A DNA stretch of 64,000 bases, taken from positions 62,001-126,000 of the forward strand of contig NZ_AMRX01000007.1 in the NCBI RefSeq assembly GCF_000300815.1, read 5' to 3'. The stretch comes from Gayadomonas joobiniege G7. GTDB taxonomy: Bacteria; Pseudomonadota; Gammaproteobacteria; Enterobacterales; Alteromonadaceae. Position numbers and translations under genes: made by a program. The notes under the pieces were generated by a model, which made no database searches, was not told where the DNA came from, and worked only from the letters and a program-made list of their open reading frames with translations. Positions 1 through 64,000 of this stretch are shown one piece after another; the first letter of the stretch is position 1; every line of letters starts with the position of its first letter.

Positions 1-1959
1 AAACCAAATAATGTTGTCCAAACGGTTTCTAAATTCAGGCGTAAAAGTACGCTTAATTTCTGCCATCGCATCTGAACTATGATCCTGCTGTTGAAAACCA
101 ATCGACTGCTTAGTTGTTTCCTGTACACCAGCATTTGTCGTCATCACAAAAACGACATTTCTAAAATCCGCTTTACGACCGTTATTATCGGTTAGGGTGC
201 CGTGATCCATCACCTGTAATAAAATATTAAAAACATCTGGATGTGCTTTTTCTATCTCATCTAATAACACCACTGAATGAGGGTGTTTGATCACTTGATC
301 AGTTAATAATCCCCCTTGATCAAAACCGACATAACCTGGAGGTGCACCAATCAAACGAGATACAGCATGACGTTCCATATATTCAGACATATCAATTCGA
401 ATAAGTTCTATGTCTAATACTTTCGCTAATTGCTGCGTCACTTCCGTTTTGCCGACCCCAGTTGGGCCCGCAAATAAAAAACTACCAATCGGCTTTTGTT
501 CATCTTTTAAACCTGAGCGCGCTAGGCGGATCGCCGCAGTCAGGGTGTCTATAGCTGGGTTTTGGCCAAACACCACCATTTTAAGATTACGCTCTAAATT
601 TTTCAGCACTTCTTTATCCGAGCTAGAAACAGACTTTTCTGGGATACGAGCCATTTTGGCAATAATTTGCTCAACATCCGCAACGTTAATCGTCTTTTTA
701 CGTCGGCTGACTGGCTGCAATCTCTGGTTAGCCCCCGCCTCGTCGATAACATCAATCGCCTTATCTGGTAACCTGCGCTCGTTAATATAACGGGCAGATA
801 ATTCAGCTGCCGCACGAATGGCTTTTTGCGTATAACGCACGCTGTGGTGTGTTTCGTATCGCGTTTTTAACCCCATTAAAATTCGGGTCGTGTCCTCAAC
901 CGATGGCTCACTCACATCTACTTTTTGGAATCGACGCACGAGCGCTCTATCTTTTTCAAAGATACCTTGAAACTCCTGATAGGTGGTTGAGCCAATACAC
1001 TTGAGTTTACCGCCCGATAACAAAGGTTTTAATAAATTAGATGCATCCATCACACCGCCAGACGCAGCACCTGCACCTATAATAGTATGTATTTCATCAA
1101 TAAATAAAATTGAGTGAGGGTCTTTTTCAAGCTCTTTTAACAAGGCTTTAAAACGCTTTTCAAAATCGCCTCGGTACTTAGTCCCTGCTAATAAAGCCCC
1201 CATATCCAACGAATAAATTGTCGCTTCGGCAATCACTTCGGGCACTTCTTTTTTAATTATTCTATAGGCTAACCCTTCGGCAATAGCCGTCTTACCAACG
1301 CCTGCTTCACCAACTAGTAAAGGGTTATTTTTACGACGACGACACAATACTTGAATGGTGCGTTCCACTTCTTTTTCGCGACCGATCAGAGGGTCTATTT
1401 TACCCAATTCAGCTTCACGATTCAGATTAAGCGCAAAGGACGCAAGCATGTTGCCTTTTTCGTTTGTTTCACCTTCATCTTGCTCAAAGCTCGACTCTTC
1501 AGAGCCGTCTGATTGTTCAGATTCGTGTTTTTTGATGCCATGCGAAATAAAGTTAACAATATCTAACCTTGATATATCCATCTTTTTAAGCAGATAAACG
1601 GCTTGCGACTCTTGTTCACTAAATATGGCAACTAATACATTCGCCCCAGTAACTTCGGTTTTACCCGAAGACTGCACATGAAAAACGGCACGCTGTAAAA
1701 CCCGCTGAAAGCCAAGCGTTGGTTGTGTTTCTCTCTCATCATCTTCTTGCGGGATCACAGGTGTGGTTTCGTTGATAAAATTGCTCAACTCTTGCTCAAT
1801 TGATTGCAATTCAGCACCACAGGCCTGTAAAGCTTCAATTGCTGCTGGGTTACGCAGCAATGCTAACAACAGGTGTTCAACAGTCATAAACTCATGACGT
1901 CGCTGACGAGCGTCCCTGAACGCATCATTTAAAGTCGTTTCTAAATCTTTATTCAGCAT
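1..1959 (-). CDS. clpA: ATP-dependent Clp protease ATPase subunit ClpA (3' end cut by window)
   Basis: AAA+ unfoldase that feeds substrates to the ClpP peptidase in the cytoplasm. The start codon is the ATG at 1957-1959, giving a protein that opens MLNKDLETTLNDAFRDAR, a typical Clp N-domain. Two nucleotide-binding domains are visible: Walker A GEAGVGKT with FIDEIHT in the first, and GPTGVGKT with LLDEIEKAHPDVFN in the second. An acidic linker (SEQSDGSEESSFEQDEGE) separates the N-domain from the first AAA domain, as in ClpA and not ClpB, and there is no ClpB-type middle coiled coil. About 653 codons are present; E. coli ClpA has 758, so roughly the last hundred residues lie outside the window. 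It lies 32 bp downstream of clpS and is probably co-transcribed with it. Confidence 0.97.
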   Translation of the reverse strand, partial: MLNKDLETTLNDAFRDARQRRHEFMTVEHLLLALLRNPAAIEALQACGAELQSIEQELSNFINETTPVIPQEDDERETQPTLGFQRVLQRAVFHVQSSGKTEVTGANVLVAIFSEQESQAVYLLKKMDISRLDIVNFISHGIKKHESEQSDGSEESSFEQDEGETNEKGNMLASFALNLNREAELGKIDPLIGREKEVERTIQVLCRRRKNNPLLVGEAGVGKTAIAEGLAYRIIKKEVPEVIAEATIYSLDMGALLAGTKYRGDFEKRFKALLKELEKDPHSILFIDEIHTIIGAGAASGGVMDASNLLKPLLSGGKLKCIGSTTYQEFQGIFEKDRALVRRFQKVDVSEPSVEDTTRILMGLKTRYETHHSVRYTQKAIRAAAELSARYINERRLPDKAIDVIDEAGANQRLQPVSRRKKTINVADVEQIIAKMARIPEKSVSSSDKEVLKNLERNLKMVVFGQNPAIDTLTAAIRLARSGLKDEQKPIGSFLFAGPTGVGKTEVTQQLAKVLDIELIRIDMSEYMERHAVSRLIGAPPGYVGFDQGGLLTDQVIKHPHSVVLLDEIEKAHPDVFNILLQVMDHGTLTDNNGRKADFRNVVFVMTTNAGVQETTKQSIGFQQQDHSSDAMAEIKRTFTPEFRNRLDNIIWF

Positions 1960-1991
1960 AGGAACTCCACAGGCTAGTTAAAACGGAATAT

Positions 1992-2315
1992 TCAGGCTTG
2001 CTCCATGGTACACATTAGCGGATGTTGATTATCTCTCGCGTAACGGTTCACCTGAGCAACTTTAGTCTCTGCAATGCCATACGGATACACACCACAGATC
2101 CCTTTTCCTTCATAATGAACTGTCAACATGATTTGTGTTGCAGCTTCACTGTCTTTATTAAAAAACTTCATTAAAACGTCGATCACAAAATCCATCGGTG
2201 TATAGTCATCATTATTTAATACCACTTTGTACAGCGGCGGGGATTTGAGCTTTTTAGCTTCAATATCTTTAACGGCTTCGTAATCATTAAACAGATCTGA
2301 GTCTTCTTTACTCAT
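1992..2315 (-). CDS. clpS: ATP-dependent Clp protease adaptor ClpS
   Basis: Adaptor that binds N-degron substrates (bulky hydrophobic N-termini) and hands them to the ClpA N-domain. The 107-residue length matches the family. The core is clear: [25 protein letters not shown], where NDDYTPM forms the N-degron pocket, followed by [28 protein letters not shown]. The flexible acidic N-terminus ([19 protein letters not shown]) is as expected. It is the first gene of a clpS-clpA operon and is divergent from cspD across about 270 bp. No strong Shine-Dalgarno sequence is seen before the ATG at 2315. Confidence 0.97.
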
Positions 2316-2453
2316 AATTCAATATAGCTCGCGAATTAATTCTGTGCACTAAATTATTTTAAACTACTATACCTTAGCAATATGTTAATTCCGATAAAAA
2401 AGGGTAAAAACGCACACTTTTCATGACCAATGCAAGATTTTTTATAATAACAC

Positions 2454-2481
2454 TTGACTATTCGGCTAAATTATCTACAGT
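2454..2481 (+). promoter_or_regulatory. Candidate sigma-70 promoter of cspD
   Basis: TTGACT at 2454-2459, a 16-bp spacer, then TACAGT at 2476-2481. The -35 is good and the -10 is weak (4 of 6). It would give a 5' leader of roughly 100 nt before the cspD ATG at 2586; long leaders are common in cold-shock-family genes. The rest of the 2316-2585 gap is AT-rich and shows nothing else I can name. Confidence 0.35.
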
Positions 2482-2585
2482 TTAACATGTAGTCATTATG
2501 GATGATTTCAAGTAGTACATGTTTGATGACTCATTTTTCGTTTTTTCATTTTTCGATTTTTCAAAGTATAGAAGGAAGTTGCAGT

Positions 2586-2801
2586 ATGGCTACTGGTAAA
2601 GTTAAATGGTTCAATAATGCTAAAGGTTTTGGTTTTATCGTACCTGAAGATAGAGAAGAAGATGTTTTTGCGCATTATTCAACAATTAACATGGATGGTT
2701 ACCGGACTTTAAAAGCGGGTCAAGAGGTTGAGTTTGAGCTTGAAGAGGGCCCAAAAGGATTACATGCGACTAATATCAAAGTACCCAATATGGTTAAGTA
2801 A
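2586..2801 (+). CDS. cspD: Cold-shock-domain protein, CspD-like
   Basis: Small single-stranded nucleic-acid-binding protein of 71 residues with a complete cold-shock domain. RNP1 is KGFGFI and RNP2 is the DVFAHYS region, with the FAH core. The start at ATG 2586 is chosen because [11 protein letters not shown] is the conserved beginning and GAAGGA lies at the right distance upstream; the open frame extends further 5' but that part looks unrelated to the family. CspD is assigned over CspA because of the divergent clpS-clpA neighbourhood, which in E. coli hosts cspD, a stationary-phase replication inhibitor. Whether this copy has the CspD or a general RNA-chaperone role cannot be settled from sequence. 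Confidence 0.9.
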
Positions 2802-2824
2802 AATTTTTTAATCTTACTTACAAC

Positions 2825-2850
2825 AAAAAAAGCAGCTTAGCTGCTTTTTT
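2825..2850. terminator. Bidirectional rho-independent terminator (cspD / DUF2835)
   Basis: AAAAAAGCAGCTTAGCTGCTTTTTT: a GCAGC/GCTGC stem flanked by an A-run on one side and a T-run on the other, so it works in both directions. It lies between the convergent ends of cspD and the DUF2835 gene. Confidence 0.85.
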
Positions 2851-2869
2851 TGATCCCAGCTTTTAGTTA

Positions 2870-3094
2870 TTAATGGCTTACGCGTACAAACTCAACTATT
2901 TTATTATTTTCATCAATTAATAAACGAAACCTTCCGCGTATTCCCAGCGCATCAATGTGGTTGCGAATTCGACTAACAGGAAGCTGAACTCTTACCCCTT
3001 CTTCACTTATTAATACAGCATGCTGAACCTGACCATAATAGATTGCAAGGCAATCACTGTAGCTCATCCTTAAGCTAAAATAATATTCTTTCAT
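2870..3094 (-). CDS. DUF2835 family protein
   Basis: Small 74-residue protein recognised as DUF2835 from the pattern YYFSLRMSYSDCLAIYYG...VRVQLPVSRIRNHI...GIRGRFRLLIDENNKI. The family is short, found mostly in gammaproteobacteria and has no known function. No signal peptide or membrane segment is seen, so it is probably cytoplasmic. It follows pepN by 11 bp and is the last gene of the long minus-strand run, ending at the shared terminator. Family identity is by recognition of the conserved pattern; a profile search would confirm it. Confidence 0.75.
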   Translation of the reverse strand: MKEYYFSLRMSYSDCLAIYYGQVQHAVLISEEGVRVQLPVSRIRNHIDALGIRGRFRLLIDENNKIVEFVRVSH

Positions 3095-3105
3095 ATTCGC
3101 CTTAA

Positions 3106-5706
3106 TTAAGATGCCAGCGACTTTGAAATCTTTTCGTACAAGTCTGAACTCAGCCCATCTAATGCAGACAGTCTTTGTAATTCACTTTTAATTAGCGTTT
3201 GTCGACCAAGATCAAGTTTGTGATACTGAATGAGCGGTGTGATCATACGAGCCGCTACTTGTGGGTTAATTGCATTAAGTTTTTCAATAGCGCGTGAGAC
3301 TAATTGATAACCTCGACCGTCCGACCGATGAAATTGTGCATGGTTAAACATTGCAAACTGCCCGAACAGTGCACGGACCTTATTTGGATTATTCCAATTA
3401 AAATCAGGGTGTGATTGCAATTTTTCGATGTTCGTAAAAATCTCATCTGTATCTTGTTTGGCTTGCAGTGCAAACCATTTATCCATCACTAAAGAGTCTC
3501 CGCGCCACGATTGATCAAAGTCGTCCATCAACTGCTTGAAGACATTTTTATCGCTAACGCCTGCTGCTTGCAAAATAGACAAGCGGTCGGTCATATTGTC
3601 AGCGCCTTGATAAAATTCGCCTAGCTGCTCCCCAATATCAGCATAATTAGCCATTGCCAATAGTTTTAAAGATGCACCCCAAAGAGATCTTCGTGCGATC
3701 TCACTTGCATTATACTGATAGTCAGTTGGGGTTGCTTGTTGCCACACTCGATAGAGGCTATCTCCAATTTGATCAACCAAATAAACTTGCAGCGACTGGC
3801 GAGCACGAATTATTTTTTGGGGATTTACTTGCTCAAAATACTCAAGCAACGAAGAAAAACTCGGCACGGTTAAAATTTCAGCTAACAAAGCCTTGTCTAA
3901 CGACTCATCAGCCAACAGTGCACGGAGTACTTGTGCGATTTCTACTGGGTATTCAGTCAACTCACCTTTGACATCTTGACATAGATACTTAATATATAGG
4001 TTTTGCATTAGCTCCCATTTTGCATAATCACTCGTCTCTGCGGGGATCAAGCAACTGAGCTCAGCATCAGAGTACTGATAATTCAGCTTCACTGGCGCAC
4101 TGAAGTCTCTTAACAAACTAAAATAAACAGGTTGCTTGCATGCAAAAGTAAAACTCTGTTCGGCTTGAGTTAAATTAAGTACCTGTTCGGCCCCACCCGT
4201 TAGCTCGGCAGGCTGCCCATCTTGATAATAAAAGGCAATTTTAACCGGTATATGAAGTGGCGCTTTATCCACTTGATCAAAAGTTGCGTGAGTCATTTGC
4301 TGCAACGTCAGCGTTAATGTTTGAGCGACTTGATTATATTCACTGGATACGCTGACCACCGGGGTTCCACTTTGGCTATACCACAATCTAAACTGACTGA
4401 GATCAAGGCCAGAAGCGTCTTGCATTGCGTCAACAAAGTCATCACAAGTAACGGCTTGACCATCAAAACGTTCAAAATACAACGCCATACCTTGTTGAAA
4501 TTTGTCTTCACCCAAAATTGAATGCAGCATACGGATCACTTCGGCACCTTTGTCATACACAGTCACTGTATAAAAGTTATTCATTTCTATTACAGCGTCA
4601 GGTCGGATCGGATGTGACATAGGACTCGCATCTTCGGCAAATTGGTGCTCTCGCATTATCCGTACTTGTTGAATTCGGTTAACTGCACGTGACCCCAAAT
4701 CCATGCTGAACTCTTGATCACGGAATACCGTTAATCCCTCTTTCAAACTAAGTTGAAACCAATCTCGGCAGGTGACCCTATTGCCTGTCCAATTATGAAA
4801 ATATTCATGACCAACGATAGATTCGATACTCAGATAATCAGCGTCTGTTGCACTCTCGCGATCGGCTAAAACACATTTTGAGTTAAAGACATTTAAACCT
4901 TTATTTTCCATCGCCCCCATATTAAAAAAGTCAACGGCAACTATCATGTAAATATCAAGATCATACTCTAGTGAAAAACGTTGCTCGTCCCAAGCCATTG
5001 CAGCTTTTAACGAAGCCATCGCATGTTCGGCGCGCCCTAAATTGCCTTTATCAACAAATAGTTCTAATTGAATATTTCGGCCACTGCGGCTATTAAAACT
5101 ATCTTGTAAAACATCAAAATCACCTGCAACTAGCGCAAATAAATAACAAGGTTTTTTAAAAGGATCAACCCAGGTCACTTTTGTTAACCCTGATGGCAAA
5201 GTTTCTTCAGCGACTTTATTTCCATTCGATAACAAATGCGGATACATACTTTTATCCGCAATAATATGCGTTGTAAAAGCGCCTAAAACATCAGGACGGT
5301 CTTGAAAGTAGGTAATGCGGCGAAAACCTTGTGCTTCGCATTGAGTGCAGTAGGCTCCGCCTGACAAATAAAGACCTTCTAATGCCGTATTATTTACAGG
5401 ATCGATTAAACTTTCGGTCGTTAATACAAATTGCTCGGGTAAATCAGTTAACGTTAGTGTTTCGTTAGTAATTTGGTATTCAGATGCTGTTAATTGGCGG
5501 CCATCCAGCTCAACTCTTTCAAGTTGTTGGTGTTCGCCATTCAACACCAATTTGTTTGCACCTGCTTCTGCGCGGTAATACTCAGTGGTATTTATTACCT
5601 TTGTATTTTCTCCATCAAGATAAAAAGTTAACACTACGTTTTGCACTAAAAACTCAGGTTTTTTGTAATCTTTTAAATATTGTGCGGATGCGTGCTCTGT
5701 TTTCAT
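3106..5706 (-). CDS. pepN: Aminopeptidase N (M1 family)
   Basis: Zinc aminopeptidase that trims N-terminal residues from peptides in the cytoplasm. At 866 residues it is full length. The exopeptidase motif GAMEN lies at about 264-268. The zinc site is HEYFH at 300-304 with the third ligand Glu at about 323 in LKEGLTVF. The C-terminal half is the long helical domain of the E. coli PepN type. The ATG at 5706 has a GAGG upstream. It lies 42 bp after the Na+ symporter gene and 11 bp before the DUF2835 gene, so it may be co-transcribed with them. Confidence 0.96.
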   Translation of the reverse strand: MKTEHASAQYLKDYKKPEFLVQNVVLTFYLDGENTKVINTTEYYRAEAGANKLVLNGEHQQLERVELDGRQLTASEYQITNETLTLTDLPEQFVLTTESLIDPVNNTALEGLYLSGGAYCTQCEAQGFRRITYFQDRPDVLGAFTTHIIADKSMYPHLLSNGNKVAEETLPSGLTKVTWVDPFKKPCYLFALVAGDFDVLQDSFNSRSGRNIQLELFVDKGNLGRAEHAMASLKAAMAWDEQRFSLEYDLDIYMIVAVDFFNMGAMENKGLNVFNSKCVLADRESATDADYLSIESIVGHEYFHNWTGNRVTCRDWFQLSLKEGLTVFRDQEFSMDLGSRAVNRIQQVRIMREHQFAEDASPMSHPIRPDAVIEMNNFYTVTVYDKGAEVIRMLHSILGEDKFQQGMALYFERFDGQAVTCDDFVDAMQDASGLDLSQFRLWYSQSGTPVVSVSSEYNQVAQTLTLTLQQMTHATFDQVDKAPLHIPVKIAFYYQDGQPAELTGGAEQVLNLTQAEQSFTFACKQPVYFSLLRDFSAPVKLNYQYSDAELSCLIPAETSDYAKWELMQNLYIKYLCQDVKGELTEYPVEIAQVLRALLADESLDKALLAEILTVPSFSSLLEYFEQVNPQKIIRARQSLQVYLVDQIGDSLYRVWQQATPTDYQYNASEIARRSLWGASLKLLAMANYADIGEQLGEFYQGADNMTDRLSILQAAGVSDKNVFKQLMDDFDQSWRGDSLVMDKWFALQAKQDTDEIFTNIEKLQSHPDFNWNNPNKVRALFGQFAMFNHAQFHRSDGRGYQLVSRAIEKLNAINPQVAARMITPLIQYHKLDLGRQTLIKSELQRLSALDGLSSDLYEKISKSLAS

Positions 5707-5748
5707 AAAAACCTCAAATAAGACAAGACCAGATGTGCCCAGTTGAAG

Positions 5749-7122
5749 TTAGAGCACACCGATTAAATTTAGAAATACCAATAAGATGATTAGCGGGCAA
5801 ATAAATTGCAATAATACACGCAGGACAGTCAGTTGTTTAGTATTGATATTCAATTCACCATTCAGCCTATCTGCTGCGACTTTCCAACCGACAAATAAAG
5901 AGATGAAAAAACCTCCGAGTGGCAACATCACATTTGCAGTCAATGAATCTATCCATTCAAAGAGACTATGGCTGGTTCCGAATAAGGCGAGTCGGGTCCA
6001 ATCGTGACCAACAAACGAAAAAATACTCAATAAACTCAACAGCCATAGGCCAAAACCCGCTGCTATCGCAGCTTGCACTCGGCTAAAGCCTTTTGACTCT
6101 ATAAGCCAGGCAACACTAGATTCAATCAAAGCTATCGCTGAGGTGAAAGCGGCAAATACCAACATAATAAAAAATAGACTGCCTAGAAGACGCCCGCCAG
6201 GCATTTGTCCAAACGCTAACGGCAAGGTCTGAAAAATCAAACCTGGTCCTGCCCCGGGCTCTAATTGAAAAGCAAATACAATCGGGAAAATGGCTAAACC
6301 CGCCAATAATGCAACACAAGTGTCAGCAATAGCGATCCAAATTGAGGATTTAATAATTGAGGTATTTTTAGGTAAATACGCACCATACATGATCATAATG
6401 CCAGATGCCAAACTTAAGCTGAAGAAAGAATGGCCAAGTGCCGTTAGCACACTTTCCGTTGTCAATTTATCAAAGTCGGCGGCAAACATAAAATTAAAAG
6501 CCGCTGTAAAATCTCCGTAAACCGCTGAATAACCGACAATAAATAGTAATAATACTAACATGCCAGGCATCATAAAACGGGTCGCTTTTTCGAGCCCGTT
6601 TTGAACCCCTTTTGCAACAACAACCACTGTCACTATTAAAACAATACTGGTCCACGAAAGTAATTGAACTGGTGAGCTGACAAAAAGTTCAAACGTATCT
6701 TGCAAATATGCTGGGCTGGCACCGGCAAACCCTCCCCCGGCAGCTTTAAATACATACGCCAAGGCCCAACCTGCAACCACAGCATAAAAAGACAGTATCA
6801 GGTAACCCGCTATTACTCCCATAGCACCGACAAACCGCCAAGCAGGCGCAGATTTATTTTCTTGCACAACTCGGGCCACTGAGCGCATTGGACTTTGTCG
6901 TCCTTGTTTGCCCAAATAAACTTCAGCGATCATAACGGGTACACCAATTATCGCAATACAAGCTAAATAGACTAATACAAAAGCACCGCCACCATTTTCC
7001 CCCATAATGTAAGGAAACTTCCAAATATTTCCAAGGCCCACGGCTGCCCCAGTTGCAGCTAGGACGTAGGTCAGACGATTAGACCATTGCCCATGAACAA
7101 CCTGTGAAGGTTTGCAAGACAT
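5749..7122 (-). CDS. Neurotransmitter:sodium symporter (NSS/SNF) family transporter
   Basis: Inner-membrane Na+-coupled symporter, probably for an amino acid; the substrate cannot be read from sequence. The N-terminus WSNRLTYVLAATGAAVGLGNIWKFPY is the conserved first transmembrane helix of the family, whose unwound region binds Na+ and substrate. The 457 residues form about 11-12 hydrophobic segments, as in bacterial LeuT-like members. AGGAG lies before the ATG at 7122. It starts 19 bp after prc and is followed by pepN, so periplasmic proteolysis, amino-acid import and peptide trimming lie side by side; a functional link is inference only. Confidence 0.9.
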   Translation of the reverse strand: MSCKPSQVVHGQWSNRLTYVLAATGAAVGLGNIWKFPYIMGENGGGAFVLVYLACIAIIGVPVMIAEVYLGKQGRQSPMRSVARVVQENKSAPAWRFVGAMGVIAGYLILSFYAVVAGWALAYVFKAAGGGFAGASPAYLQDTFELFVSSPVQLLSWTSIVLIVTVVVVAKGVQNGLEKATRFMMPGMLVLLLFIVGYSAVYGDFTAAFNFMFAADFDKLTTESVLTALGHSFFSLSLASGIMIMYGAYLPKNTSIIKSSIWIAIADTCVALLAGLAIFPIVFAFQLEPGAGPGLIFQTLPLAFGQMPGGRLLGSLFFIMLVFAAFTSAIALIESSVAWLIESKGFSRVQAAIAAGFGLWLLSLLSIFSFVGHDWTRLALFGTSHSLFEWIDSLTANVMLPLGGFFISLFVGWKVAADRLNGELNINTKQLTVLRVLLQFICPLIILLVFLNLIGVL

Positions 7123-7141
7123 ATGAGGCTCCTGTATTGAG

Positions 7142-9181
7142 TTATTTTTTTACGATACGCGTATCCAGTTTAAGGTAGTCAAACATAATGTTAGCTGTTT
7201 CTTGTAAAAATACATCTTTGCCTTCAATATCTTCAGGGATGTCTTCTACCGATTCGACTTTTTCTTTACCTGCTCTTAAAAGTCTCTCATTCGCCCGTTG
7301 TAGACGTTTTAGTTTAGCTTCATCACGTTCGGCCAAACGAACTTTTTCGTTCAATGATTCATATTTTTTGTCTTTATTCTTTTTGTATTCTTCAATGTCT
7401 TCAAAAATATATTTAAATTCAGGGCTCTGTTTAATACGAGCTTGGTGCCTTTCAGTGAGTGTCTGAATAACACGCTCATCCACTAAGTCTACCGAGTCGT
7501 AGCGTGCGCTTGGGATTTTATCCCATGGCAAGGCGTTTTCTTCTTTTGCTTCGCCCCACTCGGCAGGATCGATAGCTGTTGGCATTAAAATATCAGGTAC
7601 AACGCCTTTATTCTGCGTACTTCCACCATTGATACGGTAAAATTTAGCAAACGTATATTGAATATGGCCTAAAGGTTTATCTAATAAATCAAAACGTTTT
7701 TCCAATGCTCTGTGTTGCTGCACTGTGCCCTTACCGAAAGTTTGCTCACCAACGATCAAACCGCGTTGGTAATCTTGAATTGCTGCCGAAAAAATTTCAG
7801 ATGCGGAAGCGCTGTATCGATCAACCATCACCAAAAGCGGTCCTGAATAGGCTACTCCAGTATCTCTATCATCCTGAACATTGATTCGATTACCGACACT
7901 GCGTACTTGCACTACAGGCCCATGGTCAATGAATAAACCGGTTAACGCAATAGACTCAGGTAACGATCCCCCACCATTGCCCCGTAAGTCGATAATAATA
8001 CCTTCGACCTGTTCAGTTTTAAGTTCAGCGAGGTGTTTAGCCACATCTTGACTCATGCCGGCATAAAAACTCGGGATTTCAATCACACCAACTTTGCGTC
8101 CTTGATATGGCCCTTGTTCTGGAGTGAATACCTCGTAAGTCGCAGCCCTATCTTCGAGCTTGATTTTGTCCCGAGTTAATACAACGACTTCTGGTTTTTT
8201 ATCTGCCGAGTCGCCTTTCAGCAGCTGCAAACGAACCTGGGTGCCTTTAGGTCCTTTAATCAATTCAACAACATCATCTAAGCGCCAACCGATGACATCT
8301 ACAAACTCTTCATCTTTTTGCGCGACGCCAATAATTTTATCTTCCGGCTTAATCTGCTGAGACTTGTCGGCCGGACCACCTGGTACTAAACTTTTAATCA
8401 CAGTGTAGTCATCTTCGGCATAAAGCACAGCGCCAATACCTTCAAGTGAAAGATTCATCTCCATTTCGAATCGGTCAGCGCGTCGTGGTGACAAATAGCT
8501 GGTATGCGCTTCAATCGAACGCGCAAAAGCATTCATAACAGCCTGAAAAACATCTTCACTTTGAGATTGAGCTAGACGTTTAATCGCCGTTGTATAACGC
8601 TTTTGTAAAAGCTCTTTAATCTTAGGCCATTCTTTATCTGCTAGTTTTAGGTTTAATGCGTCGTATTTAACTCTATGCGCCCAATAGTCTTTTAACTCAT
8701 CAACACTTTTAGCCCAGTCGGCCTCTTCTCTGTCATAATAATACTTGTCATCAGTGTCGAATTTAAGTTCTGTATTTAAAACGCTTAACGCATACTCGTA
8801 CATCTGCTTGCGGCGTTGCAGATTTAATTCGTACATGTCGTAAACAAAACCTAACTCGCCGCGATAAAAAGCTTCGTCAAAATCATTTTGATGTTCGGAC
8901 ATTTGATCGATATCAGACTGCAAAAAGAACTGTTTATTATAATCTAACTGATCAATATACCGCTGAAACACTTTTTGCGAAAAACTGTTATCAACGGCAA
9001 AACGTTTGTAATGCTGACGCGTAAACAATTGATAAATCCTTTTGCTTGCCAATGCATGTTGAGCTTCCTGATGCAGTTCAGGTAACTCTAGCGTTTTATC
9101 ATCTGAGCTGGTTTCTGCCAGACCGGTTAAACTAAAAGATAATAAAAACGTCAGCAATAGGCTGCGCTTAAGCATTCTCAT
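7142..9181 (-). CDS. prc: Carboxy-terminal processing protease Prc/Tsp
   Basis: Periplasmic tail-specific protease (S41) that degrades or matures proteins with certain C-termini, for example PBP3 in E. coli. The chosen start is the ATG at 9181, which has GGAGTG 6 nt upstream; a GTG at 9190 is in frame. A signal peptide (MLKRSLLLTFLLSFSLTGLAE) is followed by a helical N-domain and a PDZ domain at about 235-320 (LEGIGAVLYAEDDYTVIKSLVPGGPA). The S41 core has IIIDLRGNGGGS and a Ser-Lys dyad in SASASE (about 457-462) and TFGKGTVQ (Lys about 484). The family's C-terminal domain follows. Length of 679 residues matches E. coli Prc (682). It sits 62 bp after proQ, the same order as in E. coli. Confidence 0.96.
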   Translation of the reverse strand: MRMLKRSLLLTFLLSFSLTGLAETSSDDKTLELPELHQEAQHALASKRIYQLFTRQHYKRFAVDNSFSQKVFQRYIDQLDYNKQFFLQSDIDQMSEHQNDFDEAFYRGELGFVYDMYELNLQRRKQMYEYALSVLNTELKFDTDDKYYYDREEADWAKSVDELKDYWAHRVKYDALNLKLADKEWPKIKELLQKRYTTAIKRLAQSQSEDVFQAVMNAFARSIEAHTSYLSPRRADRFEMEMNLSLEGIGAVLYAEDDYTVIKSLVPGGPADKSQQIKPEDKIIGVAQKDEEFVDVIGWRLDDVVELIKGPKGTQVRLQLLKGDSADKKPEVVVLTRDKIKLEDRAATYEVFTPEQGPYQGRKVGVIEIPSFYAGMSQDVAKHLAELKTEQVEGIIIDLRGNGGGSLPESIALTGLFIDHGPVVQVRSVGNRINVQDDRDTGVAYSGPLLVMVDRYSASASEIFSAAIQDYQRGLIVGEQTFGKGTVQQHRALEKRFDLLDKPLGHIQYTFAKFYRINGGSTQNKGVVPDILMPTAIDPAEWGEAKEENALPWDKIPSARYDSVDLVDERVIQTLTERHQARIKQSPEFKYIFEDIEEYKKNKDKKYESLNEKVRLAERDEAKLKRLQRANERLLRAGKEKVESVEDIPEDIEGKDVFLQETANIMFDYLKLDTRIVKK

Positions 9182-9243
9182 ACGAATCACTCCGAAATCA
9201 GATTTTGGTACTTACCACTATTATTGCGTAAGTCACCGAAATA

Positions 9244-9942
9244 TTAGGATAAATTTTTGCGCTCGGTTTTCACCGTCATACCGGTTGGTGTCTCTACCAC
9301 CACATCGTCACCATTGACTTCACGTATAGTACATTTAACTGGTGATTGACCGAGACGAATATAGGCCTGCATACCTGGGCTTAAGTTCCCTTCAATTGGC
9401 GGTCTCTTTTTAGCCTGAGGTTTTGTTTTATTAGCGCTTGGGTTTGCAGGGTTAGATGTTTTAACACGCCCTGCTACTTTTGCACGGCCACTTTTTTTGT
9501 CCGTCTGTGTTTTTTGTTTACGGCGCTCTGCAAATTTTTGTTTACTTTGTTTCAACTGCTCAGCGGCATAATCAGCGTGCTCTTTTTCGATTTTACCAGC
9601 TTCGTTGCCTTCTAAATCAACTCGGATTGCATCTGTTTTGATACTTTGTAGATAACGCCAACTCGAAGTATATCGGCGTAGTGCCGCTCTCAGTCCGGTT
9701 CTGGAGACAGGAGCCTGATCATCTAAGCGCGCAACCATGTCTTTAAAAATGCCAATTTTTAAAGGTTTTGCTGGCCCCTTTAATGAAAAACAGTTCGGGT
9801 ATTCTTTCGCAAGATAAGCAATAATATCTTCGTTTTTAGTCAATTTTTCTGGTTCAGCCGATGCTGAACGCTCTGTATTTGTATCCATGTGTGCGTTACT
9901 TTCTACTGTGTTATCTGTTGTGTTTTGAGTTGAGTCTTGCAT
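9244..9942 (-). CDS. proQ: RNA chaperone ProQ
   Basis: Global RNA-binding protein that stabilises sRNAs and mRNA 3' ends. An acidic, disordered N-terminal stretch of about 35 residues leads into the FinO/ProQ domain (about 36-150; DIIAYLAKEYPNCF, PLKIGIFKDM, LRAALRRYTSSWRYL). A Lys/Arg-rich linker follows, then the C-terminal ProQ_C (Tudor-like) domain (MQAYIRLGQSPVKCTIREV). The 232-residue length equals E. coli ProQ. It starts 15 bp after the unknown 91-residue gene and precedes prc, a pairing shared with E. coli. Confidence 0.95.
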   Translation of the reverse strand: MQDSTQNTTDNTVESNAHMDTNTERSASAEPEKLTKNEDIIAYLAKEYPNCFSLKGPAKPLKIGIFKDMVARLDDQAPVSRTGLRAALRRYTSSWRYLQSIKTDAIRVDLEGNEAGKIEKEHADYAAEQLKQSKQKFAERRKQKTQTDKKSGRAKVAGRVKTSNPANPSANKTKPQAKKRPPIEGNLSPGMQAYIRLGQSPVKCTIREVNGDDVVVETPTGMTVKTERKNLS

Positions 9943-9957
9943 TAAATTTTTACCATA

Positions 9958-10233
9958 TTATGAGTTGGTTTGAAGCGCTATAAAGTTTTCAACCCAAAGC
10001 ATCATTTCGTTTTCATCTTCAAATTCGGTTAAATATTCGTCTGCTGCTAGGCTGAACCAAAGCGACTCGAGCCAAGCATTTAATTCAGCCGCGGCAATTT
10101 CATCATCTGCCGTTTGATATAACAGATGAACTATCTGATTATAATTATCGGCCGCTAGTTCAAAATCTTCATGTTGCTCAGCTAAATCCTGAGGATCAAC
10201 TAAAAATTCGTGGATAGAGAGTGATTCTTTCAA
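9958..10233 (-). CDS. Unrecognised small acidic protein upstream of proQ
   Basis: A 91-residue open frame I cannot assign to a family. It is strongly acidic (runs such as TADDEIAAAELN and EYLTEFEDENEMML), predicted mostly helical, with no signal peptide, membrane segment or cysteine. The only plausible start is a TTG at 10231-10233, because no ATG occurs in the first part of the frame; an AGGTAGG lies about 11 nt upstream. It ends 15 bp before proQ, so it is probably the first cistron of a proQ-prc transcript. Its position and lack of stops support a real gene; function is unknown. Confidence 0.7.
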   Translation of the reverse strand: MKESLSIHEFLVDPQDLAEQHEDFELAADNYNQIVHLLYQTADDEIAAAELNAWLESLWFSLAADEYLTEFEDENEMMLWVENFIALQTNS

Positions 10234-10267
10234 AGTTTTAAACTACCTACCTGCAAATTCAGGTTTT

Positions 10268-10296
10268 ATGATACACTGAATTAACAATTTTATTAA
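10268..10296 (-). promoter_or_regulatory. Candidate promoter for the orf91-proQ-prc unit
   Basis: Read on the minus strand: TTAATA, a 17-bp spacer, TATCAT. It lies in the 87-bp gap between hda and the 91-residue gene, so this group could be transcribed separately from DUF2066-hda. The -35 is poor (4 of 6). Confidence 0.35.
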
Positions 10297-10320
10297 TATT
10301 CTGTTTGCTAGACGCTAAGA

Positions 10321-11028
10321 CTACCATTGCATGACCTCTTTGACAAAAGGAATGGTAAATCTGCGTTTTTTAGCTAACGATTGTTTGTCTAGTTTGTTCA
10401 AACACGCCATAATACTGGCGTTATCCTGTTGGCATCGGTTGATAATGAAACTCGCTACTTCTTCTTGCATCGGTATGCCTCTAGCTTGTGCACGCATTTT
10501 TAACATTTGCATACGCGCTTCATCACCTAAAGGTCTAACTCGCCATTTTTGGCCCCAGTTTAACCGTGATATTAAGTCTGGCAGTTCGATACCTGATTCA
10601 TTGGCTGGTACACTGGCAGCAAAAATGATCTTATGCCCCTGCTCTATCACACGGTTGATCAGATCAAACAAGCCAGCTTGCCAAGTATGGTTGATTTTAA
10701 GTGTATCTACATCATCAACAACAATTAATTGGTTGTGCTCAAGGCCAAACGTAAATTCAAGTGGCATCTGTAAGAGGTAATGACTCGGTAAATACTGAGA
10801 AGTTAAACTTTTTTGTTCCGCTAGATGACATGCCGCTTGCAATAGATGTGATTTCCCGCTGCCTTTGGGGCCATATAAATAAATTATCTGTTGGCTGGCA
10901 GTGCGGGCATCAGATGCAACAAATGCCTGTAGGCTTGCCAATAAAAGTTCATTGCCTTTTCCGTAGAATAGGTCAAAGTTTGCTTCTATCTCAAATTTAA
11001 AATCTATCGTTAATTGCTGTTGTTTCAA
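10321..11028 (-). CDS. hda: DnaA regulatory inactivator Hda
   Basis: AAA+ protein that, bound to the DNA-loaded beta clamp, stimulates ATP hydrolysis by DnaA and so limits re-initiation of replication. The N-terminus MKQQQLTIDF carries a QL-type clamp-binding motif. Walker A is GPKGSGKS, Walker B is LIVVDDVD, and the domain matches DnaA domain III without the DNA-binding domain IV. Length is 235 residues against 233 in E. coli. Its start overlaps the stop of the DUF2066 gene by 4 bp (ATGA), so the two are probably translationally coupled. Confidence 0.93.
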   Translation of the reverse strand: MKQQQLTIDFKFEIEANFDLFYGKGNELLLASLQAFVASDARTASQQIIYLYGPKGSGKSHLLQAACHLAEQKSLTSQYLPSHYLLQMPLEFTFGLEHNQLIVVDDVDTLKINHTWQAGLFDLINRVIEQGHKIIFAASVPANESGIELPDLISRLNWGQKWRVRPLGDEARMQMLKMRAQARGIPMQEEVASFIINRCQQDNASIMACLNKLDKQSLAKKRRFTIPFVKEVMQW

Positions 11029-12104
11029 TTAAATTGGCCTTTCCAGCGATACAGGTATTCAACTTTCGGCCCTTGGTGACCAAAGCTATATTCAACTTTT
11101 TCTATTTTATTATCAAGTGACAGTGCATTTAATAAAGTGCTTTTAGCACTGCTAAGTTTAAGCTCAAATGCAACACCCTGATCACTTAATGTTTTTACAC
11201 TCACCTGTTTGACCGCAGAGAGGGTTTTAAAAAATTGTTGCACACGCACAACTTCAGCGGCATTTGCTAAATTTTCAAGATGGATAACAATAGATTCGTT
11301 TTCGCCAACAGACGACTGAACACTAAATTTCCGCGCTATTTCATCACTCACCCAGTCTATCATAGCTGGCCAAAGATCGCTGAGTTGACCACGTGATAAG
11401 GTTGTTTCTATTGTAGTGTCTTGAATGCTAAAAGTCATTTGTGCAATCCAGGCGGTTGGCAAGGCCTCAGACTGAGCATTCGAGTCTTGAAATACATTTG
11501 CTAAAACGATAGCTTCTGGCTGGTACCTTTCACTCGCGCTGGCAACTGCGGAAACGAACCGGCCACGAATATCTGTCATTTCTACCGCAAGTTGATCATC
11601 AAGATCCATTAACGGCAATATAACAGGGATGCCTCTATATTCGGCTTGATGAGTTAAACGGGCTGCTGCAATTTTATCATCATAGGCAATAATACGTCGG
11701 TTTTTGTCATCATTTAATACTATCCACCATAAGGATTCAGGTCGACGAGTCCCCCAAAGTTTTACACCTCGAGTTTGTAAAGTTTGGTTTATCAGTGTTT
11801 CGTTAAATCTGGCTTCTAATAAAAGTTGGTTATTTTTAGTCACAAAACTATATTGATGCAGATATTGGGTCGGCTGATTAATAATATCTGCAACGCTTGG
11901 ATTACTCGCAATGCCCAGATCCCCCGTCACCTTGACTAACACTTCTTTAATTGCACTTTGATAAGCACTTTGACGATCCTGGTAACTTTGCCCTTCGACA
12001 CTGATTTGACTGTTATAGAGATCTCGCATTTCTACGGCCGCAAGGCGGGTGCTCGATAAACATAATATTACCAACCAAAAAAAGTCACTATACTTAAATC
12101 TCAT
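11025..12104 (-). CDS. DUF2066 domain-containing exported protein
   Basis: A 359-residue protein with an N-terminal signal-like segment (SDFFWLVILCLSSTRLAAVE) followed by the DUF2066 pattern (YNSQISVEGQSYQDRQSAYQSAIKEVLVKVTGD). DUF2066 proteins are found next to hda or the purM region in many gammaproteobacteria; their function is unknown. The rest alternates beta strands and helices with no catalytic signature I recognise. It overlaps hda by 4 bp and is divergent from suhB. Family assignment is by pattern recognition. Confidence 0.8.
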   Translation of the reverse strand: MRFKYSDFFWLVILCLSSTRLAAVEMRDLYNSQISVEGQSYQDRQSAYQSAIKEVLVKVTGDLGIASNPSVADIINQPTQYLHQYSFVTKNNQLLLEARFNETLINQTLQTRGVKLWGTRRPESLWWIVLNDDKNRRIIAYDDKIAAARLTHQAEYRGIPVILPLMDLDDQLAVEMTDIRGRFVSAVASASERYQPEAIVLANVFQDSNAQSEALPTAWIAQMTFSIQDTTIETTLSRGQLSDLWPAMIDWVSDEIARKFSVQSSVGENESIVIHLENLANAAEVVRVQQFFKTLSAVKQVSVKTLSDQGVAFELKLSSAKSTLLNALSLDNKIEKVEYSFGHQGPKVEYLYRWKGQFN

Positions 12105-12187
12105 CTCTGCTCAAATTTTCCTTGCAAGGGTATTTTAGTTTTCGTGACTCAGTATAAAGCTTGTTGCGACAAATAAAAACGATCAAC

Positions 12188-12216
12188 TTTCTTTAAAATG
12201 TGAAGTTGCGTATAAT
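12188..12216 (+). promoter_or_regulatory. Probable sigma-70 promoter of suhB
   Basis: A perfect TATAAT at 12211-12216, with a weak -35 (TTTCTT at 12188-12193) 17 bp upstream. It is about 43 bp before the suhB ATG and is the only strong -10 in the DUF2066-suhB divergent gap. Confidence 0.55.
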
Positions 12217-12258
12217 CTGCGCCAATCTATACAGTTCTTTTACATGACAGGGTAAGCT

Positions 12259-13062
12259 ATGCAACCAATGCTGACAATTGCCGTGCGCGCAGCACGCAAA
12301 GCCGGCCACGTGATCGCACGTGGATTTTCCGAACTTGACCGAGTAACAGTAAATAATAAAGCCGACAATGATTTTGTCACAAATATCGATAAAGAAGCCG
12401 AAACTGCAATTATCGAAACCATTCGTCAATCTTATCCCGACCATTCTTTTATCGGTGAAGAAGGCGGCCAGCAAAATGGTAAAAACCAGGATTATATTTG
12501 GGTGATAGATCCCCTTGATGGCACTACTAATTTTGCACGTGGTTTGCCGCATTTTGCCGTATCCATTGCCTTACGCGTTAAAGGCCGCACTGAAGTTGGC
12601 GTGGTTTATGACCCAATTCGAGACGAACTCTTTTCTGCGGTTCGTGGTTCAGGAGCCCAATTAAATGGCTACCGTATTCGTGTTGGTAGTAAAAAAGATT
12701 TTAACGAAACATTGTTAGCAACCGGTTTTCCATTTAAACAAAAACATCAATTTGAAACTTATAGCAAAACCTTCGAAGCCTTTTTCAGAGTTGGTGGTGA
12801 TGTTCGCCGAGCAGGCGCTGCAGCCCTTGATTTAGCCTATCTGGCTGCTGGCCGATTTGATTTGTTTTGGGAAATGGGTCTTAAGCCTTGGGATATTGCT
12901 GCGGGTGATTTGATTATCCGTGAAGCTGGCGGGGTTGTTTGTGATTTTGCTGGTGGCCATGAATATCTGCATTCAGGCAATATCATAGCAGCTAACCCTA
13001 AACTACTCGCACAAGGTCTAAAAATCATACACCCTTTGTTACCTGCTGAACTGAAAAAATAA
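12259..13062 (+). CDS. suhB: Inositol-1-monophosphatase family protein SuhB
   Basis: Mg2+-dependent phosphatase of the IMPase fold; in E. coli SuhB also joins rRNA antitermination complexes. The metal site is visible: GEEGG at about 66-70 and WVIDPLDGTTNF at about 81-92, with the C-terminal motif PWDIAAGDLIIREAGG. Length 267 residues against 267 in E. coli. It opens MQPMLTIAVRAARKAG, typical for SuhB. It is a single-gene unit: a hairpin follows and the next gene has its own ribosome-binding site. Confidence 0.95.
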   Translation: MQPMLTIAVRAARKAGHVIARGFSELDRVTVNNKADNDFVTNIDKEAETAIIETIRQSYPDHSFIGEEGGQQNGKNQDYIWVIDPLDGTTNFARGLPHFAVSIALRVKGRTEVGVVYDPIRDELFSAVRGSGAQLNGYRIRVGSKKDFNETLLATGFPFKQKHQFETYSKTFEAFFRVGGDVRRAGAAALDLAYLAAGRFDLFWEMGLKPWDIAAGDLIIREAGGVVCDFAGGHEYLHSGNIIAANPKLLAQGLKIIHPLLPAELKK

Positions 13063-13071
13063 TTCGTTAAC

Positions 13072-13097
13072 GCCGCTCAAATGCCTATTGGAGCGGC
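13072..13097 (+). terminator. Hairpin downstream of suhB
   Basis: GCCGCTC at 13072-13078 pairs with GAGCGGC at 13091-13097 across a 12-nt loop. The T-tail is weak (TTCACTT), so termination strength is uncertain. Confidence 0.5.
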
Positions 13098-13196
13098 TTC
13101 ACTTGCCCTAACGCGTTCACATTGTTAGATATCGCTAATATGGCAATGTTTTGCTATAGTCCTGAAAGTCAAATATTTAATAAACAAAGGACTCGA

Positions 13197-14462
13197 GTGA
13201 ACAAGCTTTTTATTATTTTGATGTTATTTGCAGTTAGTATCAGCAGCAGGGGCCAAGCAGAAACCCTCTCAAATACAGCTGACTCGCTACTAAAAACTTA
13301 TCAAAATTCGGTTTTTCAAGTTCAGTTAATCGAAACCCAAAGTGGCAAAAAATCAGCGATTGGTTCCGCTTTTTTAATAGCTGACAACCAGGTTGTGACT
13401 AATTTTCATGTCGTATCCGCTTGGGTGCATAACCCTAAACTCTATCATATAGAAATCATCCATCAGCAGCATGGTATCATTAAAGTAAGTTTGCAAAATT
13501 TTGATGTGATCAATGATCTTGCTGTTTTGACAGCCGATAAAAACCTTTCTAGCAGAACTTTCGCACTTGCAGATGTGTTGCCAGATCAAGGTGATAAAGT
13601 ATTTTCAATCGGTAATCCTCACGACTATGGCATGATGGTGATCCCTGGCACTTACAATGGCATCACGGCAAATAGTTTTTACCAAAGAGTGAATTTTACT
13701 GGCTCTATCAATCCCGGAATGTCGGGCGGTCCGGCAATTAATGAAGCGGGCCACATTATTGGGGTAAACGTCGCCACAGCCGGTAATCAAATGGGTTTTT
13801 TGGTTCCATTAACCCACCTACAGACTCTATTAAAGTCAACATCTGTACCTTTAAAACATTCAGCGTTGAAAGGTAAAATTGAACAACAATTGCTCGCTAG
13901 TCAAAACCGTTTTTTTGGTGAGATTTTGGCTACACAATGGCAAACTTCTCAACTTGGGCGACACCAAATAGTGACAGAATTAACCCCTTATGTACGCTGT
14001 TGGGGTTATTCAAATAGTGACAAAAAAGACGCTTTGTTTGAGGCGAGTGAAGTCAATTGCAGAAGCCAAGAGCAAATTTTTATCAACCCAAAGCTGCGCA
14101 CTGGCAATATAGAAATAGAATATAGTTATATCAAACAAGATTCACTCAATAGCTTTCAATTTTCTCAGTTACTTAAAGCCTCTTTTAGTGGTGTCGCGCC
14201 CGGCAATGCGGCTGGCAAAACAGATGTCAGCAATTATCATTGCCAGCAAGATATCATTACCCCGCCACCAGAGGGCTATCAAAAGTCACTATATTGTGTG
14301 CGTAGTTATAAAAAATACCCACAATTATTTGACGTTTTATATTTAGCTGTCAGTCATAGCAGTAACAACCAGGATGCGCTACTGTCTCATTACACTCTAG
14401 CTGGTGTCAGTCAACCAAATGCAAAGCGTTTTTTACGTCGATTTATTGAGGTGGTCAAATGA
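13197..14462 (+). CDS. Secreted trypsin-like (S1/HtrA-type) serine protease
   Basis: Start taken at the GTG at 13197, which has AAAGGA just upstream and gives a proper signal peptide (NKLFIILMLFAVSISSRGQAE); the frame is open further 5' but that part is not signal-like. The mature protein carries the trypsin-like triad: His71 in VVTNFHVV, Asp107 in INDLAVL, Ser176 in GMSGGPA. No PDZ domain follows. Residues from about 215 on form an unrecognised C-terminal domain with four cysteines (RCWGY, EVNCRS, NYHCQQ, LYCVRS), consistent with periplasmic disulphides. Length 421 residues. The stop overlaps the next gene's ATG by 4 bp, indicating coupling with the FHA membrane protein. The substrate is unknown. 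Confidence 0.85.
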   Translation: MNKLFIILMLFAVSISSRGQAETLSNTADSLLKTYQNSVFQVQLIETQSGKKSAIGSAFLIADNQVVTNFHVVSAWVHNPKLYHIEIIHQQHGIIKVSLQNFDVINDLAVLTADKNLSSRTFALADVLPDQGDKVFSIGNPHDYGMMVIPGTYNGITANSFYQRVNFTGSINPGMSGGPAINEAGHIIGVNVATAGNQMGFLVPLTHLQTLLKSTSVPLKHSALKGKIEQQLLASQNRFFGEILATQWQTSQLGRHQIVTELTPYVRCWGYSNSDKKDALFEASEVNCRSQEQIFINPKLRTGNIEIEYSYIKQDSLNSFQFSQLLKASFSGVAPGNAAGKTDVSNYHCQQDIITPPPEGYQKSLYCVRSYKKYPQLFDVLYLAVSHSSNNQDALLSHYTLAGVSQPNAKRFLRRFIEVVK

Positions 14463-15415
14463 GCTTTGTTATCCAAGTATTTAATCGCTCTGACCGCGTT
14501 ATCGCCGAGCATAAATTTACCCAAAAACCAGTTACAATTGGACGTGGATTTAATAATGATTTAAGGCTAACCGATCCCCATATTTCTGCGGAACATGCCA
14601 GAATTGACCTAGACGCAAACGGACAGCTATATATCCAAGATCTAAACTCGTTAAATAAAACGAAAGACTGTTTTGGTGGCCAAGTTAGCCGTAATATAAT
14701 TAAAAGTGGAGACGACTTTTATTTAGCCAATACGCGTATAAGGGTGCTGTCATTAAACCACACGGTCGCCCCAGCAATAAAACTTTCAGCATTAGAACCG
14801 CTTGCAGAACGTCTCACGAGTAAAAAATTAACAGTTTTTTTATTTAGTCTATTTCTGGTTGGTTTTGTATTGCTTGGTTATTTTAATCAGTTCGAGAAAT
14901 TTGAGCTTAAAAAGCTCTTCAATCCAGCGGTGCAACTCACCTTGAGTGTTTTTATGTGGCCGGTCTTTTGGAGTTTACTATCGCGGTTTTTTAAACACGA
15001 GGCTAGGTTTTTTGGACATTTAAATACCCTACTATTAGCGATCTTTACCACTCAAGTGATTAGTTTTGTCACCTATTTATTGCAGTTTAATGCACTATTC
15101 ACAACAGCCTGGTGGCTAGATTATATATTCAGTATTCCTTTGGTTGCTTGCACCTTATATCTAAGTTTATATTTGTTTGGTTTGACGGATAGTAGAAAAC
15201 GTCTATTTCGTAGTGCCCTGTTTACTTTAATCTTTTTCACCTTAAGTGAAATTAGCCAAGGTGTGAATATACGCGACTTTTCGCCAACCCCTGAGTATAC
15301 ATCAGCATTTTTGCCTAGCCACTTTTTAATTAGGCCCGCGCTTGATAGCGAAGACTTTATTGAACAAAGTGAGTCACTATATTCAGCGGCACAACAAACA
15401 GCAAAAGACGAGTAA
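14459..15415 (+). CDS. FHA domain-containing integral membrane protein
   Basis: The N-terminal 90 residues are a forkhead-associated phosphopeptide-binding domain: VTIGRGFNNDLRL (Arg29), HISAEHA (Ser43, His46) and DLNSLNKT. About five hydrophobic segments follow (near 123-142, 155-175, 188-210, 216-240 and 245-262), then a polar C-terminal tail. The FHA domain is therefore probably cytoplasmic and membrane-tethered. No Ser/Thr kinase is encoded nearby. ATGA overlap with the protease upstream and only 3 bp to the OPT transporter downstream make a three-gene operon very likely. Membrane topology and any role in controlling the transporter are inference. Confidence 0.8.
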   Translation: MSFVIQVFNRSDRVIAEHKFTQKPVTIGRGFNNDLRLTDPHISAEHARIDLDANGQLYIQDLNSLNKTKDCFGGQVSRNIIKSGDDFYLANTRIRVLSLNHTVAPAIKLSALEPLAERLTSKKLTVFLFSLFLVGFVLLGYFNQFEKFELKKLFNPAVQLTLSVFMWPVFWSLLSRFFKHEARFFGHLNTLLLAIFTTQVISFVTYLLQFNALFTTAWWLDYIFSIPLVACTLYLSLYLFGLTDSRKRLFRSALFTLIFFTLSEISQGVNIRDFSPTPEYTSAFLPSHFLIRPALDSEDFIEQSESLYSAAQQTAKDE

Positions 15416-15418
15416 TTT

Positions 15419-17440
15419 ATGCAAACAGTCAGCCAAAAACTACATCAGATCCAGCGTCAGCTGGGCACCTTAGATTGGCAAGTTTTTAGCGTACGAACTC
15501 TGTTACTCGCCCTAATAATAAGTGTCCTTTTGACAGCGGCAAATGCTTATGTTGGTTTAATGGTTGGCTTGACTGTTTCCGCCTCTATTCCTGCAGCTGC
15601 GTTAGCCATGGCGATATTAAGCCGCAGTAGAAGTGCTGGAATTAAACAGGCAAATATGATTCAAACGAGTGCGAGTGCCGGTGAAGCACTGGCCGCTGGG
15701 GTAATTTTTACAATCCCGGCCCTTGTGATTTCGCAACATTGGGCAAGCTATAGTTTCCCCGCTATTTTTTTATTGGCGTTAAGCGGCGGTTTTTTGGGCG
15801 TTATTTTTACTATACCTCTGCGTAAAGCACTAATAGTTGAACGAGCTTTACCTTATCCAGAAGGGGTAGCCACAGCACAAATTTTAAAAGCGGGTGAGTT
15901 TGATACTCAATCAGGTTACCAGAGTTTAGGGGCACGACATTTATTACAAGCTACTGGAGTCAGTGCTTTATATAAGTTGCTGCAATCTGGATTTGGCATG
16001 TTAGCAGGATCGGTTGCATGGAATACCAGTGTGAGCCAAGGCAAACTGCCATTTTTTTTCAGCATGCAATTAAGCCCTGCTATGTTAGGTGTGGGGTATA
16101 TTTTAGGGATACGAATTGCAATTTTAGTTTTTATTGGCGGCCTTATTGGTAGTTTATTCGGGATCCCAATCAACTGGCTACTTCGAGCTGAACAAATTGC
16201 ACCACAAATCACAGGCTTAAGCGCCAATACCGATTTAAGTCAACTAAGTCAGTTAAAATTAAGTGAAATTAACCAGTTTATTTGGCAAGAGAACCGCCGT
16301 ATCGGGGTTGGTGCCTTATTAGTTGGAGGTATTTGGTCATTAATCGAAATAATTAAACCTGTACTGATTAGCGTTAAAACCAACTTAAACTCCTTTAAAA
16401 ATTGGCAGCGCTTAGCCCCTAATGAAGCGTTCGATTTGCCATTGCCATTGTTATTAGCACTTGTACCACTGTTATTGTTAGCACCGGGTTATATGTTTAT
16501 AAACCTACTTGGTTTGAGCTGGGAAAACCTGCTGTTAACAGGCATTTGTTTATTACTACTTGTGCTTTTTGCATTTGTTTTTGCCAGTGTTGCCGCCTAT
16601 ATGGCGGGTATTGTAGGCAGTTCCCATAACCCCATTTCTGGGGTCACTATTATCACAGTCGTATTGAGTGCACTGTTTTTATATCAAACCAGCTTGTATC
16701 TACCGATCGTCGCTCAGTTAGGCCCAGCCTTGGTATTATTTTTAGCTGCTGTGATCTGTTCGGCCGCTGCAATTTCCGGCGATAATATGCAAGACTTAAA
16801 ATGTGGTTCATTAATTGGTGCACTGCCATGGCAACAGCAAATATTTCAATTATTTGGTGTCACCATTGCCGCTTTAATATTGCCATTTATATTGTACTTA
16901 CTCGACGCAAGTTATGGTATTGGTCGGCCGCTTACCAGCGGCGGGCAGTATTTACCCGCACCTCAGGCCGCCCTAATGGCTGATTTAGCAACCAGTGTAT
17001 TTGACGATAGTTTGGTTTGGTCTTTTGTTTATTTAGGCGCCGCTATTGCTGTCGTATTTATTATCGTTGACCAAATCTGTCGACTGTTAAACATAAAACA
17101 AAGATTCCATGTTTTGGCCATTGCTATCGGTATTTATTTACCGCTCGGTCTTTCCACTGTGCTTTTGGTCGGTGCGCTCATTGCTTCGCTGGTTAAGTAT
17201 AAAAGCCATCGCAACCAGCGCCAACAATCTGAGCAAGCTGGGATTTTATTAGCTTCAGGTCTGGTCACCGGAGAGGCGCTAATGGGCGTCTTGCTGGCAA
17301 TTGTCGCAAGCTTTGTGATGCCGCTTGCAAGCCCGATAGAAATGGGCAGTGTGACCGGCCTCTGTGCGTTTATTTTAGTTGCTTATTACCTATATAAACG
17401 CACCCGCCGGCCCACGGCTGGATTTAAAAAGATAAACTAA
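15419..17440 (+). CDS. OPT family oligopeptide/metal-chelate transporter
   Basis: Large inner-membrane protein of 673 residues with around 14-16 hydrophobic segments. It is recognised as the oligopeptide transporter (OPT) superfamily from ANAYVGLMVGLTVSASIPAAALAMAIL near the N-terminus, the polar ANMIQTSASAGEALAAGVIFTIPAL segment, PYPEGVATAQILKAGE, and the later SSHNPISGVTII and SGDNMQDLKCGSLIGA motifs. Family members import small peptides or metal-peptide/siderophore complexes; the substrate here is not determined. It starts 3 bp after the FHA gene. Its last codons overlap, tail to tail, the 3' end of the next gene on the minus strand by 17 bp. Confidence 0.9.
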   Translation: MQTVSQKLHQIQRQLGTLDWQVFSVRTLLLALIISVLLTAANAYVGLMVGLTVSASIPAAALAMAILSRSRSAGIKQANMIQTSASAGEALAAGVIFTIPALVISQHWASYSFPAIFLLALSGGFLGVIFTIPLRKALIVERALPYPEGVATAQILKAGEFDTQSGYQSLGARHLLQATGVSALYKLLQSGFGMLAGSVAWNTSVSQGKLPFFFSMQLSPAMLGVGYILGIRIAILVFIGGLIGSLFGIPINWLLRAEQIAPQITGLSANTDLSQLSQLKLSEINQFIWQENRRIGVGALLVGGIWSLIEIIKPVLISVKTNLNSFKNWQRLAPNEAFDLPLPLLLALVPLLLLAPGYMFINLLGLSWENLLLTGICLLLLVLFAFVFASVAAYMAGIVGSSHNPISGVTIITVVLSALFLYQTSLYLPIVAQLGPALVLFLAAVICSAAAISGDNMQDLKCGSLIGALPWQQQIFQLFGVTIAALILPFILYLLDASYGIGRPLTSGGQYLPAPQAALMADLATSVFDDSLVWSFVYLGAAIAVVFIIVDQICRLLNIKQRFHVLAIAIGIYLPLGLSTVLLVGALIASLVKYKSHRNQRQQSEQAGILLASGLVTGEALMGVLLAIVASFVMPLASPIEMGSVTGLCAFILVAYYLYKRTRRPTAGFKKIN

Positions 17441-18587
17441 ATCCACTATTTAACGTAATGGCTTTAGCCGCTGATAAATTAAAATTATCGGCGGCAAGCT
17501 TTAAATAAAAGTTATCATGCCGAACGGCAGCCAAATAGCTGTTAGAGTGCCATTGATAGCCGCTTTCAAAACGCCAATTTGCCCAGTTGGCGGCAATACC
17601 AACAGCCGGAAAATAGGCGTCATTTGCAGCATACATTTCCGCCCATACCGGCAAGCCTAAGTTACCTTCTAATCTGAAGTTTAGTTGGGTTGTCATGCGC
17701 ATTTGATAACGCCCATCAGGATAAGTCCCACTAAAACTTGGTTTAATAGAAAAAGTACCATCTGCATTGAACACCTGATTGCGGGTATCTAACTGACCTT
17801 GAGTTCGACCTAATTTATCAAAAGTAAACTGATTGAATAGATCGGTTAGCTGTATCTGCATTTGCCAGTTTTGATTCAACCGGTATTGCAGACTGACATC
17901 AAAACTATAGCCCTGACCTTGGGTATCCCAAGCGCCATGGCAACCAGCCACAGGAGGGTCGCTATCAGGACAGTTCTTGCGCTCTAACAGTGCATCTTCA
18001 AAATATGCATAATCGATTACGCCGGTAATATCATAACTGTCGTCAACATCTGAAACGATAAAATCACCGGCAACAGTGCCACTTTCCATATATTGCACAT
18101 CCCACAGGTAGCCCATCACCTTTATATTAAGTGACTGCAACTGATACTGATAACCCAAACCTATCCCATTGGCTCGAATGTGTTTAGCTTTAAAAAATAA
18201 TTCGTATATATCTTTATCAACGGGTCTTTGTTCTTTTTCTAAAAAAAATAACTGAGCGGCATCAGGGGTAAATTTAACATCATAGTCATAGCGGCTAGCA
18301 AGACTAATCAACCAATTTTGATGTTGCAGATTGAAACTAATTCGGTTATGAGTAATGGCTTCTCGGCCTCTTTCGGGTTCATCAGAATAGCTGCTCTCCT
18401 GTGCTATACGACCAATTGGTATCACCCCACCAAAAGTATTTACAACCGGCATCACTTCACTATAACTAAAAGATGACAGTTCAGTACTTAACTGCCAATT
18501 GCTTGACGAGTTATTTTCGTTTGCCATCACTTGCTTGCTTAGGCTAATCAAAAGGCAGGCCACTGCCCATTTATTCTTTTTGTTCAT
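17424..18587 (-). CDS. Predicted outer-membrane beta-barrel protein, unknown family
   Basis: A 387-residue protein I do not recognise. It has a signal peptide (MNKKNKWAVACLLISLSKQVMA), an Asn/Ser-rich start, and alternating polar/aromatic strands throughout (for example GIGLGYQYQLQSLNIKVMGYLW and YSFDVSLQYRLNQNWQMQIQL). It ends GFSLSF, a terminal Phe as in BamA-assembled outer-membrane proteins. A loop with two cysteines (NCPDSDPPVAGCHG) could form a disulphide. It lies just after the 1100-residue lipoprotein gene, with a terminator between them, and overlaps the OPT gene at its 3' end. A barrel fold is inference from the pattern. Confidence 0.6.
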   Translation of the reverse strand: MNKKNKWAVACLLISLSKQVMANENNSSSNWQLSTELSSFSYSEVMPVVNTFGGVIPIGRIAQESSYSDEPERGREAITHNRISFNLQHQNWLISLASRYDYDVKFTPDAAQLFFLEKEQRPVDKDIYELFFKAKHIRANGIGLGYQYQLQSLNIKVMGYLWDVQYMESGTVAGDFIVSDVDDSYDITGVIDYAYFEDALLERKNCPDSDPPVAGCHGAWDTQGQGYSFDVSLQYRLNQNWQMQIQLTDLFNQFTFDKLGRTQGQLDTRNQVFNADGTFSIKPSFSGTYPDGRYQMRMTTQLNFRLEGNLGLPVWAEMYAANDAYFPAVGIAANWANWRFESGYQWHSNSYLAAVRHDNFYLKLAADNFNLSAAKAITLNSGFSLSF

Positions 18588-18602
18588 AAAACTTAAATAC
18601 CT

Positions 18603-18629
18603 AAAAAAGGGGCCTGAGCCCCTTTTTTC
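18603..18629. terminator. Rho-independent terminator after the 1100-residue lipoprotein gene
   Basis: AAAAAAGGGGCCTGAGCCCCTTTTTT: GGGGC/GCCCC stem with A- and T-runs on the two sides, about 25 bp past the lipoprotein stop on the minus strand. It separates this gene from the barrel gene, which therefore needs read-through or its own promoter. Confidence 0.85.
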
Positions 18630-18651
18630 ATGCGAATTATGTGGTTAGCGA

Positions 18652-21600
18652 CTAATACAGGGTTTCAAAGAACTCTGTATCTGTGTAATAAACCACGATT
18701 AAGTCACCTTGTTTTTCTAAGGTAGCAACCAGTTTGTCAGCGTCATTTTGATTTCGGATTTCACCCACAATATAACTCGCATCATCATCGCCTATGGTAT
18801 CTGGGTATAAACCGTTTTCATCATAGGTCAATGCCAGCCCGTTGCCATTTGTGATTGAATTATGAATTGTGACGCGGCTTTCATCATCGGTATCAAAAAA
18901 CAGCACTAACTGGCTATTGTTATCATCTAGCTCAGCGTTTAGTGTCACTGTATCTTTGCCAATTCTAGTCAACATCACTGTCACTTCACCCTGTGATCGT
19001 ACTGATGGGTTTGCGAAAAAGCTAAGAGATGCGGTTAAATTTAACCAGTTATTGTCATCTTCTAATTCAAAATTTATGTCTAACTCATCTAAATCGTTAA
19101 CCACAATAGGTTCAGGTAGGCGATGAGTTGCAGCATTTGCGATGGTTAAACCAAAGGTTGCTGCAATGGTATCTTTTGAATTGACGGTAAATTCCCCTTC
19201 AGCGGTGATACTGCTGGGTAAATACATATCGAACATTTGCTGATCGCCATCTTTATCTTGCAAGGTTAGCTGGCGGCCTTTAAGTAAACGAATGTCTAAA
19301 GCGCCGTTAAAACGAACACTGTCATTCAGTTTACCCGGAACAGCGTTTTGCATTAACTCAATTTTACCCGATAAGTCATGTTGCAGTACTTCATGTTCGG
19401 CTTCAGTTTTATGCGCGGCGCCTGCGACCGTTATGATAAATTGTCCTTGCTCTATCGTCACTTTGGTACTCCCTGCATTCAACTCGGCGGCTATCCGTGC
19501 CTCGACTTTACGACTGACGTCAGTATCGCTCGCTTTTGGCAGTTGAATGCCAGTTTCACCAATTAAAGTGACACCATCTTGTGCTAGGTTGACAATAAAG
19601 CTGGCTTCATCGTTGGCTAGTTCGTTGATCTCTATGACACCAGTAATAGAGTCGTCATAGACAGCTATATCTTGACTGTTGAACTGACGTTTGTCGGTTT
19701 TACCTTCATCAATATCGGTAAAAATTTGATTCAATAGATTAACCACATCACCAATCATTTTAAGATTGGTTAACTCTTCTTCAAACACTGGCGCGGCAAC
19801 ATCTAAAGTGTTAAATAAATCTTCGGTATCATTTGCGAGATCTCGAGGCAATTCAAATTTATCCGGAAATAAATAAGCGCCCCAAGTTCGCACGTCCTCA
19901 ATCATTTCGCGTGCTGCATTCGTTTGATCATTACTATCAATTTGCACCGTAACCAAAGCTTCTTCGATAATGCCAGAATCTGTAGTGACCCTGTATTTAA
20001 CCGAGTCACTGCCACTTGCATCACCAATTGGGCGATAGCTGAGCAGACCCGCTGAGGTCACACTAAGCTGCCCCTTTTCGGTGGTTAAACTGGTCACCTC
20101 GGTGTCACCATCCAGCAAGGTAACCGAGCCAACTGGACCACTAAACTTATCGTTTTCTAAAAGATTAATATCAGCAGTAACATATTGATTAAGCGTTAAA
20201 CTATCGTCTATCGCATCGGTAACTGGATTAATGGTATACGCAAATGTCCCTGCTTCAGTTTCGCCAGTACCTTCAACGGTCACGGTATAAACCAAAGTAT
20301 CAGTACCATTATAATCTGCAGCCGGTTGATAGCGAATTTGGTTATCGCTGGTCACAGTGGCTTGGCCGTGCTGAGGTAAGCTTGTTATTGAAACACTCGC
20401 GATGCTATCGGCTGCATGGCTGCCAATACTCCGAGTATCTGAATCGTCTTCATCAATGGTGATATCTGCATCAAGCGTATCACGCACAGGAGTAACGGTA
20501 ATATTAACCACTTCACTACGGGTTTGACCCAACGCAGACACTGAATATGTAAAAGTATCAGTGCCATTAAAGTCTGGATTTGGCGTATAGGTGATTTTAC
20601 CATCGGCAATCACAGCTTGACCATGCCCAGCTTGAGATACTTGAGTTAACTGAACAGCAGCTGTATCTGTATCCGCATTTTTGATCCTTAAAGTATCATT
20701 CGCAGTTGGATCAAAAGTAATAGCACCGTCTTCCTCTACCGTTTTATTATCCACTAAAAGGCGGCCCACTAATACAGGTCCTGTGACCGGTACACCAATC
20801 TCACTTGGATCTAATGCTTCACCGCTGCGTCCATCAGCTTGGCCCGCTTCAATCAGCTCATTGATTTCGCTGATGGTCGCTGAAACTATATTATTGACAG
20901 CTTGGCTTAACTCAATTTTATTTTGAAATACTTGATTAATTTCAGCCACTGCCGCCTGTTTCTCTGTATCTGATAAATCAGATTCGTTCACCATATTGAC
21001 CAACAACTGGGCCAGTTTGTCGTTTAGTTCTTTTATTAGGTCAACCGTTTCTTTTAATGTTAATCGCTGCTCATCATCACTCCCTGTGATTCGAACTTTG
21101 ATCGTGCCCATATTATCCGCAATATCTTGACTGGACGACTGCATAAATAAATTAAAATCTGTACTTGCAAAAGCTTTTGCCGCAACAACAGAACCCAATA
21201 AAGCGGCTTGGTATGACTCTATTTCATCAAGTGTTTTGATCGACTCAATATCCGTTAAATCGATTACCGGAAGCTGGGTGGCATCTATCCCCTCACCTAA
21301 ACCAAAAATCTCAGCAACTTTAGAGTTTACAGCAGCAATAACATGGCTGACGTCTAAACTCGGTGCTGCATCGATAGTTTCAACGGCTAATTTAGCAGCA
21401 ATATTGGTTAAAATATTCACATTATTGCTTAAAACCGCTTTGTCTTCGCCGTCTTCGTGCGTCAACATACTAATAGCCGCCAAACTAAATCCAGATGGTA
21501 CCGCAACCTCATCCCCAAATTGACTGTCACCGCCACACCCAGCAACCACATCACAAGCCATTAGAGTGCCATCAACTGCCGAGACTTGGATATAAATAGG

Positions 21601-21954
21601 ACCTTCGTAAGCTTCCATGATTTGCAACATAAAGCTGCCATCATCATTTGTTTTAACCGTTACAGGCTCGGTTTGTAATGCTTCACCTTTGTTTCCATCA
21701 GCGGATAGTTTATACACACTCACCACTGCATTTTTTAATATGCCTTTGACCGCTGTACCACTTATCTCAGCTGTTGCCACTGGCGTTGGCGTTGGCGTTG
21801 GCGTCGGCGTAGGTGTCGGTGTTGGAGTCGGTGTCGGAGTCGGAGTCGGCTCGACAAATTTTGGATCATCTGAGCCAATAAAGTTACATGCAGACAATGC
21901 CCCCGTGGCTAAACACATGAGTAGGCTTGTTTTAATTTGACTTGCTACTTTCAT
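18652..21954 (-). CDS. Large lipoprotein with Thr-Pro spacer and cadherin/Ig-like repeats
   Basis: An 1100-residue lipoprotein: signal peptide with lipobox LSAC (Cys23) followed by Asn, consistent with outer-membrane sorting. A (Thr-Pro)11 spacer from about residue 37 probably extends the protein from the membrane. A carboxypeptidase-regulatory-like segment (ATAEISGTAVKGILKNAVVSV) and a helical region of about 200 residues come next. Then three beta-sandwich repeats (about 410-680) contain the tandem-95/VCBS-like pattern (DFNGTDTFTYSV, DYNGTDTLVYTV, DASGSDSVKYRV). The last 400 residues are unrecognised, mostly beta. AGGAT precedes the ATG. Likely a surface adhesin or matrix protein; this is inference from architecture. 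Confidence 0.75.
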   Translation of the reverse strand: MKVASQIKTSLLMCLATGALSACNFIGSDDPKFVEPTPTPTPTPTPTPTPTPTPTPTPVATAEISGTAVKGILKNAVVSVYKLSADGNKGEALQTEPVTVKTNDDGSFMLQIMEAYEGPIYIQVSAVDGTLMACDVVAGCGGDSQFGDEVAVPSGFSLAAISMLTHEDGEDKAVLSNNVNILTNIAAKLAVETIDAAPSLDVSHVIAAVNSKVAEIFGLGEGIDATQLPVIDLTDIESIKTLDEIESYQAALLGSVVAAKAFASTDFNLFMQSSSQDIADNMGTIKVRITGSDDEQRLTLKETVDLIKELNDKLAQLLVNMVNESDLSDTEKQAAVAEINQVFQNKIELSQAVNNIVSATISEINELIEAGQADGRSGEALDPSEIGVPVTGPVLVGRLLVDNKTVEEDGAITFDPTANDTLRIKNADTDTAAVQLTQVSQAGHGQAVIADGKITYTPNPDFNGTDTFTYSVSALGQTRSEVVNITVTPVRDTLDADITIDEDDSDTRSIGSHAADSIASVSITSLPQHGQATVTSDNQIRYQPAADYNGTDTLVYTVTVEGTGETEAGTFAYTINPVTDAIDDSLTLNQYVTADINLLENDKFSGPVGSVTLLDGDTEVTSLTTEKGQLSVTSAGLLSYRPIGDASGSDSVKYRVTTDSGIIEEALVTVQIDSNDQTNAAREMIEDVRTWGAYLFPDKFELPRDLANDTEDLFNTLDVAAPVFEEELTNLKMIGDVVNLLNQIFTDIDEGKTDKRQFNSQDIAVYDDSITGVIEINELANDEASFIVNLAQDGVTLIGETGIQLPKASDTDVSRKVEARIAAELNAGSTKVTIEQGQFIITVAGAAHKTEAEHEVLQHDLSGKIELMQNAVPGKLNDSVRFNGALDIRLLKGRQLTLQDKDGDQQMFDMYLPSSITAEGEFTVNSKDTIAATFGLTIANAATHRLPEPIVVNDLDELDINFELEDDNNWLNLTASLSFFANPSVRSQGEVTVMLTRIGKDTVTLNAELDDNNSQLVLFFDTDDESRVTIHNSITNGNGLALTYDENGLYPDTIGDDDASYIVGEIRNQNDADKLVATLEKQGDLIVVYYTDTEFFETLY
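21781..21849. repeat. Hexanucleotide repeat coding for the (Thr-Pro)11 spacer
   Basis: Eleven consecutive 6-bp units of the form NGGNGT (plus strand) encode Thr-Pro on the minus strand. The four units nearest 21781 are identical (TGGCGT); the others differ at third positions. The identical block could slip during replication, always in whole codon pairs, so length changes would keep the frame. Confidence 0.85.
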
Positions 21955-22071
21955 TGTAAATATCCTAATAACCTAATTAATAACAACTAACGAAGTTAGC
22001 TGAGTGAGCTTTGTCATGCATGCTAACTGAACAAGGTTGCAATTGGGTTAAACATTCATGTCAGTGATTGT

Positions 22072-23283
22072 TCATTTTAATAACACCTCAACCAGTTCAC
22101 CTTTGGCTTTTGCCACTTGTTTAGGATAGCGTAAAATGAAACAATCATAACCTGTTAAGGACGTTAAGGCGCCAGAGCCTTGTTGTTTAAGAGGTTTGAC
22201 CGCCGAAATAAGATTGTTTTGGTAAATAAATAGTGCGCGAATATACTCTAAGCGTATTTTTCCAGCAGATAAATCTGCAGCTAATGGCAATTGAATAATG
22301 TTTTCATTTCTGGCTTGCTGACCCGCTGCTTTTAGCAAGCCAGCTAAAGCCAATTGCTGAAAAGTCACCGCAGCCGATACGGGATTCCCAGGCAAACCAA
22401 AAAATAACGCCTCGCCAATCTGGCCAAAAGTAAAAGGCTTGCCGGGTTTGATGGCTACTTTATAAAAGTTCACTTGCCCTATTTGCTCAAGTACTTGGCC
22501 AGTATAGTCAGCGTCCCCGACTGAGACACCACCCGAGCTAACGATAGCGTCACATTCGGCGGCGGCCAATTGCAACACTGCACTTAATCGTTCTGGGTTA
22601 TCCTCAATACAGCCATAGTCTCTTACATCAAACCCTTGTTGCTTAAGGTAAGCCGTGAGCATAGGCCGATTGCTATCATATATTTGACCAGGCTCCAGCT
22701 TAGTGCCCACCTCTTTTAATTCGTTGCCCGTGGTCACAACAGCGACAGTTAAAGGTTTAAATACTTTGACTGTTTCAACACCCGCTGCGACCATTAATGC
22801 GATATCTTGGGGTTGAATTTTGTGTCCACCAGTAAATAACACTTGTTCTTGAAGAAAGTCTTCACCGCGACATCGAATGTTATTGCCACTAGGGACAGCC
22901 TCTTTTAAATAAATGTTTTCTCCATCGACCGAGACTTTCTCTTGCATCACAACTGCATAACTTCCGCTCGGGACTTGAGCGCCGGTCATAATTCTGGCAC
23001 ATTGCCCTGCCTGTAATTGAATATTTGTGTTTTGTCCTGCATAAACTGTAACAATACAGTGGTATCCTCCGTCAGCATTGGCTTTTTTGGCCAACGCATA
23101 GCCATCCATGGCTGAGTTATCGTACGGTGGGTTATCCGTTTTAGCATAAACAGATTCAGCTAATATTTGGTTAAGGCTATCAATAACAGCCAGTGTTCGG
23201 GTCGCAGCTTTCGTTGAGATTGCCGCCAGCATTTGCTGTTTAGCGACTGAAATTTCAGTCATTGACGTATTGTTATTGCGCAT
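22072..23283 (-). CDS. moeA: Molybdopterin molybdenumtransferase MoeA
   Basis: Inserts molybdate into adenylylated molybdopterin in molybdenum-cofactor synthesis. The start is taken at the ATG at 23283, preceded by AGAGAG; an in-frame ATG at 23301 has no such signal. Family motifs are present: DNPPYDNSAMDGYA near the N-terminus, RIMTGAQVP, VVTTGNEL, SSGGVSVGDADY, KPGKPFTFG and GLPGNPVSA, and the usual C-terminal domain. Length is about 403 residues. No moaA, moeB or mob gene is in the window, so the rest of the pathway lies elsewhere. It is divergent from a chemoreceptor gene across about 60 bp. Confidence 0.95.
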   Translation of the reverse strand: MRNNNTSMTEISVAKQQMLAAISTKAATRTLAVIDSLNQILAESVYAKTDNPPYDNSAMDGYALAKKANADGGYHCIVTVYAGQNTNIQLQAGQCARIMTGAQVPSGSYAVVMQEKVSVDGENIYLKEAVPSGNNIRCRGEDFLQEQVLFTGGHKIQPQDIALMVAAGVETVKVFKPLTVAVVTTGNELKEVGTKLEPGQIYDSNRPMLTAYLKQQGFDVRDYGCIEDNPERLSAVLQLAAAECDAIVSSGGVSVGDADYTGQVLEQIGQVNFYKVAIKPGKPFTFGQIGEALFFGLPGNPVSAAVTFQQLALAGLLKAAGQQARNENIIQLPLAADLSAGKIRLEYIRALFIYQNNLISAVKPLKQQGSGALTSLTGYDCFILRYPKQVAKAKGELVEVLLK

Positions 23284-23346
23284 TAGGTTCTCTCTTGTCA
23301 TCTAATTGAGTAAAAACAAAAAGTAGTAGTCGGACAAAATAAAAAT

Positions 23347-25230
23347 ATGAATATTCTTGCAAATGTATCGATAAAAAATCGAACGTATCTAAATATGCTG
23401 GTGACTTTTTTGGGCATATTGTCACTGATTAGTGTTCTGTTATTTGAGTTTAACGCGCTGCTCAGATTAAATAAAACGCTAACTGAAATTGCTGGCCTCG
23501 AAGCCAAAGTTAATCAGCTTAGAAACTACGAAAATACTTTTTTGATGGAAAAAGATTTAGCTGCTAGCAAGCACTTTGCTGATCAACAGACACAATTGCA
23601 GCAAAGTGTAGCTGAAATTGACAGCGCATTAGCTGAGTTTTCGATCACTAGATTACCATTAGATTATTTTGCTCAGCAAACTTCAGAGTACCAGCAACTT
23701 TTTAATCAGGTGGTTCTTAAACAGCAGCAAATAGGACTGAATCCTACTTCCGGTCATTATGGCGAATTACGTGCAGCGGTTCATACCGCAGAGGATAAAG
23801 TGACAGCGCTTTCTGAATACCAATTGCTCAGTCTTATGTTACAGCTAAGACGTGCCGAAAAAGACTTTATGTTACGGTTAGACAGAAAATACCTCGATAG
23901 ATTCTACAATATCATGCAAGAATTTCGTAATACCTTAGCCGTTCAGGTCGTTGATGCCTCTGAGCGACAAGATATTGATCAATCGATGCAAGTATACCAA
24001 AACAACTTTGAAAATCTGGTTAAAGCACAAACGCTCTTAGGACTTTCGATGCAATCGGGTCTACTTGGTGATATGAGCAAAGTCTATCAAAAAACCCAGC
24101 TAAGCTTACATGAACTCATTGCTAAAACAGAAACGGCTATTGCTGAAAAACATCAAACAACCTTAAAAACTGCAATTAGCATGTCTTTATTGGTGGCTTT
24201 GGTGATCATGCTACTCGGCTTTTATTTTTCTCGCCACATTGTGCGCCCCATCAATCAGTTGTGTGAGACTATTAGCCGCATCAAAGCCCAAAACGATTTA
24301 ACACTTAGGATTGAGCTAAACGGTAATAACGAAATTAGCTATCTAGCACAGAGATTTAACGAGTTGCAAAACGACTTTTTAACGGCTATCCGCAGCATCC
24401 ATGGCTCAACAGATGAACTGAGAACAGCTGCGGAGCAATTAAATGAAATGACTCAGCAAACTCAAAACTCAACGGATAGTCAACAAGCCGAAGCAGATCA
24501 GGCTGCGACCGCCACCGACCAACTGCAATCTACAGTGGCAGAGATTGCTCGGAATACGGACCTTGCCGCCAATAACGCCAATACAACGGCTAACCTTGCA
24601 AATGAAGGCAAAAAACAAGTAGCACTAACAGTTGGTATGATCAGCTCGCTAGCCGACAAACTAAATTCTGCGAACGGTGAAATTAAGAGTCTCGAAGAAG
24701 ATAGTCGCACCATAGGGACGGTATTAGAAGTGATTCGGGGCATTGCAGAGCAAACCAACTTATTGGCGTTAAATGCAGCGATAGAATCAGCTCGGGCCGG
24801 TGAGCAAGGTCGTGGTTTTGCTGTGGTTGCAGATGAAGTCAGAAACTTAGCAATGCGCACACAGGAGTCAACTAAACAAATTGAGGGCAATATCGATAGT
24901 TTACAGCAACGTTGTAGCGATATTGTTGAAATGCTCAAACATTGTTTAAAAGACAGTGATGACTCGGTCAGCGAAGTGCATCAAGCCGATCAAATGCTAA
25001 CGCAAATTAGCCAGGAAACCCAGTCAATATCGGATATGAATACCAGCATTGCAGCATCAATTGAAGAACAGAATACAGTCACAGGTGAGGTCAGTCGTAA
25101 CGTAACGACAATTAGAGATATTGCTGTTGATATTCATCAGATGTCGAACAATAACTCAGAGATCGCAGCCACTATCGATAAAAACCTAGCCGATTTAGCC
25201 AACTCTGTCGCTAAATTTAAAGTTTCATAA
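23347..25230 (+). CDS. Methyl-accepting chemotaxis protein, HBM-type sensor
   Basis: Transmembrane chemoreceptor of 627 residues. TM1 is at about 13-34, a long all-helical periplasmic domain spans 35-272, TM2 is at about 275-295 and HAMP at about 296-350. The cytoplasmic signalling tip is [32 protein letters not shown]. The periplasmic part carries [10 protein letters not shown] and [20 protein letters not shown], a repeated helical pattern I associate with the helical bimodular (HBM) ligand-binding domain, which in characterised receptors senses organic acids. The ligand here is unknown. No pentapeptide methylation tether is seen at the C-terminus. No Shine-Dalgarno is obvious before the ATG. 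Confidence 0.92.
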
Positions 25231-25237
25231 ATTGAAT

Positions 25238-25270
25238 GATAACCAGCCGCTAAGACAGCGGTTGGTTATC
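25238..25270. terminator. Strong 14-bp hairpin between convergent MCP and LysR genes
   Basis: GATAACCAGCCGCT at 25238-25251 pairs with AGCGGTTGGTTATC at 25257-25270 (one G-T wobble) around a 5-nt loop. It overlaps the last codons and stop of the LysR gene. Neither side has a proper T-run, so it may act as a transcript-end structure and not as a classical terminator. Confidence 0.5.
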
Positions 25271-26203
25271 TGGTTCATTCGACACTTCATTTATCAAACG
25301 CCGTAACCAAATATGACTCGCATCATGGTGCAATAAAGGGGACCATATCATATCCAATTTAATTTCTGGTAGCTCAAAGGGAGGCTCTAAAATCACTATG
25401 TCGTCGTTAGTCCGATAATTTAAGGTCGCTCTGCGCGGCACTGTTACCATCATTTTTTTAGCAAGAGCCAGTTGAATAGCAACATGATAATTACGGGTAA
25501 ATACTCGGATTTCACGCTGTTTACCTATATTTTGCAGCTTCTCATCTACCCAACCGAGTTTAGCGACATCGGATGGATCCATCCCTAAACCAACCCCGAA
25601 GCCTGTTTTGCTCACCCAAACATGCTGACTCTGGCAGTAAGCATCTAAACCCCAATTATGGATCACTGGGTTGTCTTTATGAGTTAAACAAACAAAACTA
25701 TCGGACCAGATTACTTTTTGATGAAAAGACAAAGGCAAATCATCAAAACGGTTAATCGCCATATCAATTTTGCCTTCTTCAACGTCATGAAAAGTAACGT
25801 CACTTGGGGTCATTATATCTAAGGTCACCTTAGGTGCTAGCTCTTGCAAACGAGATAACAATCTTGGTAAAAGGGTAGATGCAGCGTAATCACTCGCCAT
25901 GATCCTAAATACCCTTTCACTACTGCCTGCGTGAAAGGCACCCGATGGATTTAACGCCTCTTCTAAATCTAACAAAATACGGCGAACGGTCGGCTGCAGT
26001 TTACGGGCTTTTTCTGTCGGCAGCATGCCATCAGAGGTGCGTACCAAAACAGGATCGCTCAACAACTCGCGCAAACGCTTAAGACCATTGCTCATGGCCG
26101 GCTGTGTGATACCTAATTGCTGTGCAGCTCGGGTAACGTTTTGCTCGCGAAGGAGCACATCAAGGTAAATAAGTAAATTCAGATCGATTTTAGATATATT
26201 CAT
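25250..26203 (-). CDS. LysR family transcriptional regulator
   Basis: A 317-residue LysR-type regulator. The N-terminal winged helix-turn-helix is clear: LNLLIYLDVLLREQNVTRAAQQLGITQPAMSNGLKRLRELL, followed by the linker helix and a substrate-binding domain (RVFRIMASDYAASTLLPRLLSRL). The start MNISKIDLNLLIYL and the domain resemble the NodD/LeuO/NahR-like branch, but a target cannot be named. It is not divergent from an obvious partner: upstream lies the terminator of grxD, downstream the chemoreceptor end. Its inducer and regulon are unknown. Confidence 0.88.
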   Translation of the reverse strand: MNISKIDLNLLIYLDVLLREQNVTRAAQQLGITQPAMSNGLKRLRELLSDPVLVRTSDGMLPTEKARKLQPTVRRILLDLEEALNPSGAFHAGSSERVFRIMASDYAASTLLPRLLSRLQELAPKVTLDIMTPSDVTFHDVEEGKIDMAINRFDDLPLSFHQKVIWSDSFVCLTHKDNPVIHNWGLDAYCQSQHVWVSKTGFGVGLGMDPSDVAKLGWVDEKLQNIGKQREIRVFTRNYHVAIQLALAKKMMVTVPRRATLNYRTNDDIVILEPPFELPEIKLDMIWSPLLHHDASHIWLRRLINEVSNEPDNQPLS

Positions 26204-26283
26204 AAAATAAATAGATTAGCGAAAGGGCATCGAAAGTATGAATACTACAACAATTGTGTAGATTTTCAATCTTTGTAAAAACA

Positions 26284-26310
26284 AAAAGCCACCTAAAGGT
26301 GGCTTTTTAA
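26284..26310 (-). terminator. Rho-independent terminator of grxD
   Basis: AAAAGCCACCTAAAGGTGGCTTTT: GCCACC/GGTGGC stem with A- and T-runs. It lies immediately after the grxD stop codon at 26314 on the minus strand. Confidence 0.85.
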
Positions 26311-26313
26311 CAA

Positions 26314-26658
26314 TTAAGATTCTTCCGCGTCGTCTTTTTTATACTTAGCAGCGGTTTCTTCGACTAAAGGTTTTAACTCACCTTTTTGGAACATTTCTAA
26401 AATAATATCGCAGCCACCAATGAGTTCACCATCAATCCATAACTGAGGAAAAGTTGGCCAGTTGGCAAACTTTGGCAACTCAGTTCGGATATCGGGATTT
26501 TGCAAAATATCAACGTATGCAAAAGGCTGTCCACAGCTCATCATAGCTTGTGCAGCTTGTGCAGAAAACCCACAACTGGGTAGTTTAGGGCTTCCTTTCA
26601 TATAAAGAATTATTGGATTCTCACTGATTTGTTGTTTAATTTTGTCTAAAGTTTCCAT
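26314..26658 (-). CDS. grxD: Monothiol glutaredoxin (Grx4 type)
   Basis: CGFS-type glutaredoxin that carries and delivers Fe-S clusters. The start at ATG 26658 gives METLDKIKQQISENPIILYMKG, the family N-terminus, with AGGTG upstream; the longer frame to 26703 is not conserved-looking. The active site is SCGFSAQ, where the CGFS cysteine binds a [2Fe-2S] cluster with glutathione. WPTFPQLWIDGELIGGCDI is the glutathione-binding half. Length 114 residues against 115 in E. coli GrxD. It is divergent from sodB; both are linked to iron and oxidative stress in known bacteria. Confidence 0.95.
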   Translation of the reverse strand: METLDKIKQQISENPIILYMKGSPKLPSCGFSAQAAQAMMSCGQPFAYVDILQNPDIRTELPKFANWPTFPQLWIDGELIGGCDIILEMFQKGELKPLVEETAAKYKKDDAEES

Positions 26659-26801
26659 AAAAACACCTATTATGCTTACCAAATGATCAGTATTGTAAAG
26701 CATTCGGCGATGACACCCAAAAAAATCTTTTTCACTAAAAATTCACAGCAAACCTTGAATCCTGCTAATTGATCCCCAGTATGAAGTTGATAGTATAAGA
26801 G

Positions 26802-26847
26802 CGGGCAAACAATGCCCGGCCCACTCATTAAATTGAGTGTTTTATTT
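26802..26847 (+). promoter_or_regulatory. Two hairpins in the sodB leader
   Basis: Hairpin 1: CGGGC (26802-26806) with GCCCG (26814-26818). Hairpin 2: CACTCA (26822-26827) with TGAGTG (26834-26839), followed by a T-rich run (GTTTTATTT). A -10-like TATAAG is at 26793-26798, so both lie at the start of the presumed sodB transcript. The second resembles a weak rho-independent terminator and might attenuate or protect the mRNA. Confidence 0.4.
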
Positions 26848-26881
26848 CAATGAAACGCTAGCCAAAAACGGAGAAAGACTT

Positions 26882-27463
26882 ATGGCATTTGAATTACCAG
26901 CACTGCCTTATGAAAAAAATGCGTTAGAGCCACATATTTCAGCTGAAACGCTTGATTTTCACCATGGCAAACACCACCAAACCTATGTCACTAAATTAAA
27001 TGGTTTAGTAGAAGGCACAGATTTGGCCAACAAATCATTAGAAGAAATTATCAAAACTTCGACTGGTGGTGTATTCAATAATGCAGCGCAAATCTGGAAC
27101 CACACTTTCTATTGGAACTGCTTAAGCCCAAATGGTGGCGGCGAGCCGACGGGTCAAGTTGCAGAAGCTATTAACGAATCTTTTGGTTCTTTTGAAGCGT
27201 TCAAATCAGAGCTTAATGAAAAAGCAGTTAATAACTTTGGTTCTAGCTGGACTTGGTTAGTTAAAAACCCTGATGGCAAATTAGCTATCGTCAATACTTC
27301 TAACGCAGCCACCCCGTTAACTGACGAAGGAGTCAAGCCGTTATTAACAGTTGACTTGTGGGAACATGCGTACTATATCGATTACCGTAATGCTCGTCCT
27401 AAATATTTAGAAGCTTTCTGGGCATTAGTAAACTGGGATTTTGTTGCTAAAAACTTAGCATAA
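26882..27463 (+). CDS. sodB: Superoxide dismutase [Fe]
   Basis: Cytoplasmic iron superoxide dismutase of 193 residues, the usual FeSOD length. The ATG at 26882 is chosen because [20 protein letters not shown] is the conserved start and GGAGA precedes it. Metal ligands are in [13 protein letters not shown] (first His), IWNHTFYW (His) and [13 protein letters not shown] (Asp and His). The NNAAQIWNH segment carries the glutamine typical of the Fe form, in contrast to Mn enzymes. It is monocistronic, with a terminator directly after it. Confidence 0.97.
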
Positions 27464-27478
27464 TCAAATTCACCACCT

Positions 27479-27505
27479 AAAAAAGGCGCTTCTAGGCGCC
27501 TTTTA
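27479..27505 (+). terminator. Rho-independent terminator of sodB
   Basis: AAAAAAGGCGCTTCTAGGCGCCTTTT: GGCGC/GCGCC stem with a T-run, 15 bp after the sodB stop. Confidence 0.85.
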
Positions 27506-27600
27506 TGTTTGTACTTATTTATTTGCCAATAACTTGCCTTATCCAAACTTGCCTGACTAATATTAATTTAAACATCTGTCAAAAATAACAACACCTGCAC

Positions 27601-27642
27601 AACCCGTTTGTAAAACCGCAGCTTATTGATCCGGTTTGGGTT
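27601..27642 (+). promoter_or_regulatory. Nested hairpin in the leader of the prkA operon
   Basis: AACCC (27601-27605) pairs with GGGTT (27638-27642), and inside it AACCG (27614-27618) pairs with CGGTT (27632-27636). It ends 28 bp before the prkA start codon. It could be a leader structure or a binding site; no consensus promoter was found with confidence in the 27506-27669 gap. Confidence 0.3.
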
Positions 27643-27669
27643 AGCCGCTGCTCTACCTTGGAGGCCTGT

Positions 27670-29592
27670 ATGGGTATTTTTGAACATTACCAGCATAGAT
27701 ACGAGTTAAAACAAGCAGAAGAGTATTCAATTAGTGAATTTCTGAATCTCTGCAAAACCGATAAATCTGTTTATGCGAATGCCGCTGAACGTTTATTACA
27801 AGCCATTGGTGAGCCTACTATGGTAGATACCTCCCAAGTTCCTCGTTTGAGCCGCTTGTTTTCTAACCGAATCATTGCACAATATCCTGCCTTTGCAGAA
27901 TTTTTTGGTATGGAAGAATCAATTGAGCAAATCGTTGCTTATTTAAAACATGCCGCACAGGGATTAGAAGAAAAAAAACAAATTCTTTATTTATTGGGTC
28001 CAGTCGGTGGTGGTAAAAGCTCACTGGCGGAAAAATTAAAAAGCCTAATGCAGGCCTGTCCTATTTATATTATTAAAGGCTCGCCGGTAAATGATCACCC
28101 ACTTTGTTTATTTGATGAAGCTGAAGACGGTGAAATTTTACAACAAGAATATGGCATTCCAACCCGTTATTTAAAAACGATAATGTCACCTTGGGCACGC
28201 AAGCGTCTACACGAGTATAAAGGGGATATCAGCAAATTTAGAGTTATCAAAGTGTTCCCTAACATATTAGATCAAATAGCCATCGCAAAAACAGAACCCG
28301 GTGATGATAATAATCAGGATATTTCCACTTTGGTCGGCAAAATAGATATTCGTCGGTTAGACGAATATGCGCAACACGATCCAGATGCCTATAGCTATTC
28401 AGGGGCATTGTGCCGTGCCAACCAGGGGATTATGGAATTTGTTGAAATGTTCAAAGCACCGATAAAAGTACTCCACCCCTTACTCACGGCAACCCAAGAA
28501 GGTAATTATAATCCGACCGAGGGTATGTCAGCGCTGCCATTTGATGGCATTATTCTGGCCCACTCAAACGAGTCTGAGTGGCAAAGCTTTCGGAATAACA
28601 AAAATAATGAAGCCTTTTTAGACAGAGTTTATATTGTAAAAGTCCCCTACTGCTTACGTATTTCGGAAGAAATTAACATTTATAAAAAGTTAATCGAAAA
28701 TAGCGAGTTAAAAAACGCTCACTGTGCACCGGGTACATTAGAAGCCCTAGCCCAATTTTCGGTATTGTCACGCATCATACGTCCTGAAAACTCTAGTATT
28801 TATTCAAAAATGAGGGTCTATGATGGTGAGACGTTAAAAGATACAGATCCTAAAGCTAAATCATATCAAGAGTATCGCGACTTTGCCGGCGTAGATGAAG
28901 GGATGCAGGGTTTATCCACCCGCTTTGCATTTAAGATATTATCTCGTGTATTTAACTTTGAGCATGCTGAAGTTGCAGCCAACCCAGTGCACTTATTTTA
29001 TGTTTTAGAACAGCAAATTGAACGTGAGCAGTTTAACAAAGAAACAAGCGAAGCTTATCTAGAATTTTTAAAAGAATATCTGATCCCTGAATACGTGAAT
29101 TTTGTTGGGAAAGAAATTCAAACCGCCTATTTAGAATCTTATTCTGAGTATGGCCAAAACATTTTTGACCGATATGTCACTTATGCTGATTTTTGGATTC
29201 AAGATCAAGAATACCGAGATCCAGAGACAGGCCAATTATTTGATCGCAGTGCGCTGAATAATGAATTAGAAAAAATTGAAAAATCAGCGGGCATCAGTAA
29301 CCCTAAAGATTTTCGCAATGAAATCGTGAACTTTGTATTACGCGCGCGTGCGAACAATAACGGGCGCAACCCATTGTGGACTAGTTATGAAAAGTTGCGG
29401 ACTGTGATCGAGAAAAAAATGTTTTCGAATACCGAAGATCTACTTCCTGTTATCTCATTTAATACTAAAACCTCGTCCGATGATCAGAAAAAACATGAAG
29501 ATTTTGTTATTCGAATGATGGAAAAAGGCTATACCCGTAAACAAGTTAGGTTATTATCCGAATGGTATTTAAGAGTTAGAAAATCGTCTTAA
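27670..29592 (+). CDS. yeaG: PrkA family serine protein kinase (YeaG)
   Basis: AAA+ ATPase/serine kinase linked in E. coli to nitrogen starvation and stationary-phase survival. The ATG at 27670 gives MGIFEHYQHRYE, matching the YeaG start, and has GGAGG 5 nt upstream; an in-frame TTG at 27658 lies before that signal. The Walker A P-loop is LLGPVGGGKSS (near residue 115), with FPNILDQIAIAKTEPGDDNNQD downstream and the PrkA C-terminal domain (FRNEIVNFVLRARANNNGRNP). Length is 640 residues against 644 in E. coli. It leads a yeaG-yeaH-ycgB operon. Confidence 0.95.
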   Translation: MGIFEHYQHRYELKQAEEYSISEFLNLCKTDKSVYANAAERLLQAIGEPTMVDTSQVPRLSRLFSNRIIAQYPAFAEFFGMEESIEQIVAYLKHAAQGLEEKKQILYLLGPVGGGKSSLAEKLKSLMQACPIYIIKGSPVNDHPLCLFDEAEDGEILQQEYGIPTRYLKTIMSPWARKRLHEYKGDISKFRVIKVFPNILDQIAIAKTEPGDDNNQDISTLVGKIDIRRLDEYAQHDPDAYSYSGALCRANQGIMEFVEMFKAPIKVLHPLLTATQEGNYNPTEGMSALPFDGIILAHSNESEWQSFRNNKNNEAFLDRVYIVKVPYCLRISEEINIYKKLIENSELKNAHCAPGTLEALAQFSVLSRIIRPENSSIYSKMRVYDGETLKDTDPKAKSYQEYRDFAGVDEGMQGLSTRFAFKILSRVFNFEHAEVAANPVHLFYVLEQQIEREQFNKETSEAYLEFLKEYLIPEYVNFVGKEIQTAYLESYSEYGQNIFDRYVTYADFWIQDQEYRDPETGQLFDRSALNNELEKIEKSAGISNPKDFRNEIVNFVLRARANNNGRNPLWTSYEKLRTVIEKKMFSNTEDLLPVISFNTKTSSDDQKKHEDFVIRMMEKGYTRKQVRLLSEWYLRVRKSS

Positions 29593-29613
29593 CGCAGGTC
29601 TGGAGGACTTATT

Positions 29614-30870
29614 ATGAGTCATTTTATCGATCGGCGTTTAAACGGTAAAAATAAAAGTACGGTGAACCGCAGAAGGTTTTTACGCCGCTATCAACAGCAA
29701 ATAAAAAAATCGTTATCTGATGTTATGAACCAGCGTAGCGTAACTGATCTAGATTCGGGTAGTGACATTAGCATACCACGGAAAGATATCAGTGAACCTG
29801 AATTTAGACTGGGATCTGGAGGTCAAAGGGATCACGTACATCCAGGAAATGACCAGTATAATGCCGGTGACCAAATTGCCCGCCCGAAACAATCTGGCAA
29901 CGGCCAAGGCCGAGGCCAAGAAGCTGACAACAAAAGTGATGGCCAAGATGAGTTTGTTTTTCAATTGAGCCGTGACGAGTATCTAGATCTATTATTTGAT
30001 AACTTGGCCTTACCTAATTTAAAACAAACCGATGAAAAGCAAATAGTTGATTATCAAACGTCCCGTGCCGGTTATAAAACGACGGGCACTCCATCAAATT
30101 TAGACGTCGTGCGCTCGTTTAAAAATTCACATGCACGACGGATTGCGTTGGGCAATAAGTTAAAAAAACGAATCAAAGCACTGACAGCCGAACTGACGGA
30201 GCATAACTGTGAAACAAAAAAATATCAGTTAATTAATAGTGAGATAACGCATCTAAAGAAAAAATTAGCCGCAATACCTTTTATTGATGAACTCGACTTA
30301 AGATATAAAAACTTTCAAAACCAACCAATTAAAGCCAGTAAAGCAGTTATGTTTTGTTTGATGGATGTATCTGGTTCTATGGATCAAAACACTAAAGATA
30401 TTGCCAAACGTTTTTATATTTTACTTTATTTATTTTTGACCCGAAGCTATAAAAATGTTGAAGTCGTTTATATTCGTCATCACACACAAGCCAAAGAAGT
30501 CGACGAAGAAACTTTTTTTTACTCGAGAGAAACCGGCGGCACTATCGTATCAAGCGCATTAGATTTAATGAGTCAGATTCAGCAACAAAGGTTTCCAGCT
30601 GAACAGTGGAATATTTATGCCGCGCAAGCATCTGATGGCGATAATTGGGCGGATGATTCCCCCAATTGCAGTCGCTTATTAAAAACCCAAATACTGCCAC
30701 TGTGCCGATACTTTAGCTATATTGAGATCACACAGAGACCACATCAATCTCTATGGCATGAATATCAAAGGCTAACCTGTGACTACCCACATTTTGCGCT
30801 CGCACATATTCGCCAGGCCGACGACATTTACCCTGTTTTTCGTGAATTATTTAAACAAAAGTCTGAGTGA
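29614..30870 (+). CDS. yeaH: DUF444 family protein YeaH (VWA-like)
   Basis: A 418-residue partner of the PrkA kinase. A basic N-terminus ([34 protein letters not shown]) is followed by a Gly/Asp/Gln-rich disordered stretch (about 60-115) and a von Willebrand A-like fold whose MIDAS motif is [10 protein letters not shown]. The second half contains [15 protein letters not shown] and [15 protein letters not shown] precedes the ATG at 29614. The conserved trio with yeaG and ycgB suggests one stress-response complex, but its biochemical job is not established. Confidence 0.93.
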
Positions 30871-30880
30871 GGACCCGTCT

Positions 30881-32401
30881 ATGCCGACCCAGCCCAAACC
30901 TCTTAATGATGGTCCTGACTGGACATTTGCTTTGTTAGAAGCCTACCACGAGCAGATAAAACGCGTTGCAGAGCACTATCAATTATCAACTTATGCAAAT
31001 CAAATCGAAGTGATCACCGCTGAGCAGATGATGGATGCCTATTCTAGTATCGGAATGCCGATTGGTTATGCCCATTGGTCGTACGGAAAACGATTTATAC
31101 AAACCCAACAAAACTATCAAAGAGGTCAGATGGGCTTGGCCTATGAAATTGTCATTAACTCAGATCCCTGCATTGCCTATTTAATGGAAGAAAACAGTAT
31201 CACAATGCAAGCGTTAGTGATGGCCCACGCAAGCTACGGCCACAATTCCTTTTTTAAAAATAACTATTTATTTACCAGTTGGACTGATGCTGCCTCCATC
31301 ATTGATTATTTATTATTTGCAAAAAACTATATTGCTGAATGTGAACAAAAATATGGCATTGAAGCCGTTGAACAAATAATAGATTCATGCCATGCATTAA
31401 TGAACTATGGTGTTGATCGCTACAAACGCCCTCAAAAGATATCCATTGTTGAAGAACAGCGGCGACAAAAAGAGCGCGCCACTTATTTACAAAGCCAAGT
31501 TAACGACTTATGGCGTACCATTCCGAACAAAAATTATAATCAACAACAATCTAAACAACGGTTTCCCCAGGAACCAGAAGAGAACCTTCTATATTTTATA
31601 GAAAAAAATGCGCCCTTATTAGAATCTTGGCAAAGAGAACTGGTGCGGATCGTGCGTAAAACAGCACAGTATTTTTATCCACAAAAACAAACTCAAGTGA
31701 TGAATGAAGGTTGGGCTACTTTCTGGCATTACACCATTTTAAACCACTTGTATGATGAAGGCTGGTTAACAGATAAGTTTATGTTAGAGTTTTTGCATAA
31801 TCATACCAATGTGATTTACCAACCACCATATAACCATAAATTTTATTCTGGCATTAATCCCTATGCGCTCGGTTTCAACATGTATATGGACATCAAAAGA
31901 ATTTGTCAGCAGCCAACCGCGGAAGATAAACATTGGTTCCCCGATATTGCCGGTCAGGATTGGTTGCAAACGCTCCACTTTGCAATGCAAAATTTTAAAG
32001 ACGAAAGTTTTATTAGCCAGTTTTTATCACCAAAATTAATGCGTGATTTTAAATTATTCCAAGTCCATGATGACGCGACCAAAGATTATGTAGAAATTGC
32101 AGCAATTCATAACGAATCAGGCTACTTAAATATACGATCCCAATTGTCTAAACAATATAATTTGAGTTTACAAGAAGCAGATATTCAAGTGACTGATGTC
32201 GATATAAGCGGTGATCGTTCGCTGACGCTGGTTTATAGGGCCAACCAAAACATTCCTCTTGATCAGCAATACAATGAAGTCATGAAACATCTGTATAGAT
32301 TGTGGCAGTTTGATGTGAAGCTAGTTCAACAACTTGCTGACGGCAGTGAGAAATTGCTAGCTCGCTGCCCAACCATGCAAGAAAAAGTTATCATAGATTA
32401 G
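30881..32401 (+). CDS. ycgB: SpoVR family protein YcgB
   Basis: Third gene of the trio, 10 bp after yeaH. The start at ATG 30881 (MPTQPKPLNDGPDWTFALLEAYHEQIKRVAEHYQL) has GAGGA upstream; the longer frame would overlap yeaH. SpoVR signatures are GMPIGYAHWSYGKRF, YEIVINSDPCIAYLMEENS, MAHASYGHNSFFKNN and NEGWATFWHY. These conserved His/Glu clusters look metal-binding, but no activity is proven. SpoVR affects cortex formation in Bacillus; its role in non-sporulating gammaproteobacteria is unclear. Length 506 residues. It converges with fadR, overlapping its end by 11 bp. Confidence 0.94.
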   Translation: MPTQPKPLNDGPDWTFALLEAYHEQIKRVAEHYQLSTYANQIEVITAEQMMDAYSSIGMPIGYAHWSYGKRFIQTQQNYQRGQMGLAYEIVINSDPCIAYLMEENSITMQALVMAHASYGHNSFFKNNYLFTSWTDAASIIDYLLFAKNYIAECEQKYGIEAVEQIIDSCHALMNYGVDRYKRPQKISIVEEQRRQKERATYLQSQVNDLWRTIPNKNYNQQQSKQRFPQEPEENLLYFIEKNAPLLESWQRELVRIVRKTAQYFYPQKQTQVMNEGWATFWHYTILNHLYDEGWLTDKFMLEFLHNHTNVIYQPPYNHKFYSGINPYALGFNMYMDIKRICQQPTAEDKHWFPDIAGQDWLQTLHFAMQNFKDESFISQFLSPKLMRDFKLFQVHDDATKDYVEIAAIHNESGYLNIRSQLSKQYNLSLQEADIQVTDVDISGDRSLTLVYRANQNIPLDQQYNEVMKHLYRLWQFDVKLVQQLADGSEKLLARCPTMQEKVIID

Positions 32402-33128
32402 GTTCGGCGGGGGCTCGCATCGATTCTGCAAGCGGCGGCATATTGGATCTGAACTTTTGGAAAATTACCGCAGCTTCATAGCCATATTCGCGAATCAACC
32501 CAGACACCGCATCTGCATTACCGGTTTCTGCTAATTTTGCCAATTCGTCATAATAAATACTGACTCGATCACGCGCTTCTTGGTGAGAAAAATAAAAGTT
32601 GCCCAATTTAGTATGCAAACATTTAAAACCATTAAAAATTAATACATAAATTAGGTTGTTTGACGCCATAGTGAGTGCATGGTGAAGTTCATAATCAAAC
32701 GCGGTAAAAGCTTCGCCTGTTTGCTCAATTTGGCGCCGATTATTTAATACTGCGGCAACTCGCTCAGGATCATTTTTTAATGCTGCTGTCGCATATATCG
32801 CAGATATATTCGTGCGCGCTGAAAGTAGATTATCAATGATATTGTCACTATTATGTACATCTAAGCGGAAGATGGTTTCTAAAATATTCAGGCCTGAAGT
32901 CTGCCAAATATCATTGACGACCGTTGATTTGCCATGCTGGATGGTCAGCCAACCGTCGCGCGCCAAACGCTGCAAAACTTCACGTAAGGTTGTTCTGGTC
33001 ACACCAATTTCTTCGGAGAGGTCTCGTTCAGCAGGCAATACTGAGCCTGGTGCATATTTCCCATTCCAAATCGATTCTACTAGATAGGCTTCGGCAAATG
33101 CCGCTGGGCTATTCGCTTTAATATACAT
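32391..33128 (-). CDS. fadR: Fatty acid metabolism regulator FadR
   Basis: GntR-family regulator that in E. coli represses fatty-acid degradation (fad) and activates fabA/fabB, released by long-chain acyl-CoA. The N-terminal winged helix MYIKANSPAAFAEAYLVESIWNGKYAPGSVLPAERDLSEEIGVTRTTLREVLQRLARDGWLTIQHGK is close to the E. coli one through the recognition helix. The acyl-CoA-binding helical domain follows (LLSARTNISAIYA). Length 245 residues. AAGGGG precedes the ATG at 33128. No FadR operator (TGG-N5-CCA type) is seen next to it, so autoregulation is not supported here. Confidence 0.95.
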   Translation of the reverse strand: MYIKANSPAAFAEAYLVESIWNGKYAPGSVLPAERDLSEEIGVTRTTLREVLQRLARDGWLTIQHGKSTVVNDIWQTSGLNILETIFRLDVHNSDNIIDNLLSARTNISAIYATAALKNDPERVAAVLNNRRQIEQTGEAFTAFDYELHHALTMASNNLIYVLIFNGFKCLHTKLGNFYFSHQEARDRVSIYYDELAKLAETGNADAVSGLIREYGYEAAVIFQKFRSNMPPLAESMRAPAEPNL

Positions 33129-33150
33129 AGATTACCCCTTCGCACATAAA

Positions 33151-33178
33151 TAAACTGAACGCCTTTTATTTCAGTTTA
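33151..33178. promoter_or_regulatory. 9-bp perfect inverted repeat in the fadR-ybfF gap
   Basis: TAAACTGAA at 33151-33159 and TTCAGTTTA at 33170-33178, 10 bp apart, located 22 bp upstream of the fadR start. It may be an operator or an mRNA leader hairpin. It does not fit the known FadR consensus. Confidence 0.4.
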
Positions 33179-33289
33179 GCAAGAGTTAAGTTTACAATTG
33201 TTTTTTATTTTATTTTTTGAATACTAAGTGAGTTCATATCCACTTTAGTTTAACACTATTTTTAGCTTCTATTAAAAGTAACTTTTAGC

Positions 33290-34057
33290 ATGCAACTATT
33301 TTCCAAAATCTCTGGTTCTGGTGAACCACTTGTCATCCTGCACGGTTTGTTCGGTCAAGCCGATAACTTAGCTGTATTAGCAAAAGCTGCAAGTCAGCAT
33401 TATAAAGTTATCCAGTTTGACCTGCGCAATCATGGCCAATCACCACACCATGATGTGCTTGATTACGCTAGCATGGCCAATGACGTTTTAACAAGCCTAA
33501 ACTCGCTTGATATTCAACACTGCCATTTGTTCGGCCACTCTATGGGCGGCAAAGTAGCGATGCAACTGGCGCTCAATCAGCCAACTCTCGTTCGCTCACT
33601 GATCATTGAAGACATTGCACCCGTCACTTACCCGGATCGGCACAGCCAAATCATAAAAACACTTAAGGCCATTAATATCAATACGATCAAAAACCGCCAA
33701 CACGTATTGAATGAATTGAGCGAATCAATTGATGACGCGACCAGTCAATTTTTGCTAAAAGGTTTGAAAAAATCGCACGAACAGTGGCATTGGCAATTTA
33801 ACTTGACGGCGATAGAGCAAAATTACCACAATATTTGTGCATTTCCCCGGCACTCAAAACAATTTAATCGCCCGACCCTCTTTATCAAAGGGGGCCTTTC
33901 AGATTATATTACACAAAATAATTATAATAGTATTGATAATTATTTTCCTTTAGCTAAATTTAAGATTATTCAGGGCGCGGGCCATTGGGCACACGCCGAA
34001 AAACCCAATATTATGAATAAGATTGTATTGGATTTTCTGCAAAAGCAGGCGGAATAA
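33290..34057 (+). CDS. ybfF: Alpha/beta hydrolase, YbfF-type esterase
   Basis: Cytoplasmic acyl-ester hydrolase of 255 residues. The fold is recognised from PLVILHGLFGQADNL (oxyanion region), the nucleophile elbow LFGHSMGGKVA (Ser near residue 85) and a C-terminal GAGHWAHAEKP carrying the catalytic His. It matches E. coli YbfF in length and context: ybfF lies upstream of a small membrane protein and fldA in related bacteria. Its natural substrate is uncertain (short acyl esters, palmitoyl-CoA and malonyl-CoA have been reported for YbfF). Confidence 0.88.
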   Translation: MQLFSKISGSGEPLVILHGLFGQADNLAVLAKAASQHYKVIQFDLRNHGQSPHHDVLDYASMANDVLTSLNSLDIQHCHLFGHSMGGKVAMQLALNQPTLVRSLIIEDIAPVTYPDRHSQIIKTLKAININTIKNRQHVLNELSESIDDATSQFLLKGLKKSHEQWHWQFNLTAIEQNYHNICAFPRHSKQFNRPTLFIKGGLSDYITQNNYNSIDNYFPLAKFKIIQGAGHWAHAEKPNIMNKIVLDFLQKQAE

Positions 34058-34120
34058 ACAAAAATATGTTAAAGTTGCCGACTTATTTTAACTGCGGTTT
34101 AATTTATCGGGTTATTCGAT

Positions 34121-34321
34121 ATGACTTTTGAGCAATTCGAAACCTTGAGCTTTTATTTTGCCCTGTCTGGCCTGTTTTTATTAATCGGCTTGGCCATTCG
34201 GGATGTATTAAAAACCGGCGACGTCCCCTTATTTGGACGCATTATGGTCTGGGGTGTATTATTCTTGGGCTGTGCTGGATTTTTGGCAAAAGGTTTAATT
34301 CAAGTATTTTTTAGTTCGTGA
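34121..34321 (+). CDS. DUF2788 family small membrane protein
   Basis: A 66-residue protein with two hydrophobic helices (about 10-28 and 40-62) joined by a short loop RDVLKTGDVPLFGR. I recognise it as DUF2788, a short gammaproteobacterial inner-membrane family placed between ybfF and fldA. The function is unknown. It ends 16 bp before fldA. Confidence 0.8.
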   Translation: MTFEQFETLSFYFALSGLFLLIGLAIRDVLKTGDVPLFGRIMVWGVLFLGCAGFLAKGLIQVFFSS

Positions 34322-34337
34322 GAAGAGTGAGACATTC

Positions 34338-34862
34338 ATGGCTGTGGTAGGTTTATTTTTTGGAAGTGATACAGGCAACACCGAAGCGGTTGCCAAAATG
34401 ATACAAAAACAATTGGGTAAAAACCTGGTCGACGTACATGACATTGCAAAATCCAGCAAGGATGATATTGCCCAGTATGACTTTTTAATTTTTGGTATTC
34501 CCACTTGGTATTATGGGGAAGCCCAGTGTGATTGGGACGACTTTTTCCCAGATTTAGAAGAAATTGACTTTAACGATAAAATCGTTGCTATATTCGGTTG
34601 TGGTGACCAAGAAGATTATGCTGAGTATTTTTTGGATGCCATGGGCATGATTCGAGATATCGTAGAAGCTAAAGGCGCAACTTTAGTGGGTTTGTGGCCC
34701 ACCCAAGGTTATGATTTTGAAGCTTCAAAAGGCTTAGCGGACGATGATCATTTTGTTGGTCTCGGCATTGACGAAGATCGCCAACCTGAACTTACAGACG
34801 AGCGCGTCGAGGCTTGGTGTAAACAAATTTATGGCGAAATGTATCTGTCTGAATTAGCCTAA
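34338..34862 (+). CDS. fldA: Flavodoxin FldA
   Basis: Long-chain flavodoxin, a small FMN-containing electron carrier that replaces ferredoxin under iron limitation and feeds enzymes such as biotin synthase and IspG/IspH. The phosphate loop is FGSDTGNTEAVAKM, the isoalloxazine-stacking segments are PTWYYGEAQCDW and GCGDQEDYAEYFLDAMG, and the long-chain insert is WPTQGYDFEASKGL. Length 174 residues against 176 in E. coli. GAAGAG precedes the ATG. In many relatives fur follows fldA; here a patatin gene does. Confidence 0.96.
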   Translation: MAVVGLFFGSDTGNTEAVAKMIQKQLGKNLVDVHDIAKSSKDDIAQYDFLIFGIPTWYYGEAQCDWDDFFPDLEEIDFNDKIVAIFGCGDQEDYAEYFLDAMGMIRDIVEAKGATLVGLWPTQGYDFEASKGLADDDHFVGLGIDEDRQPELTDERVEAWCKQIYGEMYLSELA

Positions 34863-34971
34863 ATTTTTAGCCATTGATCAGCATCAATTGGCAAAAACCT
34901 ACGTTCAATAAAGCGAGCTTTGGCAAAATCCACTATCTTTAAGGTACCTTGGATCGAACCGAGCTCGTTTT

Positions 34972-36105
34972 ATGACAAATGCTGCAACAACTGCTTTATT
35001 ATTATTGGGCGGTGGCGCCAGAGCTGCTTATCAAGTCGGTGTATTAAAAGCAATATCGCTACACCAACCGCATAATAAAAGCCTCCCGTTTAAAATTCTA
35101 TCGGGTACCTCAGCAGGTGCAATGAACGCCGCAGCCCTTGCCTGTTACGCCTCATCTTACCCATTAGCAATTAAAAAGTTAGAGTGGGTCTGGAAAAATT
35201 TCACCACTGATAAGGTCTATACCAGTAATCTAAAACACTTTTACCGCGCCGTTTTATTAAACCTAAGCCAAGCTACAAATAAGATGACCTATGAGCAGTC
35301 TATCAGTCTGTTAAACAATCAACCTCTGATTGAGCTATTAGATAAAATGCTTGACTTAAACCGCATCAAGCAGCACATCGAAAAAGGGCATTTGAACGGT
35401 ATCAGCATCACTGCATCTGCTTACTCAAGTGGTGATTCAGTCAGCTTTTTTCAGTCGCATAACACTATTAAAAATTGGCATCGAGCAAAAAGACGTGGCA
35501 TTCAATGCCAAATAAAGTTACAACATTTATTAGCCTCAACGGCAATTCCTATGTTATTTCCTTCCGTTGCAATTGATGATGAGTATTATGCCGATGGATC
35601 GGTTCACCAATACAGCCCGCTGAGTCCAGCGATCCGTTTAGGTGCACAAAAAATCCTGATTATTGGCATGGATCAACCGCCCCCGCAGACCATGGTGCAA
35701 AACCAACTTGCTCCGACTGGGGGGGCTATTTTAGGTCATTTGTTAGACAGTATATTTGGCGAGGCGTTAACCCTTGATATTGAACGCATGCATCAGGTTA
35801 ACCAGACACTCCCACTATTAATTAGCGGAGCGCAAGCAAGTTTAGGTTATCGAAAAATCGATGCACTTCAGATACACCCCAGCCAGGCTTTTAATGATAT
35901 TGCGGCCCATTATTATAACAAATTGCCATTTTCGGTTAGAACGCTGCTGAGAATACTGGGAATAAATAAAGCCACTGCTGCAAATTCTAGTTTATTAAGC
36001 TATCTGTTATTTGAAGCAGAGTTTTGTCGTGAACTCATTGATATCGGTATCCAGGATGGTATCGAACGAAGAGATGAGCTATCTGAATTTTTACGTGGTG
36101 AATAA
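34972..36105 (+). CDS. Patatin-like phospholipase
   Basis: Predicted lipid acyl hydrolase of 377 residues with a Ser-Asp dyad. The oxyanion motif is LLGGGARAAYQVGVLKAI (near residues 11-28), the nucleophile is in GTSAGAMNAA (Ser near 45), and the catalytic Asp is in YADGSVHQYSPLSPAIRLGA. No signal peptide is seen, so it is cytoplasmic or peripheral. The C-terminal 150 residues are family-like but unassigned. A terminator shared with asd follows. Confidence 0.88.
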   Translation: MTNAATTALLLLGGGARAAYQVGVLKAISLHQPHNKSLPFKILSGTSAGAMNAAALACYASSYPLAIKKLEWVWKNFTTDKVYTSNLKHFYRAVLLNLSQATNKMTYEQSISLLNNQPLIELLDKMLDLNRIKQHIEKGHLNGISITASAYSSGDSVSFFQSHNTIKNWHRAKRRGIQCQIKLQHLLASTAIPMLFPSVAIDDEYYADGSVHQYSPLSPAIRLGAQKILIIGMDQPPPQTMVQNQLAPTGGAILGHLLDSIFGEALTLDIERMHQVNQTLPLLISGAQASLGYRKIDALQIHPSQAFNDIAAHYYNKLPFSVRTLLRILGINKATAANSSLLSYLLFEAEFCRELIDIGIQDGIERRDELSEFLRGE

Positions 36106-36134
36106 GCCGCCAAGACATCTCTTGGCGGCTTTTT
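36105..36134. terminator. Terminator between patatin gene and asd
   Basis: GCCGCCAAG at 36105-36113 pairs with CTTGGCGGC at 36121-36129, followed by TTTTT. It serves the patatin gene on the plus strand and may also slow the convergent asd transcript. Confidence 0.85.
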
Positions 36135-36150
36135 AACAACTTATAAACTG

Positions 36151-37269
36151 TTAAACGTTTTCTTCAAGCAAAATACGCAACATACGGCGCAATGGCTCGG
36201 CAGCACCCCATAATAATTGGTCACCTACCGAAAATGCAGACAGATATTCGCCGCCCATGGCTAATTTACGAATACGGCCAACTGGTACATTCAGTGTCCC
36301 AGTCACTTTGGCTGGTGTCAATTGGCTTAACGTCGCTTCTTTTTCATTTTCAACAACCTGTGCCCAATGGTTATGAGAGGCCAACATGTCATTCACTTCG
36401 TCTAATGGAATGTCTTGTTTTAGCTTAATGGTAAATGCTTGGCTGTGGCAACGCATAGTACCAATACGAACACATAAACCTTCAACAGGCACAACTATGT
36501 CTGAATGACCTAGAATTTTATTCGTCTCAGCACCGCCTTTCCATTCTTCGCGGCTCTGGCCATTGCCTAAATCACTATCGATCCAAGGGATTAAACTACC
36601 CGCTAACGGCACTACAAAGTTATCGGTTGGAAAACCATCGCTGTTTAAAGTTGCGGTAACTTTGCGATCTATGTCCAAAATCGCACTCGCTGGATCGGCT
36701 AATTCAGCCGCAACTGAGGAATTTAATACGCCCATACCTTGCAGCAATTCACGCATGTGCTTAGCCCCACCACCAGAAGCGGCTTGGTATGTCATGCTAG
36801 ACACCCAGTCGATGGCATTATTAGCAAATAAACCGCCTAATCCCATCATCATTAATGAAACTGTACAGTTACCACCAACATATGTTTTAACACCGTTGTG
36901 TAAACCTTGACGGATAACAGCATCATTAACTGGATCTAAAACGATAATAGCTTCATCATCCATACGTAGTGAAGACGCAGCATCTATCCAATAACCCTGC
37001 CAACCGGCTTTTCGTAATTCAGGGTAAACAGCTTTGGTATAATCACCGCCTTGACAGGTGATGATGACATCCATTTTTTTCAGCTCGTTGATATCTTTGG
37101 CGTCAATTAAAACGCCTGCGTCTGTCCCGAAATCAGGCGCTGGTTTACCAGCTTGTGAAGTGGTGAAAAATACTGGTTCAATCAGCTTAAAATCATTTTC
37201 TTCAAGCATACGGTTCATCAGCACAGAGCCGACCATACCACGCCAACCTACCAGACCTACTTTCTTCAT
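36151..37269 (-). CDS. asd: Aspartate-semialdehyde dehydrogenase
   Basis: Reduces aspartyl-phosphate to aspartate semialdehyde with NADPH, the second step of lysine, threonine, methionine and diaminopimelate synthesis. The ATG at 37269 gives [21 protein letters not shown], the NADP-binding start of the gammaproteobacterial enzyme, with GAGGA upstream; the TTG at 37284 is in frame but precedes the Shine-Dalgarno. The catalytic Cys is in [11 protein letters not shown] and the active-site His/Arg region in [16 protein letters not shown]. Length 372 residues. It lies 4 kb from lysC, which catalyses the preceding step, but is not in the same operon. Confidence 0.97.
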
Positions 37270-37379
37270 GAAAAGATTCCTCAATGCGCTTATTTAAACA
37301 AAATTGGTTGCCTATGATACAGAAATCATCCGCTTTTAGCCAGTCTGTTACATTTTGGCATCACTCCCTTTAAGCTCTT

Positions 37380-37985
37380 TTAGGCAGATACTAAAGCATC
37401 AATGGTGGCTTTCGCTTCCGCCAATCCCGAATCCCGAGTCGCTTGCATATTCAGCCCTTCAGCATAAATAACATGTACTTGGGTTAAACCGATAAAAGCC
37501 AAAAAAGTTTTAACATAGCTAATTTGAGTATCTCTTGCGGTATCTTTATGTTGGCCGCCTCGGGTAGTGACCAGATACACAGGTTTATCTTCAACCAAAC
37601 CCACTGGTCCTTTCTCTGTATATTTAAAGGTGGTCCCAGCTCGGGCAATATGATCAAACCAAGCCTTGAGCATCGATGGCAAACTAAAATTATACATGGG
37701 CAAAGCGATGACTATTTCATCGGCCGCCATGACTTCATCAATCAAGCGATTCGAAAAAGCAACTTGTTGCTTTTGTTGCTCACTACGCTCTTTCTGATCG
37801 GTCGCGAGCGCTTGTATCCATTTAGCATCTAAATGCGGAATGGCTTGCTCAGAAAAGGATCTGTGCGTCACCGCCAATTGTTGGCCAGCTGCTTGTTTTT
37901 GTTTAATTAAATGATCGATTAATTGAGTCGATACCCCCTGCTCTCCAAATACACTTGAATCTATGCGCAATAGCTTGGTTTTCAT
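37380..37985 (-). CDS. azoR: FMN-dependent NADH-azoreductase
   Basis: Flavodoxin-fold quinone/azo reductase of 201 residues. It begins MKTKLLRIDSSVFGEQGVSTQLIDHLI, the FMN-phosphate segment, and has the family's PMYNFSLPSMLKAWFDHIARAGTTFKY and VTTRGGQHKDT motifs. Such enzymes reduce quinones by two electrons and protect against electrophile stress. It is divergent from a LysR regulator whose start is about 112 bp away, the classical arrangement for a LysR-controlled target. Confidence 0.93.
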   Translation of the reverse strand: MKTKLLRIDSSVFGEQGVSTQLIDHLIKQKQAAGQQLAVTHRSFSEQAIPHLDAKWIQALATDQKERSEQQKQQVAFSNRLIDEVMAADEIVIALPMYNFSLPSMLKAWFDHIARAGTTFKYTEKGPVGLVEDKPVYLVTTRGGQHKDTARDTQISYVKTFLAFIGLTQVHVIYAEGLNMQATRDSGLAEAKATIDALVSA

Positions 37986-38044
37986 TTTACAACCTCTCGA
38001 TGACTAAACTTTATCTCAGTAAATGCCATTATATGCTTTAAAAT

Positions 38045-38083
38045 TTAGTTTAATGAGGCAATAATTAGCATTAATTAAACTAA
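38045..38083. promoter_or_regulatory. Candidate LysR operator between azoR and lysR
   Basis: TTAGTTTAAT at 38045-38054 and ATTAAACTAA at 38074-38083 form a perfect 10-bp inverted repeat, 19 bp apart, within the divergent gap and close to the LysR start at 38098. It has the dyad geometry expected of a LysR recognition region. Confidence 0.5.
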
Positions 38084-38097
38084 TTATTCGATTAATT

Positions 38098-38979
38098 ATG
38101 AATCACAAAACAACCTTGGAGCAGTGGCAGGCATTTGTCGCCTTGGTCGAAAGCGGCAGTTTTGCACAGGCTGCAGAAAGATTAAATAAAAGCCAATCCA
38201 GTGTGAGTTATCAGATAAAAATGCTCAATCAAAATTTACCTGCGCCTGTCATTAAACAACAAGGACGCAGGGCTATAATGACGGAGCACGGCAAAGTACT
38301 GTACCGCCGAGCCAAGTTATTATTAGGATTTGCAGATTCGATTGAGAAGAATGCTGAACGCCTAGCACAAGGATTTGAAACTGAGTTGACGATTGCCATC
38401 GATGGATTGTTAAATTTGGAAACTGTTTTTCCTCGGATCGCCAAGTTTATTGACGCATTCCCGCAAACTCGATTAAAGATATTAGAAACTGTCTTGTCTG
38501 CTACTGAAGAAGCTATCTTAGAAAAAAAAGCCGATTTAGTGATCACCCCACATGTGCCTCCGGGTTTTTTAGCCACGCCATTGTTACAAGTAAAAATGCT
38601 ACCTGTTGCGCACCCAGAGCATAAAATTTTTGACCTCGGGGAGCATATTACCGAAAATGAATTGCGCCGCTTTCGCCAAATTGTCATCCGTGATGCAGGG
38701 TTACGCCGCCAGCAAGATGCGGGTTGGTTGGACTCAGAGCAAAGATTAACTCTGTCCCATGCAAGCTCTTCGCTTGCAGCCGTTAGAGCAAAACTAGGAT
38801 TTGCATTTTTACCAGACACCTATATCGCCCCTTTGCTCGCTTCTGGTCAGCTAAAGCGTATTCCACTCGCGAATAACGCACATAGAATTTTACCTTTGTA
38901 TATAATAAAAACTGAACAAAATCATGCCGGCCCAGCCTGTTTTGCTCTGGTTGACTACTTATTAAACCAAACGGCTTAG
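38098..38979 (+). CDS. LysR family transcriptional regulator (divergent from azoR)
   Basis: A 293-residue LysR regulator. The helix-turn-helix is WQAFVALVESGSFAQAAERLNKSQSSVSYQIKMLNQNL. The effector domain starts TELTIAIDGLLNLETVFPRI. The likely target is azoR, based on the divergent layout and the dyad in the gap; this is inference. In related regulators of quinone reductases the inducer is a quinone or electrophile. Its stop overlaps rlmJ's end by 4 bp, tail to tail. Confidence 0.88.
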   Translation: MNHKTTLEQWQAFVALVESGSFAQAAERLNKSQSSVSYQIKMLNQNLPAPVIKQQGRRAIMTEHGKVLYRRAKLLLGFADSIEKNAERLAQGFETELTIAIDGLLNLETVFPRIAKFIDAFPQTRLKILETVLSATEEAILEKKADLVITPHVPPGFLATPLLQVKMLPVAHPEHKIFDLGEHITENELRRFRQIVIRDAGLRRQQDAGWLDSEQRLTLSHASSSLAAVRAKLGFAFLPDTYIAPLLASGQLKRIPLANNAHRILPLYIIKTEQNHAGPACFALVDYLLNQTA

Positions 38980-39815
38980 GCCGATTCAATCAACCAGTTC
39001 ATCTGGCAATAAGCCTTATCATCCATCGCTAGGGTATTTTTTATATACGCCAAACTCGCCGCCAACTCAGTATCTATTTGATATGGCGCGTTAACAATTA
39101 GCATGCCAGATCCATGCATACCGTAATCTTCTTGTTGCTCGCTAACCGCCAATTCAATTTTAAGTAAACTTTTCACTGGCAATGAGACTAATGCCTCGGC
39201 AATATAGTTGCTTTGGTCTCTCTGACGCGCAAGCATTGGGTACCAAATTAAATAAATGCCCGTTGCCCATTTTTTGATGGCTTGAGTGAGCGCAACAATC
39301 GTTTTTTCATAGTCGTCTTTTGTTTCGTAAGAGGGGTCAATCAGTACTAAACCGCGTCTCGGTTCAGGGGGGACTATCGCGTTCAAACCTTCAAACCCAT
39401 CTCTGTGATGAATGGCACAGCGAGCATCATTCTGCATATTGTTTTTTAAATTGCGCACTTCGTTGTTATGCAGTTCCATTAAAATTAATTTATCTTGTGG
39501 CCTTAATAACTGTCGTGCTATTTCGGGTGAGCCGGGGTAAAAACGACTATGGCTGTCGATTAAATTAATATAGTTTGTTAAAGCAGCTGGTAAATCAGTT
39601 GGATTTTTAACCAGTTTGCTGATTCCTTGCTCAGACTCTCCCGTTTTACGTGCGTATTCCGAAAATAAATCATATAATCCGGCGCCGCTGTGGCTGTCTA
39701 TATAACAAAATGGTTTATTTTTTTGCTTCAGCTTTTCAATCACTTGAACCAATACGAGATGTTTTAATACATCGGCATGATTACCAGCGTGAAAAGCATG
39801 TCGGTAACTTAACAT
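38976..39815 (-). CDS. rlmJ: 23S rRNA (adenine2030-N6)-methyltransferase RlmJ
   Basis: Methylates A2030 of 23S rRNA. It opens MLSYRHAFHAGNHADVLKHLVLVQVIEKLKQKNKPFCYIDSHSGAGLYDL, nearly as in E. coli RlmJ, with the SAM motif I region DSHSGAG. Motif IV reads DPSYE in this protein, where E. coli has DPPYE. Length 279 residues against 280 in E. coli. It is a single-gene unit converging on the LysR gene. Confidence 0.95.
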   Translation of the reverse strand: MLSYRHAFHAGNHADVLKHLVLVQVIEKLKQKNKPFCYIDSHSGAGLYDLFSEYARKTGESEQGISKLVKNPTDLPAALTNYINLIDSHSRFYPGSPEIARQLLRPQDKLILMELHNNEVRNLKNNMQNDARCAIHHRDGFEGLNAIVPPEPRRGLVLIDPSYETKDDYEKTIVALTQAIKKWATGIYLIWYPMLARQRDQSNYIAEALVSLPVKSLLKIELAVSEQQEDYGMHGSGMLIVNAPYQIDTELAASLAYIKNTLAMDDKAYCQMNWLIESA

Positions 39816-39921
39816 GGTATTTATCAGTTGTCTTAAAGTGCTGTAAGCATACAGGAGTTGCTGGTTATTTTCAGCTAAGCGTTAATTTTTACAAAAATAA
39901 GTGAACTAATTTCAACAACAC

Positions 39922-39978
39922 CCACCTAACATAGTACATTTAATTAACATAACGTTATCTTTAATGCTATGTTGGTGG
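39922..39978. repeat. Interrupted inverted repeat with central palindrome
   Basis: CCACCTAACATAG at 39922-39934 and CTATGTTGGTGG at 39967-39978 pair over 12 bp with one bulge. Near the centre is a perfect 10-bp palindrome ATAACGTTAT (39949-39958). It ends 10 bp before the proposed start of the next gene, so it could be a regulatory site or a structured leader. Confidence 0.45.
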
Positions 39979-39987
39979 TTGTGAATC

Positions 39988-40527
39988 GTGGATAATAATA
40001 CAATTTTAGGTGGACTTGCATTAATGTTTTTATTGCCTTTCGGGAGCCATAGCGAAGAAGTTACCTCTACGTCGAGCGAACTCAGCGTAGATGATGATAC
40101 AGTGAAATTGGCGCTAAAAGTTAACAAAAAGTTAATTGAAGAAGATTTAAAAGTCACTCGTCATGTCGATCGGCTGGATCTGCATTCGGTGAATGAAATT
40201 GAACCTATCATGCAGTACTACTTTCAAGAATATCTACCTGTAACAAAAGACGATGGTGAGCCAATTAATTTGGCGATAAAGTCTGCCAATGTTGAAGGAG
40301 ATAGTGTTGTATTTAACTTGGAAGCACCTCTTGAAAACGCTCATGCGCTGAGTATCAATAATCGGTTATTATTTGATGCAAATGAGGATCAAGTCAACAA
40401 AGTAGTGGTAGAAGATCATAGTTACACTTTCACTAGTGCGGTGGATGAGCCGTTAATCGTTTGGCAGAAAGAAGACGATGAAACCAATATGTTTACTGCA
40501 CAAGCCGTTAAGGGGCAGTTAATATAA
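39988..40527 (+). CDS. Unrecognised exported protein
   Basis: A 179-residue protein with a short hydrophobic N-terminus (ILGGLALMFLLPFGSHS) suggesting export. The GTG at 39988 is the proposed start; an ATG at 40024 would shorten the leader too far for a signal peptide. The mature part is acidic and alternates charged helix and beta. A segment SINNRLLFDANEDQVNKVVVEDHSYTF loosely resembles the DUF6702 pattern (a ...LL...DQ.N.V run), but I am not sure enough to assign it. It lies alone between rlmJ and lysC, with an inverted repeat just upstream. Function unknown. Confidence 0.6.
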   Translation: MDNNTILGGLALMFLLPFGSHSEEVTSTSSELSVDDDTVKLALKVNKKLIEEDLKVTRHVDRLDLHSVNEIEPIMQYYFQEYLPVTKDDGEPINLAIKSANVEGDSVVFNLEAPLENAHALSINNRLLFDANEDQVNKVVVEDHSYTFTSAVDEPLIVWQKEDDETNMFTAQAVKGQLI

Positions 40528-40543
40528 CGCCCCTTAGGTTGTA

Positions 40544-41890
40544 TTACTCAATTAAAGCTGAATGTAGGTGGGCAACCAAAGCTTCTGCCTGATCACCAGC
40601 AGTCAATAAGCAGACATTGTGTTGGCTAGCCCCTTGGCAAATCATTCGAACCTTACAATTTTTCAGCTCAGCAAACACATTCCCCCCCGCATTTGAATCA
40701 TCTTTTAAATGATTACCTATGACAGCGATTAATGACAAGCCTTCTTCAACCGAAACCTCACAGAACTCAGCTAGCTTTTGCAAAACAACAGGTGCTATGC
40801 CTTGCTGAGTTGAGTTAGCTGGATTATCTATCGTTAAAGCCACAGAAATTTCGGATGTAGTAATTAAATCAACACTAATTTTGTGCTCGGCCAAAATCGC
40901 AAAAACCCGGGCTAAAAAACCACTGGCATGTAGCATGCCAGGGCTTTTCAGTGTAACTAAAACTTGTTCACGGCGTAACGCAATTGCTCGATAAGCCGGT
41001 TTATTGGTAACCTTTTTTCTGATCCAGGTGCCGCCTTCTTGCGGCGCTCTGCTATTGCCAACAAAAACAGCTGTACCTTGGCGGATGGCTGGAATTAATG
41101 TGGCGGGATGCAGTATTTTTGCACCAAAAGTTGCCATTTCTGCAGCTTCATCAAAACTTAATTCAGCGATTGGTTTAGCATCCTGAGTCAATCTTGGATC
41201 CGTTGTGTAAATACCGCTTACATCGGTCCAGATTTGCAGTACATCAGCGGCGCAAGCTTCTGCGATTAGCGCTGCGCTATAATCACTCCCGCCACGGCCT
41301 AACGTCGTTGTCAAACCATTTTGATCGCTGCCAATAAAACCTTGTGTAACAACCACTTTATTTTGAATTAATGGCAATAACTGGGTTTCAGCTAAGGTTT
41401 TTATTTGATCGATTTGAGGTTCAGCTCGGCCATAATGATCATCGGTTTTTAGCACGGTACGAATGTCAAAGTTTACCGCATCAATACCTTGAGACTGAAA
41501 GATTGCAGCCACCAACAAGGATGACATACGCTCGCCAAATGCCTGTAACTCATCTTTTATTTGCATACTAGGCTGACTATCTAAACCAGAGACCAAGTGT
41601 TCAAGGTCAGCAAGCAAGGCATCTAATTCAGATTGCAAACTGGCTGGTTTACCGAGCTCAGTGAGTATTTGGTATTCAGTTGTTTTAATCTCTTGCAACA
41701 AAACCTGACGTTGGCTTGTTGATAGGTCCGCTTTACTTAATGCCACCAACTTATTGGTGACTCCTGATTGCGCTGAGACACAAACGATACGAATATTGTT
41801 ATCCGCTTGAATAATTTTACTGCAACGCATAATTGCTTGGTGATCGGCAACACTAGTGCCACCAAATTTAGCTAAGGTAAGTTGTTTCAT
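40544..41890 (-). CDS. lysC: Lysine-sensitive aspartokinase III
   Basis: Phosphorylates aspartate, the first step of the aspartate amino-acid family. KFGGTSVAD is the ATP/aspartate-binding start, with IWTDVSGIYTTDPRL and a C-terminal pair of ACT domains (ISVDLITTSEISVALTID) that bind the lysine inhibitor in LysC. Length 448 residues against 449 in E. coli LysC, with no homoserine dehydrogenase domain. GGGAG lies 5 nt before the ATG at 41890. The 5' leader contains a lysine riboswitch, so it is controlled by lysine both in cis and by feedback. Confidence 0.96.
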   Translation of the reverse strand: MKQLTLAKFGGTSVADHQAIMRCSKIIQADNNIRIVCVSAQSGVTNKLVALSKADLSTSQRQVLLQEIKTTEYQILTELGKPASLQSELDALLADLEHLVSGLDSQPSMQIKDELQAFGERMSSLLVAAIFQSQGIDAVNFDIRTVLKTDDHYGRAEPQIDQIKTLAETQLLPLIQNKVVVTQGFIGSDQNGLTTTLGRGGSDYSAALIAEACAADVLQIWTDVSGIYTTDPRLTQDAKPIAELSFDEAAEMATFGAKILHPATLIPAIRQGTAVFVGNSRAPQEGGTWIRKKVTNKPAYRAIALRREQVLVTLKSPGMLHASGFLARVFAILAEHKISVDLITTSEISVALTIDNPANSTQQGIAPVVLQKLAEFCEVSVEEGLSLIAVIGNHLKDDSNAGGNVFAELKNCKVRMICQGASQHNVCLLTAGDQAEALVAHLHSALIE

Positions 41891-41895
41891 GATAA

Positions 41896-41920
41896 TCTCC
41901 CAGAAAATAATTCAGGGAAA
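41896..41920 (-). promoter_or_regulatory. Hairpin that can hide the lysC ribosome-binding site
   Basis: On the minus strand, TTTCCC (41915-41920) can pair with GGGAGA (41896-41901), which contains the Shine-Dalgarno. No T-run follows the aptamer, so the riboswitch probably works at translation and not by transcription termination. The pairing is short and includes a wobble. Confidence 0.4.
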
Positions 41921-41949
41921 GCAAGGCTTGGAAATGAATAAATTCACTG

Positions 41950-42130
41950 CATCGGCCGAAAGCTCTCCACCTGTTACGGGTGACAGTCAGCTGGATTCAA
42001 CCAGAGCTAACCGGAACAGCAAGTACAGTTGAGATACTTGGTTCCTCGGCGTTCATTCCCCTCAAATATCATCACTAAAGCTACACTCTTTTCCGATATT
42101 CTACCTGAACAACGCACCTCTTCCGGTCTT
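41950..42130 (-). ncRNA. Lysine riboswitch (L box) aptamer
   Basis: Read on the minus strand, the leader holds the conserved blocks of the lysine aptamer in order: AGAGGTGCG, GAGTGTAGCTTTAGTGATG, GAGGGGAATGAACGCCGAGG, CTGGTTGAATCCAGCTGACTGTCACC, and GGTGGAGAGCTTTCGGCCG closing the structure. It lies directly upstream of lysC, its usual target. Lysine binding would lower LysC expression. Confidence 0.95.
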
Positions 42131-42163
42131 TGTCGGGTTTATGTCCCGTCTAAGACGGCGCGC

Positions 42164-42192
42164 ATTAAATAGTAAACGAGATTAAAAATCAA
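42164..42192 (-). promoter_or_regulatory. Probable sigma-70 promoter of lysC
   Basis: Minus strand TTGATT, 17-bp spacer, TTTAAT. The predicted transcript begins just before a CCGTC-TTA-GACGG hairpin and the riboswitch aptamer, leaving a leader of about 265 nt. Confidence 0.6.
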
Positions 42193-42231
42193 GCATTGCT
42201 GACCTTTTTTTTGACAGGATCCTGAAACAAA

Positions 42232-42278
42232 GCAGTTGACCCAAAGATTCAGGAGGAAGCGATCTTTAAGCCAACTGC
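42232..42278. other. Imperfect hairpin between flagellin gene and lysC promoter
   Basis: GCAGTTG (42232-42238) pairs with CAACTGC (42272-42278), with AAAGAT/ATCTTT pairing inside. No T-run follows on the minus strand. It may be a transcript-end structure for the flagellin gene or a site of its own. Confidence 0.35.
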
Positions 42279-42404
42279 TTAATGTCAGATCAGGCGTGAG
42301 GGCGCCGATAATTTGACACTTTTTTATATTTCTGGATGCAAATATCACTTGCCAGATAGATTAAGCAAAAAGGAGGCCAAAAAGGGACAAAAAATTAAAT
42401 TTCA

Positions 42405-42424
42405 GGGCCAGTGAGGGCTGACCC
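42405..42424 (-). terminator. Probable terminator of the first flagellin gene
   Basis: On the minus strand GGGTCA pairs with TGGCCC (one wobble) across an 8-nt loop, then a T-rich tract ending in TTTTTTG at about 42388-42394. It lies 18 bp past the stop codon. The separation of hairpin and T-run makes it weaker than usual. Confidence 0.4.
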
Positions 42425-42441
42425 AAGGGGAAAGGCTCTCT

Positions 42442-43272
42442 TTAACCAAGTAAAGATAAAGCAGCTTGTGGACGCTGATTTGCCTGACTCAGTACAGTCG
42501 AACTCGCTTGTTGTAAAATCTGATTACGAGTAAGCTCAGCGGTTTCGGTCGCAAAATCTGTATCTTTAATCTGCGAGCGAGCGGCTGAAACGTTTTCAGA
42601 TATATTACTTAAGTTACGAATGGTTGACTGGAAGCGGTTTTGCAGGGCACCTAAATCAGCACGCGCCGCACCAATTGATGAAATAGCATTATCAATGGCA
42701 TCCAAGGCAGAAGCTGCAGCTGTTTCAGTTGCTACCGATAATGAACCAATATTCAAACCTGACGCACCGTAACCGCCGCTGTTTTTTAATGCCACGGCAA
42801 TGGTTTGTCCGTCTCCACCGTTTGCACCCACTAAAAAGTTAGATGAAAAAGTACCGTCTAATAAGTTAACATCGGCAAATTGAGTAGTTGCACCAATTCG
42901 ACTGATTTCTGTTTTTAACGCAGAGACTTCTTTTTGCAGCGCAGTACGGTCCGATGAAGTGTTGATACCATTTTGTGACTGCACGGCTAACTGACGGATA
43001 CGTTGCAATGATGAAGTGATTTCCTGCATTGCACCTTCAGCCGTTTGGGTTAATGAAATGGCATCATTTGCATTTCGAACCGCTTGGTTTAAACCTTCAA
43101 TTTGCGAGGTCATACGATCTGATATTTGCAAACCAGCCGCATCATCAGCCGCACTATTAATTCTAAAACCTGATGAAAGGCGTTCAAACGAGGTATCTAA
43201 CGCTGTGCCAGAGTTAAATAATTGACGCTGCGCATTTAATGAAGACACATTTGTATTTACGAACATACCCAT
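42442..43272 (-). CDS. Flagellin
   Basis: Flagellar filament subunit of 276 residues. The conserved N-terminal D0/D1 region starts MGMFVNTNVSSLNAQRQLFNSGTALDTSFERLSSGFRINSAADDAAGLQISDRM, and the C-terminal D1/D0 region ends DTDFATETAELTRNQILQQASSTVLSQANQRPQAALSLLG. The variable middle is short, so the filament has little outer decoration. It is about nine-tenths identical by eye to the second flagellin gene, 276 bp upstream. It has its own sigma-28 promoter. No export chaperone or fliD gene is in the window. Confidence 0.95.
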   Translation of the reverse strand: MGMFVNTNVSSLNAQRQLFNSGTALDTSFERLSSGFRINSAADDAAGLQISDRMTSQIEGLNQAVRNANDAISLTQTAEGAMQEITSSLQRIRQLAVQSQNGINTSSDRTALQKEVSALKTEISRIGATTQFADVNLLDGTFSSNFLVGANGGDGQTIAVALKNSGGYGASGLNIGSLSVATETAAASALDAIDNAISSIGAARADLGALQNRFQSTIRNLSNISENVSAARSQIKDTDFATETAELTRNQILQQASSTVLSQANQRPQAALSLLG

Positions 43273-43361
43273 GATATCTACTCCTAATTAACGATTGTAT
43301 TCTGAATTTAAGGGGCTACTTAAAGCTTGTCGAAAACAGGCAAACCCATTCTCTAAACTCT

Positions 43362-43388
43362 GTATCGGATAATAAATCGGCAACTTTA
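43362..43388 (-). promoter_or_regulatory. Sigma-28 (FliA) promoter of the first flagellin gene
   Basis: Minus strand TAAAGTTG, 11-bp spacer, TCCGATAC, against the consensus TAAAGTTT-N11-GCCGATAA. It is about 90 bp before the start codon. Confidence 0.8.
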
Positions 43389-43433
43389 GAATTATTTAAA
43401 AAATAAATATGCTTGTCAGAAAGAGGCGCAGAT

Positions 43434-43460
43434 AAAAAAACAGAGGCCTATCGCCTCTGT
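43434..43460 (-). terminator. Rho-independent terminator of the second flagellin gene
   Basis: Minus strand CAGAGGC-GATAG-GCCTCTG followed by TTTTTTT. It lies about 90 bp after the stop of the 43549-44379 gene and upstream of the first flagellin promoter, so each flagellin gene is its own transcription unit. Confidence 0.85.
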
Positions 43461-43548
43461 CAAAAATCGCAGCACCTTATTAGGAGAGAGTGAGCGATGA
43501 AGCAGCAGTCAGCATGATACTAACTGCGTAAAATTAATTTTTATTTAA

Positions 43549-44379
43549 TTAACCTAATAACGATAGAGCGGCTTGCGGACGCTGATTAGCCTGGCTCAAA
43601 ATTGTTGAACTGGCTTGCTGTAAAATCTGATTTCGCGTTAATTCAGCTGTCTCAGTCGCAAAGTCAGTATCTTTAATCTGAGAACGGGCCGCTGAAAGGT
43701 TTTCAGAAACATTGCTCAGGTTTCGGATAGTAGACTGGAAACGGTTCTGGAGGGCACCTAAATCTGCTCGCGCCGCACCTATGGATGAAATCGCACTATC
43801 AATAGCGCTCAAAGCATCGGCCGCATTGGTTTCACTTGCAACCGATATTGAACCTATATTCAAACCAGAAGCACCATAACCACCGCTATTTTGAAGTGAA
43901 ACATTGATTGTTTGCCCATCACCACCGTTTGCACCCACTAAAAAGTTCGATGAAAAGGCTCCGTCTAGCAGCTTTCTACCTGCAAATTCTGTCGTCGTAC
44001 CGATTCGGCTTATTTCTGTTTTTAACGCGGACACTTCTTTTTGTAGTGCTGCACGATCTGATGAGGTGTTAATACCATTTTGTGATTGAATCGCCAATTG
44101 ACGGATGCGCTGTAATGAAGAAGTGATTTCTTGCATTGCGCCTTCAGCCGTTTGCGTTAATGAAATAGCATCATTGGCGTTGCGAACAGCTTGGTTTAAA
44201 CCTTCGATTTGTGTTGTCATACGGTCAGTAATTTGCAAACCGGCGGCGTCATCTGCCGCGCTATTGATTCTAAAACCCGATGATAAACGCTCAAACGCGG
44301 TATCCAGTGAGTTGCCAGAATTCATTAAATTACGTTGTGCCGTTAACGATGAAACATTAGTATTTACGAACATAGACAT
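43549..44379 (-). CDS. Flagellin
   Basis: Second flagellin copy, also 276 residues: MSMFVNTNVSSLTAQRNLMNSGNSLDTAFERLSSGFRINSAADD at the start, ending LQQASSTILSQANQRPQAALSLLG. Differences from the other copy cluster in the central region (for example TTEFAGRKLLDG against TTQFADVNLLDG) and near residues 10-25. AGGAGAGAG precedes the ATG. Tandem flagellins of this kind are common in Alteromonadales and Vibrionales, where one copy is often the major filament protein; which one that is here cannot be told. Confidence 0.95.
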   Translation of the reverse strand: MSMFVNTNVSSLTAQRNLMNSGNSLDTAFERLSSGFRINSAADDAAGLQITDRMTTQIEGLNQAVRNANDAISLTQTAEGAMQEITSSLQRIRQLAIQSQNGINTSSDRAALQKEVSALKTEISRIGTTTEFAGRKLLDGAFSSNFLVGANGGDGQTINVSLQNSGGYGASGLNIGSISVASETNAADALSAIDSAISSIGAARADLGALQNRFQSTIRNLSNVSENLSAARSQIKDTDFATETAELTRNQILQQASSTILSQANQRPQAALSLLG

Positions 44380-44467
44380 AGTGACTCTCTCCTATTAGTT
44401 ACAGCAATTTTTATTTAAAACTCATATATTTCCCGATTTTTATAGGTGTCATCCGCTGACAATTTAG

Positions 44468-44494
44468 TTATCGGAGAGGCGTCACGAGTCTTTA
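44468..44494 (-). promoter_or_regulatory. Sigma-28 (FliA) promoter of the second flagellin gene
   Basis: Minus strand TAAAGACT, 11-bp spacer, TCCGATAA, again about 90 bp before the start codon, matching the layout of the first copy. Confidence 0.8.
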
Positions 44495-44528
44495 GAAAAA
44501 TATTTATTTTTTTTAGCAAAAAAAACGC

Positions 44529-44555
44529 TAAAGTTTTGTTTTATCGAGTCGATTT
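44529..44555 (+). promoter_or_regulatory. Sigma-28-like site on the opposite strand
   Basis: TAAAGTTT (perfect -35), 11-bp spacer, GTCGATTT (partial -10). It points into the 3' end of the OxyR-like gene, antisense to it. It may be chance in this AT-rich stretch. Confidence 0.25.
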
Positions 44556-44566
44556 AAACGCCCATT

Positions 44567-45511
44567 TTAGGGCTCAAAATTAACCACATTCAGCAATTTA
44601 TTTTTTAAAATATCCTGAATGTGAAGGCTTAAATCGCGAAAAAACACTCGACCTGGTGCGGTATTTCGCCAAATTAAATGATGGGTGCGGCTAATTGGCA
44701 TATTGTTCAATTGACATACTTTGAGCTCATCCGGCCGATGTAATTCAGAATGGATATAAAGGGCCGGCAAAAACGCAACCCCCATCCCCATCACCACCAT
44801 ATGCCGTAAAGTATCTAAACTAGTGCCTTCATAGTCTCTGTGCAACTCAGCGCCCAGTGACTGACAAACCTGTTGTACTTGATCATGAAAATGATGCGAA
44901 CCTTCTAACGTTAAAACCACTTCACCTTTCACATCATTTGGCGAGATCTCAGTTTGTTCAGCCAATTTATGATCACTTGGAATCACCAACTTTAGCGGTT
45001 CAACAAACAAAGGCACGACAATAAGTTGGCTAGATTCTTGAACACGCGGCGATAAAACTAAATCGTATTCGCCTTGATACAAACCTTGGATTAAGCCATC
45101 CGGGGTATCTTCTCTCACGTAAAATTTGAGCTGTGCATATTTTTTATGAAGATCAGGCAATATATGTGGCAACAGATAGGGCCCTAAGGTAGGCGGCACG
45201 CCCAAGCGATAAGTTGTTTGCGAACCGTCACTTAAATCTCGAGCTAATTCGTCTAGTTTTAAGCTGGCTTGTAATACAGTTTCGGCCTGAGGCAATAAAG
45301 TGCGTCCTTGAGGAGTTAATAAGGTGCCACTGCGGGAGCGCTCAAACAGTTGTAAATTAAGTAATTTTTCCAACGCTACTATCTGATTACTTAACGTTGG
45401 TTGACTAATTTGCAAGCTTTGTGCAGTACGACGGAAACTTAAGGATTTAGCCAAACTGACAAAATACTTTAATTGCGCAATCGAAGGTGAACGCGGTGAA
45501 TATTGTGGCAT
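44567..45511 (-). CDS. OxyR-like LysR regulator lacking the peroxidatic cysteine
   Basis: LysR regulator, 314 residues from the ATG at 45511 (a TTG at 45532 is in frame). The helix-turn-helix is LKYFVSLAKSLSFRRTAQSLQISQPTLSNQIVALEKLL. The effector domain follows OxyR closely: TLEGSHHFHDQVQQVCQSLG aligns with the OxyR redox loop, then TSLDTLRHMVVMGMGVAFLPAL. In OxyR this loop has Cys199 and Cys208, nine residues apart; here the first is His207 and only the second (Cys216) remains. It should therefore not form the OxyR disulphide. It is divergent from a carbonic anhydrase/SulP operon, its likely target. Confidence 0.85.
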   Translation of the reverse strand: MPQYSPRSPSIAQLKYFVSLAKSLSFRRTAQSLQISQPTLSNQIVALEKLLNLQLFERSRSGTLLTPQGRTLLPQAETVLQASLKLDELARDLSDGSQTTYRLGVPPTLGPYLLPHILPDLHKKYAQLKFYVREDTPDGLIQGLYQGEYDLVLSPRVQESSQLIVVPLFVEPLKLVIPSDHKLAEQTEISPNDVKGEVVLTLEGSHHFHDQVQQVCQSLGAELHRDYEGTSLDTLRHMVVMGMGVAFLPALYIHSELHRPDELKVCQLNNMPISRTHHLIWRNTAPGRVFFRDLSLHIQDILKNKLLNVVNFEP

Positions 45512-45536
45512 TAGGATGGTTCTCAAAAGCAAATTG

Positions 45537-45574
45537 ATAGCAAAAAACTATCACGAACACGGCTACTTTTCTAT
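45537..45574. promoter_or_regulatory. OxyR-type operator between the LysR and carbonic anhydrase genes
   Basis: ATAG (45537-45540), 7 bp, CTAT (45548-45551), inside a perfect GATAG-N7-CTATC dyad. The second half is degenerate: ACGG at the expected place (45559-45562) and CTAT at 45571-45574, one base off register. The known OxyR pattern is four such elements spaced by 7 bp. On the minus strand the first half overlaps TGCTATCAA, a possible extended -10 of the regulator gene, suggesting autoregulation. Confidence 0.6.
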
Positions 45575-45635
45575 AAATTTATCAGGCAAAAATGAAATCC
45601 GGTTATTTAAAATTAATTTATTCTTAGGAGTTTTT

Positions 45636-46283
45636 ATGGATCACGTTATTTCGGGTGTTGCTAAATTTCAAAAAGAAGTATACCCAGCTAAAAAAGAAGC
45701 CTTTCAAAAGCTTGCTAATGGTCAAAACCCGGAAGTTCTTTTTATTACCTGCGCCGATTCTCGCATCGATCCTAACTTGGTTACCCAAACAGAACCAGGT
45801 GAACTTTTTATTTGCCGGAATGCAGGAAATATAGTGCCACCACATAGCAACCAAACGGGTGGTATGACAGCGTCTATTGAATTTGCTGTGGCAGGTTTAG
45901 GCATCAGCCATATTATTATTTGTGGCCATTCAGACTGTGGTGCAATGAAGGGGGCAATTAGCCCAGAAGGATTAACCAGCCTGCCACATGTTAAAGAATG
46001 GTTAGGCCATAGCCGAGTCGCCACTGAAGTTGTTAAAGAAAAATCAGGTTGCAGTGAATTGAACAAAGAGGATCACCTTCATCTAGTCACCGAAGAAAAT
46101 GTTGTTCAACAGCTGCAGCACATCAAAACGCATCCAGCCGTAGCAGCTAAGCTCGCCACGGGCCAAGTCAAACTGCATGGCTGGTTTTATAATATAGAAA
46201 CAGCGGAAGTGACCGTATACGATGAAACGAGTGGACAATTCGTACCGGTTGAAGATTCTTATGCGGACACGCTAACAGCTTAA
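45636..46283 (+). CDS. Beta-class carbonic anhydrase
   Basis: Zinc enzyme interconverting CO2 and bicarbonate, cytoplasmic, 215 residues. The ATG at 45636 has TAGGAG upstream; the open frame continues 5' into the operator region and is not coding there. Zinc ligands are in ITCADSRIDPNLVTQ (Cys and the Asp/Arg pair) and CGHSDCGAMKG (His and Cys), with the supporting GELFICRNAGNIVPP. It resembles the E. coli Can/CynT group. It starts a two-gene operon with a SulP transporter 22 bp downstream, a pairing seen in bacteria that concentrate or balance inorganic carbon. Confidence 0.95.
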   Translation: MDHVISGVAKFQKEVYPAKKEAFQKLANGQNPEVLFITCADSRIDPNLVTQTEPGELFICRNAGNIVPPHSNQTGGMTASIEFAVAGLGISHIIICGHSDCGAMKGAISPEGLTSLPHVKEWLGHSRVATEVVKEKSGCSELNKEDHLHLVTEENVVQQLQHIKTHPAVAAKLATGQVKLHGWFYNIETAEVTVYDETSGQFVPVEDSYADTLTA

Positions 46284-46305
46284 AGTTAAACGTAAGGACA
46301 GAGGC

Positions 46306-47961
46306 ATGAAAAACATATTTTCAAACGTTCGGGGCGATATTACTGGTGGCATTACAGCCGGTGTCGTAGCACTGCCATTAGCATTGGCACTAGGTGTAGC
46401 CTCTGGCTTAGGGCCTATGGCAGGTCTTTATGGTGCAATGGCAGTAGGTTTTTTTGCTGCCCTTTTTGGTGGCACCCCATCACAGATATCGGGTCCAACT
46501 GGTCCTATGGTTGTTGTGTTAGCCGGTCTGTTCGCCAGTTTATCGGGCAACGCAGAATTAATATTTACTGCAGTGATATTAGCCGGTTTATTGCAGATCG
46601 CGTTCGGCTTTTTAGGCATAGGTCAATACATTCGATTAGTGCCCTACCCTGTTATTTCAGGCTTTATGACAGGCATAGGTGCTATTATTATCATTTTACA
46701 AATAGGTCGCTTATTAGGCCATGAGCCGCCAGGTGGCACTATAGGTGCGCTTTCCTACATTCCAACCGCTTTAGCGGATATTAATTTTGCTACCCTAGCG
46801 CTTGGTTTAGGCACGCTAATCATTGCTTACAAATGGCCCGCCAAATTGGGTAAATATGTACCAGGTGCCCTTGCTGCGCTAATTATTGGTACCCTGATCA
46901 GTTTGTTTTTTGCCGTCCCAATTTTAGGTGATATTCCGACCGGACTGCCAAGTTTACAGTTACCTGTTTATGATTCAGCAAACTTTTTACTCGTGGTTGA
47001 AGCGGCCGTTATTTTAGCGATATTAGGTGCAATAGACAGCTTATTAACGTCTTTAGTGGCTGACAATATGACCCGGACGCGTCACAACAGTAATAAAGAG
47101 TTAATCGGCCAAGGTATCGGCAATACGGTCGCCGGTTTTATTGGCGGTATTGCTGGCGCAGGTGCGACCATGCGAACCGTTGTAAATATTCGTAGCGGCG
47201 GCAAAGAGCGCCTTTCAGGTATGGTCCATGCTTTGGTTTTATTAGCGGTCATTTTAGGTTTAAGCCCATTAGCGAGTCAAATCCCACATGCTGTATTGGC
47301 AGGGATCCTTGTTAAAGTCGGCTTAGATATTGTTGATTGGAGCTATTTAAAACGCGCACATACAGGCCCAAGATGGGACTTTGCTTTAATGTTAACCGTG
47401 CTCGGTTTAACCGTATTTGTTGATTTGATTACCGCGGTTGGCGTTGGCGTTGTGTTAGCTGCACTTGCTTATGTCCGTCAAATTGCCCAAATTCAATTAG
47501 CTGAGTTGAATAACTTACCGGAACAACTTGAAAATGACGAAGAAAACACTTTGCTCAATCAAGGTAAAGGACATATCAATTTATTTAGCTTTGCTGGCCC
47601 CCTGAGTTTTGGTGCAGCGGCCGATGTTGGTCACCACGTGCGTGAGCGAGTTAAACCTGGTTCGCAAATACTCATTTTAGACTTTTCACGAGTGCCAGCA
47701 ATGGACGTGTCAGCAGCCATGGCCGTTGAAACAGTGACAACAGATGCTGTGAGTGCAGGCCGTCAGGTATATATTTGTGGTGCTAATCAAGCGGTGCAAC
47801 AGGTATTAAACAGTATCAACGCCAAACAGTCACAAATCACTTTATTTGAAAGTCGGGTCGCCGCTCTGAGAGCCGCTGTTGACGCAGTTGGCAAAACAAA
47901 AACGGCACACAGCAGCGATTCAAAATCAGCGTTTAACGGTGAAAAGCCCGTGCAGGCATAG
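46306..47961 (+). CDS. SulP family anion permease, probable bicarbonate transporter
   Basis: Inner-membrane anion transporter, 551 residues: about 12 hydrophobic segments (from DITGGITAGVVALPLALALGVASGLGP) and a C-terminal STAS domain (about 415-520; GHINLFSFAGPLSFGAAAD, ILILDFSRVPAMDVSAAMAVE). SulP members carry sulfate, bicarbonate or other anions. The carbonic anhydrase 22 bp upstream favours bicarbonate, as for BicA-type proteins, but this is inferred from context. The sequence between the membrane part and STAS is acidic (PEQLENDEENTLLNQ). A terminator follows. Confidence 0.92.
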   Translation: MKNIFSNVRGDITGGITAGVVALPLALALGVASGLGPMAGLYGAMAVGFFAALFGGTPSQISGPTGPMVVVLAGLFASLSGNAELIFTAVILAGLLQIAFGFLGIGQYIRLVPYPVISGFMTGIGAIIIILQIGRLLGHEPPGGTIGALSYIPTALADINFATLALGLGTLIIAYKWPAKLGKYVPGALAALIIGTLISLFFAVPILGDIPTGLPSLQLPVYDSANFLLVVEAAVILAILGAIDSLLTSLVADNMTRTRHNSNKELIGQGIGNTVAGFIGGIAGAGATMRTVVNIRSGGKERLSGMVHALVLLAVILGLSPLASQIPHAVLAGILVKVGLDIVDWSYLKRAHTGPRWDFALMLTVLGLTVFVDLITAVGVGVVLAALAYVRQIAQIQLAELNNLPEQLENDEENTLLNQGKGHINLFSFAGPLSFGAAADVGHHVRERVKPGSQILILDFSRVPAMDVSAAMAVETVTTDAVSAGRQVYICGANQAVQQVLNSINAKQSQITLFESRVAALRAAVDAVGKTKTAHSSDSKSAFNGEKPVQA

Positions 47962-47986
47962 TGTCTTTTGTCATCTTACTGACAAT

Positions 47987-48014
47987 AAAAAAGCGCCTTT
48001 AGTCAGGCGCTTTT
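47987..48014 (+). terminator. Rho-independent terminator of the carbonic anhydrase-SulP operon
   Basis: AAAAGCGCCTTTAGTCAGGCGCTTTT: a GCGCC(T)/(A)GGCGC stem with flanking A- and T-runs, about 26 bp past the SulP stop. Confidence 0.8.
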
Positions 48015-48077
48015 AGTTTCGCTTACTAGAGGACATTATTGAGCAATAACTTTGTTAAATAGCCACAAAAAATTTAA

Positions 48078-49586
48078 TCAATAATACTGTTTGTTTATTA
48101 ATTTTTGTAAAACATAACCTCGTAAGTACACCACTTCTCCAGCATTTAATAACAAGCCTGTTTTAGTACGACGCCAAAGTAGATCCTCGGCACAGCTAAC
48201 CCACTCATGCTCAATTAAATAATCGACTTCAACCTGATAAAGTACAGGGTTAAACGCAATGCCCATGTCATCTATCGATTGGCAACCCGCCAAAATCTGT
48301 CGACTTAATTGACCATAACTGCGGACATAACGTTTTAAGATCACCGCTGGCAACCAGGGGTACTCACTTTGCAATGTTTCTAATAATGTTTTGGGATCAG
48401 AAAAGTTACCACCAGGTAATGGTAATGCTCTAGTTTGACAGGGTTTTATTTGACCAAAAAAACCAGCAATTTTGTCAACTGCAGCTTCCGCTAATTTACG
48501 GTAAGTAGTTATCTTACCGCCAAAAACAGACAATAACGGCGGCATATTTACACTGTCTTCTAAGTGTAAGGTATAGTCCCGGGTGACACTCTGGGCATCA
48601 TCCGACTCATCGTCCATTAGCGGGCGTACACCAGAAAAACAATGCACTATATCCTGTTCGCTGATTTGATGTATAAAATGCTCGTTGCTTATTTTTATCA
48701 AATAATCAATTTCGCTCTGCTCAATTTCAACATCTCCTGGATCACCCTGATAATCAACATCTGTCGTTCCTATCAACGAAAAGTCATCTTCAAACGGCAG
48801 GACAAAAACAATACGTTTATCTTGGTTTTGTAAAATGTAAGCTTGGCTTTGATCATGCAGTTTAGGCACTACAATGTGGCTGCCTTTAACCAGACGGATC
48901 TTACGAGGCGGCTTTTTATCAAATGATTCTATAAACAAATCTTCAACCCAAGGTCCGGCCGCATTGACAACCACCTTACTTTTTACGCATCGCAGACTTT
49001 GCTTTATCTGGTTTTCTAGCTCTACAAACCAATGTTGACCATCATGACGCGCTTTAATGCATTTATGCCTTGGCAGGATTTCTGCGCCATGAATATGCGC
49101 CTGCTGTGCGTTTAATACCACTAATCGAGAATCATCGACCCAGCCATCTGAATATTCAAAACCTTTTTTAAAAAAAGGTTTTAGTGGCGAATCAGCGCCA
49201 AAATGAACAAATTTAGATCCAGCCAATCGTTTACGCTGGCTTAGATGGTCGTATAAAAATAAACCAATTCGGATCATCCATGCCGGTCTTAAGTGGGGTC
49301 GATGCGGCAAATAAAATCTCAATGGCCACATAATATGAGGGGCATTTTCAAGCAGTACTTCACGCTCTTTTAGTGCTTTGCGGACTAATTTGAACTCATA
49401 ATGTTCAAGATAGCGTAAACCACCATGGATCAACTTGCTGCTGTTTGATGATGTGGCTGATGCCAAGTCATTTTTTTCACACAGCAGAACTTTTAACCCT
49501 CGACTGGCCGCATCTGCCGCTATGCCAGCACCATTAATACCGCCACCTATTACAATCAAGTCCCACAATTGCTCATCAATGTTCAT
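48078..49586 (-). CDS. glpD: Aerobic glycerol-3-phosphate dehydrogenase GlpD
   Basis: Membrane-associated FAD enzyme that oxidises glycerol-3-phosphate to dihydroxyacetone phosphate and passes electrons to quinone. The FAD-binding start is DLIVIGGGINGAGIAADAASRGLKVLLCEKNDLASATSSNSSKLIHGGLRYLE. Substrate-side motifs include DVDYQGDPGDVEIEQ and FGGKITTYRKLAEAAVDKI. The 502-residue length equals E. coli GlpD (501). It is divergent from glpK, so both steps from glycerol to DHAP sit together. No glpF or glpR is in the window. Confidence 0.96.
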   Translation of the reverse strand: MNIDEQLWDLIVIGGGINGAGIAADAASRGLKVLLCEKNDLASATSSNSSKLIHGGLRYLEHYEFKLVRKALKEREVLLENAPHIMWPLRFYLPHRPHLRPAWMIRIGLFLYDHLSQRKRLAGSKFVHFGADSPLKPFFKKGFEYSDGWVDDSRLVVLNAQQAHIHGAEILPRHKCIKARHDGQHWFVELENQIKQSLRCVKSKVVVNAAGPWVEDLFIESFDKKPPRKIRLVKGSHIVVPKLHDQSQAYILQNQDKRIVFVLPFEDDFSLIGTTDVDYQGDPGDVEIEQSEIDYLIKISNEHFIHQISEQDIVHCFSGVRPLMDDESDDAQSVTRDYTLHLEDSVNMPPLLSVFGGKITTYRKLAEAAVDKIAGFFGQIKPCQTRALPLPGGNFSDPKTLLETLQSEYPWLPAVILKRYVRSYGQLSRQILAGCQSIDDMGIAFNPVLYQVEVDYLIEHEWVSCAEDLLWRRTKTGLLLNAGEVVYLRGYVLQKLINKQYY

Positions 49587-49769
49587 AAAAACTCAGTTTA
49601 TTCACATGTAAACATCAGCCCTGATTTACTATGAAACCTAATAATCATTTCTGCAAGGCTGAATTAACGGAAATTCTTAGGCCCCAAAAATCTATCACCG
49701 CACAGGTACAGTCACTTTCTAAAGTTTTTTGTTATATTTTATCAACACAAGCTAAATATGGTTAACGAT

Positions 49770-51242
49770 ATGACTGAATACCTACTCTCAATCGACCAAG
49801 GCACTACAAGCACTCGTGCAATAATTTTTAATCAACATGGGCGCATTGAAGCCAGTAGTCAGGTCGAATTTAAGCAAACGTTTCCTGACCATGGCTGGGT
49901 TGAACATGACCCAGAAGAAATTTTATCTAGCGTAATTAAAACCTGTACACAGGTGCTAAAGGATTTTGCATATAAAGTAACTGCTATAGGTATCACTAAC
50001 CAACGAGAAACCACAGTCGTATGGGATAAAAAAAGCGGCAAACCTATATACAATGCCATCGTCTGGCAAGACAGACGCACAGCAGCCCACTGCGAACAGC
50101 TTAAAACGCAAGGATATGAAAAAGAGCTTCACAAAAAAAGTGGTTTAATTTTAGATCCTTATTTTTCGGCCAGTAAAATTGTTTGGATTTTAGATAATGT
50201 AGTAGGCGCGCGAAAACGTGCAGAAAATGGCGAGCTTTTGTTTGGCACCATAGACAGTTATTTATTATGGCACCTAACAAAAGGCGTTCATGCCACTGAT
50301 GTGACCAATGCATCACGTACCGCACTATTTAATTTATCTGATCTAGCCTGGGATGACGAATTACTACACTTGTTTAATATCCCAGCGAACATGCTGCCAG
50401 AAGTTAAACCGTCCTCTGCCAATTATGGTCTGACTGGCGCTAATGTTCTACCGTATAAGATCCCAGTTCACGCTATTTTAGGGGATCAACAAGCCGCTTT
50501 GGTTGGCCAAGGTTGTTTTACACCCGGTGACGCTAAATGCACCTTTGGCACGGGTGGTTTTTTAATGTTAAATACCGGTCAACAGGTCGTCCAGTCAAGT
50601 CATAGGTTATTGACAACCATAGCTTATCAAACTGCAACTAAGACCTGTTATGCAATTGAAGGCAGCTTATTTATGGCCGGTGCCATTGTAAAATGGCTGA
50701 AAGACAATTTAGGTCTTATCGCTTCTGTCGATGACATGAACATTTTATTGGCTGGCAAACCGCATTTAAAAAAACTTTTAATGGTACCTGCCTTTACCGG
50801 CCTCGGTGCTCCTTATTGGCAACCTGAAACCAGTGCAGCTTTATTTGGCATGAGCCGCAAAACGGATAAATCGGATATCATGGCCGCCGCCTTACAATCC
50901 ATAGGCTATCAAACACGGGATTTAACCACAGCCATCGCCAATGATGGTTTAACTTTAAACAAGCTTAGGGTTGATGGTGGCTTGTCAAACAATGATTGGA
51001 CAATGCAGTTTTTAAGCAGCATTATTCAAGTGCCGGTCGAGCGGCCCAAAAATATCGAATCAACTGCGTTAGGGGCAGCCATGTTTGCAGGTTTAGAAAG
51101 CGGTCTCTACAAAGATTTATCTGAAATAGCGCAATTAAACCCAACGGAGCACCAATTTACACCAGAGTTTGGTGCGCAAGAGGCTGAAGACTTATATAAA
51201 TACTGGCAAAAGGCGGTAGAGACTGTCATTGCTTTTGCGTAA
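49770..51242 (+). CDS. glpK: Glycerol kinase GlpK
   Basis: Phosphorylates glycerol to glycerol-3-phosphate. It belongs to the FGGY kinase family: SIDQGTTSTRAIIFNQ at the N-terminus, GITNQRETTVVWDKKSGKPIYNAIVWQDRRT for the glycerol site, and RVDGGLSNNDWTMQF near the C-terminus. The ATG at 49770 (MTEYLLSIDQGTTS) places DQGTTS at the usual distance; an in-frame ATG at 49758 adds four residues, and neither has a clear Shine-Dalgarno. Length is 490 residues. It is divergent from glpD; a candidate GlpR operator could not be found in the 171-bp gap. Confidence 0.95.
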   Translation: MTEYLLSIDQGTTSTRAIIFNQHGRIEASSQVEFKQTFPDHGWVEHDPEEILSSVIKTCTQVLKDFAYKVTAIGITNQRETTVVWDKKSGKPIYNAIVWQDRRTAAHCEQLKTQGYEKELHKKSGLILDPYFSASKIVWILDNVVGARKRAENGELLFGTIDSYLLWHLTKGVHATDVTNASRTALFNLSDLAWDDELLHLFNIPANMLPEVKPSSANYGLTGANVLPYKIPVHAILGDQQAALVGQGCFTPGDAKCTFGTGGFLMLNTGQQVVQSSHRLLTTIAYQTATKTCYAIEGSLFMAGAIVKWLKDNLGLIASVDDMNILLAGKPHLKKLLMVPAFTGLGAPYWQPETSAALFGMSRKTDKSDIMAAALQSIGYQTRDLTTAIANDGLTLNKLRVDGGLSNNDWTMQFLSSIIQVPVERPKNIESTALGAAMFAGLESGLYKDLSEIAQLNPTEHQFTPEFGAQEAEDLYKYWQKAVETVIAFA

Positions 51243-51265
51243 CCATTAATCTCTACAGATGCAAG

Positions 51266-51284
51266 CGAGCTATAAGCTCGTTTT
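51266..51284 (+). terminator. glpK terminator overlapping the GNAT gene stop
   Basis: CGAGC-TATAA-GCTCG followed by TTTT. It lies 23 bp after the glpK stop, and the left arm of its stem contains the last base of the convergent acetyltransferase's stop codon. Confidence 0.65.
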
Positions 51285-51731
51285 CATCAAACTGACAGGT
51301 TCGTCCCGGTACAACTCGCGGCTAAGCAATACCCAATCAAGTTTTAAATAAAAAGCTTCGGCATCCGGTGTAAACAAATACAAGTCTGTTAACCCCCTGC
51401 GTTTTGCTTGCACCATAAGGTGTTTAACCAGCGTTGATCCTATCCCTTGATTACGATATTGAGGGTGTACATACACGCTCGCCAACCAAGGTGATAACTC
51501 TGGGTGCGAATCCATGTCATTGACGATAAGAGAAGCCGACCCTATTGGAAACTCATTTAATAAACAAACCCAGGTACTAGGCACAAACGCTTGCTGAAGA
51601 TCGGCTTGCATTTCTGCGATCCGCTGCGCGAATGTTCGCTCTGGGTTTAAATATCCCCACTCTGCATGATGCCAACGGGCAAGTTGTGGCAAATGCTGAG
51701 GGCAGTTTATAAGGTTGCTGATCTGAGGCAT
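51270..51731 (-). CDS. GNAT family N-acetyltransferase
   Basis: A 153-residue acetyltransferase. The acetyl-CoA pyrophosphate-binding motif is YRNQGIGSTLVKHLM, preceded by LASVYVHPQ (beta4) and followed by LYLFTPDAEAFYLKLDW, the usual GNAT C-terminal half. The substrate is unknown. It is the last gene of the Fur-box-headed operon, 3 bp after the PepSY membrane protein, so it is probably co-expressed with iron uptake. A role in siderophore modification would be speculation. Confidence 0.88.
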   Translation of the reverse strand: MPQISNLINCPQHLPQLARWHHAEWGYLNPERTFAQRIAEMQADLQQAFVPSTWVCLLNEFPIGSASLIVNDMDSHPELSPWLASVYVHPQYRNQGIGSTLVKHLMVQAKRRGLTDLYLFTPDAEAFYLKLDWVLLSRELYRDEPVSLMKTSL

Positions 51732-51734
51732 TGT

Positions 51735-53174
51735 TTACTGTCTATCCCACCCTTTACGCACCCGCGAATATCGATATCGCCAAACACACAACGCAAATAC
51801 GATAAACGCGGTATTAATAGCTATTGAATTCGGTACCAAAGCGTCCGGATAATGTACGACAAAATGGGTTGTTGGTAATGCTATCAATAGCACAGCTAAC
51901 AGATTAAGCAAAAACAAATGGGTTTTGAGCAAGTTTTTTTGACTCAAAACGCCGCTTAATATAACCAATAAAGCTAACCAAAAAACAGCTTTTGTTGGTA
52001 TCGCTAAGATAAATTGGAACAAAGCAGCACAAATAAAAGCGATCGGCGTTCCCCACACAAAGCCCACCCAAAGTTGATTAAGTGCATCTTGTTTTTGTCT
52101 TTTCGCCAGCCATAAATTAATGCCCGTTACTGAGATAATGGTTAATGCAAACCCCATCAGGCCGAAAAATATTTTCATCGCTTCGGGACCAAAATGACCG
52201 AAATGAATTCGATAGACAGAAAAAATAGCTTGCTGCCCTGCTTCACCATCAGAATAACCAACTTTATCGATATAATTTCCGTGAGAGTCAAAGCGGTATT
52301 GCTCTGAATAGATTAATTTATCAAGGTGCTGCGAGCCAAGCAGAATATATTGATTATCTTTAGTCGCATTTTCAAGTGTAATAAACACAGGCTGAGTGTT
52401 GGGCTCCATTCGCCTAATTTCAGATAAGGCACGCGCCATATTAGCGACTTTAGGTTGATGTTCAACTTGTATAGATGAGCCGTAAATATCAGCAAATAAA
52501 TCTAGCTTTTTACCATCATAAATTGCATCGGCGTAAACAGACGTTAAAAACGAGGCTAGCCCGAAATACACACCCGTTAAGGCTATCATTAAATGAAATG
52601 GCAACCCCCAGACACTCATACGATTATGTAAATCGCCTTGCGTAAGTTGTTCGTTATTACCTGTTCTTAACCGAAATGCATCTTTAAAAATTCGCCGATG
52701 GGCAATAAGGCCAGAAATAATCAACGCACTTAGGATTGCACCCAACATACTGACCAAGATCATGCCTATATCTTCCGGCAAATGAAGGGCTGTATGCAAG
52801 TCAACGATGAGATCAGTGATGGGCGCATTGGATGGCTCACTCAGTTCGCCAGTTGGCGATATGTTCCAGGCTTCACCATCGGCACTGATACGCGCCCGCG
52901 GTAAATCTTGGGTCGGTAAACGCAGTACAATATTGCCCTCTGTAGTGCCATCTTTCATGGCGAAAAAACGCTCATAAGCTGTTTGAATACTGCTGGGGGT
53001 ATAACTTAAGTCATCCATAATATGCGGTTGTTCCCAGCGTAAAAGCTCCTGAGAAAACACCGACAGCGTGCCAGAAAAACACACCCAATACATAAGCACA
53101 CTCACCGCTAAACCTATCCAGGCATGGCTTTTTAATGCACTTTTATTAACGCTTGGAGAAATAGAAAAACTCAT
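51735..53174 (-). CDS. PepSY-associated TM-helix protein, probable ferrisiderophore reductase
   Basis: Inner-membrane protein of about 479 residues. It has an N-terminal helix (ALKSHAWIGLAVSVLMYWVCFSGTLSVF) and PepSY-type segments, two central helices (LVSMLGAILSALIISGLIAHRR; MSVWGLPFHLMIALTGVYFGLASFL) and a run of C-terminal helices. His residues in the helices (HAWIG, HNRMSVWGLPFH, HFGHFG) are as in family members thought to bind haem and reduce iron-siderophores. The ATG at 53174 follows the stop of the upstream gene by 1 bp; a GTG at 53183 is in frame. It is the third gene after the TonB receptor, a common arrangement. Confidence 0.87.
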   Translation of the reverse strand: MSFSISPSVNKSALKSHAWIGLAVSVLMYWVCFSGTLSVFSQELLRWEQPHIMDDLSYTPSSIQTAYERFFAMKDGTTEGNIVLRLPTQDLPRARISADGEAWNISPTGELSEPSNAPITDLIVDLHTALHLPEDIGMILVSMLGAILSALIISGLIAHRRIFKDAFRLRTGNNEQLTQGDLHNRMSVWGLPFHLMIALTGVYFGLASFLTSVYADAIYDGKKLDLFADIYGSSIQVEHQPKVANMARALSEIRRMEPNTQPVFITLENATKDNQYILLGSQHLDKLIYSEQYRFDSHGNYIDKVGYSDGEAGQQAIFSVYRIHFGHFGPEAMKIFFGLMGFALTIISVTGINLWLAKRQKQDALNQLWVGFVWGTPIAFICAALFQFILAIPTKAVFWLALLVILSGVLSQKNLLKTHLFLLNLLAVLLIALPTTHFVVHYPDALVPNSIAINTAFIVFALCVWRYRYSRVRKGWDRQ

Positions 53175-53175
53175 G

Positions 53176-53733
53176 CTACACACTATAAATAAACAAATAG
53201 CTCAATCCGCTGAGCACAGACAATATACAAACTGGACGCCACAATTTATTTTCTGCACACAACCAATAAACCGCAGCCCCCCATAAGATAGGCATAGTAT
53301 AAATACCCAACGCAATTTGATTTACTTTACTCAGGCTCAACGTGGTGGTCCACACCACAGTCACTAACATGGCGCAGACGCCACTCAATCCAATACAGGC
53401 AGCCACTTTCACGATAGTGTTCGCACACTCGGCGGCATTCGGTTTGGCGAATCCGCCAACAAAAGGCAAAGTCACACGTTTAATGTTTTTATCTATTCGT
53501 TGACGAGCAAAATAAATCCAACCCCAAGCCTGCAGCGAAAATGCAACGACCGCATAACAAGTCCCAAGCTCTGGCCCATGCTGCTCAACCCATAAAAATA
53601 AAGCAGCAAACATCAGCGCAAGCGCGGCCAGTTTAGCAATACGTTTAAAAGCGACATGATTGTTTTGCCATGCTAGGTAAAACAATCCTATCGCTAATGC
53701 GCTGGCCACAGAAGCAGCGATAGACAAATCCAT
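53176..53733 (-). CDS. Unrecognised integral membrane protein in the TonB operon
   Basis: A 185-residue protein with five to six hydrophobic helices (about 5-22, 32-48, 58-75, 108-128, 138-158, 165-182). It has no catalytic motif I recognise. Two cysteines lie in helices (GTCYAV, KVAACIG). It lies between the TonB-dependent receptor (24 bp upstream) and the PepSY protein (1 bp downstream), where other bacteria carry small membrane proteins of unknown role such as DUF3649 or DUF3325; I cannot match it to either. It is probably part of the same iron-uptake system. Confidence 0.75.
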   Translation of the reverse strand: MDLSIAASVASALAIGLFYLAWQNNHVAFKRIAKLAALALMFAALFLWVEQHGPELGTCYAVVAFSLQAWGWIYFARQRIDKNIKRVTLPFVGGFAKPNAAECANTIVKVAACIGLSGVCAMLVTVVWTTTLSLSKVNQIALGIYTMPILWGAAVYWLCAENKLWRPVCILSVLSGLSYLFIYSV

Positions 53734-53757
53734 AACTTCTTTATGCCCGAGTGAATA

Positions 53758-55935
53758 TTAAAAGTTAAATGAAGCCGACACTTTAAGCGTACGTGGTTCG
53801 CTTAAAACTAAATAATTAGAGCCGGGAAAGCCACCCACAGATGCCCAGTAGTGATTATTAAATAGATTATCAATACGAGCACGTAAAGTAATATCAGTCA
53901 TACCAGCAAAAATGTTGTACCGCGCGCCTACATCAAAACGGTTTGACGCGTCCACTTCCAACGAGTTGTCGGCACTGGCATATTGCTCTGAAGTGTACGC
54001 CGCACGTGCATCTAGGGTTAAACCCGGCAATTCAGTGACGTCCCATTCAACGTTCACGTTTGCTTGCACGTTAGGCACACCAATCGCCGTTTTACCATTG
54101 AGTAAACCGTCTTGTGTTTTTTTCATTTCAGCGTCAATCCAAGTAAATCCGCCGATCACTCGCAGATTATCGGCTGGCATCCCAAATAGGCTAAGTTCTA
54201 GGCCTTGATTTTGCTGCTCGCCATCCGTGCCAAATACATTATTATTGATCACAGAGGTTTGCTTTGCAGTATTAAACAAACTTACTGAGCCACCAAACTT
54301 ACCCGCATCGTATTTTAGCCCCACCTCAACCTGCTCTGCTCGGTACGGGTCAAACACTTCGCCGGCGTTTTCAACTGCTTCGCCACCACTGCTGGCAGGC
54401 GCGACATCACCCGGTAATAAACCCTCAATGTAATTAGCATAAGATGAAAACTGCTCAGAAAGCTTATACACAACCCCAACCACCGGCGTGAATTGAGACT
54501 CATCATAACCTGACTGCTCATCACCTGAGTTATAATCATAGGTATAGGTTTTAATGTTCTGATAGCGACCACCTAAGGTAACCAGCAATTTGCCATCGTT
54601 AAATGACAGCATATCGGCCAGCGCAATACTCGCAAGCTCTGTTTTTTCCGTAACCAGGGGATTATTCAGGTCGCCCCCCACAAAGGCATCTGCTACCGGC
54701 ATTTCAGCGGTTTCTGGGTGATAAAGGGTACCAGCATCAAACCTTGCAAAACTTGAAAACGCATAAGCATTTTCCGCTTCAAGCGAAAACACAGACGCAG
54801 ATGAAATTAACGTATGCCCAACCGGCCCCGTTTTAACGTCAATATTAATCCCAATTTCGCCTGATTCTACGTCTTCGTTGCGTACATTATCAAAACGGTA
54901 CGCTCTAATATTCCCGTTATCTTGGAGTGTCGGATTGGCAAAACGGTTTTTTTCTTCGCCGTTTCTAAAACCATAGGCTGCCCAGCCAGTGACTTTGTCG
55001 GTAAAATCATACTCACCACGCACGGCACCAAATAACTGCCACTCATTTGAGTATGTCCAGTTTTGGGCAAAATTAGTCTCGCTATCTGGTGCTTCATAAA
55101 TAATATTTGACGGTGTGACTGCCGGACGCGGCGCATCAACTTGATGGTCTTGAAAGCCCAAATCGAGTGAAACTCTCAAATTTTCATCTTTGTGATCTAG
55201 ACCAATAGATGCAACACTTAAATCGCGATCCTGATTTTCAACTGATGTTTCACCATTACGTTTGACTAGATTAGCGCGTATCCCTGTACTATTGTCTTGC
55301 TCACCAAAACGACGGCTGACGTCTACAACGCCGTAAACATGCCCCTTTGCTTCGTATCCCAAGGTGATACGGTTAAGCGGATCTTCTTCGGCGCGTTTGG
55401 GTACTATATTGACGGAGCCACCTAAACCACTACCACCCGGAGAAGCACCGTTTAAAAAAGCACTCGCCCCACGGAATACTTCCACCCGCTCTAATAATTC
55501 GGCTGCCACATATTGGCGAGGTAAAATGCCGTATAACCCATTGTATGTCATATCATCTGAATATACAGGAAAACCGCGCATCACATAAAGCTCTTGAAAA
55601 TTACCAAACCCTTTAGCAACACGTACAACAGGATCGTTTTGCAGCACGTCAGCAACACTTTTTGCTTGCTGTTCACGAATCAGTTCAGCCGTGTAGTTTG
55701 TGCTGTTAAAAGGTGATTCCATCATGTCCAAATTACCCAATATGCCAGCTCGGCCGCCTCGGGAAACTTGACCGCCTGCAAAACTATCACGTAAATTAAC
55801 TTGTGATGCTGTCACTGTGATATGTTCAATCGCCTGATCTTCGTCTAGCTTATTTTGCTCTGTTTGCGCGTGGGCGGGGATATTTGCGCTCATGAAAGCA
55901 GCGATGACAACTAGAGTAATTTTAGGTGAGTTCAT
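53758..55935 (-). CDS. TonB-dependent siderophore receptor
   Basis: Outer-membrane receptor of 725 residues. It has a signal peptide (MNSPKITLVVIAAFMSANIPAHAQ), a plug domain (about 45-190; SVADVLQNDPVVRVAKGFGNFQELYVMRGFP, then VFRGASAFLNGASPGGSGLGGSVNIVPKRA) and a 22-strand-type barrel ending LKVSASFNF with the terminal Phe. The plug pattern fits hydroxamate/catecholate siderophore receptors (FhuE/FpvA-like); the ligand is not determined. It heads an operon with a small membrane protein, a PepSY protein and a GNAT enzyme, and a Fur box lies upstream. Confidence 0.94.
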   Translation of the reverse strand: MNSPKITLVVIAAFMSANIPAHAQTEQNKLDEDQAIEHITVTASQVNLRDSFAGGQVSRGGRAGILGNLDMMESPFNSTNYTAELIREQQAKSVADVLQNDPVVRVAKGFGNFQELYVMRGFPVYSDDMTYNGLYGILPRQYVAAELLERVEVFRGASAFLNGASPGGSGLGGSVNIVPKRAEEDPLNRITLGYEAKGHVYGVVDVSRRFGEQDNSTGIRANLVKRNGETSVENQDRDLSVASIGLDHKDENLRVSLDLGFQDHQVDAPRPAVTPSNIIYEAPDSETNFAQNWTYSNEWQLFGAVRGEYDFTDKVTGWAAYGFRNGEEKNRFANPTLQDNGNIRAYRFDNVRNEDVESGEIGINIDVKTGPVGHTLISSASVFSLEAENAYAFSSFARFDAGTLYHPETAEMPVADAFVGGDLNNPLVTEKTELASIALADMLSFNDGKLLVTLGGRYQNIKTYTYDYNSGDEQSGYDESQFTPVVGVVYKLSEQFSSYANYIEGLLPGDVAPASSGGEAVENAGEVFDPYRAEQVEVGLKYDAGKFGGSVSLFNTAKQTSVINNNVFGTDGEQQNQGLELSLFGMPADNLRVIGGFTWIDAEMKKTQDGLLNGKTAIGVPNVQANVNVEWDVTELPGLTLDARAAYTSEQYASADNSLEVDASNRFDVGARYNIFAGMTDITLRARIDNLFNNHYWASVGGFPGSNYLVLSEPRTLKVSASFNF

Positions 55936-55983
55936 TGAGACTCCGTATCAAAAAAAGAGCTAAGAATATTCATATTCGCATAT

Positions 55984-56002
55984 GATAACCGTTTTCATTA
56001 TC
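55984..56002. promoter_or_regulatory. Fur box upstream of the TonB receptor operon
   Basis: GATAACCGTTTTCATTATC matches the 19-bp Fur consensus GATAATGATAATCATTATC at 14 positions, with both outer arms intact. It lies 49 bp before the receptor start, so iron-dependent repression is expected. Confidence 0.85.
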
Positions 56003-56135
56003 ACCCTCAATCACATTGTGGTGTGTACAAGTTTTTCCATTTAAACATGCAGTTATTGAGGAGAGCCGTGCTAATGAGTTCAGCTAGCTGACAAAGAGAG
56101 TTATGATAAAATTCTACGAATGATGGGTTTTGAAA

Positions 56136-56212
56136 TGGTGGCCCCACCTGGACTCGAACCAGGGACCTAACGATTATGAGTCGTGCGCTCTAACCAACTG
56201 AGCTATAGGGCC
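56136..56212 (-). tRNA. tRNA with CAU anticodon, probably tRNA-Ile2
   Basis: A 77-nt cloverleaf with encoded CCA. The acceptor stem is GGCCCTA/TGGGGCC, the D arm GCTCAGTTGGTTAGAGC, the anticodon loop CTCATAA (anticodon CAT), and the T arm CCTGG-TTCGAGT-CCAGG. The body resembles E. coli ileX/ileY (lysidine-modified Ile2) more than elongator or initiator Met, so TilS is expected to modify C34. The base pair 27-43 at the top of the anticodon stem appears mismatched (C-T). Its first 19 nt are part of the tandem repeats upstream. Confidence 0.88.
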
Positions 56213-56564
56213 ATTTTGTGTTTAAGCTATTTTATTTTCATCCTTGAAGGTTCATTCCCGTTCGGTCATCCACGACCTCACCTTCAGGACTTTCGGCGTG
56301 ACTTTAAGTCACCCCTCATGAACCGCCCTTCAGCCAACTGAGCTATAGGGCCATTTTGTGTTTAAGCTATTTTATTTTCATCCTTGAAGGTTCATTCCCG
56401 TTCGGTCATCCACGACCTCACCTTCAGGACTTTCGGCGTGACTTTAAGTCACCCCTCATGAACCGCCCTTCAGCCAACTGAGCTATAGGGCCATTTTGTG
56501 TTTAAGCTATTTTATTTTCATCCTTGAAGGTTCATTCCCGTTCGGTCATCCACGACCTCACCTT
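56194..56564. repeat. 140-bp tandem repeat (2.65 copies) containing the tRNA 5' end
   Basis: Copies at 56194-56333, 56334-56473 and a partial one at 56474-56564 (91 bp), identical where they overlap. Each unit begins (plus strand) with the 19 bp that encode tRNA nucleotides 1-19. So the transcript carries two 5' tRNA fragments before the complete tRNA. The other 121 bp hold a structured element: GGTTCAT (56249-56255) with ATGAACC (56318-56324), and inside it GGTC/GACC and the palindrome GTGACTTTAAGTCAC (56298-56312). Confidence 0.95.
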
Positions 56565-56612
56565 GTTAAACAAAACGAGCATTGTTATACATGCCGTTTT
56601 TTAGTGCTGCGA

Positions 56613-56641
56613 AGTATAATCAAGTCTCTCCCCACTGTCAC
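56613..56641 (-). promoter_or_regulatory. Strong sigma-70 promoter for the tRNA
   Basis: Minus strand GTGACA, 17-bp spacer, TATACT (5 of 6 in both boxes). It lies beyond the repeat array, so the primary transcript would run through all repeat copies, about 395 nt, before reaching the mature tRNA 5' end. Confidence 0.7.
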
Positions 56642-56691
56642 TTTTTTTTCTTAATTTTTTGTTTAAGTGATTATTTTTTCTTCACTAAAAC

Positions 56692-56720
56692 AAAAAAGCC
56701 TCTTTAAAAGAGGCTTTTTT
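56692..56720 (-). terminator. Rho-independent terminator of rpoD
   Basis: AAAAAAGCCTCTTTAAAAGAGGCTTTTTT: AAGCCTCTTT/AAAGAGGCTT stem with flanking A- and T-runs, 20 bp past the rpoD stop on the minus strand. Confidence 0.9.
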
Positions 56721-56740
56721 AATCAACCGATAAAAACGAA

Positions 56741-58570
56741 CTACTCATCTAAGAAGCTGCGCAGTTGCTCAGATCGTGATGGATGGCGTAATTTACGTAA
56801 TGCTTTGGCTTCAATCTGACGGATACGCTCACGTGTCACATCAAACTGTTTGCCAACTTCTTCTAACGTATGGTCGGTATTCATATCAATACCAAAACGC
56901 ATTCTAAGTACTTTAGATTCACGCGCAGTTAATCCAGCTAAAACGTCTCGAGTCGCGTTTTGCAAGTTTTCAGAGGTTGCAGAATCAACCGGTGAACTAA
57001 TAGTGCTGTCTTCAATAAAATCACCTAAATGCGAATCTTCATCATCACCAATCGGCGTTTCCATAGAAATTGGCTCTTTGGCAATTTTCATCACTTTACG
57101 GATTTTATCTTCCGGCATTTGCATTTCTTCTGCCAGCTCTTCCGGGGTTGGCTCACGCCCTTTTTCTTGCAACATTTGACGCGAAATACGATTTAACTTA
57201 TTAATAGTTTCAATCATATGTACTGGAATACGAATCGTTCTAGCTTGGTCGGCGATCGAGCGGGTGATGGCCTGACGGATCCACCAAGTTGCATAAGTCG
57301 AAAACTTATATCCACGGCGATATTCAAACTTATCTACCGCTTTCATCAAACCAATGTTACCTTCTTGAATCAAATCCAAAAATTGTAAACCCCGATTGGT
57401 GTATTTTTTTGCAATTGAAATAACCAAACGCAAGTTCGCTTCGACCATCTCTTTTTTCGCTCGGCGGGCTTTAGCTTCACCAATCGACATACGACGGTTA
57501 ATATCTTTAATATTAACAACGCTTAACTTGGTTTCTTCTTCAATTTGCTTGAGTTTTTGTACACACCGCAAGATTTCATCTTTAAATTCGATTAATTTTG
57601 ACGAATGAGGTTTATCATCAGCAATGGCTTTATCTAACCAAGCAGTTGAGGTTTCGTCGCCAGCAAATGCTCGGGTAAATTCTTTTTTCGGCATTTTGGC
57701 ATATTCAACCGCATATTTGATGATAATGCGTTCTTGGGTACGCACTTTATCCATCATAGAGCGCATATGGCCCACTAACAGATCAAACTGCTTAGGCACT
57801 AACCGGAACAATTTAAACACATTGCTTAATTCGTCGATCACGGCACGTGTTTCTGGATGACTACGACCATGCGTATCCACCACTTGCATCACTTTTTCAT
57901 ACGCGGCCCTCAACTCAGCAAATTTTTCTCGTGCCAGTTCAGGATCTATCCCGGTATCTTCTTCTTCTTCGTCTTCGTCATCTTCGTCGTCTAAATCGTC
58001 TTTAGACAATTCAGAACCCACGTGAGTTGCCGTTGGGGACATCACTTCGTCAGATTCATTTGGGTCTATGAATCCAGAGACAATATCTGTTAAGCGAATT
58101 TCTTCCGCTTCAACTTTGTCGTATTGATCCAATAGGTAAGTAATAGCCTCAGGAAATTCTGCGACTGAGCATTGAACCTGATTAATTCCGTCTTCGATAC
58201 GTTTGGCGATATCAATTTCGCCTTCGCGTGTTAACAGCTCAACGGTACCCATTTCACGCATATACATGCGCACAGGGTCGGTCGTGCGACCGATTTCGCT
58301 TTCTACCGAGGCCAACGCTTGAGCAGCCGCTTCGGCTGCTTCTTCGTCGGTGGCTGTCGTTTCGTCGGACATCAATAATGAATCTGCGTCTGGCGCAGCT
58401 TCAAATACTTGAATGCCCATGTCATTTATCATGCTGATGATGTCTTCGATCTGATCCGAATCAACGATCTCTTGCGGCAAGTGATCGTTTACTTCAGCAT
58501 AAGTTAAATAACCCTGCTCTTTACCTTTCGCAACGAGCAGTTTAAGTTGTGACTGACGGTTTTGCTCCAT
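56741..58570 (-). CDS. rpoD: RNA polymerase sigma-70 factor RpoD
   Basis: Housekeeping sigma factor of 609 residues (E. coli 613). Region 1.1 opens [32 protein letters not shown]. An acidic stretch ([14 protein letters not shown], about residues 190-205) precedes the non-conserved region. Region 2 has [59 protein letters not shown], region 3 begins [16 protein letters not shown], and region 4 ends [32 protein letters not shown]. It follows dnaG in the macromolecular-synthesis cluster and has its own promoter in the gap. Confidence 0.98.
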
Positions 58571-58623
58571 ACAGACTTCCGCTTACCTATGATATGAAAA
58601 ATTTACGATGCAGTGAACTCGAC

Positions 58624-58632
58624 ATTATAGCA
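58624..58632 (-). promoter_or_regulatory. Extended -10 promoter of rpoD
   Basis: Minus strand TGCTATAAT: a perfect TATAAT with the TGn extension and no good -35. It lies in the 121-bp dnaG-rpoD gap, giving a leader of about 47 nt, so rpoD can be made independently of dnaG. Confidence 0.6.
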
Positions 58633-58691
58633 GAGTTTTGCAGAGAGTACATAAAGTGAAATTTTGTTTATTTGTTTAACGGGTGTTCATA

Positions 58692-60452
58692 TTACCTCAT
58701 TTTTAACAATTGCAGATATTCCTGCTTTTCTTGCTCACTAATAAGTTTCATTCGTGCTTTTGCCTGCAATAAAGCTTTCCGTTTTTGAATAAATAACGAC
58801 AAAATCTTTTCCAATGCATCTAAAAATACGGTTTCAATATTTTGTTCATCAACATGGTGTTCCCAAGTTAATAACCGAGCGACAATTTTTTCATTTGCCG
58901 TACCACGCCAATGTTCTAAGATGCTGGCCGCGTTAATCGTTGGCTTTTGCAAACATACTTGCACCAGTTCGACCAAAAATCCCATGCCAGGTTCCTCCAT
59001 TGCTTTTAATGCAGTGAGTTGAGCCGGCGTTAAGTGTCGCATATGCTCTGCTAGATGGGGACGACTTAACAATAATGCAACCAGCATTCGCACTGGTGTC
59101 ACTTTATTTTGCCCAGTTGCATTTACTTTAGCTTGTTTTTCTTTAGCCTGCGATAAGGTATCCGGTTTTTTTGTATCTAGCTGTCGTTTTAATTTAACCG
59201 CAAGTGTTGAGCTGACAGCATGTTTGTATTCACTATCTGGCATGCTATCTATCAACGGCTGAGCCAGCTGACTCAGTTTTGAGCGCGCATACTCACCGTC
59301 ATTTTCGCCGATTTGTTGGTATAAATTTTGGTAAAAAAAACTGACAAAGTCCTCGGCTTGTTCAATTTGTTGCTCAAACGCTTGACGGCCAAAGGTTTGC
59401 ACATAAGAATCAGGGTCTTCACCGTCCGGCAAAAACATAAACTTTATGCGAACCCCGTCAACTAAACTCGGCAATGCATTTTGTAATGTTCGCCATGCGG
59501 CTTGTCGGCCCGCGTTGTCGCCGTCATAACAACAGACAATTTCACTGGTTGAGCGCAACATTAAACTAATTTGTTCGCTGGTTGTGGCTGTGCCTAAAGA
59601 GGCAACCGCATACTGGATACCTGCCTGATAAAGCGCCACAACATCCATGTAACCTTCTACAACCAATAAACGTTCAAGGCCACGATTTGCTTGTTTAGCT
59701 TGATACAAGCCATACAATTCACGCCCTTTTGAAAATATGCGTGTTTCAGGTGAGTTTAAATATTTTGGCGTTCCGTCACCAAGTACCCGGCCGCCAAAAC
59801 CAATAAATTTGCCTCGCCTGTCTTGAATAGGAAAGATCAAACGGCCACGAAACCTGTCATAAAATGAACCTCGGCCCTCTTTTTCTATCACTAACCCAAG
59901 CGCTTTTAACTGCTCAATTTGTGCTTTGCCGCGGCCAAATTTTTTTACTAGAGCATCCCAGCTATCCAAAGCATAACCGATTTTAAATGTGGTTAAGGTT
60001 TGCTCCGACAAGCCACGCTTTTCGGCATAGGGCACTGCCAATTTACGCCCTTCGGGTGTTTGCATTAAACGAGTATAAAAGTCGGCCACTTGGGCCATCA
60101 ACTGATAGTCTTGTTGGCTCTGCTGAACAACCTGCTCGTCAACAGCCCCCTGCTCCCTGGGCACGTCTAACCCCAGTCGAGCTGCTAAGTCTTCTACTGC
60201 ATCGACAAATTCTAAACCGTCGTACTCCATTAAAAACGATAATGCGTTGCCTTTGGCACCACACCCAAAGCAATAATAAAATTGTTTATCAGGTGCAACG
60301 GTAAATGATGGCGACTTTTCATTATGGAACGGGCAGCAGGCCGAATAGTTTTTTCCGGTTTTTTTTAATTTTACGCGGCTGTCAATCACCTCAACAATAT
60401 CGGTGCGAGCAACCAGATCGTCTATAAATGCACGTGGAATTCGTCCAGCCAT
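58692..60452 (-). CDS. dnaG: DNA primase DnaG
   Basis: Makes RNA primers at the replication fork. The CHC2 zinc finger is CPFHNEKSPSFTVAPDKQFYYCFGCG (about 41-66). The TOPRIM catalytic core has VVEGYMDVVALYQAGI and CCYDGDNAGRQAAWRT, with the DPDSYV motif after it. The C-terminal domain that binds DnaB helicase occupies about residues 430-586. Length 586 residues against 581 in E. coli. It lies between yqeY, with a hairpin in the gap, and rpoD. Confidence 0.97.
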   Translation of the reverse strand: MAGRIPRAFIDDLVARTDIVEVIDSRVKLKKTGKNYSACCPFHNEKSPSFTVAPDKQFYYCFGCGAKGNALSFLMEYDGLEFVDAVEDLAARLGLDVPREQGAVDEQVVQQSQQDYQLMAQVADFYTRLMQTPEGRKLAVPYAEKRGLSEQTLTTFKIGYALDSWDALVKKFGRGKAQIEQLKALGLVIEKEGRGSFYDRFRGRLIFPIQDRRGKFIGFGGRVLGDGTPKYLNSPETRIFSKGRELYGLYQAKQANRGLERLLVVEGYMDVVALYQAGIQYAVASLGTATTSEQISLMLRSTSEIVCCYDGDNAGRQAAWRTLQNALPSLVDGVRIKFMFLPDGEDPDSYVQTFGRQAFEQQIEQAEDFVSFFYQNLYQQIGENDGEYARSKLSQLAQPLIDSMPDSEYKHAVSSTLAVKLKRQLDTKKPDTLSQAKEKQAKVNATGQNKVTPVRMLVALLLSRPHLAEHMRHLTPAQLTALKAMEEPGMGFLVELVQVCLQKPTINAASILEHWRGTANEKIVARLLTWEHHVDEQNIETVFLDALEKILSLFIQKRKALLQAKARMKLISEQEKQEYLQLLKMR

Positions 60453-60485
60453 GTTTGCTACTTTCAGTTATAAATAGAAACAACA

Positions 60486-60504
60486 AAACCGCACTAGGTG
60501 CGGT
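60486..60504 (-). terminator. Internal hairpin between yqeY and dnaG
   Basis: Minus strand AACCGCAC-CTA-GTGCGGTT followed by TTG. It lies 27 bp after the yqeY stop and 33 bp before dnaG. In E. coli an internal terminator between rpsU and dnaG lowers primase relative to S21; this hairpin is in the matching position. Confidence 0.7.
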
Positions 60505-60531
60505 TCTGCCTGAAGCTTGACTCTAAGGTAA

Positions 60532-60978
60532 TTAGCTATTGAGCTTGCTTTTTACCATTTGGCTGACCTGAGCCATATCTGCTCGGCCCTGAACTTGTGG
60601 GCGCACAGCATTCATGACTTTGCCCATATCCTGCATCCCCTGAGCTTGTTGCTGTTCGATTGCATTTGTCACAATCTCAGCCAATTCTTGCTCGGTTAAT
60701 GCAGCGGGTAAAAAGGTTTCCAATACTTTGATTTCGGCAGCCTCTATCTCAGCTAGATCAGGACGCTCGCCTTGCATATATTGTTCAACCGAATCTTTTC
60801 TCTGTTTGACCATTTTGGTCAACACAGCCAGCACTTCATCATCTGACAGCGTTTTTTGACCGTCTACTTCCTGCTGTTTAATCGCAGAAAGTGCTAAACG
60901 AATAGTGCCTAAACGTACTTTATCTTTAGCACGCATGGCGTCTTTCATCGCATCTTTGAGCTGTTCAGTTAGTGTCAT
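60532..60978 (-). CDS. yqeY: GatB/YqeY domain-containing protein
   Basis: A 148-residue helical protein: MTLTEQLKDAMKDAMRAKDKVRLGTIRLALSAIKQQEVD at the start and a C-terminal GatB/YqeY tail (MGKVMNAVRPQVQGRADMAQVSQMVKSKL). The tail is shared with the tRNA-binding end of amidotransferase subunit GatB, but no amidotransferase activity is shown for the stand-alone protein. It starts 15 bp after rpsU and is part of the rpsU-yqeY-dnaG-rpoD cluster; in E. coli this position has no yqeY, while many other proteobacteria have it. Confidence 0.92.
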   Translation of the reverse strand: MTLTEQLKDAMKDAMRAKDKVRLGTIRLALSAIKQQEVDGQKTLSDDEVLAVLTKMVKQRKDSVEQYMQGERPDLAEIEAAEIKVLETFLPAALTEQELAEIVTNAIEQQQAQGMQDMGKVMNAVRPQVQGRADMAQVSQMVKSKLNS

Positions 60979-60993
60979 AATAAAACGTTTATC

Positions 60994-61209
60994 TTAATAA
61001 AGTTTTACACGACGTGCGTTTTCACGCGATACTTTTTTAGCATGACGCTTAACCGCTGCTGCTTTTTTACGCTTACGCTCAGCAGTTGGCTTTTCGTAAA
61101 ATTCACGACTACGTACGTCAGCCAGGATACCAGCTTTTTCACATGAACGTTTAAAACGACGCAGAGCAACGTCAAATGGTTCGTTTTCTCTCACCTTAAC
61201 AATTGGCAT
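60994..61209 (-). CDS. rpsU: 30S ribosomal protein S21
   Basis: Small basic ribosomal protein, 71 residues, that helps the 30S subunit bind mRNA near the anti-Shine-Dalgarno. It begins [55 protein letters not shown], essentially the gammaproteobacterial sequence. CTGAGGTGA precedes the ATG. It is the first gene of the macromolecular-synthesis cluster and is divergent from tsaD. Confidence 0.98.
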
Positions 61210-61283
61210 TAAATATCACCTCAGGATAATAATCACTTCGCTTAGATTAAAATTTAAGCGGTTCTACTAAAAAATGGTGCGCA

Positions 61284-61313
61284 ATTCTAATCCAATTTAC
61301 AGAGCGATGTAAA
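61284..61313 (-). promoter_or_regulatory. Probable sigma-70 promoter of the rpsU cluster
   Basis: Minus strand TTTACA, 18-bp spacer, TAGAAT (5 of 6 in both boxes), about 75 bp before the rpsU start. No LexA box was found here, unlike in E. coli. Confidence 0.55.
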
Positions 61314-61392
61314 GTTATTGATGACAAAAACTGGTTAATTTCCGTTAAGCCAGATAAAATGCGCGCCCATTATCTTCAGGCAGAGGCAATTT

Positions 61393-62403
61393 ATGCGAAT
61401 TTTAGGTATCGAAACCTCCTGTGATGAAACAGGTATAGCTGTATATGACGAACAGCAAGGTTTATTAAGTCATCAATTATACAGTCAAGCAAAAATGCAC
61501 GCAGACTATGGTGGTGTAGTGCCAGAATTGGCTTCGCGCGATCATATTCGGAAAATTGTCCCGCTCATCGAGAGATGTCTCGCAGACGCTGATACCGACA
61601 AAACACAAATTGACGGTATTGCTTATACCTCAGGCCCTGGCTTAATTGGCGCTTTATTAGTGGGCTCAACGGTTGCCCGTGGATTAGCGTTTGCTTGGCA
61701 AAAACCCGTCATCGGCATTCATCATATGGAAGGCCACCTGCTCGCGCCTATGTTAGAAGACACTCAAGCAGAATTTCCGTTTGTTGCATTATTAGTTTCT
61801 GGTGGTCACTCGCTGCTAGTTGAGGTTACAGCCATCGGTGAATATCAGTTACTCGGCGAGAGTATTGACGATGCGGTAGGTGAAGCATTTGATAAAACAG
61901 CCAAAATTATGGGGCTAGATTACCCAGGTGGGCCTAGATTGGCTAAATTAGCAGAACAAGGCCGTCCTGGGCGCTATAAGTTCCCTCGCCCAATGACAGA
62001 TCGCCCAGGTTTAGATTTTTCATTTTCTGGTTTAAAAACTTTTGCCGCCAATACCTTAAGAGATAGTGATCAAAGTGCACAAACGTTAGCTGATATTGCC
62101 TACGCCTTTCAGGAAGCAGCCGTTGATACCCTAGTGATAAAATGTAAACGTGCGCTGAAACAAACCGGCCACAAACGACTCGTGATTGCTGGCGGTGTAA
62201 GCGCGAATACTTTTTTACGCTCACAACTAGATAAGTTGTTAACCAGTTTAGGTGGACAGGTATATTATCCCCGCTTAGAGTTTTGTACAGACAATGGCGC
62301 TATGATTGCCTACGCTGGCCTACAACGTCTAAAAGCAGGCCAAGCAGATACTAACTTAAAAGTTCGCCCACGATGGCCGTTAACTGAATTAGAGGCCCTT
62401 TAA
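61393..62403 (+). CDS. tsaD: tRNA N6-adenosine threonylcarbamoyltransferase TsaD
   Basis: Transfers the threonylcarbamoyl group to A37 of ANN-decoding tRNAs (t6A), acting with TsaB and TsaE. It opens [19 protein letters not shown], has the metal-binding HHMEGH and [15 protein letters not shown], then [19 protein letters not shown] and the C-terminal [12 protein letters not shown]. Length 336 residues against 337 in E. coli. It is divergent from rpsU, as in E. coli. GCAGAGG lies before the ATG. Its stop is 1 bp before miaE, so two tRNA A37-related modification genes are coupled. Confidence 0.97.
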
Positions 62404-62404
62404 C

Positions 62405-63175
62405 ATGCAAATAACGGCATTATTAGAACCGATAAATTCGTTTTTGTTATGTCCGACACCAACGGCTTGGATCAACGAAGCAAAAAAGCCTGAAAATTTA
62501 TCTCTGTTATTAACCGATCATATGATTTGTGAGCTTAAAGCCGCACAAACCGCAATGTGGTTGATCCGAAAATATGCCGTTGACCAGACAAGCGGCGATA
62601 TTTTGTTAGCCTGGCTGAAACCCTACGAAGATTTCGTTTATCGGAAACAAGGTAATTTAACCTCGCTAGCCGATAAAAATCGTTTAACGAAAAATATTAA
62701 AGTTGCTCAAAATACACCTTACAGTCAAGATCTTGTTGATAAAATGGTGCTTTTAATTAAAGAAGAACTACATCATTTTTATCAAGTATTAGAGATTATG
62801 CAGGCGCGCGAAATTCATTACGATAATATCACCGCGGGCCGTTATGCAAAAGGAATGATCCGTCACGTTAAAACTCATGAGCCAGAAACTTTAACTGATA
62901 AGCTGATAGTTGGCGCTTACATAGAAGCCAGATCTTGTGAGCGTTTTGCTGCCTTGGCCCCCTTCTTGGACAGTGAGTTAAATAAGTTTTATGTCTCTTT
63001 GCTGCGCTCAGAGGCGCGTCACTATCAAGACTATTTAACTTTGGCACAACAGATAGCAAATGATCCCCTGAGCGAACGAATTAAGTATTTTGCCAGTGTA
63101 GAGGCAGAGTTAATTTGCACACCTGATCGAGTCTTTAGATTTCATTCTGGGGTTCCAGAAACAGCGACCCAATAA
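62405..63175 (+). CDS. miaE: tRNA-(ms2io6A)-hydroxylase MiaE
   Basis: Non-haem diiron monooxygenase that hydroxylates the isopentenyl group of ms2i6A37 in UNN-decoding tRNAs, in the cytoplasm. It matches MiaE in length (256 residues) and sequence: LLEPINSFLLCPTPTAWINEAKKPENLSLLLTDHMICELKAAQTAMWLIRKY at the start, with diiron ligands in DHMICELKAAQ, KEELHHFYQVLEIM and IEARSCERFAAL, then RSEARHYQDYL. The ATG at 62405 follows tsaD directly. MiaA and MiaB, which make its substrate, are elsewhere. Confidence 0.93.
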   Translation: MQITALLEPINSFLLCPTPTAWINEAKKPENLSLLLTDHMICELKAAQTAMWLIRKYAVDQTSGDILLAWLKPYEDFVYRKQGNLTSLADKNRLTKNIKVAQNTPYSQDLVDKMVLLIKEELHHFYQVLEIMQAREIHYDNITAGRYAKGMIRHVKTHEPETLTDKLIVGAYIEARSCERFAALAPFLDSELNKFYVSLLRSEARHYQDYLTLAQQIANDPLSERIKYFASVEAELICTPDRVFRFHSGVPETATQ

Positions 63176-63263
63176 AACCTTACAATTTAAATGGTTTTAA
63201 TAAAATACTAAGCTATACTCATCGAATTCATGTTGGGGTTTACGTTGAGGAAATTGCTTTATT

Positions 63264-64000
63264 ATGTCTATTGTTCGTCAAGAATCAGTTGCACAAGCCA
63301 AAACACTTGCAACCCGCGCCTTTAATTTATTAGATGAATGGGCTGTACCTGCTAATCCGCAAAATTATGCCGTTGCGTACGAAATTTCACGCGGCCAGAA
63401 CAGCGCATTAATCCACAGCCTTGAGAACTTGCTCAACAATGGTTCAAAACCTGATAACTATTGTTTAGAACAATGGCAGTTAAAATTTTTGGCTGGTGTC
63501 CAGCCAGAGCAAGAAAAGCTCATGCGTGGACTAAGTTTTATAACCGCCAAACTAAAACAAGACTTAGATGGCAGTGATCACTCAGTCAGCGAATTTATTA
63601 AACAACTGGATGCTGGTTTACAAGATTTAAAAAATGAACAAAGCGACGAAACCGAAAACAGTGTCATCATTTCTGTCATTAAAAACCTAGTTACTGCATC
63701 TCAAACCGCATTAGCGGAACAAAACCTTTTATTAGAAAAATTGCAAACCTCCCAAGCCCAAACCACCAAGTTAAAACATCAGTTAACTGTGATCCGGCAA
63801 AAAGCTTATACCGACAATTTAACGGGTCTGCTCAATCGCCATGGCCTAGATACTTACATAGATAAAATTAAACAAAGATGCCGTTTATCTGCGCTAGTGA
63901 TAGATATTGATCATTTCAAACGCATCAATGATGATTTTGGTCACCCTGTTGGCGATCAGGTTTTAGTGCAAGTTGCTAAACAATTGCAACAGCATAAACC
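63264..64000 (+). CDS. Diguanylate cyclase (GGDEF), 3' end outside window
   Basis: The first 245 codons of a gene that runs off the window. The N-terminus (MSIVRQESVAQAKTLATRAFNLLDEWAVPANPQNYAVAYEISRG) matches the all-helical sensory region found in many gammaproteobacterial GGDEF proteins without a membrane anchor. A coiled stretch (about 130-175) leads into the GGDEF domain: AYTDNLTGLLNRHGL and ALVIDIDHFKRINDDFGHPVGDQVLVQVA. The GGDEF signature itself is beyond the end, so activity cannot be judged. GAGGAA lies about 13 nt before the ATG. Confidence 0.88.
   Translation, partial: MSIVRQESVAQAKTLATRAFNLLDEWAVPANPQNYAVAYEISRGQNSALIHSLENLLNNGSKPDNYCLEQWQLKFLAGVQPEQEKLMRGLSFITAKLKQDLDGSDHSVSEFIKQLDAGLQDLKNEQSDETENSVIISVIKNLVTASQTALAEQNLLLEKLQTSQAQTTKLKHQLTVIRQKAYTDNLTGLLNRHGLDTYIDKIKQRCRLSALVIDIDHFKRINDDFGHPVGDQVLVQVAKQLQQHK

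Follow-up and report, generated by a model that had tools for sequence, protein, structure and literature searches.

How does a tRNA gene come to lie behind repeated copies of its own 5′ end? The question is raised by a locus of Gayadomonas joobiniege G7 in the window, by which we mean the whole 64,000-nucleotide stretch of DNA analyzed here. In the assembly, between a putative promoter and the CAU-anticodon tRNA gene that follows rpoD stand 2.65 copies of a 140-bp unit, each composed of an 85-nt element, which we call E, a 36-nt leader and 19 nt of tRNA sequence.

Results

Architecture of the tandem array

The tRNA gene at the end of the array (56136–56212, minus strand) is intact (ARAGORN; Rfam tRNA, 69.7 bits), carries the anticodon CAT and is the only tRNA that ARAGORN calls in the window; from its position after rpoD, we take it to be probably the AUA-reading tRNA-Ile2. 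TRF places the repeats at 56194–56564 (period 140, 2.7 copies, 100% matches, score 742) and, together with a check of positions, bears out a sequence-only reading of this DNA, which had described a 140-bp unit containing exactly the first 19 nt of the tRNA. Along the minus strand, on which all of these features lie, the array opens downstream of a promoter-like site, GTGACA-17-TATACT (56613–56641), with a truncated third copy of E that has only the 3′ 36 nt (56529–56564). There follow a leader (56493–56528), an orphan tRNA 5′ arm (56474–56492), a full E (copy 2, 56389–56473), a second leader (56353–56388), another orphan arm (56334–56352), a second full E (copy 1, 56249–56333), the leader adjoining the tRNA (56213–56248) and the tRNA itself, whose first 19 nt (56194–56212) are the duplicated part. 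A terminator-like hairpin after rpoD (56691–56721, minus strand) separates that gene from the tRNA promoter.

The 19-mer GGCCCTATAGCTCAGTTGG thus occurs three times, once in the real gene and twice in the orphan arms, both of which are exact copies of tRNA nt 1–19; past nt 19, the orphans read CTGAAGGGC where the tRNA has TTAGAGC. They are not tRNA pseudogenes, as the copies stop at nt 19 and have no recognizable tRNA body. The 5′ part of the inner element is present twice (56285–56333 and 56425–56473) and the 3′ part three times (56249–56284, 56389–56424 and 56529–56564), so the array consists of two full units and one cut short on the promoter-proximal side. With a structural model of E described below (R1), each full copy scores 76.2 bits and the truncated copy 27 bits (34 bits with model R2). 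Copy 1 begins with CTGA directly after the GG of the orphan arm, and its second hairpin is shorter than in relatives. The promoter-like site is the only one found in 56050–56800 and lies beyond the array, where it had been expected from sequence; because shuffled versions of the region average 1.0 such sites, the promoter call rests on the similar boxes that precede the same tRNA in relatives. Separately, TRF reports short tandem repeats with a 6-bp period (TGGCGT / GTCGGA) at 21781–21849 of the window.

E is a conserved structure found across the family

E is a gene-free, structured element of roughly 85–130 nt, with a non-tRNA core of 85 nt in the window. In the four-helix model R1, built on eight cores, 91.1% of cells are paired, compared to 76.1% in shuffles and 28–43% in slid controls, and 12 of the 24 pairs show changes on both sides. 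When 129 distinct sequences are aligned by fitting to R1, both-sided changes appear in 23 of 24 pairs, with 713 double-changed cells versus 208 in shuffles; pairing in helix 1 covers only 75% of cells. G-T exceeds A-C by 138 to 58, a ratio biased by the model fitting. The conserved structure and the G-T excess could mean that E functions as RNA. Rfam has no family for E in the window (55900–56900) or in 14 related loci, and the Plastid-ycf2 and HPnc0260 matches that it lists in the window fall on tRNA sequence read antisense.

Most copies of E start with GTGA directly after GG (CTGA in the window), and each of the two bases before E is G in 92 and 96, respectively, of the 103 copies scoring at least 50 bits. 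When the 112-nt non-tRNA part is searched against 395 genomes of the family, similar cores appear in other genera, the better ones 79–86% identical over 56–81 nt and four more 97% identical over 30 nt. R1 matches occur in 68 of these 395 genomes and 17 of 52 genera (E-value ≤ 0.01). In wider draws at E-value ≤ 1e-4, R1 matches 10 of 295 genomes of the order, six of them from the same family and this genome among those, and 9 of 369 genomes of the class, this genome included (8 of 368 others). Because strict filters were applied and no more than 11 to 15 candidates were scored in each genome, the per-genome counts of E from these model searches are minima. A search for a 25-nt pattern that allows two ambiguous bases yields 15 stretches of named genomes, from Arsukibacterium, Aestuariibacter, Salinimonas, Aliiglaciecola, Lacimicrobium, Alteromonas, Paraglaciecola and one Marinobacter MAG. 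Family here means a kinship grouping that puts the matching genomes together; NCBI taxonomy places Arsukibacterium in Chromatiaceae and lists Aestuariibacter halophilus as Fluctibacter in Alteromonadaceae.

No further copy of E was found in the Gayadomonas joobiniege genome beyond the array, and of eight genomes searched from its genus this is the only one that has E. The earlier description of the inner element as a mobile or dispersed repeat is consequently wrong for the genome and right for the family. Tandem units are also present in the assemblies of other species, two in each of L246 and L261 and five in L084 (G012:C1:2398724-2399286), where they have a 119-bp period, lie between ndk and rlmN and have no tRNA in the locus.

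E often lies beside RNA genes, preceded by a copy of the gene end

For analysis of placement, 141 R1 matches were reduced to 138 (three in L150 repeat L094) and then to 135 distinct copies by removing identical copies and those less than 60 nt from the start of a locus. The loci are the best-scoring matches plus 60 further chosen regions (one of which, G239:C1:1-100, was useless) and are thus picked by score rather than at random. Among the first 19 loci (L065–L083), a tRNA of one of six kinds (CAT, Arg-ACG, Arg-CCG, Gly-GCC, Leu-CAA or Ser-GGA) lies downstream in 18, and in 17 the core is preceded by a copy of the start of that same tRNA. This copy is decayed or interrupted in several loci (L078 and L080–L083); in L068, which is not among the 17, what is copied is the leader, and the copy stops at nt 2 of the tRNA. 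The L069 locus lacks a tRNA and contains five tandem copies of 119 bp.

Across the whole sample, 71 of 135 copies have a tRNA or 5S gene no more than 300 nt away; the other 64 have none at this distance. The arrangement is strongly polar, with the gene on the 3′ side of E in 66 of the 71 and on the other side in 5. Fifty of the 66 read into a tRNA 5′ end, and 16 read antisense into the 3′ end of a gene (11 at 5S genes, 5 at tRNAs); when 20 such loci are searched with Rfam, 11 have a 5S match, 10 of them together with 23S. A direct repeat of the gene end, extending at least 5 nt into the gene, accompanies E in 58 of 66 cases, compared to 12 of 236 pairings of unlike loci, which were judged by score alone. 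Of the eight exceptions, one (L092) has a long repeat of the leader that stops at nt 2 of the gene, three score 10–11 and four score 6–8. The repeat runs up to the GG before E and is that of the neighboring gene, whether CAT, Arg-CCG, Arg-ACG, Gly, Leu, Ser, Val, Lys or 5S; some repeats take in the leader and others only part of the gene. The pattern holds at tRNA 5′ ends and, with E antisense, at the 3′ ends of tRNA and 5S genes.

Where the repeat ends depends on the class of gene. At tRNA 5′ ends, it stops at nt 19 in 31 of 50 cases, at nt 18 in five Ser cases and at nt 12 in nine CAT cases, in which the copy is changed beyond that point. At tRNA 3′ ends, it stops 9–16 nt from the 3′ end, and in 10 of 11 5S cases it stops 27–29 nt from the 5S 3′ end. 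Outside the family, matches score between 26 and 82 bits, and roughly half lack a tRNA within 600 nt. There, L220 repeats exactly the first 47 nt of a CAT tRNA; L212 and L218 repeat antisense the 3′ ends of tRNA-Arg (AATAATGGCGCGCTCGGGAGG followed by GTGAGCC) and tRNA-Ser, respectively; and L215 has an Arg-like 5′ end before E on a contig that stops before any gene.

Among the 64 copies farther than 300 nt from any RNA gene, 22 have a repeat ending at E, several of which are tandem copies or lie farther from a 5S gene, and 42 have none; duplication is therefore not an invariable result of insertion. Five loci of this kind have ordinary neighbor genes (ndk and rlmN, for example), and 9 of the 10 flanking proteins contain a Pfam domain, none a transposase.

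Filled and empty sites within one genus

In the genus of Arsukibacterium (g18), the interval between rpoD and the tRNA could be read in 30 of 31 genomes. One or two full copies of E are present in 13 loci, 11 are empty, and 6 contain remnants or other changes: remnants in L254 and L259, a second kind of insert alone in L238 and L253, a rearrangement in L239, and in L256 both the second kind of insert and an N stretch inside an element. The site was suspected to be a hot spot of expansion and contraction, and finding 0, 1 or 2 units at the same position within one genus supports that suspicion. After removal of 154 nt, L255 is identical to L257 over 119 of 119 nt, a precise filled/empty difference of the MITE-like kind; the insert in relatives is 153–154 nt, repeat included. 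Two further filled/empty pairs are alike at 145 of 150 nt (L234/L236) and 128 of 133 nt (L233/L240). In L233/L240, the left leader resembles the empty leader and the right leader is of another type, making loss by recombination between the repeats as likely as gain; indeed, loss is as possible as gain in all three pairs.

The same rpoD–tRNA site holds other rearrangements. In L238, L253, L256 and L046, the second insert consists of a tRNA copy extending to the anticodon loop and then ~50 nt with a GTGGTAC(C/A)ATAG motif; by eye, the beginning of this ~50-nt part could pair with the tRNA copy in a new stem. After rpoD in L239, a tRNA cut at the T-loop is followed by TTATGTGGTATAG and another partial tRNA, an arrangement that resembles the border of an integrated element.

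Predicted consequences for the precursor RNA

The precursor strand is more stable than dinucleotide shuffles (z = −3.9). All folding predictions for precursors ignore the order of transcription and processing. In these predictions, acceptor-stem probability is 0.99 without the array and 0.15 with it, whereas one-unit constructs give 0.008 without the true 5′ end and 0.66 with it. The earlier proposal that orphan arms compete with tRNA folding is therefore in keeping with the thermodynamic prediction, and its size is fragile. Across 18 precursors, native E gives a higher acceptor-stem probability than the shuffled-E median in 14 but exceeds the shuffled mean in only 7. Because of this split, and because these precursors are mutually related (two are constructs of this window) and have starts guessed from the promoter pattern, we do not claim that E shields the orphan arm.

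In the window and in g18, the first 9 nt of E can pair with the tRNA arm (−12.2 to −17.5 kcal/mol), using CCCT/AGGG in the former and CCCC/GGGG in the latter. When heads of E are swapped over 12 gene types, with one representative per type, native and swapped heads behave alike (permutation, 0.46), which argues against a general rule of head–arm pairing and hence against general co-adaptation of the head of E with the orphan arm.

Discussion

Our results are best explained if E is mobile but non-autonomous, inserting at GG inside the ends of RNA genes and duplicating the end it enters, and if the window holds a local tandem expansion; we think this account is probably correct. We observe a covarying structure, a GG junction, gene-specific duplication, a polarity toward the gene and one precise filled/empty difference, and from these we infer mobility, a choice of target and an origin of the tandem array by recombination. 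In the proposed mechanism, E would insert at GG within the end of a tRNA or 5S gene and copy that end, such that the gene on its 3′ side stays whole through the copied end. The resulting direct repeats would then permit loss and tandem gain by recombination, leading here to 2.65 units. Where the tRNA promoter is upstream of E, as in the window, every copy would give the precursor an additional orphan arm for RNase P and exonucleases to clear.

Several observations bear on how such insertion might work. First, the antisense copies at 5S and tRNA genes argue for a step at the level of DNA rather than for a product of tRNA transcripts. Second, a direct repeat that may be a target duplication of the MITE-like type accompanies 58 of 66 copies at RNA genes and 22 of 64 elsewhere. 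Duplication may be intrinsic to insertion or may be what selection leaves after insertions into essential genes; the many repeat-less copies elsewhere favor a role for selection, and selection for intact genes may shape the pattern seen at RNA genes. Finally, searches for Y1 transposases and for split halves of E revealed no mobilizing enzyme. Y1 (PF01797) is present in 6 of 10 genomes searched and has no match in this genome (G000) or in the E-rich genomes G012, G358 and G044. In six genomes, every match to a 5′ or 3′ half-element motif lies inside a whole-element match and none lies apart, with two further matches proving to be whole, weak elements (25.9–33.4 bits). By eye, no family-wide terminal inverted repeat is apparent in E.

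Among known systems, the closest kind is the tyrT/tyrV repeats of Escherichia coli with RtT RNA (Rfam RF00391, rttR), in which tandem units by a tRNA likewise each carry a copy of a tRNA end. At the E. coli K-12 tyrV locus, the units are spaced by 178 bp and end in a copy of the tRNA-Tyr 3′ end. RtT, too, starts after GG (GGGGAAGG followed by ATGAGAAG); it differs in copying the 3′ end of the tRNA, whereas the window array copies the 5′ end. RtT (RF00391) has no match in 55900–56900 of the window at E-value ≤ 10; conversely, R1 scores 5.7 bits on rttR units and R2 gives nothing at E-value ≤ 0.01. With neither sequence nor structure matching in either direction, E is RtT-like in layout and not a member of RtT. 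Downstream of tRNAs in relatives, RtT-like sequences score 39.1 (L068), 35.5 (L077) and 26.8 bits (L076), all below the gathering score of 45. At 1920–1990 of L068, a terminator hairpin downstream of tRNA-Ser is lengthened by an inverted copy of the tRNA 3′ end, which runs into GG followed by GTGAGAAC, an RtT-like start. In the same locus (1676–1860), two copies of the tRNA-Ser start enclose a further insert that looks structured, differs from E and contains a GGCCCCGAAGGGGCGAAG stretch resembling one in RtT.

Other comparisons are looser. REP/BIME elements, mobilized by RAYT transposases, are like E short, structured, dispersed and non-coding; the structure of E is larger and multi-helix, and the lack of Y1 matches in this genome, G012, G358 and G044 led us to reject RAYT/REP membership. 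CRISPR or casposon integration also duplicates a target stretch, but the length of the repeat varies in E, leaving an analogy only. From the preference for GTGA, we presumed a likeness to HEARO, the omega RNA of IscB, and rejected it, as Rfam reports no HEARO row in the window or in 14 related loci. BIMEs with similarity to rtT have been described (PMC2965389).

The alternative with the strongest case is that E is a functional RNA of tRNA and rRNA operons, RtT-like, acting in cis or after release (for example in tRNA processing, termination or the stringent response) and spread by duplication and gene conversion. Strong covariation, the position of E at the CAT site, downstream of a conserved promoter and ahead of the tRNA, and the median comparison of acceptor-stem probability are all consistent with such a role, the last tempered by the comparison with shuffled means. 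In addition, a study of Actinobacillus pleuropneumoniae (PMC4986893) reports Northern signals for two RtT-family RNAs upstream of tRNA genes. Nevertheless, E is antisense to the gene in 16 of 66 cases (5S and tRNA 3′ ends), 64 of 135 copies lie more than 300 nt from any RNA gene, including five loci between ordinary genes, only one of eight genomes of this genus carries it, and empty sites are common. We judge this alternative to be rather unlikely.

We are more doubtful still that the array is the remnant of a site-specific integrative element, such as a phage or island, with an att site in the 5′ half of the tRNA. Like E, integrative elements in tRNA genes leave one whole and one partial copy of the tRNA around the insert, and partial copies at the borders are typical of them (PMC9897764); moreover, cuts often fall at the GG at nt 19 (31 of 50 tRNA 5′ cases). 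However, the insert is only about 120 nt and gene-free, and the duplicated piece differs at each tRNA and in many cases includes a non-coding leader, which a single att site cannot supply. In addition, the 25-nt pattern occurs in no viral contig, phage and plasmid collections yield one partial match each (29% and 33% of the query), and two motif searches of six genomes uncovered no integrase-bearing element with E at its ends.

Plain tandem duplication of chance sequence upstream of the tRNA, by slippage or unequal crossing-over with no element involved, would fit array copies that are 100% identical over the matched stretch at a single site in the genome, but is very improbable as the whole explanation given the homologous, covarying cores at the same and other RNA genes of many genera, although it is still likely for copy number, and replication slippage may account for the step from one to 2.65 units.

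Returning to E as a mobile element that copies gene ends, there are several broader implications. Our literature search, with subscription journals mostly outside its coverage, found no description of an element that copies tRNA 5′ ends. Decades after they became known, the repeats of the E. coli tyrosine tRNA operon still have, to our knowledge, no accepted origin; copies of gene ends at many tRNA and 5S genes, together with empty sites, make the origin of the tyrT repeats testable. It is possible, and we raise it tentatively, that gammaproteobacteria harbor a superfamily of mobile structured elements that target GG and copy tRNA or 5S ends, with the tyrT/RtT repeats of E. coli as one branch. 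If so, the copied arm may be both a signature of the target and a device that keeps an essential gene alive. More generally, E shows how a tRNA gene can receive a short insert at its start and stay whole, and orphan arms in tRNA precursors offer a natural test of tRNA folding and of the choice of site by RNase P.
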